Assembly (NCBI GenBank): GCA_025058055.1
Contig: JANXEU010000026.1
Coordinates: 1 to 57,426, forward strand
Direction: 5' to 3'
From: Candidatus Calditenuaceae archaeon
GTDB lineage: Archaea > Thermoproteota > Nitrososphaeria_A > Caldarchaeales > Calditenuaceae
DNA: 57,426 bases
Shown here piece after piece: positions 1-57,426 of this stretch. The notes below the pieces were generated by a model that did not search any database, was not told the origin of the DNA, and saw nothing but the letters and a program-made list of their open reading frames with translations. Position 1 is the first letter of the stretch; each line of letters opens with the position of its first letter. Both the position numbers and the translations under genes were made by a program.

Positions 1-882
1 ACGCTCCTTCTTCGGCATACGACCGGTGAGGCTGACCGGCTGGAAGTTCACCGCCCTGACGACGTCGATGTTCGCGAACCCGAACCTTATGATGTCGCCG
101 AGCTCGTGGTCGTTGACGCTCTTGATCACGGTCGGGACGAGCACTATGCCCACGCCTAGCTTTCTGGCGTTCTCGAGTACACCCGGCACCTCCCAGTGGT
201 TCTTCGGGTTGGTCCTCGGCGTTACACCGTCGAAGCTCATGTAGAGGTTGCTAACCCCGGCCTCCTTCAACCTCTTGAAGTACTCAAACTCCCTGCCGAG
301 CCTGATGCCGTTGGTGTTGAGCTGAATGTGATCAACTCCGACCTCCTTGAGGATCCTAACGATCTCTGGAAGATCGTCCCTGAGCGTGGGCTCGCCACCG
401 GTGATCTGGATCGAGTTGCCCGGCACCGGTCGCTCGGCCCTCAGGTTGAGTGCCATCTCCCTTATCTGGTCAAGGGTCGGCTCGTAAATGTAACCCGCTT
501 TCTCGGCGTAGAAGAAGCAGTACCAGCAGTGTAGGTCGCAGCGATTCGTAATGACCAAATTGGCGAGGCCCGTGTGGCTGAGGTGACTGCTGCAGAGGCC
601 GCAGTTGGCCGGACACGCACACTTGGGCATCTCGACGTCGGGGTTCCCCGTGCCCTTACCGTCCTTCAGCCACTTCGCGAACTTGTAGTACATCTGGGCG
701 TCTCCGAAGTAGAGCTCGTCGAACTCGCCGTGGACCGGGCAGACCTTCCTGATGTAAATCCTGTTGTTCTCCTCGAAGACCTCGGCTGGGAGGATCCTGT
801 TGCACTCCGGGCAGATGCTCCTTGTAGTGGTCACCAGCTTTTGCTTCAGCTCCGTTTTTATGGTCTCCACTGTTACAGCCAT
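1..882 (-). CDS. tes: Radical SAM tetraether lipid synthase (Tes/GDGT-MAS-like), C-terminus truncated by window edge
   Basis: Reverse-strand reading gives MAVTVETIKTELKQKLVTTTRSICPECNRILPAEVFEENNRIYIRKVCPVHGEFDELYFGD...CPANCGLCSSHLSHTGLANLVITNRCDLHCWYCFFYAEKAGYIYEP...QITGGEPTLRDDLPEIVRILKEVGVDHIQLNTNG...SFDGVTPRTNPKNHWEVP; radical SAM CxxxCxxC (CDLHCWYC). Not in ORF track because it runs off the edge. Confidence 0.85.
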   Translation of the reverse strand, partial: MAVTVETIKTELKQKLVTTTRSICPECNRILPAEVFEENNRIYIRKVCPVHGEFDELYFGDAQMYYKFAKWLKDGKGTGNPDVEMPKCACPANCGLCSSHLSHTGLANLVITNRCDLHCWYCFFYAEKAGYIYEPTLDQIREMALNLRAERPVPGNSIQITGGEPTLRDDLPEIVRILKEVGVDHIQLNTNGIRLGREFEYFKRLKEAGVSNLYMSFDGVTPRTNPKNHWEVPGVLENARKLGVGIVLVPTVIKSVNDHELGDIIRFGFANIDVVRAVNFQPVSLTGRMPKKER

Positions 883-1508
883 GCCGGCAGGCCGCGCTCT
901 ACTAATGATTTAAGGGTTTTCACACGTGACATACGATGAAACTTCGCAGTGCTCCTAAATGGGTTGGGTAAGAGTTTCAAGAGGGCTTTTCGCGCAACCT
1001 ATCGGGGGCACACCCGGCTCGGTGACGGCTGGCACTGCTGATTCAAGGTTAACATACGAACAGGTATTAACAGCACAGTAAACCGAAGATCCCGCACTCA
1101 AAGGCCAGAGAGCTGACTCCCTTACGTCAAAGTTCGTAGGAGGGAATTGGAATAATTGATCATTCACGTTCATTTTGCGGATGTCCACGGAATGGCATGC
1201 CCTCGAAAAGACGTGTGCTTTCGGACCCTCTGAAGTGGAGAGCCCAGACGTGAAATCAACCGCTTGGATAACGGTAGTAAAGGTCCTGAATGTCCACTAG
1301 GAGTAGGTGAGCAGAGCGGTCACTCTCAGGTTGCCGATATTGCCCGCGTCAACGTTTCTTGAGGAGTGAGTCGCAGAGGAACTCGTTAGCCCGAAAGCCT
1401 CTTCCATAGAGCAGAAGTCTCACTCCCGCGAGTGTGAAGAAGAGGAAAGACTTCAACAGAAGAACGCGTCAAGCTTTATAACGCTGTCGATAGAGGTTAG
1501 GTAACGAT

Positions 1509-2435
1509 ATGAAACTGATCTCTTTTTCAGTGTCAGAAATAGTCAAGGTGGGTCTTCTGACTGACAGAGGTGTTCTAGATCTGGCTGCATGTTATAAGAT
1601 GTTTTACGATGACGAGGTCCCGGTCTGGCTCTATTCGATGAGGAGTTTCCTCGCCGCTGGTGAAGACGCCTTCGATCTCGCATCGAGGTTGGAGAGAAAA
1701 GCAGCTAGTTATGGGTCTGGAAAACCGCTCTATCATAAGCCCTCAGAGATAACCTACAGAGCTCCGGTTCCCGACGCTAGGAAAATTCTCTGCGTAGCGG
1801 CGAATTACGTATCACATGGACAGGAGATGAACATAAGAATTCCGGATAGGCCGTACTTCTTCGGGAAATACTCGAACAGCTTGACAGGCCACGAGGAGAA
1901 CGTGATCATTCCCAAGACATCGACCAAAGTTGACTACGAGGTCGAACTAGCGGTAATTATCGGTAAGAGGGGGAAATACATCCCCAAGGAGAAGGCCCAT
2001 GAGTACGTCGTGGGCTACACGGTTTTCAACGACGTGAGCTTCAGGGACAAACAGTTCCCGCTAGGATGGCCTCATCAGCTCAACCCGTACGGACAGAACT
2101 GGATACTCGGAAAAAGCCTTGACACGGCAGCACCATGCGGACCCTATCTGGTCACTAAGGACGAAGTCGGTTCACCTTACCCCCTACGGCTCCTCCTTAG
2201 GGTAAACGGTGAAGTGAGACAGGAAGGTTCGACCGACGAAATGTACTACAAAATCGGGGATTTAATAGAATACATCTCTGATGGACTGACATTGGAACCC
2301 GGCGACATAATAGCTACTGGAACGCCTGCAGGCGTCGCGGCAGCGGGCAGACCGTTCCTAAAGGAGAGCGACGTCATGGAGGCGGAGATTGAGAAGATAG
2401 GACTTCTCCGAAACAGGCTTGTCAAAGAGACTTAA
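1509..2435 (+). CDS. Fumarylacetoacetate hydrolase family protein
   Basis: KILCVAANYVSHGQEM...PYFFGKYSNSLTGHEENVIIPKTSTKVDYEVELAVIIGKRGKYI...YVVGYTVFNDVSFRD...GDIIATGTPAGV; TATA-like CTTTATAA about 30 nt upstream. Confidence 0.93.
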   Translation: MKLISFSVSEIVKVGLLTDRGVLDLAACYKMFYDDEVPVWLYSMRSFLAAGEDAFDLASRLERKAASYGSGKPLYHKPSEITYRAPVPDARKILCVAANYVSHGQEMNIRIPDRPYFFGKYSNSLTGHEENVIIPKTSTKVDYEVELAVIIGKRGKYIPKEKAHEYVVGYTVFNDVSFRDKQFPLGWPHQLNPYGQNWILGKSLDTAAPCGPYLVTKDEVGSPYPLRLLLRVNGEVRQEGSTDEMYYKIGDLIEYISDGLTLEPGDIIATGTPAGVAAAGRPFLKESDVMEAEIEKIGLLRNRLVKET

Positions 2436-2594
2436 GTGAATCGCCTGTTGTGGGGGAGTAAGGTCATCTTTTCGGATGTCCGAAGGACGCTGACGACTAG
2501 CCATCGTGAAGTTCGTTTACGGAATTCGACTCGACGTGGCCGATGAACGGGACAGGAGTCGGTAAATAGAAGGAGGAGTGGCGGTTGTGGGTAA

Positions 2595-3407
2595 TTGAGA
2601 GCGTCAATAGTTCTGTCCAGGAGTGACCACTCTTCGATGATGGTGAGAGAATACCTGGTGGAGGTGCTGGGGTTCGAGGCCCTTAGGGGAGGAGAGGTTG
2701 AGGTCCTCGCTAAAGGCGGATTGACGGCGGTTGTCCTGAGAGGGCTGCACCTCTACACCTCTGTAGATGAGCTGACATCGCTTCAGTCGGACCTACTCGT
2801 GGTCGCCTCTACTCACCGCTCGGAGCACGGCGTCAAGGCCCTGACGGTGCACTCAACCGGGAACTGGACCTCCGAGGCGACACACGGAGGCATCCCGAGG
2901 AGGGTCTCAGCGACGCACGCAGGCGCGATGAGGGTGGCCTTCGACGCGCTACTGGAGGAGGCCCAGTCGAACAGAGAGCTCCACGGATGGTGGGTCGGAC
3001 TGGAGGTGACGCATCACGGCCCCTACTCGCCAGTGCCCCTGATCTACGTGGAGTTCGGGGGACCGGAGGACGCCAGGAGGGACCCCGCGGCTGCTGAGGC
3101 CGTCGCCGAGTCGTGCCTTCGGGTACTGAAGTCCTGTGAGCGGTCGAACAAGGGATCGATAGGCGTAGGAGGGGGACACTACGCGCCGACATTCACGCGG
3201 GCTATGAGGGGGCGGCTCTACGACGTCACGCATGTCCTGCCGAAGTACTGCATGCCTGAGGGTCTCGAGCTTTTAAAGGAGGCTGCGGCCAGTGTCCACG
3301 ACGGTTGTAGGTACCTGATTATAGACTGGAAGGGCACGCCCAGCCATCATAGGTCGGTGGTGGCGAGGATCGCAGAGGAGCTCAGGGTGGAGCTCGTCAG
3401 ACTGTGA
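2595..3407 (+). CDS. dtdA: D-aminoacyl-tRNA deacylase (archaeal DtdA type)
   Basis: MRASIVLSRSDHSSMMVREYL...GLEVTHHGPYSPVPLIYVEFGG...GVGGGHYAPTFTRAM...THVLPKYCMPEG...YLIIDWKG; TTG start. Confidence 0.92.
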   Translation: MRASIVLSRSDHSSMMVREYLVEVLGFEALRGGEVEVLAKGGLTAVVLRGLHLYTSVDELTSLQSDLLVVASTHRSEHGVKALTVHSTGNWTSEATHGGIPRRVSATHAGAMRVAFDALLEEAQSNRELHGWWVGLEVTHHGPYSPVPLIYVEFGGPEDARRDPAAAEAVAESCLRVLKSCERSNKGSIGVGGGHYAPTFTRAMRGRLYDVTHVLPKYCMPEGLELLKEAAASVHDGCRYLIIDWKGTPSHHRSVVARIAEELRVELVRL

Positions 3408-3630
3408 GTCGGATGGCCGTAGTTAGTCGGGAACAACAGCGTTAACCACGGGAATCACACAGTTTCCGAACGAGATCATGGCGAGACGGCTGCTGATGCC
3501 GCAGCCGGAGTCGGCTTTCTCTAAATCTTTCCAGACCCAGAAGTCAGTTTGGACTTCTGCTCCTCGGCAACAACCCCAAACGATTTTATACTGAAGCCCG
3601 TAGTTTGAATAAATTGAGTCATGATGTGAC

Positions 3631-4182
3631 ATGCGAACACTTGGGCTTTCCCGGGTTGCACTCGTTGCGATGGTAGTGGTAGCGATAGTGGCTGTGTCCG
3701 GCCTATCGGTGTTCATACTGGCCCCTGGTGCTAGGACTTTAAGGCTCGAGGCTTTTGAGTTCGGCTTCGACGGCCATTTCGGTGGACCCACACTGAGAGT
3801 CAAGGTCGGCGAGACGCTTAGAATAACTCTGGTCAATAGAGGTGGCATAGAGCACGAATTCATGGTGGTTAGAGACGTGAACGAGTTCCTTGAGCAGATC
3901 CAGCTGAAAGTAAGGGAGCTCCAGGCCAAGGGCTTGAAAGAAGAACAAATAAAGACCTCAGAGGAGATCGAAGAGATACACGAAAATTTCGTAGCGGTCA
4001 AGCTCATGGTTGGAGGTAAGGAGAGCATGGAAGTCGAGGTAGACCGCGGAGAAACTGCCCAGTTCGAAGTTACCTTCAGAGCACCGGGGACGTTCTACTA
4101 CGTATGCGCCGAGTTTGAGGCGACGTTTCCGTCGACCCACGCAGACAGAGGCATGTACGGCACGATCATAGTGGAGGCATAA
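3631..4182 (+). CDS. Membrane-anchored cupredoxin-domain protein with long insertion
   Basis: N-terminal hydrophobic helix; cupredoxin strand pattern; IEHEFMVV and TFYYVC...STHADRGMYGTIIVEA copper-ligand-like His/Cys/His/Met. Confidence 0.8.
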   Translation: MRTLGLSRVALVAMVVVAIVAVSGLSVFILAPGARTLRLEAFEFGFDGHFGGPTLRVKVGETLRITLVNRGGIEHEFMVVRDVNEFLEQIQLKVRELQAKGLKEEQIKTSEEIEEIHENFVAVKLMVGGKESMEVEVDRGETAQFEVTFRAPGTFYYVCAEFEATFPSTHADRGMYGTIIVEA

Positions 4183-4308
4183 TACAGCAACGAAGGGATT
4201 TTTATAAATGGACTCAAAGACCGAAGCCCAAGTCTTAAAAGTCGCTCCGATGATGCCTTCTCTTGAGTCAACCAGTTAGATGTCAAGAGGAAAACCACTG
4301 GTTAAGTG

Positions 4309-4599
4309 GTGTGGCCTAAGCCTGCCTTTAGGGTCTCAGAGGTCGGTGAACCGTCAAGCGAGAGATCGATCGATGTCGGAGGAAGCCATGCGCTTGGGCC
4401 TTCACGAGGTCGATGAGGGCGGGGCTTACAACTCCACACATCCAGCCGGAGTACCGTGTTCCCGAGGGAAGGGGCTCCGTCCAGCACCTCCGACGGCTTT
4501 AGGTACGTGCTTATAGCGTGGAGGGGCCGGCCAGACCACCACAGGGCAACCGTGCCTAGAACCTGCAAGGAGCTCGGGTTAATGCTAACATGGCTCTGA
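4309..4599 (+). pseudogene. Frame-broken relic of the dtdA C-terminal half
   Basis: MRAGLTTPHIQPEYRVPEG (compare dtdA MRGRLYDVTHVLPKYCMPEG), then a frame change, then STSDGFRYVLIAWRGRPDHHRATVPRTCKELGLMLTWL* (compare ASVHDGCRYLIIDWKGTPSHHRSVVARIAEELRVELVRL*); VGGSHALGP matches VGGGHYAP. Confidence 0.85.
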
Positions 4600-4665
4600 A
4601 AGGCTGAATCTGTGTTGAGCCGACACTGAAATATACGGGTATAACAGCGTTAAGATAGGAGAATC

Positions 4666-5049
4666 ATGCTGTTGCCGAGTGAGATAGAAGCGAAGTGGCT
4701 GCTCCCCACGCTGAGGGCCCTAGTCGTCAAGAGGTTGGTGACGGAGTACGGACTTACTCAGGAGAGGACCGCATACCTGCTCGGGATAACGCAGGCCTCG
4801 GTCAGCAACTACCTAAGGGAGGTCAGGGGAAAGTGCTGTTACACCAGTCTCAGGTTGCCGGCCTTGGAGCAGCACGCGGATGCGATCGCATCGGTCGCCT
4901 ATGACAGCCAAGACCCCCACAAAGTCGTTAAGGCGATTCAGGAGGCGATAGGCCGGATCAGGCAGGACAGGACGCTCTGCGAGATCCACAAGTACCTCGA
5001 GCCGGAGCTGGACGTAGAGAACTGCGACATCTGCGGCACTTTTCACTGA
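4666..5049 (+). CDS. HTH transcriptional regulator with C-terminal Cys motif (COG2522-like)
   Basis: VKRLVTEYGLTQERTAYLLGITQASVSNYLREVRGKC HTH; C-terminal CEIHKYLEPELDVENCDICGTFH. Confidence 0.78.
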   Translation: MLLPSEIEAKWLLPTLRALVVKRLVTEYGLTQERTAYLLGITQASVSNYLREVRGKCCYTSLRLPALEQHADAIASVAYDSQDPHKVVKAIQEAIGRIRQDRTLCEIHKYLEPELDVENCDICGTFH

Positions 5050-5211
5050 CGACCGGACAGATGCTTCTATAGTTACGCTCAGTTACCCCATGGCCGATCA
5101 TCGGCTCACTGGAGAGTCCTTCATCATCGCGTCACGGAGCCGGCACTTCGTTGAAATAAACATGAAATCGATCGACACAGCTAAAAATGACTGCGGAACC
5201 ACAGGGAAGGG

Positions 5212-5427
5212 ATGAGGGCCGGAGAAGGAACGACCAGAAGGTTCGGGGCGAGGTACGGTGCGAGGCTGAGGAAGAGGCTCGAGGAGCTAGAGAAGACGCA
5301 GTACGCCACCTATCGCTGCGAGCGGTGTGGCAGGGTCGCCGTCAGGAGGGTCGCCATCGGGATATGGGAGTGCGGCAAGTGCGGCAACAGGTTCGCCGGA
5401 GGAGCTTGGGCCCCTAGTCCCACCTGA
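5212..5427 (+). CDS. rpl37ae: 50S ribosomal protein L37Ae
   Basis: TTRRFGARYGARLRKRLEELEKTQYATYRCERCGRVAVRRVAIGIWECGKCGNRFAGGAWAP. Confidence 0.95.
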   Translation: MRAGEGTTRRFGARYGARLRKRLEELEKTQYATYRCERCGRVAVRRVAIGIWECGKCGNRFAGGAWAPSPT

Positions 5428-5430
5428 GCG

Positions 5431-5688
5431 ATGCACCGCTGTAAGCTCACGGTACTGCTCAAGAGCCCGGACGCGTCATTCATCTGTGCCGCCCTCCTTC
5501 CTGAGGCTGGCGTCCTTCCCGGGGGCAGGTCGGTGGCCTCGGTCGAGTGTTCGGACAGCAGCATGAGGCTGATGATCAAGGCCGAGGACACCGTCGCGAT
5601 GAGGGCCGCAGCGAACTCGTTCCTGAGGTGGATCTCCGCGGTAGAGATGTCCCTCGACGAGATCGAGGGGCTCACACCGAGAAGGTGA
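5431..5688 (+). CDS. pcc1: KEOPS complex subunit Pcc1
   Basis: Small CTAG/Pcc1-like protein: VECSDSSMRLMIKAEDTVAMRAAANSFLRWISAVEMSL; follows L37Ae. Confidence 0.8.
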   Translation: MHRCKLTVLLKSPDASFICAALLPEAGVLPGGRSVASVECSDSSMRLMIKAEDTVAMRAAANSFLRWISAVEMSLDEIEGLTPRR

Positions 5689-5732
5689 GCGCTTCGATAC
5701 CGCGCGATGCGTTCAGGACAGCTGTTGTATCC

Positions 5733-6101
5733 TCAAGCCTTCCAGACTAGGGCCAGCAGCCCACCCACGATGCCTAGCAGCGCACCGATCAGTAACCCTC
5801 CCATTCCCAAGAGGCTGACGGCGGAGAAGACCAGAATGACTGTTCCCCAGCTTTGGGCCTGCTCCGGACGGCTGTACAGCAGAAGGGAAGCTACGAGGAC
5901 CACCGCACCCGAAACGAGGCCTATCGAGGAGAAGACCAGCCACAGCGACCCCATCATCCCCCACATCGGCATCATCCAGCCCCCCATGGGCATCCAGCGC
6001 CACCACGTCCACGCCGCGATCCCCATTACGCCTCCAGCGAGCATGAGGGCTCCAGCAACGAGGGATATGACAAAGGCCGCGACGGGCTTCTGGACGGACA
6101 C
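5733..6101 (-). CDS. Met/Trp-rich small multi-pass membrane protein, function unknown
   Basis: Four hydrophobic segments, with WTWWRWMPMGGWMMPMWGMMG after the first. Confidence 0.7.
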   Translation of the reverse strand: MSVQKPVAAFVISLVAGALMLAGGVMGIAAWTWWRWMPMGGWMMPMWGMMGSLWLVFSSIGLVSGAVVLVASLLLYSRPEQAQSWGTVILVFSAVSLLGMGGLLIGALLGIVGGLLALVWKA

Positions 6102-6170
6102 CCCACCCGCACCAAATCTTTCTCGGAGTGGGTAAAGAAAAGGACTTCCTGAAACGCGTTGAAACGGAGC

Positions 6171-6605
6171 TCAGAAGACCACGAAGGGCGGGCCGATGTC
6201 GAGCAAGACCCGCCTCATGTCCATCAGCTCGCTCTCCTTCGGATCGCCTTCGTAGGGCTGACCGTCAACGTAAACACGCAACCTCAGCCCCGAGGCCCTC
6301 AGGTCGACGTCGAGCACCCTCTCCTCGGTCAGCGGCTGGCCTCAAATGTTGAAGAACTGACCCAGCTTGGCCCTGATCTTCCTCGGCGCCTCGACGTGTA
6401 TCAGACCTGTCGTGTCGTGGGTGTGGATCAAGTACATGCACCTGTTGGGGATGATGCCAACGTTAGCCGGGACCGTCCTCTTCTCTCCCCTGACGTAGAC
6501 CTCGAGGAGCGCGTGGACGTGGTATGCCACCTGCTCCATCGACCAGCACTCTATGCCCGAAATGGGCTCTCCGACCACTCTCGGTGATGGTTCCCTGCTC
6601 AGCAT
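6171..6605 (-). pseudogene. Conserved archaeal HTHD...HIE-type protein interrupted by in-frame TGA at a Trp position
   Basis: HVHALLEVYVRGEKRTVPANVGIIPNRCMYLIHTHDTTGLIHVEAPRKIRAKLGQFFNI*GQPLTEERVLDVDLRASGLRLRVYVDGQPYEGDPKESELMDMRRVLLDIGPPFVVF*; TGA at 6342-6344, reading frame continues to 6171. Confidence 0.75.
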
Positions 6606-6757
6606 CTAATACCCGCTGACCAGCACAACGGTTACCAGAACGGAAATGTAACCGAGCCTCGGCATGTAGTAGGTGAAGGGGTGCTTAATCCTCACGTGAG
6701 CCCTGAGACCAGCCTCGGTCACGAACGTCGCACCACATCTCTTACAGCGGTGTTCAT
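6606..6757 (-). pseudogene. C2H2 zinc finger + single TM small protein with apparent 1-nt frameshift at its start
   Basis: HRCKRCGATFVTEAGLRAHVRIKHPFTYYMPRLGYISVLVTVVLVSGY*; the only near ATG (6757) is out of frame by one base; stop abuts the next gene's start. Confidence 0.6.
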
Positions 6758-6969
6758 CTGGTCCCTAACGACGCTCTACCCGTATTTATGGCGTCACGAA
6801 TACGCAGGTGAAACGGACTGAATCGCTCCGTGACGCTGCGAAGACACCTCGAAGCAACCGAATGGTCGCTTGGAGCTGAAGGGGGATACATTTGGTATCG
6901 AAGTGTTTCGTCACGTTTCACCAACTACTAATTGCCTACCCGGTGAGGTAATAGGTCAGGTGAGCTAGA

Positions 6970-7575
6970 GTGAAGTGGTGGCACGTCCCAGCAGTCGCCG
7001 CTGTCGCAGCTCTGGCTTTGGCCTTGACCCTCGCGTTGTCGGCCAGCGCGTTCATGACGCGACAACAGCCCGCGCCCCAGTCCCAGTACTGGGGGCAGGG
7101 AACAGGCCCGATGAAACCGACGGGTTGGATGGGCCGCATGATGGGTGTCTGTCCGTGCATGGGGTGGATGTGGGGAGCTCCGCAACAACCTCAACCACAG
7201 CAACAGGCACCTACGTCGGAGCCCGACGTGGAGGTCGTGGTCTTCGCGGGTGACTTCGGTTTCGGCAGGAGCAGGGACTCCATCACCTCACCGGGACCTG
7301 AAATCAGAGTGAAGAGGGGATCTCTGGTCAAGCTGACCCTAGTGAACGTCGGAAAAGCGGTCCACGTCCTCACGGTCGTCGGGGTCTTGAGGGGGGACTC
7401 AGGGGCCTCTCCGGTATTCCCCGGTGCACAGGCCGGGACGCCCGCGAACCCACTAACGCCGGGTCAGAGCCTCACGGTCTACTTCGTGGCCGACAGACCT
7501 GGAACATATTACTACGTCTGCAACGTCCCAGGTCACGTGACGGCCGGGATGTGGGGGAGGTTCGTGGTCGAGTGA
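6970..7575 (+). CDS. Blue copper (plastocyanin/sulfocyanin-like) protein with Met/Trp/Gln-rich linker
   Basis: Signal-anchor; GWMGRMMGVCPCMGWMWGAPQQPQPQQQ linker; KAVHVLTVVG and TYYYVCNVPGHVTAGMWGRFVVE type-1 Cu motif; GTG start. Confidence 0.88.
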   Translation: MKWWHVPAVAAVAALALALTLALSASAFMTRQQPAPQSQYWGQGTGPMKPTGWMGRMMGVCPCMGWMWGAPQQPQPQQQAPTSEPDVEVVVFAGDFGFGRSRDSITSPGPEIRVKRGSLVKLTLVNVGKAVHVLTVVGVLRGDSGASPVFPGAQAGTPANPLTPGQSLTVYFVADRPGTYYYVCNVPGHVTAGMWGRFVVE

Positions 7576-9162
7576 TCAGCCTGCAACGAGACTGACTGAC
7601 CAGTCGTAGAGCCTCCTCCAGAGAGTCCTATTGAGTGCAACTATGAAGAGCGTCATGACACAGACGTACACCGTGAGGGCGAAAACATCACCTGAAAGTG
7701 CTGCACCTGTTATCTCTTTCCCCAACCCCGGCAGCGCGGTCTCATAGAGGACTCCTCCGACCTCAACCGCCTCTGCGACCACGGTGGCGTTCCATGCACC
7801 TCCTGCTGTCGTGATGGCACCGGTGATCAGGGAAGGGAGGGCGTGGGGCAGGTAGATGGCTGCGAGGGAATACCCAAACCCGAGCCCGTAGAGGCCGGAG
7901 AGCTCACTGTATGCTCGATCGACTCTCATGAAACCCTGGAGAACAGAGTAGAAGACGTAATACTGAGAACCGATCAGCATCATTAGGATCGCGGCGCTCT
8001 CCACCCCCAACGGTCCGGTGGACGCCAGCGCAGGCGTCAGCACCGGGAACAGAAGCGGGGCGGGGAAGGAGGCTACCACCTGAACGACCGGTAACAGGGC
8101 CCTTCGCAGATTCTCTTTTACGCTGAAGTAATACGCTACGGGTATCGACCAGCAGGCAGCGATCGCTAATACCGCGAGGACCCGCATCATGGAGAAGGCA
8201 AGGGCCGCAGACACCTCAATCCAGTTGACTTCCACGAGTCTCGTTAAGCCGGTGACTACGGACTCGTAAAGGTCACCGCCGTACTCGTCGATCAGCGAAA
8301 TCGCGACCGCAGCCAAAACGATCACCGTTATTGCCGTGATCCCCGGTGCGAGCCAGTGTCTCGACTGAACGATGTGGATTATCTGCAGAGGCACCCTGAT
8401 CTGCCTCATCCTTGCTATCCTACCGAGGCCGGCATCTCCGAAGGTCCTGAAGCCCGACGTTATGGCCGATATTCCGCTCACAATGGCCCTTGGCGGTGCG
8501 AGTCTCGACTCGTGGTCGGAGACGCCCTCAATAGCCCTAGAGACGAGCGGTGCGTAGATCACGAACTGCACTAACCCTATAGTGAGGAGGGTTAGCGAGA
8601 GCAGCAGGGCCAGGGATGAGAGGTCCCCTTGTGCAGCGAACTTCTCGACGAGATAACCGACGCCGTGAACCCGGAGCTCCTCCCTTCCCAAGACCATGAC
8701 CTCACTGGCGGAGAGGAAGAACCAGGCGTTTGCAGTGGAAGGCTGAAGGTTCGAGAGGATCCTAGGCATGGACGCAGGGATGTAGACCTTGGTGAGCCTC
8801 TCACCCAAAGGCACGTTCCACAACTTCAGGCCCTCCCTCAGCTCAACCGGGATGCTCCTCACGGACTCGTAGACACCGAACGCGAAGTTCCAGAACGTGC
8901 AGGTGAAGATCAGGAATATTGACGCTAGCTCAATTCCGAAGACAGGAGAGAGCCTCGACAACGTGATCACAGCGACCGGAAAGAAGCCGAGTATCGGCAC
9001 GCTCTGAAGTACATCGAGAACTGGAACCGCGAACCATTCGAACCTTCGATTGAGGGCAGAGCCAATTCCGATAGGGATCGCTGCAGTTACTGAGAGGGCA
9101 AGCGCGATGAGTATCCTGAGCCACGAGGCACCGACAGCCGTGATTATCTCCACGATATCCAA
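7576..9162 (-). CDS. ABC transporter permease, two fused BPD-type permease domains (NitT/TauT-like)
   Basis: Two copies of the inner-membrane permease pattern: VELREGLKLWNVPLGERLTKVYIPASMPRILSNLQ and ELSGLYGLGFGYSLAAIYLPHALPSLITGAITTAGGAWNATVVAE. Confidence 0.9.
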   Translation of the reverse strand: MDIVEIITAVGASWLRILIALALSVTAAIPIGIGSALNRRFEWFAVPVLDVLQSVPILGFFPVAVITLSRLSPVFGIELASIFLIFTCTFWNFAFGVYESVRSIPVELREGLKLWNVPLGERLTKVYIPASMPRILSNLQPSTANAWFFLSASEVMVLGREELRVHGVGYLVEKFAAQGDLSSLALLLSLTLLTIGLVQFVIYAPLVSRAIEGVSDHESRLAPPRAIVSGISAITSGFRTFGDAGLGRIARMRQIRVPLQIIHIVQSRHWLAPGITAITVIVLAAVAISLIDEYGGDLYESVVTGLTRLVEVNWIEVSAALAFSMMRVLAVLAIAACWSIPVAYYFSVKENLRRALLPVVQVVASFPAPLLFPVLTPALASTGPLGVESAAILMMLIGSQYYVFYSVLQGFMRVDRAYSELSGLYGLGFGYSLAAIYLPHALPSLITGAITTAGGAWNATVVAEAVEVGGVLYETALPGLGKEITGAALSGDVFALTVYVCVMTLFIVALNRTLWRRLYDWSVSLVAG

Positions 9163-9171
9163 ACTTCCACC

Positions 9172-9297
9172 TCAGTGAAGACACACCTCACCGTTTTTGC
9201 CAGACTCGACCTCGTAACAGCGCTCACAGAGAAGCCTTCCCTTAAGGACGTTGATCCTCTGCAGCTCAGTGCCACAGGACTCGCAACGAGGAGACAT
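9172..9297 (-). CDS. 41-aa zinc-ribbon protein
   Basis: MSPRCESCGTELQRINVLKGRLLCERCYEVESGKNGEVCLH*; two CxxC pairs; overlaps the 3' end of the prenyl synthase gene; below the ORF track size cutoff. Confidence 0.6.
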   Translation of the reverse strand: MSPRCESCGTELQRINVLKGRLLCERCYEVESGKNGEVCLH

Positions 9298-10219
9298 CAA
9301 CGCCGCCCTCCTTCAGCATCTCTCTCACGCAATACCGAGGAAAGGATTTGAGAAGTACCTTTCTGTCGTTCTCCAGCGGCATCGACTCGACGAGGAGGTC
9401 TATCTCGACGAGCTTCGATTCGAGCAGTGATGTGAAGAAGGTGATGGTCTTACCTCTTACTTTTGCTATGTTAAGGAGGGCCCCTAAAGACCGAGTCTTC
9501 GCGGCAAGGGCGAACTTAACGAACGCGTCCTCCAACCTAGTCAGGGCGAGCATCACGCTCAACCTCAGGGGCCTCTTTTTCAGCTCAACTATGTCGTCGG
9601 CGATCTGGTAGGCTGTTCCCACGAGGAGGCCGTACTGTTTGGCCGCCTCCCTCAGTGATTTGTCAACGCCTGCACAGACGGCAGCCGACTCGGCTGCAGC
9701 CGCGAAGAGGCTACCAGTCTTATGTTCTATGACTCTCTGATAGAAGATCTCCGAAGGTGGCTTCGTCGCGGCGATCTCTTCGAGGACACCTAGCGACGCT
9801 CTGTCCCACGCCTCAACGAATATTCTCGCAATCTCTTGGCCCTTCTCGAGTGTGGTAGAGAAGGCTATGTTGATGATCCTGTGACCCTCTACTACGGCCC
9901 TGCCTATACCGATCCTCCTCCAGAGTGACGGCCTACCTCTCCTCGTGAAGTCTAAGTCGATGATGTCGTCGTGAACGAGGGACGCATTGTGAGCCAACTC
10001 AAGCGCATAAGCGACGTCGAGGGCCATCTCCCTGTCCTTGCCGCCTAGACATTCAAAGACCAACAGCAGGAACGCAGGCCTTAGCCTCTTCCCACCCTCA
10101 ACGACCTCAGAGATCAAAGGGCCGCTGGGTGAGGAGCTGAGCTTCTTCCGGAGGTGATCTTCGAATTCCGACCTCAGCCTCTCGATGATCGATTCAACTC
10201 CTTCAGCACGTACCTCCAT
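9266..10219 (-). CDS. Polyprenyl diphosphate synthase family protein (GGPP synthase-like, divergent)
   Basis: GGKRLRPAFLLLVFECLGG, ELAHNASLVHDDIIDLD, HKTGSLFAAAAE, TAYQIADDIVEL. Confidence 0.9.
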   Translation of the reverse strand: MEVRAEGVESIIERLRSEFEDHLRKKLSSSPSGPLISEVVEGGKRLRPAFLLLVFECLGGKDREMALDVAYALELAHNASLVHDDIIDLDFTRRGRPSLWRRIGIGRAVVEGHRIINIAFSTTLEKGQEIARIFVEAWDRASLGVLEEIAATKPPSEIFYQRVIEHKTGSLFAAAAESAAVCAGVDKSLREAAKQYGLLVGTAYQIADDIVELKKRPLRLSVMLALTRLEDAFVKFALAAKTRSLGALLNIAKVRGKTITFFTSLLESKLVEIDLLVESMPLENDRKVLLKSFPRYCVREMLKEGGVDVSSLRVLWH

Positions 10220-10315
10220 CCGGACCGGTTTTAAAAGTTCTGAGGTGTTGATAAGCCCATCGCGCAGTCGCTAAGAGTGCTCAAGTTAAATGGAGGAGAG
10301 CTAGATCGGTGACAG

Positions 10316-11083
10316 ATGGTTGCCAAGAGGGTTATCCCCTGTCTCGACGTGGACAAGGGCAGAGTCGTGAAGGGAGTGTCCTTCAGGGATCTGAGGGGTG
10401 CGGGAGACCCGGTCGAGCTAGCGGCCAGGTACGTCCAGGAGGGGGCCGACGAGCTCGTCTTCTTGGACGTCTCGGCATCGGTCGAGGGAAGAAGGGCGAT
10501 CGTCGAGGTGGTCAGGAGGGTGGCTGAGGAGATCGACATACCCTTTACCGTTGGCGGGGGAGTGAGAACCCTCGAGGACGCAGAGGCACTGCTCAGGAAC
10601 GGCGCCGACAAGGTCTCCGTGAACACGATGGCGGTCGAGAAGCCCGAGCTCATCAGCAAGATCGCTAGGAGGTATGGAGATCAGTGCGTTGTTGTCGCGA
10701 TCGACGCCGCGAGGGAGCACTCGAGCGGTGATTCTCTCTTCAGGGTCTACACGCACTCGGGTACCAGACCGACAAAGCTGGACGCGGTGGAATGGGCGAG
10801 GAGGGCCGCGGAGTTGGGAGCTGGGGAGCTGCTGGTGACCTCGATCGATCGAGATGGCAGGCAACAGGGTTACGACGTTGAGCTGTTGAGTCGCATCTCA
10901 AAATCGGTGAGTGTACCGGTGATCGCAAGTGGCGGCGCCGGAGCTCTGGAGGATTTCTACGCAGCGATCTCGGCCGGAGGTGCGGATGCAGTCCTTGCTG
11001 CCTCAGTATTCCACTATCGAACGTTCTCCATAAAACAGGTGAAGGAGCATCTTATGTCGAGAGGTATAGAGGTGAGACTTTGA
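10316..11083 (+). CDS. hisF: Imidazole glycerol phosphate synthase subunit HisF
   Basis: [35 protein letters not shown]...[16 protein letters not shown]...[12 protein letters not shown]. Confidence 0.98.
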
Positions 11084-11412
11084 ACGGCGTTACGATCGGT
11101 GAGATCGACTTCTCGAAGATGAACGGACTTGTTACGGTGGTCGCGCAGGACTCTGATACAGGGGAGGTCCTCATGGTAGCGTTCGCAAACAGAGAGGCTC
11201 TCGAGACAACGCTTAAAGAGGGGAGGGCCTACTTCTGGAGCAGGTCGAGGAACAAGCTCTGGATGAAGGGAGAGGAGTCGGGAAACGTCATGGAGGTGGT
11301 GGAGGTTAGAGTTGACTGCGACGGCGACGCGGTCCTCTACCGCGTGAAGCCCCGAGGGCCGGTTTGCCACACCGGCAACAGGAGCTGCTTCTACAGGCAC
11401 CTCGTCCGATAA
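11080..11412 (+). CDS. hisI: Phosphoribosyl-AMP cyclohydrolase HisI
   Basis: [54 protein letters not shown]...[28 protein letters not shown]. Confidence 0.98.
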
Positions 11413-11451
11413 CGGTGTCAAATTTTTACCAAGGTCACCGCGTTCGTATGC

Positions 11452-11745
11452 GTGCTCACCATATCCGATGTTCAGAGGATGATGAGAGAGCTGTACGGCC
11501 ATAGGGACGTAAGGAGGAGTCCGGAGAGGACGCTTCTATGGCTGATATCTGAGGTAGGAGAGGTCGCGGACGCGGTGATAAAGAACCGAGGGCACGGCAT
11601 TGAGGAGGAGCTGGCAGACGTGCTTGCATGGCTCGCGAGCTTCGCCAACGTCCTCAACGTCGACCTCGAAGCGGCCTTCAGCTCCAAGTACGGCGATCGG
11701 TGCCCACGCTGCGCGTCGAAGCCCTGCGACTGTCCAGAGAGTTGA
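11452..11745 (+). CDS. MazG-like nucleotide pyrophosphohydrolase with C-terminal Cys cluster
   Basis: LLWLISEVGEVADAVIKNRGHGIEEELADVLAWLASFANVLNVDLEAAFSSKYGDRCPRCASKPCDCPES. Confidence 0.85.
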   Translation: MLTISDVQRMMRELYGHRDVRRSPERTLLWLISEVGEVADAVIKNRGHGIEEELADVLAWLASFANVLNVDLEAAFSSKYGDRCPRCASKPCDCPES

Positions 11746-11747
11746 GC

Positions 11748-12638
11748 TTACGAAATCGAAAGCACGACCTCGTTGATGAACTCCCTCATCTTCACCAACA
11801 GCTCGTCCTGCTCCAGATCGCCCAAGTAGACGACTGGATACTGAAGGCCCAGCCTAATGAGCCTCGAGAGCTCGTCGGCAACCGAGCTGGCCTTGCCTCC
11901 GAGGACGTACCTCCTCTCTCCCGAGCCGGCCCTTACCTCTTCGCTCTTGAACTGGGGCCCTAACCTCACGGTTATCCTTCCAGAGACCACGAAGCCATCT
12001 CTAGCGCGAGACCTGACGAGTGTCATCCGCTCGGTCAGCTCGTCGGCAGGTATGCCCGTGAAATGCCATCCGTCTGCGAGCTCCAACGCTCTCCTCACTG
12101 CCCTCTCGGAGTTACCTCCTACCCAAACAGGCGGCCCATTAGAAGTGTGGGGAGCAGGACTGAAGAGAACGCCCACGACTTTGTGAAACTCGCCGACGAA
12201 GTCAGGGGCCTTGCCAGACCACAAGGCCTTGATCAACTTGAGCTGCTCGTCGAGAAGCCTCCCGCGACTCCGGAAGTCAGCACCCATAGCTCTGAATTCC
12301 GTAGGTTCCCAACCCGCGCCGATGCCAACGATCAGCCGGCCCTCGGTGAGGACATCCAGTGTCGCAATCTGTTTCGCGACCAGCACAGCGTTCCTCAGCG
12401 GTGTGACTATCACCGACGTCCCGAGCTTGATCGACTCGGTCTTCCCAGCCAGATACGACAGTGTAGTCAAAGCCTCGTAGGTCCTGCCGTAGGGGTAGGG
12501 ATGCGAAGCGCCTATCGCGACGTGATCCGTAACCCATATCGAGTCGTATCCTAAGCGCTCCGCCTCAAGCGCAGACGATAGAACGCCCTCCCTGCTGAGG
12601 TTCTTCCCGAAGTTGGGGATACACAGTCCAACTCTCAC
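11748..12638 (-). CDS. LLM-class F420-dependent oxidoreductase
   Basis: RLGYDSIWVTDHVAIGASHPYPYGRTYEALTTLSYLAGKTESIKLGTSVIVTPLRNAVLVAKQIATLDVLTEGRLIVGIGAGW. Confidence 0.93.
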   Translation of the reverse strand: MRVGLCIPNFGKNLSREGVLSSALEAERLGYDSIWVTDHVAIGASHPYPYGRTYEALTTLSYLAGKTESIKLGTSVIVTPLRNAVLVAKQIATLDVLTEGRLIVGIGAGWEPTEFRAMGADFRSRGRLLDEQLKLIKALWSGKAPDFVGEFHKVVGVLFSPAPHTSNGPPVWVGGNSERAVRRALELADGWHFTGIPADELTERMTLVRSRARDGFVVSGRITVRLGPQFKSEEVRAGSGERRYVLGGKASSVADELSRLIRLGLQYPVVYLGDLEQDELLVKMREFINEVVLSIS

Positions 12639-12670
12639 GTCGATCTTGGCGAATCAGAGGCGTAAAAACG

Positions 12671-13675
12671 TCACTCGATGACCTCGGCCCCACCTCCTAG
12701 TCCGGACACCAATGTGAAGTACCCAGCACGCCTTATCTCCTCATCCACTTCGTCCACGTGCTCGGGGAGCGTGTCGACGTAGACGGTCGGGCCCGTCTGC
12801 ATCGAGTAGTAGACCGGAACCCCTCTTCTCCTAAGGGCCTTCACGATGCTAATGACCCTGAGGGAATCGTGCGTGACGAGTATGATGCCCGAATCTCCGG
12901 TCATGGTGACCGCGAGGAGCTCCATCGCGTCCCTCTCCACCAGCTTGCCGAAGGTCTCGAAGTCGCCGTCTCTGATCGCCTTCTCCACTTGATCGCACCG
13001 TTCGTTGGCAGTCTTTATCCTCTGAGGGAAGAAGGGAGAGGACTCGGCCTCCCGATGCGCATCCTCGGTCGATAAGTCAGCGGACAGAGGTATCACGACG
13101 AACCTCAGGTCGAGGTCGCGTTCATCACCGATCCTATCCGCGTAGCTGTCCTCATCGGATGAACCCGAGTACCACCTAGCGTACTTGCCAACGGCCGACC
13201 TGCAGGCGGAACCTGCCAACAACCTAGCGACTCTTGAGAGGTAACGAGTGTCCTCTGCAAGCTCCCTCAGACCCGCTGCGTACAGAGCTGCCTTAGCGAT
13301 TGATGCACCTGCCGCGGCCGAATAACCCATGCCCTTCGCGCGGACCTTCGGATGGTTCTCGGTTACCACCCTCACCTTGAGGTCGATCTCAGCAGCAGCC
13401 CTAACCCTGTCTATCACCTTTATCACCCGTTCCAGGGACCTCCCCGAAGCGACTTGACCGTTTATGATAACCACGTCGGAGTCGAAGTCGCCGAACTCGA
13501 CCTGCGCGTCCACGTAGGCGACGTCCGTGTTCACAGAGACGCTGTCGTGATACGGTATCCTGAGCTCCCAATCCCTCATACCGTGATACTTAACAAGCGC
13601 CTGCATCGTGAAGGCCCTTGCCTTGCTCCTCATCTCAGCCCGGGGCCTCGAAATCGATATATAAAATGCGGGCAT
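12671..13675 (-). CDS. Diphosphomevalonate/phosphomevalonate decarboxylase family GHMP protein (active site divergent)
   Basis: ALVKYHGMRDWELRIPYHDSVSVNTD; GMGYSAAAGASIAKAALYAAG; LAGSACRSAVGKYARW; PVYYSMQTGPTVYVDT. Confidence 0.85.
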   Translation of the reverse strand: MPAFYISISRPRAEMRSKARAFTMQALVKYHGMRDWELRIPYHDSVSVNTDVAYVDAQVEFGDFDSDVVIINGQVASGRSLERVIKVIDRVRAAAEIDLKVRVVTENHPKVRAKGMGYSAAAGASIAKAALYAAGLRELAEDTRYLSRVARLLAGSACRSAVGKYARWYSGSSDEDSYADRIGDERDLDLRFVVIPLSADLSTEDAHREAESSPFFPQRIKTANERCDQVEKAIRDGDFETFGKLVERDAMELLAVTMTGDSGIILVTHDSLRVISIVKALRRRGVPVYYSMQTGPTVYVDTLPEHVDEVDEEIRRAGYFTLVSGLGGGAEVIE

Positions 13676-13707
13676 TCAGGCCGGAAGAACCACAGGTCGG
13701 TGAAGCG

Positions 13708-14208
13708 ATGATTACGTTAAGGGAGAGGATCGAGCTGATGAGGCAGGGGATATTGCGGGGTGGGGTGATACCGAAGCTGGAGGAGAGGGGGTTCATCGTC
13801 TCCAACTGGAAGAGACCGGTATCCCTCGAGGACATGGAGCTAAGAGACGACAGATGGTCGGCCTTTTACTCGAGGTTCACCTCTTGGGAGACCTATTACC
13901 GGTCAGAACCGCTCTATCTTTACTTCAACACCTTCTACGGCGACGTTCACGAGAAGGCCCATAGGTTCTGCTTCGTTGAGTACCTGCTCCCTTTCAAGTC
14001 GAAGAGGATACCGCTTAAACTGGTCGGAACCTTCAGCAGGCTCAACCTTATGGGAGGAGGTTACATCTGGAAGCGTAGGGAGGTCTTAGACCTCTCCGAA
14101 CCAGATGGCACGGTGGTCGAGATTGAGCTCAAGTACGCCGAGCTTCACAGCCTCGTGACGGCTGAGGGGCTTGTGTTGGTGGGCGAGGACGGAAAAAAAG
14201 ATACCTGA
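13708..14208 (+). CDS. Hypothetical protein
   Basis: Clean ORF with archaeal codon usage; ATG at 13708 preferred over the ORF-track start at 13618, which overlaps the divergent gene. Confidence 0.7.
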   Translation: MITLRERIELMRQGILRGGVIPKLEERGFIVSNWKRPVSLEDMELRDDRWSAFYSRFTSWETYYRSEPLYLYFNTFYGDVHEKAHRFCFVEYLLPFKSKRIPLKLVGTFSRLNLMGGGYIWKRREVLDLSEPDGTVVEIELKYAELHSLVTAEGLVLVGEDGKKDT

Positions 14209-15000
14209 TCACCTAGCGACGACCTGTCCGAGATCTTCTGAAGCCTCGGTCGGCGACCAGCCTTCATGAACGACGCGCCGGAGAGCTTTTATCATCCCGA
14301 CCGGGTTAGAGGATTGGAAGACGTTCCTTCCGAAGTCCACACCTGCTGCTCCGGCGTTAATCGCCTCATGGGCCAGTTTCAGAGCATCGAGCTCCGTCTC
14401 TAGCTTCGGACCTCCTGCGATCACCAGAGGAACCGGTGCCGAGTCAACGACCTTCTCGAACTCCGGAGTGTAATAGGTCTTGATGAAGTGAGCTCCCAGC
14501 TCGGCCGCGACCCTGCATGCCAGAGCGATGTACTTGGTCTCCCTCTTCTCCAGCTCCCTTCCCACTGCTGTAACGGCTAACACCGGAATGCCGTAAGTCT
14601 CGCCGAGATCAACGAGTTGTGCTAGGGCCTTCAAAGTTTGATGCTCGTGCTCCGTACCCACGTATATCGAGAAGGCGAGCGCTGCTGCGTTGAGCCTTAT
14701 CGCGTCCTCGATTGAGGTGACGATCTCCTCGTCGCCAAGGACGGGCCCTGCTATCGTGTTGCCACCGGAGACCCTAAGGACTATCGGGACGTCGGTGGCC
14801 GGGTCGATGCTGGTCCTGAGAACCCCTCTGGTCAACATCAAAGCGTCGGCGTAGGGTAGGAGAGGCGTGATTGTCCTTCTCGGGTTCTCGAGCCCCTTGA
14901 TCGGTCCTAGGAAATAGCCGTGATCGACAGCGAGCATGACGGTCCTCCTCGTCGAGGGCTTGATTATTCTGGAGAGTCTGTTCTGGAGGCCCCAGCTCAT
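14209..15000 (-). CDS. Class I aldolase family (LsrF / DeoC-FbaB family)
   Basis: MSWGLQNRLSRIIKPSTRRTVMLAVDHGYFLGPIKGLENP...AALAFSIYVGTEHEHQTL...FIKTYYTPEFEKVVDSAPVPLVIAGGPK...GRNVFQS. Confidence 0.9.
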   Translation of the reverse strand: MSWGLQNRLSRIIKPSTRRTVMLAVDHGYFLGPIKGLENPRRTITPLLPYADALMLTRGVLRTSIDPATDVPIVLRVSGGNTIAGPVLGDEEIVTSIEDAIRLNAAALAFSIYVGTEHEHQTLKALAQLVDLGETYGIPVLAVTAVGRELEKRETKYIALACRVAAELGAHFIKTYYTPEFEKVVDSAPVPLVIAGGPKLETELDALKLAHEAINAGAAGVDFGRNVFQSSNPVGMIKALRRVVHEGWSPTEASEDLGQVVAR

Positions 15001-15130
15001 GACCTCCTCAACCCGAACGCCTGTTATAAGTTTGATCGAAGCCGGCGCCAAGCCTCGAACGTACGTATCCGGTCGTCGAAGATGTACAGCACCTCAACTT
15101 TTTGCACTACGCGTAATCCAGTCTTGAGGC

Positions 15131-16336
15131 ATGAGAGTGGAGCTGAGGAAGGGACAGTCACTACTGCTGAAGGGCCCCGCATCGGCCTCGCTGGAGTCGG
15201 GTTCAGCAGAGGTCTTCGGACACCGACTTAAGAGGGGAGAGAACGTGGTCGTGAAGCCTTGGAAAACCCTCCCTTTGACGTCTCTAGAGGACTCTTCTTT
15301 CGAGCTGAACCTAGGGACCGGAAGTGCTTACGAGCTCCTGGACTTCGACCCCGTTCCGGACTCTTGGAAGCGGTTGGCCGATTCGCTGGGGGAGAGGTTC
15401 AGAGTGATGGTGATGGGAAGGGTCGACGCGGGGAAGACCTCGATCCTCCTTACGCTCCTCAACCGAACCATTTCGAGCTGTGAGGTGTTCTTCGTCGACC
15501 TAGATGTCGGTCAGGGGGAGATCTGTCCGCCTACAACGATGGGGTATGCACGGGCTAGGTCAAGCACTTACACTCTGTACTCTCTCAGAGCAGAGGCGAT
15601 ATACGCGTTCGGTTTCACCTCGCCCTCCTGGTACGTCGGGAGGTCCATCGAAGTCGCTGAGCAAGTCCTACGGAACCTCCAGAGTGCAGAGAGAGTTCTG
15701 ATAGACGTAGACGGTTGGATCGAAGGGGATGACGCCCTCGAACATAAGCTGAACTTAATTCAAAAGGTCAGACCGACTCACGTGCTGCTCCTAGGGGTTG
15801 GGCCGGCTCAGGAGCTAGAAGGACTGCTCACCTCTGTAGGAGCCGAGTTGATAGTCCTCGAAAGGCCCGAGACGGTCGCTGTAAGGAGCCGGGAGGAGAG
15901 GAGAAGAGCGAGAGAGATGAGGATATCCTCGGTCTTCAGGGACAGCTCGGTCAGACAGCTCGTCAAGAACTGGTTGCGCTACTCAACTGTGTACTCCGAC
16001 CTCTACATCGATGACCCTGAATCCTACTTCGATGAGGCCCTGCTGGATGCCGAGAGACACGGCATAGACGCCGCCATCGCCACACACGACGAACTGGATG
16101 TCAGTCCGAACCTGCGGAGAGCTGAAGTGGGTCTACTTTCCTACGTCCTCGACGACGAGTTCAGGGTTCAAGCGCTTGCGTTGCTGAAAGGCGTAGCTAG
16201 GTTCGGAAACACCATCAGGGTCCTCACGAGTCACAAGGAGACCATCAAACACTTGAAGTTGGGAGCGGTTATCCTCTCTAGCGATTACCAGGAGCTCCAC
16301 GTCTTCAGGTCTTCGGAGAGGTGGCGCTCGCGTTGA
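15131..16336 (+). CDS. Clp1/Grc3-type polynucleotide 5'-hydroxyl kinase
   Basis: Walker A VMGRVDAGKTSIL; VFFVDLDVGQGEICPPTTMGYARA; N- and C-terminal Clp1-like flanking domains. Confidence 0.85.
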   Translation: MRVELRKGQSLLLKGPASASLESGSAEVFGHRLKRGENVVVKPWKTLPLTSLEDSSFELNLGTGSAYELLDFDPVPDSWKRLADSLGERFRVMVMGRVDAGKTSILLTLLNRTISSCEVFFVDLDVGQGEICPPTTMGYARARSSTYTLYSLRAEAIYAFGFTSPSWYVGRSIEVAEQVLRNLQSAERVLIDVDGWIEGDDALEHKLNLIQKVRPTHVLLLGVGPAQELEGLLTSVGAELIVLERPETVAVRSREERRRAREMRISSVFRDSSVRQLVKNWLRYSTVYSDLYIDDPESYFDEALLDAERHGIDAAIATHDELDVSPNLRRAEVGLLSYVLDDEFRVQALALLKGVARFGNTIRVLTSHKETIKHLKLGAVILSSDYQELHVFRSSERWRSR

Positions 16337-16345
16337 GCGGGGCTG

Positions 16346-16789
16346 CTACTCGACGGACATGTCCTCGATCTCGAATTGCCTCACGACCTCGTTGAGCCTC
16401 CATGCAGATATGCCCTTCACCTCTCTCCCGGATATCGAGACTATCACGTACGTGAACTCTGGGACAGCGTGTTCAAGGTCGTAACTGCTGGGAACCGCTG
16501 GGTAGTCAGGGTGACTGTGATATACTCCGAGTACGACCTCACCGAGCCTCATCGCCTCGCTCTCGACTTTGACGTACTCCAGAGGGTCGATTGAGTACCT
16601 GTTCCTACGTGACCCGTTAAAGACGTTTCTCATCGGGACTATTCGACCTACCTCCCTAACACCGTTCACCACTCTACCCACGAGCAGGCCGCACCCCTCT
16701 TCAGGATAAGCAGATGAGAGGTGTGACCTCATCTCATCTAGGTGCTCCCGCTTCAGCCTGATCATCCGTGCGAAGTGATATCCGTCCAT
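16346..16789 (-). CDS. JAMM/MPN+ metalloprotease (Mov34/PAD-1 family)
   Basis: EEGCGLLVG...YHSHPDYPAVPSSYD, JAMM HxHx(n)SxxD. Confidence 0.92.
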   Translation of the reverse strand: MDGYHFARMIRLKREHLDEMRSHLSSAYPEEGCGLLVGRVVNGVREVGRIVPMRNVFNGSRRNRYSIDPLEYVKVESEAMRLGEVVLGVYHSHPDYPAVPSSYDLEHAVPEFTYVIVSISGREVKGISAWRLNEVVRQFEIEDMSVE

Positions 16790-16879
16790 CTATGAACCTT
16801 AACGTTCCCCCTTCGATGAAGGCGCTAGATCGCCGCGTATAGTTTATCTTGAGAACTTGTGCGAATGATATGGGCAGAA

Positions 16880-17326
16880 ATGGCAAGGATGCACTCGAGA
16901 AGGCGTAGCAGGTCGGGGTCAAAACGGCCCATCTCGAGGTCTCCCCCGTCCTGGGTAACCGCAACACCAGAGGAGGTTGAGGAGCTGATCGTGAGCTACG
17001 CGAGGCAAGGCATGCCGCCTAGCGCGATCGGGATGACGTTGAGGGATCAGCACGGGATTCCGTTGGTGAGGACGATTACGGGCAAGAGCGTGTCGCAGAT
17101 CCTTAGGGAGCGCGGCCTCTCACAGGAGATCCCCGAGGACCTGATGAACCTGATCGAGCGGGCCAGGAGGATGCATGTCCATCTCCAGAACAACAGGTCA
17201 GACAGGTACAACAAGCACAGACTGCAACTCGTTGAAGCGAAGATTCACAGGCTAGTGAAGTATTACAAGAGGGTCGGCAGGATTCCGAAGGACTTCCAGT
17301 TCAGGACGTTGTACACTTACGCGTAG
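16880..17326 (+). CDS. rps15: 30S ribosomal protein S15
   Basis: MARMHSRRRSRSGSKRP...PSAIGMTLRDQHGIPLVRTITGKSVSQIL...RMHVHLQNNRSDRYNKHRLQLVEAKIHRLVKYYKRVGRIP. Confidence 0.98.
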   Translation: MARMHSRRRSRSGSKRPISRSPPSWVTATPEEVEELIVSYARQGMPPSAIGMTLRDQHGIPLVRTITGKSVSQILRERGLSQEIPEDLMNLIERARRMHVHLQNNRSDRYNKHRLQLVEAKIHRLVKYYKRVGRIPKDFQFRTLYTYA

Positions 17327-17512
17327 GTGGATAGGTTGCCTATCACAGAGGAGTCTACTGGCGTCATCTACGTCGTCTTAGGTCTTATCCTGCTGATCTT
17401 GGGGATCGCGGTAAGCTGGAGGCTCATCATCGAGCTGATCGGGGTCCTCGTCGCGGCTCTGGGCGTGATGCTTTTCGTAAGCGGCCTTCGGCGGCTCAAC
17501 GTGATCCGGTGA
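17327..17512 (+). CDS. Small two-TM protein, unknown
   Basis: 61 aa, two hydrophobic helices, directly follows rps15. Confidence 0.55.
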   Translation: MDRLPITEESTGVIYVVLGLILLILGIAVSWRLIIELIGVLVAALGVMLFVSGLRRLNVIR

Positions 17513-17521
17513 GGGCACTCT

Positions 17522-18025
17522 TTGGCGATCGCTCAGCTACCATTCGGGGCCCTCGACCTCACACTCGTCCTCCTAGGTCTGTTGCTGGTCCTCTTGGGTA
17601 GGAAGGTCCTGAAGTTGGCGGCGTTCTTGGCAACTGGTGCGCTCGGGGCCCTCCTGATACGGAACCTGCTACTTGGCAGGCTCTCACCGTTCCTGCTCGA
17701 TGTGGCCACACTCCTGTCGTTCGTCGGCTTAGGACTGGTCGGACTTCTGATTCTGAGAGTAGGAGCGGGCCTTGCGACCGCCCTCATCGCCTACTTCATC
17801 ACGACCTCCGTTGGTGCAGGCTTCGCGATAGCGCTGCTCGTTGCTTTGATGGCGTTCGTCGTCGGCTTTACCTTCCACGACCTCCTTCTGGCGATAGCCT
17901 CTGCCTCGGTCGGCGGCTACCTAGTCTACGTCGGATTGTTGGGGTTGGGTGCGGCCTCTCAGACAGCAGTCCTCATAGCTGGAGCTCTCATCGCAGGAGG
18001 CATCCTGCTCCAGTCTCGAAGGTGA
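17522..18025 (+). CDS. Multi-pass membrane protein, unknown
   Basis: 167 aa, very hydrophobic, about 7 predicted TM segments. Confidence 0.65.
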   Translation: MAIAQLPFGALDLTLVLLGLLLVLLGRKVLKLAAFLATGALGALLIRNLLLGRLSPFLLDVATLLSFVGLGLVGLLILRVGAGLATALIAYFITTSVGAGFAIALLVALMAFVVGFTFHDLLLAIASASVGGYLVYVGLLGLGAASQTAVLIAGALIAGGILLQSRR

Positions 18026-18136
18026 AGTCATGACCTTAACACGCGGGTGTGCGCCAGATGTAACCTCGGCACGTCTAACGGGTCACGGGCTAGACTCATG
18101 GTTAAATCCTTGAGGGAGAGATAACGATCGCGGCTC

Positions 18137-18898
18137 TTGAGGACCTTATTCGTCATAGGGACGGCCTCCTCGGGCAAATCGACCCTCACGTCGGCGCTTG
18201 TCGACTGGTTGAGGGAGAACGAGCAGACCGTGGCCACCGTCAACCTAGACCCTGCGGCTATAACACTGCCCTACGAACCCGACGTCGACATCAGAGAGAT
18301 GGTCGACTACGAGCGGATAATGGCGGTCAGAGGTGTTGGCCCAAACTCAGCCCTGATCTATTCGGTGAGGGAGGTTGCGCGTAACGTGGACGTCTTGGTG
18401 GAGGAGATAAAGGACCTGAACGTGGATTACCTTATCGTCGATACACCGGGTCAGATGGAGATCTTCGCGTTCAGGAAGGAGGGCGTGGTCATAACTAGAG
18501 CCCTCACGACAGAGAGGGGAGCCATCCTCTACCTGCTGGACCCGATCCTCTCGTACACGCCGAGGACCTTCGCGTCTTCCATGTTCCTAGCTGCCTCAGT
18601 GTACCTGAGGTTCGTGATGCCGATGATCATCATCGTGACCAAGACCGACGTGGTGCCGCGAAAGTACCTTTTGAGAATCTCGAGGTGGCTCAGCTCTCAG
18701 GAGGCTTATGAGATCGATCTCGATCGAAGGGGTGGAGGTGTGACGCTTCTGATGGCGAAGGAGGTCGCGAAGGCGGTCAGCGAGATTAGGGCGTTCGTTC
18801 CGCACGTCCTAGTCTCCTCGAAGGCCATGGAGGGACTTTCTGCCCTGCATATGGCTATAACTAGGACCTTCGGGGAAGGGGAGGACGAGCTGAGATGA
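18137..18898 (+). CDS. GPN-loop GTPase
   Basis: FVIGTASSGKSTLTSAL; VNLDPAAITLPYEPDVDIRE; GVGPNSALI (GPN motif); VDTPGQMEIF; VVTKTD-like IIIVTKTDVV. Confidence 0.95.
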   Translation: MRTLFVIGTASSGKSTLTSALVDWLRENEQTVATVNLDPAAITLPYEPDVDIREMVDYERIMAVRGVGPNSALIYSVREVARNVDVLVEEIKDLNVDYLIVDTPGQMEIFAFRKEGVVITRALTTERGAILYLLDPILSYTPRTFASSMFLAASVYLRFVMPMIIIVTKTDVVPRKYLLRISRWLSSQEAYEIDLDRRGGGVTLLMAKEVAKAVSEIRAFVPHVLVSSKAMEGLSALHMAITRTFGEGEDELR

Positions 18899-19788
18899 GC
18901 TACACAGAGTACAACGCGGAGGAGGAGCTCTACGAGGTGAGGGAGAGGATCAAGGAGCTTCAGGAGAAGGTGAGCGAGGTCAAGGAGGAGGCCCTCAAGC
19001 ACTACAAGGCCAAGAACGCGATCTGGGAAGAGATGGGTAAGATAAGGGATCAGGTGGCCAACCTAAAGGCCGAGAAGATCTCGTTGGTCGATGCGACCAG
19101 AAAGCTCAGAGTGGAGGTGAGGAAGCTAAGGGAGGAGCTGCTCAACCAAGTCTTCGAGATCAGGAGCAAACGCGGTGAGATCAAGGGCCTGATGAAGAGG
19201 GTCGACGTCGAGAAGATACGGAAGAGGCTCGACGAGATCGATCTTTACCTTGCAGCCCACAGGGTCAGGAGGGAGGAGGAGAGGAGACTGTTCGAGGAAG
19301 CCTCGAGGCTCGAAGCGATGCTCACGGAGTACGAGAAGGCCCTCAAGATCAACGAGGAGCTCCTCAAGCTGTATCCTGATGTCGAGCAGAAGAAGAGGGA
19401 GCTTGACGCTAAGCGTGGTGAGCTCGACAACCTCAACGGTCGACTTTCTGCGATCAACAACGAGCTGAAGGTGCTGAACGCCAAGTACGACGAGCTCAAG
19501 GCCAAGTACGAGGACGTCAAACAGAAGTACCTCCAGCTCAAGAACGCATGGGACAGGTACGAGGCCGAGAGTATACTTCTGATTTCCAAGGTGTACGACC
19601 TCAGGAAACTCCTCAGGGCCGAGAAGGAGGAGCTTTGGAAGCGCAGGGTCTCTACTGTGAAGGAGAAGAAGAAGAAAGAGGCCCTCGAGAAGCTGGAGAA
19701 GGGAGAGAAGGTAGATTTCGACGAGCTCAAGCTTCTGGTAGAGGACGAGGACTTCTTCGTCTACTTCGGAAGTTCAGAGTCGTCCTAA
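18895..19788 (+). CDS. Coiled-coil protein (COG1340-like)
   Basis: Almost continuous heptad, Lys/Glu-rich; ATGA overlap with the GPN GTPase gene. Confidence 0.85.
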   Translation: MSYTEYNAEEELYEVRERIKELQEKVSEVKEEALKHYKAKNAIWEEMGKIRDQVANLKAEKISLVDATRKLRVEVRKLREELLNQVFEIRSKRGEIKGLMKRVDVEKIRKRLDEIDLYLAAHRVRREEERRLFEEASRLEAMLTEYEKALKINEELLKLYPDVEQKKRELDAKRGELDNLNGRLSAINNELKVLNAKYDELKAKYEDVKQKYLQLKNAWDRYEAESILLISKVYDLRKLLRAEKEELWKRRVSTVKEKKKKEALEKLEKGEKVDFDELKLLVEDEDFFVYFGSSESS

Positions 19789-19792
19789 AGGA

Positions 19793-20656
19793 TCACTTTA
19801 TCCCGAGAAGCTCGGCGCTGTTAACGTAGAACAACCTCTCCAACGTTTCACGTTTGAGACCGGCAGACCTGAACTGCTCCAAGCACTTCGCTGGGTTTAT
19901 CATGGGGTAATCGCTCCCGAAGAGAGCCTTGTGACGGAGCAAGGTGTCGACGTATCTCATCACGGTCTGAGGAATGTACTTCGGAAGCCAGCCCGAGAGC
20001 TCGATGTAGACGTTCTTCTTGTGAAGCGCTATCGCAAGTGCCTCCTCGTACCATGGCCAGCCGAAGTGAGCCATAATGATTTTGAGCTTGGGGAAGGTAG
20101 CGGCGACCTCATCGACGTAGATCGGCCTCCCGTAGTCGAGGCGCATCGACCCTCCTCCTGGCATCCCTGCACCGATCCCTGAGGTGCCCGTGTGGAACAG
20201 AACCGGGACCCCGTGCTGCGAGGCGACAGCGTAAACCGGATAGAGTCTTGAGTCGTTCGGTCTGAAGTCCTGGAGCTGTGGGTGTAATTTGAGTCCTTTT
20301 AGTCCGAGCCGAGTCAGAGCGTCCTCCAAGACCTCCTCGGCCCTCGGGTCATACGGATCTACGGTAGCGAAACAGACGAAGAAGTCGCCGTGCTCGTCCT
20401 GAACCTTAGACATCAGCTCGTTGGTATCGCCTCTGGTGCCCGTAAGTCTGTACGCGTCTATCGGTAGAAGGACTGCCCGAGTCACACCTTGCTGTTTCAG
20501 GTCGTCGATGACCTCTCCGATGCTACGCTCTGTGACCGTTGTCCTGAAGTACGCGCTGACCGATTCGATGAACGGTTTGAGAGTCGAGATGAACGAGCTG
20601 GACGGTAGGTGTACGTGAAAATCGAGTACGAGCTCCACGAGTTCTATCTCTCCCAA
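19793..20656 (-). CDS. Amidohydrolase family (TIM-barrel metal-dependent hydrolase)
   Basis: LDFHVHLP; LKGLKLHPQLQDFRPNDSRLYPVY; VPVLFHTGTSG; IIMAHFGWPWYEEAL; LFGSDYPM. Confidence 0.93.
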   Translation of the reverse strand: MGEIELVELVLDFHVHLPSSSFISTLKPFIESVSAYFRTTVTERSIGEVIDDLKQQGVTRAVLLPIDAYRLTGTRGDTNELMSKVQDEHGDFFVCFATVDPYDPRAEEVLEDALTRLGLKGLKLHPQLQDFRPNDSRLYPVYAVASQHGVPVLFHTGTSGIGAGMPGGGSMRLDYGRPIYVDEVAATFPKLKIIMAHFGWPWYEEALAIALHKKNVYIELSGWLPKYIPQTVMRYVDTLLRHKALFGSDYPMINPAKCLEQFRSAGLKRETLERLFYVNSAELLGIK

Positions 20657-20680
20657 CGCAGGAATAAACCTGTCTGAATT

Positions 20681-21826
20681 TCAGCCTCTGTGGCTAGCGG
20701 CCTCCTCGAGCTTTCTGAACCTAGGTTTCAGACGCTCCAAGATCTGAGGCAGAGTGGTGTACTCCATCTCTTCGTGGCCCAGCCTCGCGGGTTCGAACTC
20801 ACCCATCGTCCTGAGGTAAACGGCCATCTCAGCAGCCACTCGTCTACTGTAGTCGAAGAACGGGTCGTCGAAGAGGTCAGCCGGTTCCTTACGATCCACC
20901 CCAACGAGACGTCCATTCGAGATTTGCCAACCCATCGCGATCACCCTCGGAGGTCCGTCGAAGAAGGTGACAACGTTGTGACCCTTCCTGAAGGAGACCG
21001 GCATCAGAGGGCCTCTGTGTGAACCCCTCATCCACCCGCTGACTACAGGTGGGATCGCGAAGGCGCTGAGGATCTCTCCAACGGCTGGGAACCCAGCTTG
21101 AGCCCTAACAGCCAAGACGGGGTCGTCCTTCCCGACGTACCTTCCGGCGATCAGGCTCAGCCTCGTAGTGCTGGCGGCCGCTGCAGGCTCGTCATCGATA
21201 GCCCTGTAGACCATCGAGACCGCGTATCTGCCCGGAGTTCCCAGCAGGCCTACAAGGTCGTAGAGCTCCTCGGGTGCCTTGAGTATCACGGACTCAGACT
21301 CGATGAGGTCGAGCACCTCGAACTTGAAGCCCGTGTGGAGCTTCGGGTCGATCACCAGCCCCGCCGTGTTGTCAGGCGATGCGAACATCCTGTACAGAGG
21401 TACGTTCCAGGCGCCGGGCTCGGTCTTGTCGGCAGCGAAGACCACGATCGGTTCTGATGGCCGCTCCTCGAACTCAAGCTCTGCAACGCCTGGCCCTAAA
21501 CCTCTGATGTTGCCGCTGAAGGCATCGCTGAGGAGGTCCTGTCCTGCGCCGTAGAGTTTCAAGGGCTTCGCTACCTTTTCCGTGATCTCCCTGAACGTGC
21601 TCCACGCCAGTCCGTGAACCTCTGGGTCGTTGACTCCACGAGTGTGCGTCATGACGAGCACTATGTCGTCGCCGGCGTGAGTGACGTAGCCGCTCAGAAT
21701 CAGACCCGACTTCTCCGCCTCCTCGATCTTCCTGACCGCGTATGAGAGCATCTCAGCGTGAGGCCTGTGATGGCCCGCGACGCTTCCGACGTCTGCTTTT
21801 ATGACCGAGACGGTTACCCTCATCAA
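20681..21826 (-). CDS. fbp: Fructose-1,6-bisphosphate aldolase/phosphatase
   Basis: VSVIKADVGSVAGHHRPH; GAGQDLLSDAFSGNIRGLGPGVAE; FAADKTEPGAWNVPLYRMFASPDNTAGLVID. Confidence 0.98.
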   Translation of the reverse strand: MMRVTVSVIKADVGSVAGHHRPHAEMLSYAVRKIEEAEKSGLILSGYVTHAGDDIVLVMTHTRGVNDPEVHGLAWSTFREITEKVAKPLKLYGAGQDLLSDAFSGNIRGLGPGVAELEFEERPSEPIVVFAADKTEPGAWNVPLYRMFASPDNTAGLVIDPKLHTGFKFEVLDLIESESVILKAPEELYDLVGLLGTPGRYAVSMVYRAIDDEPAAAASTTRLSLIAGRYVGKDDPVLAVRAQAGFPAVGEILSAFAIPPVVSGWMRGSHRGPLMPVSFRKGHNVVTFFDGPPRVIAMGWQISNGRLVGVDRKEPADLFDDPFFDYSRRVAAEMAVYLRTMGEFEPARLGHEEMEYTTLPQILERLKPRFRKLEEAASHRG

Positions 21827-21888
21827 GGCTCTGGTTCATCAGCCAGATATAAGCGTCTCCTGCAGGCCTTCTCTCCGATTAGCGCGGT

Positions 21889-21905
21889 TAGATTAATAAA
21901 ATCTA
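21889..21905. promoter_or_regulatory. Candidate operator: 6-bp inverted repeat TAGATT-N5-AATCTA
   Basis: TAGATTAATAAAATCTA overlapping the AT-rich promoter region about 15 nt upstream of the winged-helix gene. Confidence 0.45.
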
Positions 21906-21918
21906 GTGTGGGACGGCT

Positions 21919-22398
21919 GTGATGACCAATCAAGAGGACTGGAGGTCGAAGAGGGGTCTGGTCCTCGCGTCGCTGTTGCAAGGCCCGCTCACCTCCTCGG
22001 AGATCACAAATCTCACAGGCCTTGAAAGGTCAGAGGTTGAAGCCATACTTCTCTCCCTCGCTGCAACTCGAATGGTCGAAGAGCGTGAAATGAAGGGCCT
22101 TCTCAGGAAAAAGACCGTATACTCCTTGACCGAGCTCGGTCGACAGGAGGCCGAGGCCGCGAAAAGGGAGCTCGAGAGGGTCGCGACGGAGATCAGAAGG
22201 AGAGCTGAGATCGGTGATGACGGGGGCCTTCAAGGTCTCCTGACCCAGTATCAGCTGTTGGTACCCATGCTGCTCAACCTTCACTTGATCGATTTGATGC
22301 TGCTTCAGGGCCTAGGATACGCCCTCGCTGGCGATCAGGGGCTCGACTTCGGCGAGGGCGGAGAAGAGGGTGGAGATGACGTAGACTACGAGTTCTGA
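21919..22398 (+). CDS. Winged-helix transcriptional regulator
   Basis: VLASLLQGPLTSSEITNLTGLERSEVEAILLSLAATRMVEEREMKGLLRKKTVYSLTELGRQEAE. Confidence 0.8.
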   Translation: MMTNQEDWRSKRGLVLASLLQGPLTSSEITNLTGLERSEVEAILLSLAATRMVEEREMKGLLRKKTVYSLTELGRQEAEAAKRELERVATEIRRRAEIGDDGGLQGLLTQYQLLVPMLLNLHLIDLMLLQGLGYALAGDQGLDFGEGGEEGGDDVDYEF

Positions 22399-22465
22399 GC
22401 CGCATTCTGCAACGAGCCCCCCGCTGCAGAGAACCCATTAATCGGTCTGGCCTGTTATCGTAAGA

Positions 22466-22999
22466 ATGGACGAGGGTCTGATCTGGAGGCTGTTATCGGC
22501 GCTCGCCTACGTCCTACCGGCCTACGTCGCAAACGGTGCCCCTGTGGTAGCGGTTAGGCTCGTGACGGCCACGCACCCGCTGGACTTCGGGAAGAAGTTC
22601 GTCGACGGTCGCAGGCTGTTAGGCGACGGCAAGACGCTCGAGGGTCTCGTGACAGGACTCGCGGCTGGCAGCTCGATCGGAGCTTTGATGTTCCTAGTGA
22701 ACCCGGCAGCCTTCAGGCACTTCACGGAACCGCTCCTGCTCTCGGCCGGTGCGATGCTCGGCGACGTGATGGGATCCTTCGTGAAGCGGCGCGCCGGAAT
22801 GGAGAGGGGAGCAGCGGTGCCGATAATGGATCAGCTCGGATTCCTCGTGACCTCTCTGCTACTCTGCTGGGCCCTCTTCGGAACGCCGCGTTGGGCCGAT
22901 CCCCTCACCATCGCGCTCCTCATGGCTGTCACCGGAGTCCTACACGTCGCGACCAACGCCGGCGCTTACCTTATGGGCCTGAAGGACAGGTGGTACTGA
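22466..22999 (+). CDS. carS: CDP-archaeol synthase (CarS)
   Basis: YVLPAYVANGAPVVAVR...HPLDFGKKFVDGRRLLGDGKTLEGLVTGLAAG...GDVMGSFVKRRAGMERGAAVPIMDQLGFL. Confidence 0.95.
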   Translation: MDEGLIWRLLSALAYVLPAYVANGAPVVAVRLVTATHPLDFGKKFVDGRRLLGDGKTLEGLVTGLAAGSSIGALMFLVNPAAFRHFTEPLLLSAGAMLGDVMGSFVKRRAGMERGAAVPIMDQLGFLVTSLLLCWALFGTPRWADPLTIALLMAVTGVLHVATNAGAYLMGLKDRWY

Positions 23000-23370
23000 T
23001 GTATCGTGTGACGTCGGTACGGACTAGGGCCATCTGCTCGGCGACCGAGTCGGAGGAGAAGGTTCTCAGGGCGGTATCGAACGCGCTTGGGAGAGAACTG
23101 AGTGAGGCAGCCCGATGGACCAAGACCACCGGGATCTTCGGGGAGCCACTCTCGGTTCTAGAGGTTGAGCTGAAGGGCAAGGACGCGGAGGCTGCTGCGG
23201 AAAGGTTGCTCTCTGCGCTGCCAGCGGGATACGCAAATGAGAGGTCTGAGGTCTCAGGGGGACACGAAGTGGTGCACATCAGGCTCGACAAGCAGGCGGC
23301 CTACTTGGGCGAGCTGGTCCTCTCGGAGAGGGACGCGATCAAGGTGGAGATCCGGAGGACGAGGACTTGA
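22999..23370 (+). CDS. RNA-binding domain protein (archaeal DUF54/COG1325-like)
   Basis: VRTRAICSATESEEKVLRAVSNAL...TTGIFGEPLSVLEVELKG; precedes RNase P genes. Confidence 0.8.
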   Translation: MYRVTSVRTRAICSATESEEKVLRAVSNALGRELSEAARWTKTTGIFGEPLSVLEVELKGKDAEAAAERLLSALPAGYANERSEVSGGHEVVHIRLDKQAAYLGELVLSERDAIKVEIRRTRT

Positions 23371-24056
23371 GGAGGTATTACGACTTGGGCCTCGCACCTG
23401 GTACACGATCCGACGCGACTCAGATGCTTCGCACAGCAAGGGAGCTGGGGTTTCACGGCGTCACCGTCGAGGTCGAGGACTCGGCGCTGGACGAGCTGCG
23501 TGCGTCGGCTGAAGGCATCGAGCTGTACAGCAGGACAACCCTAACCCCTAAATCACCCAACGATCTCTATCGCGAACTGCGCCGCGTCAGGTGGAGGCAT
23601 CACGTGATAGCGGTCAGAGTCTTCAGCAGAGAGCTACTGATGGCTGCCCTCAGGGATTCAAGGGTGGACCTAGTGGTGGCGCCGGTGAACCAAATGATCA
23701 CGATCGATCATCACGTAGCCGAGGTCTCTCGTAACGCAATAGAGCTGCAGTTCTCGAGTTTTCTGAAGAACCCAGAGGCCTTCGCAGCTTGGCTCCTCAG
23801 GTCCTCGAGGTGGATTGAGAGGAGACGGGTGACTGTCGTGGTGACCTCAGGAGCATCGAGGGAGCTCGAGATGCGGAGACCGATCCAGCTCGCCTCCCTG
23901 CTCGCAGGTATGGGGTTCAGAGTCGATCTCGCTCTCGACTCGGTCTCTAACGTTCCCTCAGCGATCGCGGTTGAGAACGCGAGGAGGCTACTCGGCCTGT
24001 CGGACTCCAGGGGCGTGTGGGTCCTTGAAGGTGAAGAGGAGGTACCTAGGAGTTAG
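23367..24056 (+). CDS. rnp3: RNase P protein component 3 (Rpp30)
   Basis: YYDLGLAPGTRSDATQMLRTARELGFHGVTVEVED...NARRLLGLSDSRGVW; operon position between DUF54 and Pop5. Confidence 0.88.
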   Translation: MRRYYDLGLAPGTRSDATQMLRTARELGFHGVTVEVEDSALDELRASAEGIELYSRTTLTPKSPNDLYRELRRVRWRHHVIAVRVFSRELLMAALRDSRVDLVVAPVNQMITIDHHVAEVSRNAIELQFSSFLKNPEAFAAWLLRSSRWIERRRVTVVVTSGASRELEMRRPIQLASLLAGMGFRVDLALDSVSNVPSAIAVENARRLLGLSDSRGVWVLEGEEEVPRS

Positions 24057-24357
24057 GGTCAGGTCAGCTGGTGAGGGCCCTTCTCTGAGGTATGTTCACG
24101 GCGAGATATTGAGGGCACTCGCTCAGCTCTTCGGTCAGGTCGGGACTGCCAGAGCAGCGATCAAGCTGATGTGGTCAGACGAGTCCCTCGGAGTGCTGAT
24201 CATCAGGTGCTCGCTCGGTTCGCTCTGGAAGGTCTTGCTCGCGATATCTACCGTCTCGACCGTCGAAGACCGTGCGGTTGCCCTCGATGTGGTGACAACC
24301 TCCGGTTCGGTACGGAAGGTGAAGGAGAGGTTGAGCGCGGCTCCTAATCACTCCTGA
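24031..24357 (+). CDS. rnp2: RNase P protein component 2 (Pop5/Rpp14)
   Basis: VKRRYLGVRVRSAGEGPSLRYVHGEILRALAQLFGQVGTARAAIKLMWSDESLGVLIIRCSLGSLWKVLLAISTV; GTG (24031) or TTG (24025) start. Confidence 0.88.
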   Translation: MKRRYLGVRVRSAGEGPSLRYVHGEILRALAQLFGQVGTARAAIKLMWSDESLGVLIIRCSLGSLWKVLLAISTVSTVEDRAVALDVVTTSGSVRKVKERLSAAPNHS

Positions 24358-25232
24358 GCCCTTCCACACCTCTGACAGAAGACCCCTTCCTCAAGCATCC
24401 TGAAACCGCAGAACCTACAATACTTCATCGACGGCCCCTCTAATTCCATTTCCCTCCTCCTCTCGAACCTCTTCGCGATCAGTACGGCAGTCTCGGTCAG
24501 CGCGATCATCGGCAGAAAAAGCACAGTGTTCGCGACCAACCATCCGTCAGGTGTAATGAGGGCGATCGCGATGTAGAGCAGCCCGTACACGTAGAGCCTG
24601 TTTTTGGTGACGATCGAGGTGTTGACGATGCCGAGCCTCACCAGCAGCACGAAGATCGCGGGGACCGTGAAGAGGAAACCCATGAGCGCAACGGTCGCGA
24701 AGACCATGAAGTAATAATCGACCGCGGTGATGACGAACTCCGCACCTACGATCTCCGCGAAAATGTACATGAACCTGATCACGAGGGGCATGACGATGAA
24801 GTAACAGAACGTAGCGCCCAGGGTGAAAAGCGCGACGAAGGACGTCATGAAACCCCAGATCAGTCTTCTCTCGTGAGGGTAAAGGGCAGGGTCTACGTAC
24901 ATGTAAACTTCGTAGGCGATGACGGGAGACACGGTGATGAGGGCCATCAGCGCCGAAGCGACGAAGTATACCTCCAGCGGTGAGGTTACCGTCCCTGCGA
25001 TGATCCTGACACGGCCTTCGGCCAGCTGAAGCGTCCTCTCCAGTACCAAGTTGATGACGGGCACGTAGGTTCCGCTGAGGAAGCCCTCAGGATTGAGCTG
25101 AAACGTCAGCAGATCCCTTGGAAAGACCAGCCAGAATACGAGGGCTATCAGGAACGATAAGATGACTACCTTGACCCTGTTCCTCAGCTCTATCAGGTGC
25201 TCAAGGAACGTCATCTCGCGCTGGTTCTTCAT
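24348..25232 (-). CDS. tatC: TatC translocase subunit with C-terminal zinc ribbon
   Basis: REMTFLEHLIELRNRVKVVILSFLIALVFWLVFP...SPVIAYEVYMYVDPALYPHERRLI; C-term YCRFCGFRMLEEGVFCQRCGRAQE. Confidence 0.93.
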   Translation of the reverse strand: MKNQREMTFLEHLIELRNRVKVVILSFLIALVFWLVFPRDLLTFQLNPEGFLSGTYVPVINLVLERTLQLAEGRVRIIAGTVTSPLEVYFVASALMALITVSPVIAYEVYMYVDPALYPHERRLIWGFMTSFVALFTLGATFCYFIVMPLVIRFMYIFAEIVGAEFVITAVDYYFMVFATVALMGFLFTVPAIFVLLVRLGIVNTSIVTKNRLYVYGLLYIAIALITPDGWLVANTVLFLPMIALTETAVLIAKRFERRREMELEGPSMKYCRFCGFRMLEEGVFCQRCGRAQE

Positions 25233-25321
25233 CCACCTCTGCCGGTAGAGTTGCGCTAAAAGGTGTAACCCCTCCGGAACGGAGGCTTTTTCTCGTGAAG
25301 GTCTGGCCTGAATGACTTGAG

Positions 25322-26116
25322 TTGAGTCGGAGATCAGGCTGGACCGAGTCGACCGAGGTGCTATACTCGATGCTCTACGAGGCTGTTAGGTCGAACCCGA
25401 ACTATCAGCAGCTGAAGACGAAGGCGGCGGAGCTCGTGACGGCCAATCCGAGAATAGACTCGATGAGGCTCTCCGAGATCCTGAGGATCCCGAGGGGCGT
25501 GGCGTTGGTCTTGCTGAGGGCAGTTAGGCTCTGGTATCACGAGGTCTCTGATGAGGTGAGGCTGTGCAGACACGTGATCCCTAGGTACAGGAAGGCGGGC
25601 GTCGGAGGGACGTTCGACAGGCTTCACGTCGGACACGTAGCGCTGCTCAACGCCGCGTTCAGGGAGGCCGAGAGGGTGTTCATAGGTCTAGTTTCGGATG
25701 AGTTCGCGCGGAGCGCGGGGAAGAAGGACACGCTCAACTACGAAGAGAGGAAGGATGTGCTCGAGGGGGAGCTGCGGAGATGGGGTTGGATCGAGAGGGC
25801 TGAGATCGCAGAGCTCGATGACCCATACGGCCCTCCCCTGACAGACGAGAGTTTCGACGTAGTGATCGGTAGCCCCTTCACGTTAGCGAACTGTCTGAAG
25901 ATCGCGGTTGAAAGGATAGCCGCGAGCAGGCAGCCTATCGCGGTGGAGGTGGGCCCGATAGTTTTAGCGGAGGACGGCTCACCGGTCTCGAGCACCCGGA
26001 TCAGAGCCGGCGAGATAGACAGACATGGCAGACTCACAGGATCCCGAGTAACATCATCACGGCACACACAACAACGACCGCCCCTAAGGCCCAAGGTCTC
26101 CCCGCCCTCACCCTGA
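25322..26116 (+). CDS. coaD: Phosphopantetheine adenylyltransferase, archaeal type, with N-terminal extension
   Basis: KAGVGGTFDRLHVGHVALLNAAFREAERVFIGLVSDEFA...YEERKDVLEGELRR...VVIGSPFTLANCLKI...SSTRIRAGEIDRHGRL. Confidence 0.92.
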   Translation: MSRRSGWTESTEVLYSMLYEAVRSNPNYQQLKTKAAELVTANPRIDSMRLSEILRIPRGVALVLLRAVRLWYHEVSDEVRLCRHVIPRYRKAGVGGTFDRLHVGHVALLNAAFREAERVFIGLVSDEFARSAGKKDTLNYEERKDVLEGELRRWGWIERAEIAELDDPYGPPLTDESFDVVIGSPFTLANCLKIAVERIAASRQPIAVEVGPIVLAEDGSPVSSTRIRAGEIDRHGRLTGSRVTSSRHTQQRPPLRPKVSPPSP

Positions 26117-26912
26117 CCTTGAGGGACCAACAGGAGTGAACGATCATCGACACCCATCCCACGACCGTGAGGATCGCCGAGACTGGCTCCCGATTGGCTA
26201 CCGGTACCACATCAAAGGACTCGAGCGACTCATAGGACATCAACTCATAGCTTATAGAGGACAGTTGAAGGTCTCCCAGCTCTATGATGGTCCTATTCAC
26301 CCGGACGGTCACGTTTTTCAGCAGCAACCTCTCGAGGTACGAGCCGTTCTTGAGGGATTCGATGTCAGAGGGGTCTGCCTTCATCTCGAGCCTCTCTGCC
26401 CTCGTGATCAGAGCACTTCCGCTGATAGGTTCACCGCTGGGAAGGAGTATGCCGGAGTACGTCACGTTCTCGGCCTTGAACCCCTCGACCGCGACTCCGA
26501 CGACATAGAAGGTACGTTGTTCCGAGACGAGCCCGTAACCAAGGACAACGGCAGACGCTATAGCCATGAAGACCGTTGCGTGAAGCACGGTGGACACCAG
26601 CTCCGCCGAGAAACCCCTCCTACCCGTTGCGTAAGTAATCGCCGCGAGCGTGAACATCACAACGACCGTGCCTATTACGAGGTATCCTATCGATGCGAAT
26701 GCAACGTCCCTCGGAGAGGTAAAGGGGAGACTGATCTCCTTGAAGGTCGAGAAGGGGTAGACCCAGTTGGTCAGGAAGACAGTATTGACGACACCCGCTG
26801 TCGCAACGAGAGCCGTGGAGAAGACGAAGATCGCGAAGGCCCTCTTGAACCTCGGCCCAGAGGTGAAAGATTGCGCGAGTGCCACGGGGTCTAAGATCTC
26901 TCTGAGTTTCAT
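26034..26912 (-). CDS. Multi-pass membrane protein, unknown
   Basis: About 5 TM segments; in a minus-strand run with PPP phosphatase and DUF35 genes. Confidence 0.7.
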   Translation of the reverse strand: MKLREILDPVALAQSFTSGPRFKRAFAIFVFSTALVATAGVVNTVFLTNWVYPFSTFKEISLPFTSPRDVAFASIGYLVIGTVVVMFTLAAITYATGRRGFSAELVSTVLHATVFMAIASAVVLGYGLVSEQRTFYVVGVAVEGFKAENVTYSGILLPSGEPISGSALITRAERLEMKADPSDIESLKNGSYLERLLLKNVTVRVNRTIIELGDLQLSSISYELMSYESLESFDVVPVANREPVSAILTVVGWVSMIVHSCWSLKVRVRAGRPWALGAVVVVCAVMMLLGIL

Positions 26913-26914
26913 CT

Positions 26915-27715
26915 CTAAAGCTGCACCCTCCTTATGGAGGACGGTCCCAGCTCAAGGGCCGCAGGAGATATTCCGTAGTGCCTACAGGAGAAGACGGTGA
27001 TCACCGACCCGTTGAAGTGGTACCTCAGTCCGTCTGGTTGCGGTTCATGGGCCCTTACGACTCTCCTGAGACCAGAAGCTTCTAGGAAACGCTTTGCTGT
27101 CCTTCTACCGAAAACGTAAACGCCAGACCCTCGCCAGCTCGGTGCGAAGTCTTCCACCGACTCGTCGGGGTCGTTCCAGAGCAACTGTAACACGGTTCCG
27201 TCCTCGATGTCCTCGCCCTGTTTGCGGACACCCGACAGTTCTCTCACAGAACCCACCCCTATAGGTATGCCGCCATGCACGACCATGGTCTCACCGTTCA
27301 GGGTCGCGAATATCGGAAGCTCCGCGAAGAACGAAGCCACAAGTCCGTAAGCACCAGCCCCGAACCTCCTAGTTACGACGTCGTAGAAACCGTAGGCATA
27401 GTTCATTTGAGCTGTCTCGTGGTTGCCTCTTATCACTCGAACCTTGCTGAGGTTTTCCAGCTTCGCCCTCAACAGACCCACCAGCACCTCCAGCTGATGC
27501 GGCCCTCTATCCACTACGTCTCCGAGGAAGATCAGTAAGTCGTATCTGTCCATCAACTCGAGCGATGACTTCAGCGACTCTAAGTCTCCGTGAAGGTCGC
27601 CGATGAGGAGGGCCCGATCCGCGTTGAGGCTCAAGACGGCAGGCTCCCTCGACAGAGCTGCTCTCCCGTCCTCCAACAGGTCCTTGAAATCCCTTAGCGT
27701 TAGGCTCGTTGTCAA
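26915..27715 (-). CDS. PPP-family serine/threonine phosphatase
   Basis: LIGDLHGDLESL; LIFLGDVVDRGPHQLEVLVGLL; VIRGNHETAQMNYAYGF; VVHGGIP; LLWNDPDE. Confidence 0.93.
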   Translation of the reverse strand: MTTSLTLRDFKDLLEDGRAALSREPAVLSLNADRALLIGDLHGDLESLKSSLELMDRYDLLIFLGDVVDRGPHQLEVLVGLLRAKLENLSKVRVIRGNHETAQMNYAYGFYDVVTRRFGAGAYGLVASFFAELPIFATLNGETMVVHGGIPIGVGSVRELSGVRKQGEDIEDGTVLQLLWNDPDESVEDFAPSWRGSGVYVFGRRTAKRFLEASGLRRVVRAHEPQPDGLRYHFNGSVITVFSCRHYGISPAALELGPSSIRRVQL

Positions 27716-28266
27716 CTCCGTGCCGGTACCAACACATACGTTAGGTAACTGTCGAGCTGCCTTCTCTCGACTTCGAGCTTCACCGGCATACCGATCTTCA
27801 GCTCGGAGACATCACCTGCCCTCACCCACGCGAGGACGTTGAACCCCTCCTTCATTCTGGCTATCCCTATGATGTAGTCGTCGTAGTGCATGAAGCTGGT
27901 CGGCTTGACGAAGATCTTCGTGTAAGTGAGGAGAGTCCCCTCGCCCTCGACCTTCTTCCACTCGATGTCACCCGAGCCGCACCTTGAGCAGTCCGACTGA
28001 GGAGGGAAGTACTTCGCGTTACACGTCTTGCACTCCGTGTAGAGGACTTCGTTCCTCTTCAGCCCCTCGAAGAACTGAGAGATCCTTTTGACCGGAATGA
28101 GGTACCTGAGCCTGAGCTCCCTCTGATCAACGAACAGGGGGTCGCCGGTCTTTTCGTCGCTCACGATCGGAAGCCCCGACCTCCCCTTCTCAGCCTCCAC
28201 ATAGGAGAGCCAACCCTTCACGAACGCTTCGATCTGCTCCTTAGTTATCCTAGTGCTCACATCCAC
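27712..28266 (-). CDS. DUF35 zinc-ribbon/OB-fold protein
   Basis: FFEGLKRNEVLYTECKTCNAKYFPPQSDCSRCGSGDIEWKKVEGEGTLLTYTKIFVKP...YIIGIARMKEGFNVLAWV. Confidence 0.92.
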   Translation of the reverse strand: MDVSTRITKEQIEAFVKGWLSYVEAEKGRSGLPIVSDEKTGDPLFVDQRELRLRYLIPVKRISQFFEGLKRNEVLYTECKTCNAKYFPPQSDCSRCGSGDIEWKKVEGEGTLLTYTKIFVKPTSFMHYDDYIIGIARMKEGFNVLAWVRAGDVSELKIGMPVKLEVERRQLDSYLTYVLVPARS

Positions 28267-28273
28267 TCATCCG

Positions 28274-29512
28274 TCAGGTTCTATTTTCGGATTTCCTGAT
28301 TCCCCTATGACGGACGATCACCGCTACAACGACCGCGGCGGTTGCCAAAGAGGGCAGTCCTATCAGCGTGAAGGTCCCAACAGGCAGGTGAAGGCCAGCC
28401 AGCAGCGCCGACGTCAGCGATCCCAACACGACCCCCAGCAGACCCATGCCCTGCGATATGCCGGACGCCGTTCCGCGAATTGTAGCGGGCAAAGAGACCG
28501 AGATGTAAGAAGACGTCAAGAAGACGAAGCTCAACGCCACACCGAACGTGACAGCGCTGAGGTACCAGAGATGTCTCGCGCCGAACCCTGTGTCCAATAG
28601 ATAGGAGGAGGCCGATGCCGCGACCAGACCGATCACGACGCCGACGTAAGGTGAGACTCTGGAGGCGACCCGCTCCGCGGCGAAGAAGAACGGTATCGCG
28701 GTTCCGGTTGATAGAGCCATGAAGACTCCAACCATCGCAGCCGCTCCCCTCTCGTCGAGACCAGCCCTCTCAATGAGCATCGAAGGCGCGGTCCCAATTA
28801 CTCCTCCCACCATCAAGTACATCGAGAGCATAGCAGCAGAAGCGACAGCGATGGGTACCACGTTCGTGAAGATCGCGAATCTCGCTGGGTTTCGGCCTCG
28901 GAGGCCATTCTCCCTCAGCGAGTACCCACCGAACCTCAGGAGACCTATCGTAGCGGTTATTGCTCCGGCGACGACCAGATAGACTCCAGAATGTCCGAAC
29001 CTGAGGACGAGGGCGCTAGCGCTGCCCGAACCGGCGATGATCGCGACCGCGACGAAGGTCCAGTAAATAGCCAGCGATCTACCTAGGTTCCTCTGGAAGA
29101 GGTCACCGATCGAGGCCAAGGCAGAAGGCACGACGAAGGAGTCTGCGACGGCGTGTGTAACCCTCACAACGAACAATTGAATTGGGTTGACCGAGAATGC
29201 GTATCCGAGCATGAGGAAGAGGTCCGCGAGGAGCCCGAAGGCCAGTAGCCTCCGCCTTCCGAGCTTGTCCACCAAGTAGCCGGCGACCATGGTCGTGAAG
29301 ATCGCAACGAGGGAGTAGGAGCCCGCTATCGTGGCAGCGAGCACCCTGTCGGCGCCCAGCAGCAGCGCCTGAGACGCTATGATCGGTGAGATCATCGAGG
29401 TGTCCAAGAGAGCCACGAAACCCAGCGATCCGAGCGGCCACATCCTGGGCGCCTCGGTGCTCAGAACTTGAGATTCCTCGGTATGCAAGACGTTGGTTCC
29501 ACCAGTTTTCAC
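28274..29512 (-). CDS. MFS transporter
   Basis: 12-TM-like; ATMVAGYLVDKLGRRRLLAFGLLADLFLMLGYAFS. Confidence 0.92.
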   Translation of the reverse strand: MKTGGTNVLHTEESQVLSTEAPRMWPLGSLGFVALLDTSMISPIIASQALLLGADRVLAATIAGSYSLVAIFTTMVAGYLVDKLGRRRLLAFGLLADLFLMLGYAFSVNPIQLFVVRVTHAVADSFVVPSALASIGDLFQRNLGRSLAIYWTFVAVAIIAGSGSASALVLRFGHSGVYLVVAGAITATIGLLRFGGYSLRENGLRGRNPARFAIFTNVVPIAVASAAMLSMYLMVGGVIGTAPSMLIERAGLDERGAAAMVGVFMALSTGTAIPFFFAAERVASRVSPYVGVVIGLVAASASSYLLDTGFGARHLWYLSAVTFGVALSFVFLTSSYISVSLPATIRGTASGISQGMGLLGVVLGSLTSALLAGLHLPVGTFTLIGLPSLATAAVVVAVIVRHRGIRKSENRT

Positions 29513-29530
29513 CTAATAACTTTGTGGTTA

Positions 29531-29567
29531 GAACAATAATTCAGCTAATCGATTGTTGAAACAACAA
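29531..29567. promoter_or_regulatory. Three AACAA/TTGTT half-sites upstream of the MFS gene
   Basis: GAACAATAATTCAGCTAATCGATTGTTGAAACAACAA: AACAAT-N14-ATTGTT and TTGTT-N5-AACAA. Confidence 0.35.
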
Positions 29568-29714
29568 ACCCAAGGGCTCTTTAGGTCGTGTCGATGTTAG
29601 GGGGCTGCGTGTTTCGGTGTCGAACGTTGACTCTCTGGACAGCCTCATCTGTCCTACGACCTCACATTAGGACCTTTGGGCTCACAAACACGTTATCTAG
29701 GAGGTGAAGACTTT

Positions 29715-31775
29715 ATGGGTGTGGAGAGGAAAGGAGAGAACAGACTGGCAACAGCTAAGAGCCAGTACCTGCTTCGGCACGCCCACAACCCCGTAGATTG
29801 GTACATGTGGGGGGAAGAGGCCTTCGAGAGGGCGAGGGCGGAGGACAAACCGATCTTCCTCAGCATCGGGTACCTCGCCTGTCACTGGTGCTCGGTGATG
29901 GAGAGGGAGTCCTTCGAGGACGAAGAGACCGCGAAGCTCCTGAACAGGCACTTCGTTGCTGTGAAGGTCGATCGAGAAGAGCACCCGCACGTCGATGAGT
30001 ATTACATGCGCGCTGTTCAGCTGATGACCGGTACCGGAGGATGGCCGCTGACCGTCTTCCTCACGCCCGACCTCAAGCCCTTCTACGGGGGCACTTACTT
30101 CCCGAAGGAGCCGAGATACGGTCTGCCTAGCTTCAAGCAGGTCCTTCAGGCAGTTTTGAACGCTTGGAAGAGCAGAAGGGAAGAAATCGAAACGGAGGCC
30201 GAGCGGGTCGACAGGCTTGTCAGAGAGACCTTCGCTCTTCCGAGACCGAGAGGGGTCGTAGCCTCTGCGAACGAGGCGCTGACCGCAGCCTTCGACCAGC
30301 TAGTGATGCTCTTCGATGAGGACTACGGTGGTTTCGGCACCGCTCCCAAGTTCCCCCAGGTCGGTCTTCTGTTGGTCGCCGCGAGGCACAGCCTCCTCAC
30401 CGGCAACTCGGTTTCGATGGGCATTCTGACCAGAACCCTTAACTCTATGATGAGAGGAGGAATCATGGATCAAGTCGGCGGAGGCTTTCACAGGTACGCC
30501 GTCGACAGAGCGTGGAGAGTTCCACATTTCGAGAAGATGCTCTATGACAACGCCCTGCTCTTGCTCGCCTACTCCGAGGGATACTTGCTGACCGGAAAGA
30601 GGGATTACGCTCGAGTCGTGAGGATGACGATCGAGTTCCTGATGAGAGAGTTGCGATCCGAGTCGGGAGGCTTCTGTTCTTCCCTCGACGCCGAATCAGA
30701 GGGTGAGGAGGGCCGGTACTACACTTGGAGTTACTCGGAGCTCCTCGAGACGTTTGGGGAAGAGCAGGGCAAAAAGATAGCTAGGTTCTTCGGCGCAACG
30801 GAGCCTGGGAACTTCGAGGCCGGGAGGAACGTACTCTTTGCAGCCGGTGACTTCTCGGAGCTCGCAGCGGAGCTCAACGTGGGAGTCGACGAGGCCTTGA
30901 GCCTCATCAGGGATAGGCTGATGAAGGCCCGATCGCTGAGGGTAAAGCCTGAGAGGGACGAAAAGGTGATTGCATGCTGGAACGGATTAGCCGTCTCGGG
31001 GCTCTCCCTCGCCTCGGTGGCCCTCGAAGAGCCTCGCTATCTCAATGAGGCCCAGAGCGTCATGGACTCCTTGACCGGGCTTCTGATCGACGGCCGTCAC
31101 CTTTGGAGGTACTGGATGGAGGGAAGGGGAGAGGTTGAGGGCAGGTCCGAGGACTACGCCGCTATCGGAAGGGCTGCGTTCGACCTCTGGTCCCTCACGG
31201 GCGAGGAGAAGTACCTTGAGCTGGCTGCGACCATGATGGACGTGCTCTTAGATAGGTTCGTGCTTGATGATGGCGTCGTTCTTTACTCGCCTAGGGAGGA
31301 GCGTGGCCCTCAGTCGAACTTCGGCGAGAACTACGAGGGAGTTCTACCGACTGGTGCGTCCTTGTCCTTCTCGCTCGCGGCAAAGCTCTTTCACTGCACG
31401 GGTTCGAAGAGGTACGGAGACGCTGCGGAATCGATAGCCAAGAGGTTGAGCGGCCGCATTGCAGAAGACCCTCTGAGCTTTCCGTACTTTGTAGCGGAGC
31501 TTCCGCTGATGAGCAGAAACGCTAGAGAGCTCTTCGTGGTAGGAAGAGGTCCACCTGACAGAGAGCTCCTCCTCAAGCTTTACAGGAGCTGTCACCCATA
31601 CTCGGTCTTGACGCCCATGAGGGAGGGGCGCACCCCTCTGTTGTTGAGGGACGTGGCCTCTGACAAGAAGGTCATTGGGGACGGACCTACATTTTACCTC
31701 TGCGAAGGTTTCGCGTGTAGGCTTCCAACAAACGAAGTCCAGCAAGTGCTCAAGAGTCTGCAACCGACTGGGTAG
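29715..31775 (+). CDS. Thioredoxin-domain (DUF255/YyaL/SSP411) protein
   Basis: [32 protein letters not shown]...[25 protein letters not shown]...[25 protein letters not shown]. Confidence 0.96.
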
Positions 31776-32696
31776 TCAATCAACGGTTGTTTCGAAACTC
31801 ATCATCACTTTGGGGATCAGGGGGAGCAGATCTGTGGGGAGCAGGTGATGTCCGAGCTCGCGTTCTGCCATCTCACCGCAGATCCCGTTGACGTATGCTG
31901 CTGCAACAGCGGCCTCAAGCGTCCCGACTCCCTTGGCCAAAAGGCCCGCAACTATCCCCGTCAGGACGTCGCCGGTACCTCCTACTGTCATGTTAGGTGA
32001 GCCGTGTCTGTTGAGGAAAAGCTCTTCGCCGTCGGTTATGACGTCCACGGGGCCTTTGAGCAGGACCGTCAGGTCGTACCTAGAAGCCTCCTCAAGTGCT
32101 GCCTTGGCTCTCTCCTCGACCGATGAACCGGGGGACCTTCCGAAGAGCCTCTTGAACTCTCCAGCATGAGGTGTGAGAACGACCTTCTTACCAGCGACCG
32201 TCTCCAAGACCTCTGGCACGAGAGCGCCCGCGTCTAGCACAACCGGTGCACCCATCGACGTGAGCTGCCCGACCAAATATTGAAGTGCAGTTGTCTTCGC
32301 TATCGAGAGTCCCGGCCCGACAGCAGCCGATGTCGGAAGACTAGGTAACCACTTGAGTACCTGATCGGCCACCCTCTTCGTCAACTTGAGATCTGTCATC
32401 GGGATCACGATCAGCGAGGGGCTGGTGGACCTCGCGGCAACCTCGTGGACTCTGGGCACAGCGAGGTAAACCAAGTCCACACCGGTTCTATAAGCGGCGA
32501 GGGCCATCAGGATCGGCGCACCGTGATAGAGTCTGCTGCCACCGACGCACAGGACGACGCCGTTCTCGCCCTTCCTCGAGTTCCTCCTGCGAGGGGGGAT
32601 CACCTTTGCAACGAAGGACGCGTCGACCTCCTTTAACACGTGACGAGTTGTCAGCAGTTGCTTATAGAGACGTCCGACACCGTTATCTCTTACCAT
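31776..32696 (-). CDS. nnrD: ADP-dependent NAD(P)H-hydrate dehydratase, standalone
   Basis: GVVLCVGGSRLYHGAPILMALAAYRTGVDLVYLAVP...AAVGPGLS...VVLDAGAL...VVLTPHAGEFKRL...MTVGGTGDVLTGIVAGLLAKG. Confidence 0.95.
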   Translation of the reverse strand: MVRDNGVGRLYKQLLTTRHVLKEVDASFVAKVIPPRRRNSRKGENGVVLCVGGSRLYHGAPILMALAAYRTGVDLVYLAVPRVHEVAARSTSPSLIVIPMTDLKLTKRVADQVLKWLPSLPTSAAVGPGLSIAKTTALQYLVGQLTSMGAPVVLDAGALVPEVLETVAGKKVVLTPHAGEFKRLFGRSPGSSVEERAKAALEEASRYDLTVLLKGPVDVITDGEELFLNRHGSPNMTVGGTGDVLTGIVAGLLAKGVGTLEAAVAAAYVNGICGEMAERELGHHLLPTDLLPLIPKVMMSFETTVD

Positions 32697-32714
32697 CTGC
32701 GGTGGATCCTTGGA

Positions 32715-33134
32715 ATGTACAGGAGGCGCAGGTCGGTCTTCGACGTCATCAGGGAGATCGAGGAGGAGATCGAGAAGGACATCGAGCGGTTCCTCACGGA
32801 ACTAAGGTACGACGAGTGGGCCGGCCAGTGTCTGCAGCCCCTCCACGACTTGAGGGAGACCGAGGAGGAGTACGTCCTGAGCGTCGACATGCCGGGCGTC
32901 AGGAAGGAGGAGATCGACCTGAAGGTCTCCGAGTACGGCCTCAGCATCTACGCTCCCATTAGATACGGTGTGAGAGTCAGTAGGGGTTACGAGAGGACCG
33001 CCCAGTGCTACAGGCTTATAGTGGAGCTCCCTGAACCTGTGGACGCCGACTCGGTCACTGGAGTTTACAGAAACGGCATCCTCGAGGTGAAGATGAGGAA
33101 GAAGGGTGCTGGCAAACGCATCCCGATAGAATGA
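32715..33134 (+). CDS. Hsp20/alpha-crystallin small heat shock protein
   Basis: PLHDLRETEEEYVLSVDMPGVRKEEIDLKVSEYGLSI...VYRNGILEVKMRKK. Confidence 0.92.
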   Translation: MYRRRRSVFDVIREIEEEIEKDIERFLTELRYDEWAGQCLQPLHDLRETEEEYVLSVDMPGVRKEEIDLKVSEYGLSIYAPIRYGVRVSRGYERTAQCYRLIVELPEPVDADSVTGVYRNGILEVKMRKKGAGKRIPIE

Positions 33135-33164
33135 GAACTTATCCGTCTGCTGAACCTCAAAAGA

Positions 33165-33581
33165 TCAGAACTGGTAAGGCAAGGACTGCAGCGCCAGGAG
33201 CACGTTGAGGAGAGACTCCATGGACTTCGTTTGCGTGATTCGACCTATCACCTTCCCTTCCTCGACGACGTAGAGCCTCCTGATGTTCTTCTCGGCCATC
33301 AGTTGCAGCGCCCTGCCGATCGGTTCGTCGGGATCGATGGTGATGATGGGTGACGACATGATCTCCTCGATCTTCGTGTTGAGACTATGGCCCTTGGATA
33401 TGCACCTCCTGAGTATGTCCCTCTCGGTCACGACACCAACGGGGAGGCCTTTCTTCGTCACGAGGAACGACCAGACGTTCTCCGCGACCATCCTCTTGAC
33501 CGCCTCTGCGACGGTGGCTCCAGCGTCGATAGTCGGAACTGGGCTCTCCATAACGTCCCTAACGCGAACGGTTATGGGCAT
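33165..33581 (-). CDS. Tandem CBS-domain protein
   Basis: VRDVMESPVPTIDAGATVAEAVKRMVAENVWSFLVTKKGLPVGVVTERDILRR...IEEIMSSPIITIDPDEPIGRALQLMAEKNIRRLYVVEEGKVIGRIT. Confidence 0.96.
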   Translation of the reverse strand: MPITVRVRDVMESPVPTIDAGATVAEAVKRMVAENVWSFLVTKKGLPVGVVTERDILRRCISKGHSLNTKIEEIMSSPIITIDPDEPIGRALQLMAEKNIRRLYVVEEGKVIGRITQTKSMESLLNVLLALQSLPYQF

Positions 33582-33648
33582 ACCTCTTCGTTCATAGAAT
33601 CTTTTAAGAAGTTTATTAAGGCATGGGTCGATCGAATAGGGTTGGTAG

Positions 33649-34992
33649 ATGAGCGTCTCTGGTTACAAGGGCAAGCTCGGGGAGATCTTGGAGTCCATCG
33701 GCGCCGAAGTGGGAGACGAGATCGAAGTCCTTACTGGTGACGGTCGGAGGTACGTGGGATACCTGATGTCGCGTACCGAATACGCCGCGGAGGGATTAAT
33801 CACGCTTAAGCTCCGCAACGGTTACAACGTGGGCGTCGCTCTCGACGACCGGGCCGTCGTAAGGAAGGTGTCTAAGGGAAGAGCACCCTCCTTCACGAGG
33901 GAAGAGCTGCCGCCTGTCAACCCAAACCTTCCGAGGATCGCTCTTCTGGGAACGGGCGGAACCATCGCCTCTAGAGTGGACTACAGGACTGGGGCGGTTA
34001 GACCCGCTATGACAACCGAAGACTTGCTCTCAACGGTGAGGGAGGTTGCGGAGGTCGCTAACGTCGAGAGCGAAGTCCTCTTCTCCGTTTACAGCGAGAA
34101 CATGACCAGCCGCGAGTGGGATGCGATAGGTGGAGCTGTTCATGACCGCATCACGAAAGGCTACGAGGGCGTGGTGATAGCTCACGGCACCGACACTATG
34201 GGCTACACCGCAGCAGCTCTCAGTTTCGTCCTACAGAGGCCTCCGGTACCGGTGGTTCTAGTCGGGGCTCAGAGGAGCAGCGACAGACCTTCCAGCGATG
34301 CCGCCACCAACTTATTGGGTGCTCTCTCGGTGGCGGGTAAGGCTCCGTTCGCGGAGGTGGTCGTTGCGATGCACGCGTGGCATTCTGACGACGTAATCGC
34401 CGTTCACAGGGGTACTAGAGTCGTGAAGCTTCACACGAGCAGTCGCGACGCCTTTCAGAGCGTTAACTCAAGACCGATAGCATACGTCAAGGAAGGAAGG
34501 GTGATCGTTAAAGCGGAGAAGCTGAACCCGCGTGGGGCGATCGGATACTCTTACCAGCCTGGCTTTGATGAACGGGTGATTCTTTTGAAGTTCTTCCCCG
34601 GAATGAAGGGCAGCGTACTCCAGCTGCTGGCGGAGCGAGGTTACAGAGGATTCGTCCTCGAAGGGACGGGTCTCGGACACGTTGCTTCCAGCTGGATACC
34701 GGTGATCAGACAACTGACGAGCGATGGAGCCTTCATCGGGATGTGCTCACAGTGTAGGTACGGTCGCGTGAACATGAACGTCTACTACAACGGTCGTGAC
34801 CTTTTGGCAGCGGGCGTGACTCCGCTGGGTGACATGCTCCCAGAGGTGGCATATGTCAAGCTCTCTTGGGCCCTCCATCGCACGAGCGATCCGGATGACC
34901 TTAGGGAGATTATGCTCACCGCTCTCGCCGGTGAGATAGGTGAGAGAAGCATGCCTCTGAGAACGAGTTGGAGTGATGAGCCGTGGGCCTGA
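33649..34992 (+). CDS. gatD: Glu-tRNA(Gln) amidotransferase subunit D
   Basis: IALLGTGGTIASRVDYRTGAVRPAMTTEDLL...VIAHGTDTMGYTAAALSF...VGAQRSSDRPSSDAATNL. Confidence 0.98.
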   Translation: MSVSGYKGKLGEILESIGAEVGDEIEVLTGDGRRYVGYLMSRTEYAAEGLITLKLRNGYNVGVALDDRAVVRKVSKGRAPSFTREELPPVNPNLPRIALLGTGGTIASRVDYRTGAVRPAMTTEDLLSTVREVAEVANVESEVLFSVYSENMTSREWDAIGGAVHDRITKGYEGVVIAHGTDTMGYTAAALSFVLQRPPVPVVLVGAQRSSDRPSSDAATNLLGALSVAGKAPFAEVVVAMHAWHSDDVIAVHRGTRVVKLHTSSRDAFQSVNSRPIAYVKEGRVIVKAEKLNPRGAIGYSYQPGFDERVILLKFFPGMKGSVLQLLAERGYRGFVLEGTGLGHVASSWIPVIRQLTSDGAFIGMCSQCRYGRVNMNVYYNGRDLLAAGVTPLGDMLPEVAYVKLSWALHRTSDPDDLREIMLTALAGEIGERSMPLRTSWSDEPWA

Positions 34993-36875
34993 GTTACCGA
35001 GACATCGGGCTGAAGGTTGGGCTTGAGGTTCACAGACAGCTTAACACGTCTCACAAACTCTTCTGCGACTGTCCCACGGACCCCATCGAGAGCGGAGAAA
35101 AGGTCGAGTACGTGAGGAGGTTGAGGGAGGCTCAGAGCGAGCTCGGTGAGGTCGATCCCGCAGCGCGGTTCGAGGCTCGTCGCGCTAGAGCCGTCGTTTA
35201 CAGGGCCGACACGGGTAACGTCTGCCTAGTCGAGATGGACGAGGAACCACCGCACCAGTTGAACGAGGAGGCTCTTAGAATCGCATTGACGTTTGCGAGG
35301 ATGGTCGGCGCCCATCCAGTAGACGAGGTTCACGTAATGAGGAAGATCGTGATCGACGGCTCCAACACGACTGGTTTCCAGAGGACCTGCATCGTCGCAA
35401 CAGGCGGGTCGGTGAGTATTAGGGGGAAGGAGGTTCCCATACAGACGATCACACTAGAGGAGGACGCGGCGAGGATCCTCGAGGTCCGCGAGGACTCCGT
35501 CGTCTACGACCTCTCGAGGCTGGGGGTGCCTCTCATCGAGGTATCGACTGCCCCGGTCATCGAGTCACCAGAAGAGGCTCTCGACGCAGCCGCGAGCATA
35601 GGCAGGCTTCTCAGGGCCACACAGGGAGTCAAGAGAGGGATAGGCTCTGTGAGACAGGACCTCAACATCTCGATCTCAGGAGGAGGTTTAATCGAGGTGA
35701 AGGGCGTTCAGGAGCTCGAAGAGGTGCCGAAGGTCGTCGAATACGAGGTAAGGAGGCTATTGCACCTCGATAAAGTCAGGTCTGAGCTGAAGGCCAGGGG
35801 CGTGAGGGCCGCTGATGTGCTCGGTGAAACTGAACGAGACCTAACGGACCTATTGTCCTCCAGCAGAAGCCGGCTGATCTCCTCGTGGGTAGTCAAAGGC
35901 GGGAGGGTAATGGGCGTAAGGCTTCCAGGCTTCGGAGGGCTCTTGGGAGGAGGGGACGTGAGGCTGGGGAAGGAGCTCTCTGATTACGCGAAAGCTTGGA
36001 CAGGCATCGAAGGGATCATCCACTCAGACGAGTTACCAGGTTACGGATTGACCTCGGAGGAGGTCGTAGCGATTAGGACGGCCCTCGGGGCAGGAGAGCG
36101 CGATGGGTTCGCGATCGCGGTGGGGCCGGAGAGACGGTGCAGGGAGGCGCTGGAGTCAGTCATCGAGCGGGCCGCTGTGGCTACCGAAGAGCTACCTGAG
36201 GAGACAAGGGGCGCGAAAACAGGAGGCGTAACGATCTACTTGAGGCCCCGTCCAGGTGCAGCGAGGATGTATCCTGAGACCGATGTGCCTCCAACTAGGG
36301 TGACACGAGAGTTGTTGGAAAGAGTTGAACGCGAGATGCCGCCGACGCTGGAGGAACTGGCCGCCGATCTGGGGAAGAGATACGGCCTCTCCTCGCAACT
36401 GGCCTGGGAACTGATTGACACCGAGGCCTTGGAAGACTTTCGCAAGCTCTTGGGGACAGGCGTTCAGCCGAGCTTCGTGGCGTCGCTTCTAACCGAGACG
36501 ATGAAGGACCTGAAGAGGTCTGGAGTTAGGGTTGAGTTGATCGACCTGCAACGGCTAAATGATTATCTGAGGCTGATCGCAGAGGGCAGGACTGCTAAGG
36601 AGTCGGCAAGGGAAGTCCTAGGCTACCTCGCGAACAACCCAAATTCGTCGCCGTTAGAGGCCGTTCAGAAACTGGGGCTGCTTGCTCCACGCCTCGAGGA
36701 CGTGGAGAGGGAGGTTGAGGAGCTGGTGACGAGACTTGCTCCCAAGTTCCAGGACAAGGACCCTTTCGGCCCTTTGATGGGTGAGCTTATGAGGCTGTAT
36801 AGGGGAAAGGTCGATGGCGCGGTTCTCAGCAGGATCCTGCGAGAGAAACTGAAGGAGAGAGGGGTAGCGAGATGA
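34983..36875 (+). CDS. gatE: Glu-tRNA(Gln) amidotransferase subunit E
   Basis: GLKVGLEVHRQLNTSHKLFCDCPT...MRKIVIDGSNTTGFQRTCIVATGG...GVQELEEVPKVVEYEVRR; C-terminal GatB/YqeY domain. Confidence 0.98.
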   Translation: MGLSYRDIGLKVGLEVHRQLNTSHKLFCDCPTDPIESGEKVEYVRRLREAQSELGEVDPAARFEARRARAVVYRADTGNVCLVEMDEEPPHQLNEEALRIALTFARMVGAHPVDEVHVMRKIVIDGSNTTGFQRTCIVATGGSVSIRGKEVPIQTITLEEDAARILEVREDSVVYDLSRLGVPLIEVSTAPVIESPEEALDAAASIGRLLRATQGVKRGIGSVRQDLNISISGGGLIEVKGVQELEEVPKVVEYEVRRLLHLDKVRSELKARGVRAADVLGETERDLTDLLSSSRSRLISSWVVKGGRVMGVRLPGFGGLLGGGDVRLGKELSDYAKAWTGIEGIIHSDELPGYGLTSEEVVAIRTALGAGERDGFAIAVGPERRCREALESVIERAAVATEELPEETRGAKTGGVTIYLRPRPGAARMYPETDVPPTRVTRELLERVEREMPPTLEELAADLGKRYGLSSQLAWELIDTEALEDFRKLLGTGVQPSFVASLLTETMKDLKRSGVRVELIDLQRLNDYLRLIAEGRTAKESAREVLGYLANNPNSSPLEAVQKLGLLAPRLEDVEREVEELVTRLAPKFQDKDPFGPLMGELMRLYRGKVDGAVLSRILREKLKERGVAR

Positions 36876-36933
36876 AGCGGCTCGGTGCTTGGGAACGCAA
36901 TAGGTTAATCCGTCGCCGACCTCGAACCGTACC

Positions 36934-37560
36934 GTGCCTGAACCGATCAGCGTGGTGGTGGGGAAGGCTGCACCGCTCGATGCGGATGACGTCGACACAG
37001 ATCAGATAATCCCCGCGGAGTTCTTGAAGGTCCTTCAGCGCAAAGGCCTTGGAAGGTACCTCTTCTACAGGTGGAGGTACGAAGGAGGGCAGTTGACCGG
37101 AAGGTTCGTCCTCGACAGCCCAGAGTTCAGGGACGCGAAGGTGCTCATCGCCGGGAGAAACTTCGGCATCGGATCGAGCAGGGAGAACGCCGTTTGGGCG
37201 CTTACGGACTTCGGAATAAGGTGCGTGATCGCGACATCCTTCGGCGACATCTTTTACGGCAACGCGTCGAAGAACGGCCTGGTGTGCGTCAGGCTTCCCG
37301 AGAAAGACGTTTTAGAGCTCAGGGAGAGGGCCAGGTCTGGAGGTTTGATGCTCCGTGTCGATGTGGAGAAAGGCCTCGTCGAGACTCCATACGGCGCGAC
37401 TTACAATTTCGAAATGGAACCTCACGTTAGGGAGAGGCTTCTGAAGGGTCTTGACGACATTCAGCTCACCCTCGAGAGGTACGGGGACGCCATCAGAAGG
37501 TATGAGGAGCGGGTACCGAAGTTCGTGATACCTAAGCGCGACAGGGTCTACCCTTACTGA
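36934..37560 (+). CDS. leuD: 3-isopropylmalate/homoaconitate-type dehydratase small subunit
   Basis: DDVDTDQIIPAEFLK...VLIAGRNFGIGSSRENAVWALTDFGIRCVIATSFGDIFYGNASKNGLV. Confidence 0.94.
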   Translation: MPEPISVVVGKAAPLDADDVDTDQIIPAEFLKVLQRKGLGRYLFYRWRYEGGQLTGRFVLDSPEFRDAKVLIAGRNFGIGSSRENAVWALTDFGIRCVIATSFGDIFYGNASKNGLVCVRLPEKDVLELRERARSGGLMLRVDVEKGLVETPYGATYNFEMEPHVRERLLKGLDDIQLTLERYGDAIRRYEERVPKFVIPKRDRVYPY

Positions 37561-37649
37561 GGACGCGATCGCCTGCGTGGCATTCATGACATCAGTCTTC
37601 GTCGCACCATGGGTTAACTCTAATTGCCGGAACCGAACAGTTGTGAGGG

Positions 37650-38018
37650 TTGAGCATCCAGTCCACTCGCGTAAGGGTGGAGATCGAGGGAGTAGGCGTC
37701 CTGAGAGCGGAGCTCAAGAGGTTCATGGCTCCGATGACCTACGATGAGATAGTCAGGAAGCTACCGCTCAGCGGCCCAGCCGCCAAGTGGGACTACGCGG
37801 TCTACGTACCGGTCGAAGTTAAGAGAGGTGCTGAGAAGACGATTTACTCGATGTCTCCGGGCGACGTGCTTTACTGGGCTACGAACGGTTCGATAGTCTT
37901 CGTCTTCAAGAAGGCCCCGCCACCGACGCACTCTGTGAGGATCGGTGTTCTGCTCGACGACCCCTCTCTGCTGGAGAGAGTGAAGCCCGGATCTAGGGTG
38001 ATGGTGGCGCCCGACTGA
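37650..38018 (+). CDS. Cyclophilin-like fold protein (COG2164-like)
   Basis: VGVLRAELKRFMAPMTYDEIVRKLPLSGPAAKWDYAVYVPVEVKRGAEKTIYSMSPGDVLYWATNGSIVFVFKK. Confidence 0.75.
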   Translation: MSIQSTRVRVEIEGVGVLRAELKRFMAPMTYDEIVRKLPLSGPAAKWDYAVYVPVEVKRGAEKTIYSMSPGDVLYWATNGSIVFVFKKAPPPTHSVRIGVLLDDPSLLERVKPGSRVMVAPD

Positions 38019-38097
38019 TCGAACCGCCAAGCGCAGGGGCATTCATCGGATGGGAGAACTAAATTTATATGGAACAGGGGGGAAAACAACAATTGGT

Positions 38098-38274
38098 ATG
38101 CCCTCACACGGTTCGGTTACCAAGGCAGGTAAGGTGAGGAGCGGGACCCCGAAGATAGAGCCCAAGCCGAAGGACTTCCCTCCCCCTAGAATACGGAACA
38201 GGCTCAATTATTATAAGCGCATATTGAACGCTCAGGTAGAGGAGAAGGCCGCAACCGGTAGAAAGAACTTCTGA
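38098..38274 (+). CDS. rps30e: 30S ribosomal protein S30e
   Basis: MPSHGSVTKAGKVRSGTPKIEPKPKDFPPPRIRNRLNYYKRI. Confidence 0.9.
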   Translation: MPSHGSVTKAGKVRSGTPKIEPKPKDFPPPRIRNRLNYYKRILNAQVEEKAATGRKNF

Positions 38275-38320
38275 AAACTTAGGACAAAATTTCGTGGTAT
38301 TTCGGGTCGCTCAGCTCTTG

Positions 38321-38863
38321 TTAGAAGGGGTGCGCGTACTTCGGGAATATGAACCCAAAGGCTATGTAGAACCCCAAGAACGCGAGCACTATCAACAGCA
38401 CTCCCGCGCCTCTGAGAGCCGCAGCGTTCCCGTGTGTAGCAGGCCAAAGCATCAGGAAGACCACCACTAGGACTACCAGTAGCAGTACTAAGCTCCAGAG
38501 ATTAAGACTCATAGCACCCGCGATGAACCAGATGGAGACTATGGCGTATGCAATTGACAGTTGTCCGATTGGCCTCAAATCGAGGCCCTTCACTAGCGAG
38601 TTCCCGAGGGCTATCCAATAAAAGCCGTAGTAGGTTAGGGCTATACCACCGTAACCGGAGACGGCTGCGTTCCCCAAGGCGTTCGTTACGTAAGTTGAAA
38701 CTCCCACAATTATCATCATGGCTCCCGTCAATATGTGTCCCCATCCCCATCCAGGAACCAGCTTCTCGCCCTCCTTCTCCCGCGTCAATATATTGAGGAG
38801 CGCTAGCACGCAGTTCGTAGAGAACCCGACGAGTCCTATACCCAAAAGCTCAGGGGTCGGCAT
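38321..38863 (-). CDS. Six-TM transporter, GPR1/FUN34/YaaH-like
   Basis: PELLGIGLVGFSTNCVLALLNI...GHILTGAMMIIVGVSTYVTNALGNAAVSGYGGIALTYYGFYWIALG. Confidence 0.7.
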   Translation of the reverse strand: MPTPELLGIGLVGFSTNCVLALLNILTREKEGEKLVPGWGWGHILTGAMMIIVGVSTYVTNALGNAAVSGYGGIALTYYGFYWIALGNSLVKGLDLRPIGQLSIAYAIVSIWFIAGAMSLNLWSLVLLLVVLVVVFLMLWPATHGNAAALRGAGVLLIVLAFLGFYIAFGFIFPKYAHPF

Positions 38864-39045
38864 CGTCTCACCCTATTCGGCCGTTGGTAACTGCGGACGA
38901 TGCCAATTCGCGCACCTCGAGCCGCGTTTGTACGTGTGGTAACCGGTTAGGATTGTCGCGCATCTCATATCCGTGGAATATTTCACGATCATCATTGTGC
39001 TGTTTCTTCATATATGGTTCTATTTAAACTTGACTTAGAATCTAA

Positions 39046-39282
39046 ATGCAACTGCAGCAGAGGGGGAGGGACGCATTTCGGGTACCTCGTAAACTTTCAC
39101 ACGCCTCCCATAAGGCGCCTTTTAGTAAGGCCTACGACCCGGAAGTGTTCGTATCGGCAAAGACAGGCGTAAAGGCCCTCGAGGCAGCAGGCTGCAACTC
39201 CATACCGTTCCCGGGAACGGGCAACGAGGTCGTCGAGCTCAACCCCCAGCCGAAGGGTGGGAAACGGGCAAGGCGATCCTAG
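39046..39282 (+). CDS. Small orphan basic protein, possibly leaderless
   Basis: 78-aa ORF; TATA-like CTATTTAAAC about 25 nt upstream of the ATG. Confidence 0.4.
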   Translation: MQLQQRGRDAFRVPRKLSHASHKAPFSKAYDPEVFVSAKTGVKALEAAGCNSIPFPGTGNEVVELNPQPKGGKRARRS

Positions 39283-39369
39283 GCTCTGCTCCTTCCGGAC
39301 GAAGACCAAGTCTTCACACCTTCGTTCTTGACAGCTTATACGATGGACTGATCAGGAGGGTGAAGTAGG

Positions 39370-40032
39370 TTGAGACGCGAGGAGTACGAAGTATCGGTTG
39401 ACGATGAGGTCCGATCATCGCTGCAGATACCGATGAGGGCCATTCTGCTGAGAGGGGCGGACATAGGTTCGAGGCCTGAGGTGAGCGAAGGCTTCGTCTC
39501 GAAGGTAAGAGAAGAGGTAAGACGCAGACACACCCTCGAGTCGATCAAATCGGATCGGATCTTCAGGGCGTACAGGGATTTTTACTGGCGAATTGGAATA
39601 GACCCAACCAAGGTCAGGCCATCGTCTGAAGCTCTGGTGAGGAGGATGCTTCAGAACAAACCCATCCCAAGGATCAATCCGTTCGTTGACGTCTGCAACC
39701 TAGTTTCTGCCCTGACCAGCATAACGTTCTCGGTTTTAGACTTTCGGAAGCTGTGGGGTAGCTTGAGGCTCACTTGGTCTAAGGAGGGTGAGCCATTCTT
39801 AGGAATAGGTTTCACCAAGACCGAAACTCTCACTGGAAGAAAGCTGGTGATGCGGGACAACTATGGCGTCGTATCGATTTATCCCTACAGAGACTCCGAG
39901 CGAACCAAGGTTGATCGCTCTACTAGGGACGTTCTGATCGTGCTCTGTGGCGTCACCGGAATAAGACCAGACGATCTCCTAGAGGCCGAGATCAAACTCT
40001 TGGAAGCGATTGAGACCGAACTTTTCAGGTGA
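39370..40032 (+). CDS. B3/B4 tRNA-binding-domain protein (PheT editing-domain-like)
   Basis: FRAYRDFYWRIGIDPTKVRPSSEALVRRMLQNKPIPRINPFVDVCNLVSALT. Confidence 0.92.
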   Translation: MRREEYEVSVDDEVRSSLQIPMRAILLRGADIGSRPEVSEGFVSKVREEVRRRHTLESIKSDRIFRAYRDFYWRIGIDPTKVRPSSEALVRRMLQNKPIPRINPFVDVCNLVSALTSITFSVLDFRKLWGSLRLTWSKEGEPFLGIGFTKTETLTGRKLVMRDNYGVVSIYPYRDSERTKVDRSTRDVLIVLCGVTGIRPDDLLEAEIKLLEAIETELFR

Positions 40033-40227
40033 TATCAGATAACAGACTAAGTTCGAAATTTTATAATTATCATTTCATCATACGAAATATCTGCAGGGCA
40101 ATACTCTATTTTATCGAATTAATCGTGTTAACCATACTGGTTCTCAGGATCTGCTCAGTCGGTTGTTCAACGACAATTGTGAACGGAATGCGTTTAGCTT
40201 TACATATCACGTTGAAGAAAATAAAGC

Positions 40228-41268
40228 GTGACGTTGAAGTCACATGACTCGATTTTGGACGCGATAGGCAATACGCCTTTAGTGAAGTTGCAGAGAATCC
40301 CTAGATCAGTGGGCTTAGAAGAGGACTTGGAGGTCTTGGTGAAGCTGGAAAACCTCAACCCCTCGGGCTCTCTAAAAGACAGGATTTACAGGGAGATGTT
40401 AACGAAGGCCATCGAGTCGGGCGACCTCAGGGAGGGGATGGAGATTTTGGAGGTCTCCACAGGTAACGCGGGGATCGCCTGCAGCTTCGTGGGAACGGTC
40501 TTGGGATTCAAGGTGAAGATCGTCATCCCGGAGGGGGTCAGCGTTGAGAGAAGACAGTTAATACGTGCTTACGGAGGAGAAGTGTTGCTCACTCCCGGTG
40601 GTGAGAGCGACGTCGATATCTCGATGGCTAAGGTCAGACAGATGTTGACATCTGAGCCCAACCGTTACTGGTTCCCCAACCAGTTCGACAACCCCAACAA
40701 CCCACGTGCTCACTACAAGACTACTGCTCCAGAGATATGGGAGCAGAGCGGCAAGAGGATCGACGCCTACGTGGTCTCCTATGGTACAGGAGGCCTCGTC
40801 TCCGGTGTTGGACGATACCTCCGAGAGAAGGACAATAGGGTGAGAGTTTACGCAGTAGAACCCTCAGAGTGTGCTGTCATCGCTGAAGGGAGATGGGGCC
40901 GTCATAAGATCGAGGGCGTTGGTGATGGGTTCGTCCCTAAGAACTTAGAACCAGACTTACTCTCGGGCATCGTTTTGGTGAGCTCCGAGGAGGCCATAGA
41001 GATGGCGGCCAGACTCGTCAGGGAAGAGGGGGTGTTCTGTGGGATATCCTCGGGTGCGAACGTCGCTGCGGCCCTTAAGCTCGCTAAGGCCAATCCCGAT
41101 TTGAGAAGAATCGTGACGGTGATCTGCGACTCCGGCGACAGATATCTCTCGACAGAAGTCTTTGGTCATCAGAGAGGGTTACCTGTGGTGGAGAGAACTG
41201 TCAGACTGGACGACTATAGCAGACAGGTCCATGAAAGGCTTCGCGACAGAATTGATGTAATTCGATGA
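40228..41268 (+). CDS. cysK: PLP-dependent cysteine synthase / O-phosphoserine sulfhydrylase family
   Basis: SILDAIGNTPLVKLQRIP...VKLENLNPSGSLKDRIYREML...STGNAGIACSFVG...SYGTGGLVSGVGRYLRE...GISSGANVAAALKLA; GTG start. Confidence 0.94.
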   Translation: MTLKSHDSILDAIGNTPLVKLQRIPRSVGLEEDLEVLVKLENLNPSGSLKDRIYREMLTKAIESGDLREGMEILEVSTGNAGIACSFVGTVLGFKVKIVIPEGVSVERRQLIRAYGGEVLLTPGGESDVDISMAKVRQMLTSEPNRYWFPNQFDNPNNPRAHYKTTAPEIWEQSGKRIDAYVVSYGTGGLVSGVGRYLREKDNRVRVYAVEPSECAVIAEGRWGRHKIEGVGDGFVPKNLEPDLLSGIVLVSSEEAIEMAARLVREEGVFCGISSGANVAAALKLAKANPDLRRIVTVICDSGDRYLSTEVFGHQRGLPVVERTVRLDDYSRQVHERLRDRIDVIR

Positions 41269-41334
41269 ACTCATTTTGTGCGTCCTGTTGGTCGACCTGA
41301 GCTTAATTAAATCGCCCGAATCATATTTGGCGAA

Positions 41335-41889
41335 ATGCCCGACTCCGGTTCATCGCGTAGGAGGGCTCTCAAGGCTATGCTTACGGTCGCCGTGCTGGCA
41401 GTCATAGCACCCTTCACCAACTTGGTCAGGTTCTTCTATCGAGAGGATACCGGGTCGGCTCCTAGGCAGAGAATAGCTAACACCAGTGAGCTGAAGCCTG
41501 GGTCTTCGCTCTTCTTCTCTTATCCGAGGACAGGTGACCCCAAGATCGATGGCGACCCCTTCAGGCAGTGGATTCTGATAATGACGCGCGACGGAAAACT
41601 CAGGGCCTACAGCAGAGTCTGTGTTCACCTCTGGTGTCTTCCGATCTACGTGCCAGAAAGAGGCGAGCTGATTTGCCCCTGTCACGGAAGCATCTACAAA
41701 GAAGAGGACGGCGTTGCGATAGCTGGACCGGCGGCCTTTCAACCGTATCCGACCAACGCGTTGCCGATGATGTCGATAGAGGTCGATGAGAAGGGAGACA
41801 TTTACGCGACCGGCGTCGTGGACGGTAGGGTCGGCCTCGGACGAGAGTGGAAGCTGAGAAGCCCAGACACCAACCTCAAAAGGGTGTGA
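41335..41889 (+). CDS. Rieske iron-sulfur protein
   Basis: Single N-terminal TM; VCVHLWCLPIYVPERGELICPCHGSIYKEEDGVAIAGPA. Confidence 0.94.
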   Translation: MPDSGSSRRRALKAMLTVAVLAVIAPFTNLVRFFYREDTGSAPRQRIANTSELKPGSSLFFSYPRTGDPKIDGDPFRQWILIMTRDGKLRAYSRVCVHLWCLPIYVPERGELICPCHGSIYKEEDGVAIAGPAAFQPYPTNALPMMSIEVDEKGDIYATGVVDGRVGLGREWKLRSPDTNLKRV

Positions 41890-41892
41890 GAG

Positions 41893-43227
41893 TTGAGCGC
41901 ACCTCGTTACAAGACCTTCAGAGAAGCCGTTGACGCACTGATAAAGTGGACCGTCGAGAGGCTTGAGAGGACTCCCTTCGCCGCGTTCAAGTTCACATTC
42001 CCTAAGCAGTACATCAGCCCCTACGGCTATTTGGGCACCCTGACGACGATAGTGTTCCTCGTGCTCGGATTATCCGGAGCGATACTGATGTTCTACTATA
42101 CGCCATCGGTAGACTTGGCCTACGCGAGTGTGAAGGAGATCGAAGAGAGTGTTCCCTTCGGGTTCGTGATGAGGCAAGTTCACTATCACGCCTCTAACTT
42201 TATGGTACTGCTCGCGGTCTTCCACCTCTACTACCAGTACTTTTCTGGTAGGTACAAGATCAAGAACGAGGTGTTATGGGTTACGGGGATAATACTGGGC
42301 ATACTGACCGTCTTGGAGGCTTACACAGGATACAACCTAATCTTGAATCAGAGGGCCATGCTCGCAATAAACATCGGCATGGGGCTCACTTTCGCGGCTC
42401 CAGTTCTGGGGCCATCGGTAGCGCCTATCCTCATGGGAGGTGGATACTTCGACCTCATCGTGAGGTTCTACGCGCTACACGTCTTCATAATTCCGCTGCT
42501 GATGTTGCTGCTGCTGACGGTTCACATCCCAAGAGCGCTGATAATAGACTTGCCCATGATCGTCGGAGTGATCGGGGCCATTTTCGTGGTCGGTGGCATG
42601 TTCCCCGCGGAGATCGGCATTCGTTTTGATCCATCGAAGGGGTTAGTGGAGGTTCCCGAGTGGTACCTCACATCGATCTATGCCTTCCTGAGAACCGGAT
42701 CGGAGCGGTTTTGGGCAGGCGCCTTGTTGCCGTTGCTCTTTGCGATCTTCTTCCTCATCGTGCCCTTCGTCGACAAGTCCAAGAAGCTGTCTTGGCGTGA
42801 CAGGCCCTTCTTCACGGCGATGGGCATCGCAAGCATACTGATGATCGTAGTTACCACCGTCTGGGGCTTCTACGTCGATTTCTCTCAGAGAAACGTATTC
42901 GATCAGCTCTACATCGAGCCTATCATCTACTACTCGTCATTCGGGCTAATGACATGGGCTTGCTTCTTCGTGACCTACAGGTATTTGATAAAGCCAAGGG
43001 GGAAGCCCACACCCGCGAAACCGGTGGTCCTCTCTCCGGCCTCTGGAGCGGTAGCGGTAGCCGTGACATTGGCAATGGTTATCGCGTTTGGATATCTTGC
43101 CCTGATGACTTACGCTCAGGACTTGCCCAACGTATCGATGTTCAACATGGGTATGGCTCTGATACTCTTCGGGCTGATGCTGCATTTCTACAGACACACC
43201 AGTCTTACCGCTGCTAAGCCTCGCTGA
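41893..43227 (+). CDS. Cytochrome b (b6/bc1 type)
   Basis: KFTFPKQYISPYGYLGTLTTIVFLVLGLSGAILMFYYTPS...VHYHASNFMVLLAVFHLYYQYFSGRYK...LHVFIIPLLMLLLLTVHIPR...PEWYLTSIYAFLR. Confidence 0.96.
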   Translation: MSAPRYKTFREAVDALIKWTVERLERTPFAAFKFTFPKQYISPYGYLGTLTTIVFLVLGLSGAILMFYYTPSVDLAYASVKEIEESVPFGFVMRQVHYHASNFMVLLAVFHLYYQYFSGRYKIKNEVLWVTGIILGILTVLEAYTGYNLILNQRAMLAINIGMGLTFAAPVLGPSVAPILMGGGYFDLIVRFYALHVFIIPLLMLLLLTVHIPRALIIDLPMIVGVIGAIFVVGGMFPAEIGIRFDPSKGLVEVPEWYLTSIYAFLRTGSERFWAGALLPLLFAIFFLIVPFVDKSKKLSWRDRPFFTAMGIASILMIVVTTVWGFYVDFSQRNVFDQLYIEPIIYYSSFGLMTWACFFVTYRYLIKPRGKPTPAKPVVLSPASGAVAVAVTLAMVIAFGYLALMTYAQDLPNVSMFNMGMALILFGLMLHFYRHTSLTAAKPR

Positions 43228-43228
43228 G

Positions 43229-43909
43229 TTATTTCCCGTAGAGGGACGTAAGCTCGACCTTCACGTCTTTGTTTTCTAGCGTTATCAGGGCAATATAGCC
43301 AGATCTAGCAGGTCCTGCGTTGACCACGTATGACCTTCCGAGCTTCGAGACGCTTCTGCTCTCATGGATGTGTCCGCAGGCCACCAATATGGGGGAATTC
43401 TTCTCGCAATAGCTCCGAACTGCATGACTGCCCACGTGCACGCCCCCGACGACATCAGCATCCGTTCCGTAAGGAGGTGTGTGCGATACTAAGATGTCCA
43501 CCCTGCCCAGAGAGCTCACAGCTCTCTCAATCTCCTCCTCTGAGAGCTCGATCCAAGTAGTTCCGCTCGCGATCAATCCACCGCCAACACCACCGATATT
43601 GATGTCGTGTATTTTCGCAGTTCTCGCGTGAAGGTTGAAAACCCCTTCTACCCCTAGGTCTAACTCCAGTAGTTCGGGAGGGTCACAGTTGCCCGGGACA
43701 TATACGACCCTAGCCCCCGTGGAAGCGAAGTCCTCCACGAAACTCCTAGACTCGGATACAGATCCAAACGTCGTTATGTCACCAGCCAAGATTATCAGAT
43801 CGATTTCGAGGGAGTTGACCAGACCCTTAGCTGCCGAGACGGCCCTCCTGCTGCCGTGGAGGTCGCTCAGCTGCAGAACCTTCATCCCGTGCTGTGGGTC
43901 CAAGTCCAC
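43229..43909 (-). CDS. Metallophosphoesterase
   Basis: MKVLQLSDLHGSRRAV; LIILAGDITTFGS; VVYVPGNCDPPE; ILVSHTPPYG; LVACGHIHESR. Confidence 0.95.
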   Translation of the reverse strand: MDLDPQHGMKVLQLSDLHGSRRAVSAAKGLVNSLEIDLIILAGDITTFGSVSESRSFVEDFASTGARVVYVPGNCDPPELLELDLGVEGVFNLHARTAKIHDINIGGVGGGLIASGTTWIELSEEEIERAVSSLGRVDILVSHTPPYGTDADVVGGVHVGSHAVRSYCEKNSPILVACGHIHESRSVSKLGRSYVVNAGPARSGYIALITLENKDVKVELTSLYGK

Positions 43910-43924
43910 ATTTTAGCCTTCGCG

Positions 43925-45304
43925 TTAGGTCGGGAGTCCAAACGACTTCAGGATCGTCACGTGAAGGTCGGATTTCACCGGGTAGTAAACGAAGAACCAG
44001 AAGAGGGTAACGACAACGGTCGTCGCCAAGACAGACCTCTCGAACCTCCCGCGGGAGAGGAGGCTCACAAGGCCGATGCTCAACAACGGAACGACTTGAT
44101 AGAAGTAAAACGGATAGACCCATCTGTGCATTAAGTGTGCAACAGGTATGAAGACCAAGTAGTTGAAGGCGAGCCAGGCTATCAGCAGCACATATAGGTG
44201 GTCACCCGGGTACTCCATCCTCTCTCCACGTACTATAGCCCTCCAAGCGGCTCGAATGCCGAAGAGCGCCGAGAAGGCTAGCACGACCCATGTGGTCCAC
44301 CAGAGAGGTGAGGCCATGCCGTAGTAAGCGACCGGCTTATAGGTGTAGCCGTCGACGCTGACCGACACGACGTAGAACCCCATTGGAGCATATGTCACCG
44401 CAGGTAACGTCCAGCTCAAGGGCAAGTCCACCACAACAACGGATCCGTCGTCGTTGACATGAAAGCAGCTGAAGGGCGTACCACCGCCTTTGCAGTTGAA
44501 GGTCAATGACGAGTGGTATGAGAGTATGAAGTCGAGGTGTGCGAGAGGGTGAGGGAAAGCTCCGTAGTAATAGTCGTAAACCGCAAGACCCGCGACCATC
44601 ACCGCCGCAGACAACCCCAGCACCACGTATGTCGGTACGATCCCTTTGGCGACCCTATCGAGGGGAGTGCCGCGACCTGATGAGCTCCGAATCGCCCAGT
44701 AAACCAGTATCGCAAGGACGCCGAGCACCGAAGAGGCTTTTGTGAGGAGCCCCAGGCCGGCTGAGAGCCCCGTGAGCAGCCTTTTCCCCTTAACGCTGAA
44801 GTAGGCCGAGGTGAGGAGCAGTAGGGTCGCGGGAGGGTCGAGGACGCCGATTCCGCTCAGGTTGAACGAGGTGACGTCGAATGCGAATAGAACAGTCGCG
44901 GCTAGCCCCAGCCAAGGTGAACCTAGGAGTAGTGAGGCGAGCCTGAAGAGGACGTAGACGCTAGCCGTTCCGGTCAGGACTGACGCGATCCTCCATCCGA
45001 CGGGGTTGTCGCCGAACGCCCCCATTCCCAGCATCATCAGGAATTTGGACAGAGGAGGGTGCTCGTTGTTAGCGGCCTCACCGGCAAGCATCTTCCTCAC
45101 GGCCGGAACGTAATGGGCTTCATCGAAAACGAAGGCGCATTTTGTGGTGTCACTCCTGCAGGCCTCCGGGTCCTCGGGCGAGGGCGTCGTCATTACGGAG
45201 AGGTGCAAGACGAGTATGAACAGAGTCAGGGCTATCGCAGTGAGATGGGGGTCGATCCGCCGAAGTGCCTTGACTAGCCTCGATGCGAAACCCAACACCC
45301 TCAC
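43925..45304 (-). CDS. Protein O-mannosyltransferase-like GT39/PMT family membrane protein
   Basis: CAFVFDEAHYVPAVRKMLAGEAANNEHPPLSKFLMMLGMGAFGDNPVGWRIASVLTG; many TM segments. Confidence 0.88.
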   Translation of the reverse strand: MRVLGFASRLVKALRRIDPHLTAIALTLFILVLHLSVMTTPSPEDPEACRSDTTKCAFVFDEAHYVPAVRKMLAGEAANNEHPPLSKFLMMLGMGAFGDNPVGWRIASVLTGTASVYVLFRLASLLLGSPWLGLAATVLFAFDVTSFNLSGIGVLDPPATLLLLTSAYFSVKGKRLLTGLSAGLGLLTKASSVLGVLAILVYWAIRSSSGRGTPLDRVAKGIVPTYVVLGLSAAVMVAGLAVYDYYYGAFPHPLAHLDFILSYHSSLTFNCKGGGTPFSCFHVNDDGSVVVVDLPLSWTLPAVTYAPMGFYVVSVSVDGYTYKPVAYYGMASPLWWTTWVVLAFSALFGIRAAWRAIVRGERMEYPGDHLYVLLIAWLAFNYLVFIPVAHLMHRWVYPFYFYQVVPLLSIGLVSLLSRGRFERSVLATTVVVTLFWFFVYYPVKSDLHVTILKSFGLPT

Positions 45305-45353
45305 TCCCCCGGTCCGCGAGAGTTAGATATCAGCATGGACTTTCAACCTCTAA

Positions 45354-45770
45354 TTGGAATTGTCAGTATGTAAGCTCTACATCGACGGCTCGTCCCTCGG
45401 AAACCCAGGGCCCGCAGGATATGGCTTCGTGATCGAGGCGATGGGTACCGTCACGACCGGTAGCGGTCATATAGGGCGTGCCACCAACAACGTCGCCGAG
45501 TATGAGGCCCTTCTTCAAGGGTTGAGGAGGTGCCTAGAGCTACGTTGCAAGAGGGTCACGGTCTTCACGGACAGCGAACTTCTTGCCAAGCAGCTCAAGG
45601 GCGAATACAGGGTGAGAAGCCCCACCCTCCAGAGGCTCCACGGGGAGGTGAGGGCCCTAATCGAGAGGTTCGAGGCTTTCGAGGTCCGTCACGTCAGAAG
45701 GCACGAGAACGAATTGGCCAACAGACTCGCACAGGAAGCAGCCAAAGTAGGTAAGCAGGATACCGATTAG
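45354..45770 (+). CDS. rnhA: Ribonuclease HI
   Basis: LYIDGSSLGNPGPAGYGFVIE...TNNVAEYEALLQGLRRCLEL...VFTDSELLAKQLKGEYRVRSPTL...VRRHENELANRLAQEA. Confidence 0.96.
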   Translation: MELSVCKLYIDGSSLGNPGPAGYGFVIEAMGTVTTGSGHIGRATNNVAEYEALLQGLRRCLELRCKRVTVFTDSELLAKQLKGEYRVRSPTLQRLHGEVRALIERFEAFEVRHVRRHENELANRLAQEAAKVGKQDTD

Positions 45771-46399
45771 GAAGTCGCGGCGCGCCAGATCCGCTCGAAC
45801 TCCGACGTATACTGTGATGCCACTCTCGCGCTCACTATGACTATGAGGTTCTCGTCGTTCCTGTCCTCAGCGGCACCGGAGAAGTTGTAGCTTCCGGTTA
45901 TCACGATTTGTCCATCGATTACAATGAACTTGTGGTGCATGAGGTCCGGGTTCCCGTCGAGCCTCACGTTGACTCCGTTGTTTTTCAACCTCAGGTACTC
46001 AGAACCCGATTCGTTGATGCGAGTCCTCTCGATGATGACTCGGACGTCAATGCCTCTGTTGTGGGCACGAACGAGCGCATTCGCTATGTCGTCGCGCGTG
46101 AATGAGAAAATGGCAACGAGGACGCTGCTGTTAGCCCTGTCAATTGAGTCGACTATAATTGATGCGCAGTTCATGGTCTTTGAGAAGCAGATCGTTCGGA
46201 CAGAGACCTCGGGTTCTGCCAATACATCAATAGTGACCGTAGTCAACCTCACGACGTGTGTAGTGGTGGTTGCGGTCGTCGGGCTGATCCGCGTCTCGGT
46301 GATCGTCATCGTTTGACGTCCTGCTCCACTAATCGCCACACCTATGATGACCCCTAAGAAGACTAACGAGACCGCTAGGACCGCAAAGATCCTAGGCAT
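45767..46399 (-). CDS. Phospholipase D-like nuclease (Nuc-type, single HKD motif)
   Basis: DRANSSVLVAIFSFTRDDIANALVRAHNRGIDVRVIIERTR...HHKFIVIDGQIVITGSYNFSGAAEDRNDENLIVI; N-terminal signal/TM. Confidence 0.94.
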   Translation of the reverse strand: MPRIFAVLAVSLVFLGVIIGVAISGAGRQTMTITETRISPTTATTTTHVVRLTTVTIDVLAEPEVSVRTICFSKTMNCASIIVDSIDRANSSVLVAIFSFTRDDIANALVRAHNRGIDVRVIIERTRINESGSEYLRLKNNGVNVRLDGNPDLMHHKFIVIDGQIVITGSYNFSGAAEDRNDENLIVIVSARVASQYTSEFERIWRAATS

Positions 46400-46456
46400 G
46401 TCTACACGTCACTTCTTCAATTAAAAAACGGTGAACTTGAGTTTACTTGAACGTCT

Positions 46457-47086
46457 CTACCCTTGAACCACGTAGAGCACCGACTCCGCTATGGCAGTAG
46501 CGTGGTCTCCGATCCGCTCGAGGTATCGCAAAATCAGGAGCCTAGCTATGTCGCACCTTCTGTCCCCTTCGGAGTAGATTATCTGCCTTAGGTAGGACCT
46601 GTACAGCTCATCGACTTCGTCGTCCATCTCGATCACCTTCTTCGCTAGTTCTATGTCTCGTTTCTCGAAGGCCTCCATGCCCAACGACATCATCTCCCTT
46701 ACCTTGTTGCCTGCTTTGTCTATAAGGCCCCAGTCGCAGCCCGGCACGCTCCCGAAGACTCCGATGACTGCGGTTATGTCGAACGCGTATCTGCCGTACC
46801 TGTAGAACCCATATGAGACCTCCCCGCACGCCCTGATGTACCTGAGGTCCGAGGCAACGGGTTGGAAACGAGCAATTATCTCCGTCATCAGAGAGGAGAC
46901 ATCAAGATGGTGGAGCTTGAGCAGCTCTGCGAGCCTGTAGACCTCCGAAGTCATGTCCCTCTGTGTCCTGAAGGCCTCGATCGCGAGCGTGTAGGCCTTC
47001 TCGCTGAGCGGATACATCTCCTTCAGCTTCCCAGTTAAGGACTGAATGGCCACATCGATGAGCCTCATCAGCCTTACCGGTCGCAA
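46457..47086 (-). CDS. phoU: PhoU-domain protein
   Basis: MTEIIARFQPVASDLRYIRACGEVSYGFYRYGRYAFDIT...IARLLILRYLERIGDHATAIAESVLYVVQG. Confidence 0.93.
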   Translation of the reverse strand: MRPVRLMRLIDVAIQSLTGKLKEMYPLSEKAYTLAIEAFRTQRDMTSEVYRLAELLKLHHLDVSSLMTEIIARFQPVASDLRYIRACGEVSYGFYRYGRYAFDITAVIGVFGSVPGCDWGLIDKAGNKVREMMSLGMEAFEKRDIELAKKVIEMDDEVDELYRSYLRQIIYSEGDRRCDIARLLILRYLERIGDHATAIAESVLYVVQG

Positions 47087-47131
47087 CGACGATTTAGCCT
47101 AGATCCTACCCGCATGAGATTAGAACCGGCA

Positions 47132-47205
47132 TGGGCCCGGTGGGATTCGAACCCACGACCTACCGGTTATGAGCCGGCCGCTCCGCCAGGCTGAGCTACG
47201 GGCCC
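47132..47205 (-). tRNA. tRNA with anticodon CAU (elongator Met or Ile2)
   Basis: GGGCCCGTAGCTCAGCCTGGCGGAGCGGCCGGCTCATAACCGGTAGGTCGTGGGTTCGAATCCCACCGGGCCCA folds as a cloverleaf; 7-nt anticodon loop CTCATAA; no CCA encoded and no intron. Confidence 0.95.
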
Positions 47206-47468
47206 TAAGTCTTCACCAGCCAGCTCTCTATTTAGTGTCTTTTCGGAACTAACGTTAACCGATGTCACGCGTCTCCGGACCTTATCTAATCGCAGGAGAG
47301 GCCCCAGCCCTTAATGTTCCTCAGGATCCTCCACATGACCCCCGCGAGTTCGGAGGTGAGACGTGGGCCGGATGGACTGCGCGTCCGTGAGGACAGAGTA
47401 GATGACGTGAAACCCCAGACCGAATCGAGTGATAGGGTTTTGTAGGGATTGGGGTAGGAGTTGTTGAG

Positions 47469-47879
47469 TTGGTCGGAGTGCTTAGGGCCGTAGCACCGGT
47501 CGTTTCGGTGATCGCGATGAACAGCATAGGAAGCTACGTCTCAGCGAGGGGGGCGGGGCTCGCGTGCCCCGACTGGCCGCTCTGCCCACTCGTAATGGAC
47601 GAGCTGGTCCTCCTAGAGTTCGCTCACAGGGCCTTCGCCTTGGTCGTGTTGGTGGCGGTGGTCGCCGTGCTAATACCCTCGATGCGGATCGGCGGAACTG
47701 CGAGGAAGCTAGCGGTGACTGGGGTGATCCTATTGGTCGTTCAGATCGCGATCGGTGGCGCGATGGTTCTCTCCGCGCTCAGGCCGGAGCTAGTAGCTCT
47801 CCACATGGCATCCGCCAGTTCGGTGCTCGCGGTCTTCGCGATGCTCGCAGCGCATCTGATCTTCGGTGGAAGAGGGTGA
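47469..47879 (+). CDS. ctaA: CtaA/Cox15-like heme A synthase, half-size four-TM form
   Basis: GSYVSARGAGLACPDWPLCP...LLEFAHRAFALVVLVAVV...VQIAIGGAMVLSALRPELVALHMASASSVLAV. Confidence 0.88.
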   Translation: MVGVLRAVAPVVSVIAMNSIGSYVSARGAGLACPDWPLCPLVMDELVLLEFAHRAFALVVLVAVVAVLIPSMRIGGTARKLAVTGVILLVVQIAIGGAMVLSALRPELVALHMASASSVLAVFAMLAAHLIFGGRG

Positions 47880-48523
47880 AGGTCGCTGTTCTCGGTGGAA
47901 CGGCGGGATTGGGTAAGAGCCTAGCCCTACGGTTCTGTGCATCGGGCTTCGAGGTCGTAATCGGGTCAAGGGTGAAAGAGAGGGCCGAGGCCGTCGCGGA
48001 GGAGCTCAGCTCCTCTGTGGCGAGTTCGAGGGTTTCGGGAGCATTGAACTCAGTCGCAGTCGTTCAAGCGAAGTTCGTCTTCTTCGCGGTGCCTTACAGT
48101 GGTCTCTATGAGGTAGCCAGATCGGTGCGCAACAACTTAGCTGAAGAGTCGATCGCGGTCTCGACGGTGGTTCCTCTCGAGTCGGACATCGGCGGTTCGC
48201 CGCGATATTTGGAGCCGTCCGCAGGTTCGGCAGCAGAGGCATTGCAGCAGCTCCTCAAGAGTGTCCCCGTGGTCTCTGCGTTCAACTGCGTTCCGGCGGA
48301 CGCATTGGCTGACCTCAACCGAGAGCTGGACGTGATCGTCTGCGGGGAGCGGCAGCCGTCCGACGAGCTGATCGGTATGCTGAGAAGAGTGAGGGGAACT
48401 AGGCCCATCTACGGAGGGCCGCTGCTCAACTCAAGGGTAACGGAGAGGTTGACGCAACTCCTGATCGAGATCAACAGAGCCTACGGCGTCAAGGACGCCT
48501 CGGTTCGTATTGAGGGAGTTTAG
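47876..48523 (+). CDS. F420-dependent NADP reductase-like protein
   Basis: VKVAVLGGTAGLGKSLALRFCASGFEVVIGSRVKERAEAVAEEL...VVSAFNCVPADALADL...RRVRGTRPIYGGPLLNSR; GTG start at 47876. Confidence 0.88.
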   Translation: MKVAVLGGTAGLGKSLALRFCASGFEVVIGSRVKERAEAVAEELSSSVASSRVSGALNSVAVVQAKFVFFAVPYSGLYEVARSVRNNLAEESIAVSTVVPLESDIGGSPRYLEPSAGSAAEALQQLLKSVPVVSAFNCVPADALADLNRELDVIVCGERQPSDELIGMLRRVRGTRPIYGGPLLNSRVTERLTQLLIEINRAYGVKDASVRIEGV

Positions 48524-48554
48524 CCATTATATTCAGGTTTCAGAAGGGAGCTCC

Positions 48555-49910
48555 GTGGACCCAGCTATCTTTAGGGCCTACGACGCGAGGGGAGTTTACC
48601 CGAGGCAGATAAACGAGCGCGTAGCTTACGCGTTGGGAAGGGCCTTCTCTAGAATGACGGGAGCTAGAAGAGTACTAGTTGGGCGGGACGTCAGGCTCAG
48701 CGGCCCCTCTCTGATCAGAGCGGTTGCTCTGGGACTGGAAGATGAGGGCTCCGAAGTCTGCACAGCCGGAATGGTGCCGACACCCACCCTCTATCTCGGG
48801 GTCGTGGAGGGCAGGTTCGATGCTGGCGTTCAGGTCACCGCTTCCCATAACCCACCCGAATGGAACGGCTTCAAGTTCGTCCTCGGCAACGGCGAAACTG
48901 TCTCTGAAGGCCAAGGCATGGAGAGGCTGAAGGAGATTGCGATGTCGATCGGCGAGACGGAGCCTCCGAGACGCGACCCCGCATTCAGCCAGTTCGACGC
49001 GAAGGCGCTCTACCTCGAGAGGGTTAAGTCGCTGGTGAGGTTGAAGAGGAGAGTTCGGATGGTCGTGGATTTCTCGAACGGAGCAGGTTGCGAGGTTGGC
49101 AAACAGTTCTTCGAGGGGATAGGAATAGACCTTATACCGATGAACGACGTCCCGGACGGAACTTTTCCAGCCCACCTCCCTGAACCGACGACTGAGACGA
49201 TGAGAGAATTGGTTGAGGCCGTGAAGGAGCATGGCGCGGAAGTCGGTGCGGGTATAGACGGCGATGCTGACAGGGCCGTCTTCGTCGACGATCGTGGCAG
49301 GCTTCTTGAAGGAGACGTGACGCTCGCGTTCCTGGTGCAGAACTCAGACGTGAAGGGCAAGGTCGTCTACGACGTAAGCTCGAGCTCTATCGTGGAGGAG
49401 GTGATCAGAGGAAGAGGATGTGAGCCGGTGATCTGCAGGGTCGGCAGGGCCTTCATGTTGAGGAAGGTTAGAGAGGTGAGAGCGGTGTTGGGGGCGGAGA
49501 AGAGCAACCACGTCTACTTCTCGGAACTTTACGGGTTCGACGACGGCATCTTCGCCGTAGCGAAGGTCGCGGAGGCCCTTTCGAGGTCTGAGTCGAAGCT
49601 CTCGGACTTCGTTGACAGGTTGCCCAAGGTCCACGCCTCGACGATTTACACGGTGGACGTTGGAACCGACGACGTCAAGTGGCGAGCCATGGAGCTCATA
49701 GCCAAGAGGATGACCTCCTCATATGAGAGGGTGCTGACGATAGACGGTGTCAAGGCCTACCTCCCCGAAGGTTGGGTTCTCATACGGCCTTCCAACACGA
49801 TGCCGCAGATCAAGTACGTCGCGGAGGCCAGAACGGAGGAGACCCTCAACTCCTATCTCAGGATGGCGAAGACCGTCATCGACGAGGCGGTCCGCGGGGT
49901 TAGGGCGTAA
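48555..49910 (+). CDS. Phosphomannomutase/phosphoglucomutase
   Basis: IFRAYDARGVYP; VQVTASHNPPEWNGFKF; GAGIDGDADRAVFVDDRG; LIRPSNTMPQIKYVAEA. Confidence 0.96.
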   Translation: MDPAIFRAYDARGVYPRQINERVAYALGRAFSRMTGARRVLVGRDVRLSGPSLIRAVALGLEDEGSEVCTAGMVPTPTLYLGVVEGRFDAGVQVTASHNPPEWNGFKFVLGNGETVSEGQGMERLKEIAMSIGETEPPRRDPAFSQFDAKALYLERVKSLVRLKRRVRMVVDFSNGAGCEVGKQFFEGIGIDLIPMNDVPDGTFPAHLPEPTTETMRELVEAVKEHGAEVGAGIDGDADRAVFVDDRGRLLEGDVTLAFLVQNSDVKGKVVYDVSSSSIVEEVIRGRGCEPVICRVGRAFMLRKVREVRAVLGAEKSNHVYFSELYGFDDGIFAVAKVAEALSRSESKLSDFVDRLPKVHASTIYTVDVGTDDVKWRAMELIAKRMTSSYERVLTIDGVKAYLPEGWVLIRPSNTMPQIKYVAEARTEETLNSYLRMAKTVIDEAVRGVRA

Positions 49911-49970
49911 CCTATTTTGTCAACGGCGAGTAAGGGCCGTCGGTGAGAGGTACTGGATGTAGTTGAGCTG

Positions 49971-50588
49971 ATGCGAGAGGTCGCCGAGTCCTACGGCTAC
50001 CTCGGGGTCTTCGGGATCTCCCTTCTCGGAAGCCTCATACCCTTTCTCCCGCTTCCATACCTCTTCGTCGTGGTGATCTTGAGCAGAACCTTGGACCCGC
50101 TAACGCTGGGCCTAGCCTCGGGTATAGGCGGGGCGGTTGGAAAGCTGACCTCCTACGCCCTAGGAAGACTCGGGAACAAACTACTCGGCATCGAGAGGAA
50201 GAGGAAGATGGAGTCCTTGAGGGAGTTCATCGGAAAGTACGGTGACCTAGCGGTCTTCCTCTTCGCACTCACGCCGCTTCCCGACGACATCTATTACATT
50301 CCTGCAGGGCTGATCAGGATGCCACTTTGGAGGTTCATGCTGGCTAACGCTGCAGGAAAGGTCGCTCTGGCTACCTTCGTTGCTTACTTGGGTGGCGTCT
50401 ACATGACCGTCATAGAGTCGACGCTCGGCAACACCTATGGCTTCGTCGTGGCCGTTGCGGCGCTCGCGGTGATCACATACGTCATCTTCAGGGTTGACTG
50501 GGAGGCCTTCGTGAGCCACTACAGGACTGGTGGTTTGAGGGGTGTCCTGAGGAACCTCAACGAGGTCCTAGGCAACAAAAGGAGATAG
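49971..50588 (+). CDS. DedA/VTT-domain membrane protein
   Basis: GVFGISLLGSLIPFLPLPYLFVVVILSRTLDPL...GIGGAVGKLTSYALGRLGNKLL...FALTPLPDDIYYIPAGLIRMPLWRFMLANAAGK. Confidence 0.9.
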   Translation: MREVAESYGYLGVFGISLLGSLIPFLPLPYLFVVVILSRTLDPLTLGLASGIGGAVGKLTSYALGRLGNKLLGIERKRKMESLREFIGKYGDLAVFLFALTPLPDDIYYIPAGLIRMPLWRFMLANAAGKVALATFVAYLGGVYMTVIESTLGNTYGFVVAVAALAVITYVIFRVDWEAFVSHYRTGGLRGVLRNLNEVLGNKRR

Positions 50589-50608
50589 GTAAACTGACAA
50601 GACAACGC

Positions 50609-51850
50609 ATGGTGTGCGAGTTGAGGCGCTACAGGTCCGTCGATATAGAGGTAGTTGACCTGAACTCAGAGTACCTCGGCGTGGGAAGGAGGACCCTCAT
50701 GGAGAACGCTGGTAGCGCGATCGCCAGATACGTAGTCGAGCAGGAGGGAAGCCTGAGCGGGAAGAGAGTGGTCGTGATAGCGGGACCCGGCAACAACGGA
50801 GGTGACGCGCTCGTCGCGGCCCGTCACATGGCAGGACTTTGCGGATCGCTAAGCGTCGTGTTGGTATCGAGGGACGGTGTGCCAAAGACCTCCGAGGCCC
50901 TCGATGCTCTCAGACCGCTGACTAACATGTACCTTTCGGTCAGACTGCTGAGAGTAACAGGAGAAAGGCTTGAGGAGGAAGTGCGCAGTACCATCGCGGA
51001 GTCAGACGTGGTGATAGACGGCCTCTTCGGCACCGGAGTCAGAGGGAGCGTCAGGGAACCATACAGAAGCGTCATCGTGGCCGTAAACTCCTCAAACGCA
51101 AGGGTCTATGCGATCGACGTTCCGTCCGGACTCAACCCGGACACAGGTGAAGGGGAGCTATACGTGAGAGCTGACCACACGATCTGCCTCCACGGCCTCA
51201 AACCCTTCGCGGGAAGGGTGAGGGCTGGCTCGATCGTGGTGAGGCCAATAGGCGCACCACCCGAGGCTGAGACGGTCGCAGGTCCGGGAGACGCGGCAGT
51301 TTCGTTACGTCGGCTGAAGGGAGAGGTGAAGGTGAGGGTATCGAGGGAAGGCGGAGCGCTCTCTGAGGGCGCGCAGGCCGCTGCGAGTTCCCTAGGCGCA
51401 CAAGTGGTAGCCATCGACTCCTCGAGCTTCAGGACGGAGGCCCCAAGTGTGAGCTTCGCGTTCGATCGCACCGGCTCGGGCTCTGAGGTCTTGCTGGAGA
51501 GGTCGTCGGGCAGGCAAGAGACACTTGGGGAGTCACTGGAGCTCGTTCGGAGTAGGTATAGTGAAATCGGTGGGCCAGTATGGAGAATCGGAGGGGCCGA
51601 CGCCTTCACCGACGGTAAGCTGAGTAAAGCCAACTGGATCGAGCCGATACACTCGAGCGACTTCAGCGTCGGAGCCATGATCGGAACCGCGGCGGTCCTA
51701 GCGAGCTGCTGTGATGACCTGCACTACGTGATAGGCGCGGCGATCTATCTCACCAGACGCGCTCTTCGAGTGACATCTGCAGAGGAACGGGCCGAGTACG
51801 TGAACGCGTTGCTTAAGGAGGTCAGTAGAACCAGAGAATCAGCAGTATGA
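50609..51850 (+). CDS. nnrE: NAD(P)H-hydrate epimerase with degenerate C-terminal kinase-like domain
   Basis: LMENAGSAIARYVVEQ...VVVIAGPGNNGGDALVAARHMAG...VIDGLFGTGVRGSVREPYRSVI...VYAIDVPSGLNPDTGE; C-terminal half lacks GTGDVLTG. Confidence 0.92.
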   Translation: MVCELRRYRSVDIEVVDLNSEYLGVGRRTLMENAGSAIARYVVEQEGSLSGKRVVVIAGPGNNGGDALVAARHMAGLCGSLSVVLVSRDGVPKTSEALDALRPLTNMYLSVRLLRVTGERLEEEVRSTIAESDVVIDGLFGTGVRGSVREPYRSVIVAVNSSNARVYAIDVPSGLNPDTGEGELYVRADHTICLHGLKPFAGRVRAGSIVVRPIGAPPEAETVAGPGDAAVSLRRLKGEVKVRVSREGGALSEGAQAAASSLGAQVVAIDSSSFRTEAPSVSFAFDRTGSGSEVLLERSSGRQETLGESLELVRSRYSEIGGPVWRIGGADAFTDGKLSKANWIEPIHSSDFSVGAMIGTAAVLASCCDDLHYVIGAAIYLTRRALRVTSAEERAEYVNALLKEVSRTRESAV

Positions 51851-52655
51851 CGGCCGAGAGGGCCAGCGGGATCGTGAGCCCTGGTACTTGCTCCCACCTC
51901 TTCAGCATCGCGATCGTCAGGTAGTAACCGACCACCACAGCGAAGTTGACCGCCGCCGCGGCGAGGGGCCCGAGATACCTGTGTGCGACAGCTACCGCTA
52001 TCGAGTAGAACAGAAGATCGCCGAGACCTACCGTCGCACCGTCAAGCTCCACGACCATCCCTCTAAGCCCTTTGACTCTGTCGCCGAACTCGGGCCTCCT
52101 CAACGCCGAAAGGTAGCCACGCCAGACCATGAGGGCATCGAAGGCCGCGAAGGAACCGAGGAGTACGATCGCGGTCAGAGGCGGAAGGACAGACCCGACG
52201 ACTATGCCTCCGAGCGCTCCAGTAAAGGAGGCCGAGATAGCGGCCGCCAGTCCCGTGGTCCTCCTAACGGCGAAGGTCGCAGCCCCCGAGAGGCCGAAGA
52301 TCAGAGCCAGCACGGCCGAGTCCGGTAGCAGTAGCAGAACCCCTGATGAAGCGACTAGGTAAAGGGCCGAGAACGCGGTCACTAGGAAGTAAGCGATTAA
52401 CGCCAGATATCCGACGGTCCTCGGGAAGCGGAACAGCAGGAGGACCAACAGAGTCCCTGAGGCGGCGACGAAGCCCATGAGCACGACGGCGTTGAGGTAG
52501 GGAGCGGGTGAGGACTCAGGCATGACCTCGGGCTCCTCTACTGTGACCAGAGGAGGGATCGCATCTATGGGCGGCTCGAAGGGAGGGGTCAGTACGTAGA
52601 GCGTTGTCCACAGGACGGCCGTCAGTATCAGTGGCAGTAGCAGGACGACGCGCAA
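51822..52655 (-). CDS. Presenilin-like intramembrane aspartyl protease (GxGD, COG3389-like)
   Basis: About 8-9 TM segments; SFAAFDALMVW (FD in place of YD), VGLGDLLFYS (GxGD), C-terminal PGLTIPLAL. Confidence 0.82.
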   Translation of the reverse strand: MRVVLLLPLILTAVLWTTLYVLTPPFEPPIDAIPPLVTVEEPEVMPESSPAPYLNAVVLMGFVAASGTLLVLLLFRFPRTVGYLALIAYFLVTAFSALYLVASSGVLLLLPDSAVLALIFGLSGAATFAVRRTTGLAAAISASFTGALGGIVVGSVLPPLTAIVLLGSFAAFDALMVWRGYLSALRRPEFGDRVKGLRGMVVELDGATVGLGDLLFYSIAVAVAHRYLGPLAAAAVNFAVVVGYYLTIAMLKRWEQVPGLTIPLALSAVILLILWFY

Positions 52656-52710
52656 CTCCGCACTCAGTGCCGATGCGAGCTATATCACCGCTACCTCTCC
52701 GCTCGTATCG

Positions 52711-54393
52711 TTAACCTCTGCCACTGGAAGACTTCAAGCGCTCTACGAGATGCCTCATCGCGATGAAGGCGAAGGTGCAGGCAGGACCCAGCGTAGACCC
52801 TGGGCCGGGATAGGTCCCTCCGAAGACGGATGCTGAGGCGTTTCCTGCTGCGTAGAGGCCCTCGATGGGGTAGCCGTCCACGTGGAGGACGCGGCCGTAC
52901 TCATCGGTCAGCAATCCCCCGAGCGTTCCGAGGTCACCCGGGTAGATGGCGGTCGCATAGAAAGGAGGCCTCTCGATCGGACCGAGGTTCGGGTTCGGCT
53001 TGACTCGTGGGTCGCTGTAGTACCGGTCATAGGCGCTGTCGCCCCGTCCAAAGTCCTCGTCCTTACCTGCGCGTGCCATCGCGTTGAACCTCCGCACGGT
53101 CGATTCGAGTCCCGTTGGATCGACGCCGGTTTTGTCGGCGAGCTCCTTCAGCGTGTTGGCGCGCATCAGGAAAGCGGGACCGGTCTGAGACTCAGGCGTC
53201 CTGCCGGGTGGCAGCGTCCCGAAGAGGTAGTTGGACCTGTGTCTGGAGTCGATGACGAGCCACGCCGGTATCGCGTTGACCTTCCTGTGCCTCTCGTACT
53301 GGGCCTTCCAGCAGTCGACGTAGGAAGCGGACTCGTTCATGAACCGCTCGCCGGTGGAGTCCACGATTATCCCGAACGGCAGCGACCTCTCCGCTAGCAC
53401 GAACGCCGTTTCGCCCTTCGGCGTGATCATCACAGGCCCTCCCCATGCCTTGTCCATTAGAGACACTTGAGCTCCGTGCCTCTGGGCCACTTCTATCAGG
53501 TCTCCCGTGTTCCCGGGTGACCCGACGGTCCACCTTGCGTCCGTGGGCTTCGGAAGGTAGCGCTCCCTCATCTTCTGGTTCCGCTCGAACCCTCCGCTGG
53601 CGACGAGCACACCCCCTCTAGCACCCACCCTGATCGACCGTCCCTCTCTGTTGACGACCGCGCCGACTATCCTGCCGTCGGATTCGATGAGGTCGACGAC
53701 TTGGCTCTCCAACCAAATCTCCACGCCCCTCTGAAGGCAGAGCCAGAGTAGTTGGCCGACCAGAGACGCGCCGAGCGTCAGCGGCACCCTCCCGAGGGCC
53801 CTGTATCCCGCCGTCATCAGGCCGAGCTTCAGGGCGGTCGCTAGCCCCGACGCGGTCCGCCTCATGAGGTAGAGCTTTGCGGCGTCGGTGATGTATATCG
53901 GTAGTGGCGGCGCACCCGGGTACCTCCGAAGCCTCCCCAACCAATCGCCGAGCTTCTTGCCGTCGAAGACCGCGCCCTCGATGCTCCTCCCGGTCGCTGA
54001 GCCGCCCGGCTTCTCCGGGTAGTAGTCTGGGTAGCCGGTCGCGGCCCTCCACCTGAAACCCAGGTCCCTGAGGAAGCTCACCATCGCGGGACCGTTCTCG
54101 AGAAAAGCCCTGATCCGCTCGGGCGAGGTCGCCATTCCAGCCTCCGGCACGACGTTGGTTAGGTAGGTTAAAGCCGCCTCGAAAGAGTCGACGTAGCCCA
54201 TCTCCTTAATGACGGGGTTGTTGGGGATCCACAGCCCCCCACCCGACATCGCGCTCGACCCGCCGATAAGATCGGTCTTCTCGACCACGAGCGGTTCGAA
54301 GCCTGCGATCTTGACCACCAGAGCGCCTACGAGGGCAGCCGCGCCGCTGCCCACGATCAGCGCGTCACACTTTCGCTCTAAACCGGACATCAC
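52711..54393 (-). CDS. FAD-dependent dehydrogenase, fumarate reductase/3-ketosteroid dehydrogenase-like
   Basis: DALIVGSGAAALVGALVVKIAGFEPLVVEKTDLIGGSSAMSGGGLWIPNNP...GLYAAGNASASVFGGTYPGPGSTLGPACTFAFIAMRHL. Confidence 0.95.
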   Translation of the reverse strand: MMSGLERKCDALIVGSGAAALVGALVVKIAGFEPLVVEKTDLIGGSSAMSGGGLWIPNNPVIKEMGYVDSFEAALTYLTNVVPEAGMATSPERIRAFLENGPAMVSFLRDLGFRWRAATGYPDYYPEKPGGSATGRSIEGAVFDGKKLGDWLGRLRRYPGAPPLPIYITDAAKLYLMRRTASGLATALKLGLMTAGYRALGRVPLTLGASLVGQLLWLCLQRGVEIWLESQVVDLIESDGRIVGAVVNREGRSIRVGARGGVLVASGGFERNQKMRERYLPKPTDARWTVGSPGNTGDLIEVAQRHGAQVSLMDKAWGGPVMITPKGETAFVLAERSLPFGIIVDSTGERFMNESASYVDCWKAQYERHRKVNAIPAWLVIDSRHRSNYLFGTLPPGRTPESQTGPAFLMRANTLKELADKTGVDPTGLESTVRRFNAMARAGKDEDFGRGDSAYDRYYSDPRVKPNPNLGPIERPPFYATAIYPGDLGTLGGLLTDEYGRVLHVDGYPIEGLYAAGNASASVFGGTYPGPGSTLGPACTFAFIAMRHLVERLKSSSGRG

Positions 54394-54423
54394 ATATTAA
54401 ATAGACGGCGTACAATAATAGTT

Positions 54424-55665
54424 TTAACGCCTTGAAAGGTCATCTTGGTAGGACTTCAGGACACTGTCGATCAGCTGGACGCTCACACCGATGTCCTCCT
54501 CCGTGATCACGTAAGGCGGCAGCAACCTGAGGACCGTGGTACCTGCCCTAAGCGTCAAAAGCCCCTTCGACTGAAGCTCCTTGATGACCTGCGACGGACT
54601 GAACCTTAAGTCGAGCCCGAGCATCAGGCCCTTCCCTTTCACCCCCCTCACCACCTTCGGGTTCTGAGACGCTACCTCCTTCAGACCGTCAGCGAGCAGC
54701 GACCCCGCGTAACCCGCCCTCTCCGGGACGTTGTCTCCGCGAAGCGCTTCCACTCCACCCATTAAAGCTGCTAGGGCCAAGGGATTGCCACCGTGGGTGC
54801 TCCCGTGCTCACCGTCCTCAACCCTCGACGCGACCTCGTCGGTGACCGCGACGAAGCTGACAGGAAAGCCTCCGCCAATTGACTTTCCCGCTACGAGCAT
54901 GTCGGCCCTCACACCTGACTCTGAGTGGGCCCAGACGGAGCCTGTGCGCCCGAAACCTGACTGGACCTCGTCGATCACGAGGAACGCGCCGACATCCCTG
55001 CACCTCTTCTCCACCTCCCGCAGGAACTCCGGACGCGCAACCGTCAACCCACCCTCTCCCTGCACGGGCTCTAGTATCACGGCCGCAACGTCCTCCCCGA
55101 TCTTCTCAATCTGGTCGACCTCGTTGAAGGGCAGGAACTCCACCTCGAACGGGAACGGGTCGTATCCCTCGCGATAGGTCTTGTTGAACGTCGCGGAGAG
55201 CGCTCCGAAGGTCCTGCCGTGAAAGGAGCCCGTGAACGCGACCAGCTTCCTCCTCTTGGTCCTCTTCCTAGCCAACTTGAGGGCTAGCTCCACTGCCTCG
55301 CTTCCGGAGTTCTGGAAGAAGACGTTCCCCAGGTGATCGGGCAGAACACGGTCGAGCGCGTCGAGGGTTTCGTCGAGGACGTCGCTGTCGTAAAGGGGTG
55401 GCAGCACCATCACCTGCCCAAGCTGTTCTCTAAGCCTCCTGACGACGTAGGGGTTCAGGTGTCCGAGGAGAGCTGCGCCGTTGCCGGTATGGTAGTCCAA
55501 GTATCTCTTGCCGGATTGGTCCCAGACGTACTGACCCTCGGCCCTCTTGACCCTCAGCCCCCTCGGTGCGAAGAACCTGATCAGCTTCACCAATTCTCGG
55601 CCTCGACTAATGCACTGAACCTCCCAATAAGTGTCTGCCCTCTCGACCTCTACGGCGAGCAGCAC
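54424..55665 (-). CDS. Class III PLP-dependent aminotransferase (ArgD/LysJ/GabT family)
   Basis: YVWDQSGKRYLDYHTGNGAALLGHLNP...FFQNSGSEAVELALKLAR...FTGSFHGRTFGALSAT...FLVIDEVQSGFGRTG...LVAGKSIGGGFPV; true start may be internal. Confidence 0.95.
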   Translation of the reverse strand: MLLAVEVERADTYWEVQCISRGRELVKLIRFFAPRGLRVKRAEGQYVWDQSGKRYLDYHTGNGAALLGHLNPYVVRRLREQLGQVMVLPPLYDSDVLDETLDALDRVLPDHLGNVFFQNSGSEAVELALKLARKRTKRRKLVAFTGSFHGRTFGALSATFNKTYREGYDPFPFEVEFLPFNEVDQIEKIGEDVAAVILEPVQGEGGLTVARPEFLREVEKRCRDVGAFLVIDEVQSGFGRTGSVWAHSESGVRADMLVAGKSIGGGFPVSFVAVTDEVASRVEDGEHGSTHGGNPLALAALMGGVEALRGDNVPERAGYAGSLLADGLKEVASQNPKVVRGVKGKGLMLGLDLRFSPSQVIKELQSKGLLTLRAGTTVLRLLPPYVITEEDIGVSVQLIDSVLKSYQDDLSRR

Positions 55666-56007
55666 ATCGTCACCTCTAAGACGCGGACGTCAGCACCTCG
55701 ATGACTGGGTGTGGTTTCACCGTTTCAGTCGAGTATCGGTCAAGTCGCTGGTCATAGGATGCAACCCATCGCTTGAGTACGAGGACCGCAATTTGGCAGA
55801 CGACATCTCCGAGAAGCGCTAAAGGTGTGCGAGGTGCAGAGTAGCAGTCCTTGAGTGAATTTCACGATCAGGAGTTCGAATGAATGGGTGCGAGTTTTCA
55901 TTGACATTTTTAATCAACGCGACAGCGAAATTAGCAGGTGAAAGAGAGATGCACGAAGACACAACCGACGCGAGCTCTATCGCTCTCATGTGCGGGGTGA
56001 GCTCGAC

Positions 56008-57426
56008 ATGGGTTTGCCTGAGGTAGTCGGCTTCAGCATAGTCGCCATGGGTGTGATAGCTAACGTATACTTACTGAACTACGTTTACCTCGCTCTCCTC
56101 TCTTTCAGGAAGCGAAATGATCTCACGAAGGTCAACGTTCAGGAATGGCCCTTGGTCTCAATTCACATACCGGTCTATAATGAAAGATACGTAATAGGGA
56201 GGTTAATAGAGGCTGTCTCAAATCTGGATTATCCTCGTGCCAAGCTTCAAGTGATCATCGTTGACGACTCCACCGATGACACATCCGAGATCATTGAGAA
56301 AATCATCAACGAAAAGTCTCGAGAGGGCATCGAGTTCATCCACCTCAAGCGACCGAATAGGGAGGGTTTCAAGGCCGGGGCTCTACAAGCAGCGCTTGAT
56401 ATTACCCGAGGTGAATTCGTGGCGATATTCGACGCGGACTTCGTCCCACCACGAGACTTCCTTAAGCAGGCGCTTGAACACCTTCTCGCAAATGAGAGGA
56501 TAGGAGTTGTGCAGGTGAGATGGGAGCACATCAACCGTCGTCACTCGACGCTCACCAGAGGTCAGGCTCTAAGCTTAGACCTTCACTTCGAAGTGGAGCA
56601 AAGGGCCAGATCTGCAGCTTCCCTCTTCCTCAACTTCAACGGCACCGCCGGTGTCTGGCGAAAGGACTGCGTGGTCAAGGCTGGTGGGTGGCGAAGTTTC
56701 CTCGCAGAGGACCTTGAACTCAGCGTGAGAGCACAGCTGATGGGGTGGAAAGTTGTCTACATCGGTGAGCCCGCGTGTCCAGGCGAAGTCCCCCCTCAGA
56801 TCCAAGCTGCTAAGAGGCAGCAATACAGGTGGGCGTACGGGGCGATAGAGGTCGCCAAAGAGCACCTCCTATCGATACTGAAGTCCGACGTGGTTGCAGC
56901 CGTGAAGCTTCAAGCTCTCCTTCACCTAACGAGGCATGTCCCTCAGTTGTTGTTCCTCGCAGTTCTCGCTCTCACACCTATAGCTCTGCTGCTCAACGTG
57001 TACACGGTTGCCGCCCCCTTAGCCGCGGCCTGGGCCCTCGTGAGCGCGGCACTCGTCGCGGTCAAGTTCAGAGCATCCGGTCTTCACGATTTCCCCCACA
57101 TGCTGCTCTTCGTAACCTCCATGACAGTTAACAACTCGCTCGCGGTCATCGACGCCCTCTTGGGGAGGAAGAGGACGTTTCAGAGGACCCCGAAGTTCGG
57201 TGAAGGAGAGTGGAGAGGTAAGAACTACGTGCTGCCCTTCGACGCGCAGTCGTACCTCGAGCTGACCATGGGAGTGGTTCTCCTGATAGCGGCGCTGATA
57301 TCGGTGCTCAAGCTAATGTACGGTTACACCTTCTATCTGACCATCGCTGGTGCATCCCTGATATACGCTGGGTACCTTTCCATAACCCACGCACCAACTC
57401 CTAGGAGAAGGTCAAGAGGCAGGGTG
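56008..57426 (+). CDS. Family 2 glycosyltransferase (cellulose/mannan synthase-like), truncated by window edge
   Basis: MGLPEVVGFSIVAMGVIANVYLLNYVYLALLSF...WPLVSIHIPVYNERYVIGRLIEAVSNLDYPRAKLQVIIVDDSTDDT...FVAIFDADFVPP...AEDLELSVRAQLMGWK...QQYRWAYG; absent from ORF track because it runs off the edge. Confidence 0.93.
   Translation, partial: MGLPEVVGFSIVAMGVIANVYLLNYVYLALLSFRKRNDLTKVNVQEWPLVSIHIPVYNERYVIGRLIEAVSNLDYPRAKLQVIIVDDSTDDTSEIIEKIINEKSREGIEFIHLKRPNREGFKAGALQAALDITRGEFVAIFDADFVPPRDFLKQALEHLLANERIGVVQVRWEHINRRHSTLTRGQALSLDLHFEVEQRARSAASLFLNFNGTAGVWRKDCVVKAGGWRSFLAEDLELSVRAQLMGWKVVYIGEPACPGEVPPQIQAAKRQQYRWAYGAIEVAKEHLLSILKSDVVAAVKLQALLHLTRHVPQLLFLAVLALTPIALLLNVYTVAAPLAAAWALVSAALVAVKFRASGLHDFPHMLLFVTSMTVNNSLAVIDALLGRKRTFQRTPKFGEGEWRGKNYVLPFDAQSYLELTMGVVLLIAALISVLKLMYGYTFYLTIAGASLIYAGYLSITHAPTPRRRSRGRV

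Follow-up and report, generated by a model that had tools for sequence, protein, structure and literature searches.

The window, that is, the whole 57,426-nucleotide stretch of DNA analysed, is contig C2 of a 1.17-Mb, 40-contig, 78%-complete assembly (genome G000) of a hot-spring Candidatus Calditenuaceae archaeon from the Caldarchaeales, the order formerly called Aigarchaeota. The named dtdA relatives are Candidatus Calditenuaceae assemblies, the closest named one being isolate SKYB46. The nearest sampled relative, G003, belongs to the same genus, and the order of dtdA and its neighbour was also compared in two further genomes, G001 and G004. Three intact genes lie on the forward strand of the locus. 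The first is dtdA (2595-3407), which encodes a D-aminoacyl-tRNA deacylase of 270 aa (Pfam PF04414, E=1.7e-47) that is 91% identical to its G003 ortholog. It is followed by a cupredoxin gene (3631-4182) and by a ParB-like helix-turn-helix (HTH) gene (4666-5049; Pfam HTH_ParB, E=2.3e-5).

Behind the cupredoxin gene, also on the forward strand, a frameshifted relic of dtdA (4311-4599) was detected, which corresponds to codons ~170-270 and has kept the position of the stop codon. When intact DtdA was compared by tblastn with its own genome, it matched itself and positions 4315-4587 (E=1.2e-8), the latter with an internal TGA. A frameshift-aware local alignment paired 4320-4596 with DtdA residues 173-270 (46/98 identical) at a score of 159, compared with a mean of 31 and a maximum of 48 for 60 dinucleotide shuffles. 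This alignment required several changes of frame and one deletion of roughly 14 nt, no frame was open across the match, and the alignment at the DNA level placed the left edge at 4311. The read-through relic matched the Pfam tRNA_deacylase model only weakly (E=0.006, short of the model's cut-off), which is what a decayed third of a domain would be expected to give. A preliminary description had presented this region as a decayed copy of the C-terminal half of dtdA, matching it piece by piece and lacking any single open frame. The tblastn and frameshift-aware alignments, the several frameshifts and the TGA bear this out, and the proposed start at 4309 is close to the edge at 4311; what was called a half is, however, the last third of the protein (residues ~170-270 out of 270).

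By its homology, its broken frame and the lack of codon constraint described below, the 4311-4599 segment is, as judged from sequence, a real dtdA remnant. The relic is collinear with residues ~170-270 of the archaeal and plant D-aminoacyl-tRNA deacylases (DtdA/DTD2, PF04414) and keeps VGGGHYAP-like and WKGxPxHHR-like motifs, together with the stop position, but it has neither an open frame, nor the 5′ two thirds, nor a start, and is not a functional DTD2. For annotation, the locus is also a caution, in that the 78-aa ORF at 4280-4516 and the other small ORFs there are spurious. Since dtdA itself is intact, no large question of translation proofreading is raised.

A second, complementary relic was found behind the intact dtdA gene. 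Positions 3428-3495 (forward strand) correspond to the upstream region and the first ~13 codons of the HTH gene, and aligned to 4636-4703 with 71% identity and a score of 26 (maximum of 200 shuffles, 18); the start codon of this relic, at 3457-3459, has changed from ATG to ACA. Neither this relic nor the reach of the repeat into the next gene figured in the preliminary description. Both relics belong to one collinear 394-bp direct repeat across the dtdA-HTH junction, with a local DNA alignment score of 91.5. The left copy (3102-3495, forward strand) consists of the intact 3′ third of dtdA, a diverged intergenic stretch and the decayed HTH start, and the right copy (4311-4704, forward strand) of the decayed 3′ third of dtdA, the native intergenic stretch and the intact HTH start. 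The two collinear copies thus share sequence of more than one gene (the dtdA 3′ end, the spacer and the HTH 5′ end), as in a segmental duplication. As in other partial-duplication pseudogenes, there is a direct repeat with complementary loss, so that what remains in each copy is just the half needed to complete a gene; the difference is that the copies here flank an unrelated cupredoxin segment rather than abutting.

We then considered how far the duplication had extended. Beyond the inner edges of the repeat, the continuation of the HTH gene scored 8 and that of dtdA, in the upstream 133 bp, scored 7, whereas DNA simulated with the same degree of decay as the relic scored about 30 on average, with a 5th percentile of 15. 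The inner edges are therefore sharp, and the duplication is, on this comparison, a partial one that broke off close to codon 170 of dtdA and codon 13 of the HTH gene, barring a later replacement of the flanks. If the preliminary description is taken to mean a whole second dtdA, it does not hold, as the homology stops at codon ~170 and an equally diverged relic further upstream would be detectable. The same edges bear on the idea that the whole dtdA-HTH pair was tandemly duplicated, and that the cupredoxin segment later took the place of the middle (most of the first HTH gene and the 5′ two thirds of the second dtdA), which had been lost by deletion. Duplications in tandem occur often, the gene order dtdA-HTH-dtdA-HTH agrees with one, and the end product would be the same. 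This course of events requires extra steps, however, and no HTH sequence past codon ~13 or dtdA sequence before codon ~170 was found in the ~130 bp beside the cupredoxin gene, although sequence no more decayed than the relic would be detectable there, so that we regard this course as unlikely.

The order of the genes in relatives was then analyzed. In G003, G001 and G004 the HTH gene comes straight after dtdA, at a distance of 66-73 bp and with nothing between. In the window, the dtdA relic ends 66 bp before the HTH gene, which falls within the spacing of the relatives, so that, seen from the HTH gene, the relic occupies the place of the ancestral dtdA. A second dtdA match was present in only 1 of 61 genomes, that of the window, and in 0 of the 60 relatives. 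Furthermore, when almost the entire genome was scanned (1,192 ORFs, which include overlaps between stretches; all but the final few kb of several long contigs), no other off-frame gene fragment was found within 5 kb of its parent.

Between the two copies of the repeat lies an insert of 815 bp (3496-4310), delimited by the points where the homology ends; it has no homology to dtdA or to the HTH gene and is absent from G003. The intact cupredoxin gene, of 183 aa, was the sole gene recognised in it, with about 130 bp on each side. The product matched Pfam Cu-oxidase_3 (E=1.8e-4, above the cut-off) and Copper-bind (E=0.0016), and candidate type-1 copper ligands (H/C/H/M) were present when the sequence was read directly. 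No integrase, recombinase or other element gene was recognised in the insert, and searches of viral contigs and plasmids brought up no relative of the cupredoxin. When the insert DNA was compared with 20 relatives, a convincing match was obtained only in the cupredoxin coding part (65% to G001), and none of the cupredoxin neighbourhoods in relatives had neighbour genes in common with the window locus. Among the relatives compared, the position of the cupredoxin gene was common to G009 and G011 only, and neither a donor molecule nor a second genome carrying the insert was found among the relatives, viral contigs and plasmids. In addition, a second, distantly related cupredoxin with multicopper-oxidase/sulfocyanin-like Pfam matches was observed at 6970-7575, 2.8 kb downstream of that in the insert, and the cupredoxin match at 111592-112140 of contig C4 of G009 (L134) contains two in-frame stops (TGA and TAA) and is possibly another pseudogene.

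The mode of decay of the dtdA relic was analyzed by codon position. The relic differed from the intact dtdA at 45/28/42% of first, second and third positions, respectively, whereas the functional orthologs differed from it at 12/10/37% (G003) and 42/32/51% (G001). Unlike the orthologs, the relic shows no third-position excess, which argues for neutral decay rather than for a divergent paralog that was once functional. This pattern also bears on the suspicion of a contig misassembly joining the loci of two strains, which the 40-contig, 78%-complete state of the assembly might invite. A neutrally decayed, frameshifted relic is unlike a working copy from another strain, and at both joints the sequences are only ~62-70% alike and have no long words in common that could mislead an assembler; hence, a misassembly is very improbable.

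The age of the duplication was approached in several ways. The relic was identical to the intact dtdA at 171 of 276 sites and to the G003 dtdA at 173 of 276, with 21 sites common to the relic and the intact gene only, and 23 to the relic and G003 only. In a tree the relic fell inside the G000/G003 clade, apart from G001 with 99% support, the order within the clade having 53%. Being equidistant from its own dtdA and from that of G003, the relic would date the duplication to about the time of the G000/G003 species split. However, the branch of the relic (0.56 substitutions per site) is at least as long as the neutral expectation per lineage since the split from G003, so that the event may predate the split and G003 may have reverted; site patterns polarised with G001 gave, on this pre-split age, 11 vs 8 and 6. 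The G003 arrangement could accordingly be ancestral or reverted, since recombination between the repeats would restore exactly the order seen in G003.

In the explanation that we consider probable, a segment of ~815 bp with the cupredoxin gene would have entered the dtdA-HTH junction around the time of separation from the nearest sampled relative, with a 394-bp stretch (the last ~100 dtdA codons, the 66-bp spacer and the first ~13 HTH codons) left as a direct repeat on each side. The left copy would complete dtdA and the right copy would start the HTH gene, so that both genes would remain whole, while the redundant HTH start on the left and the redundant dtdA end on the right, lacking the rest of their genes, would never have been functional and would have decayed neutrally. 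Such partial copies (an HTH gene that lacks its 3′ part and a dtdA that lacks its 5′ part) are useless from birth, and therefore which half decays was forced, as seen. The repeat, its edges, the ancestral adjacency and the neutral pattern are observed, and from them we infer that insertion and duplication were one event, the simplest account being a single insertion by which the 394-bp target was duplicated. The route was most likely either of two that would give the same product, namely homologous single-crossover (Campbell-type) integration of a circular molecule that bore the cupredoxin gene and a fragment of the dtdA-HTH junction, or duplicative break repair with captured DNA. The repeat, the neutral pattern and the ancestral adjacency likewise support the proposal of the preliminary description that a duplication was followed by decay, with the cupredoxin gene inserted between the copies. 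The locus is a partial-duplication scar of an ordinary kind, cleanly preserved and well resolved, in which the two relics complement each other, and it offers a readable record of how a gene can be added between conserved archaeal neighbours with neither of them broken, each keeping one working copy of the shared end.

The identity to G003 was not uniform along the window. It was ~80% up to about 2110, ~97% from 2110 to ~3127, ~80% in the final third of dtdA and, further on, about 62-98%. The 97% tract covers the 3′ end of the FAA hydrolase gene and the first two thirds of dtdA, and the 4-fold JC value against G003 was 0.09 in the 5′ part of dtdA and 0.54-1.05 in several neighbours.

The drop from 97 to 80% near the left edge of the repeat would favour a different reading, in which a small mobile or exchanged cupredoxin segment entered dtdA at codon ~170 with a replacement 3′ end of its own; the host gene would then have persisted as a chimera, and its displaced original end would have become the relic. 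A precedent for this exists, as phage 21 and e14 integrate into the 3′ end of a protein gene, icd, and restore it. As at icd, the gene end is present on both sides of the insert and the distal copy is dead; in contrast, no integrase or element gene is present here, the insert is only 815 bp, the repeat runs into the next gene, and the way in which the copies are related is at odds with a replaced 3′ end. A native end that had been displaced would be expected to lie nearer to G003 than the incoming one, and it does not (173 vs 171 of 276), so that the dead distal copy does not stand out as native by its distance to G003. Moreover, the 97% tract starts mid FAA hydrolase, which makes it a recombination tract in its own right, and the background level is 80%: the 3′ third of the intact dtdA has a 4-fold JC of 0.58 against the G003 ortholog, compared with 0.54 for the FAA hydrolase. 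As the searches of viral contigs and plasmids gave no relative of the cupredoxin either, we consider this reading improbable. The preliminary description had also offered an ancestral copy plus a replacement, which fails on the same background divergence and distances, and the intact dtdA retains its conserved upstream context. The relic as the ancestral native 3′ end was, separately, rejected on site patterns.

As it begins mid FAA hydrolase, the 2110-3127 tract most plausibly reflects a recent exchange between the lineages of G000 and G003 and has no connection with the relic. The right edge of the tract and the left edge of the repeat are no more than about 30 bp apart, for which we offer no account except chance. 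A further patch of ~93% identity to G003, at 4860-5640, covers the 3′ end of the HTH gene, L37Ae and Pcc1, and with these two patches the locus resembles a patchwork of exchange tracts.
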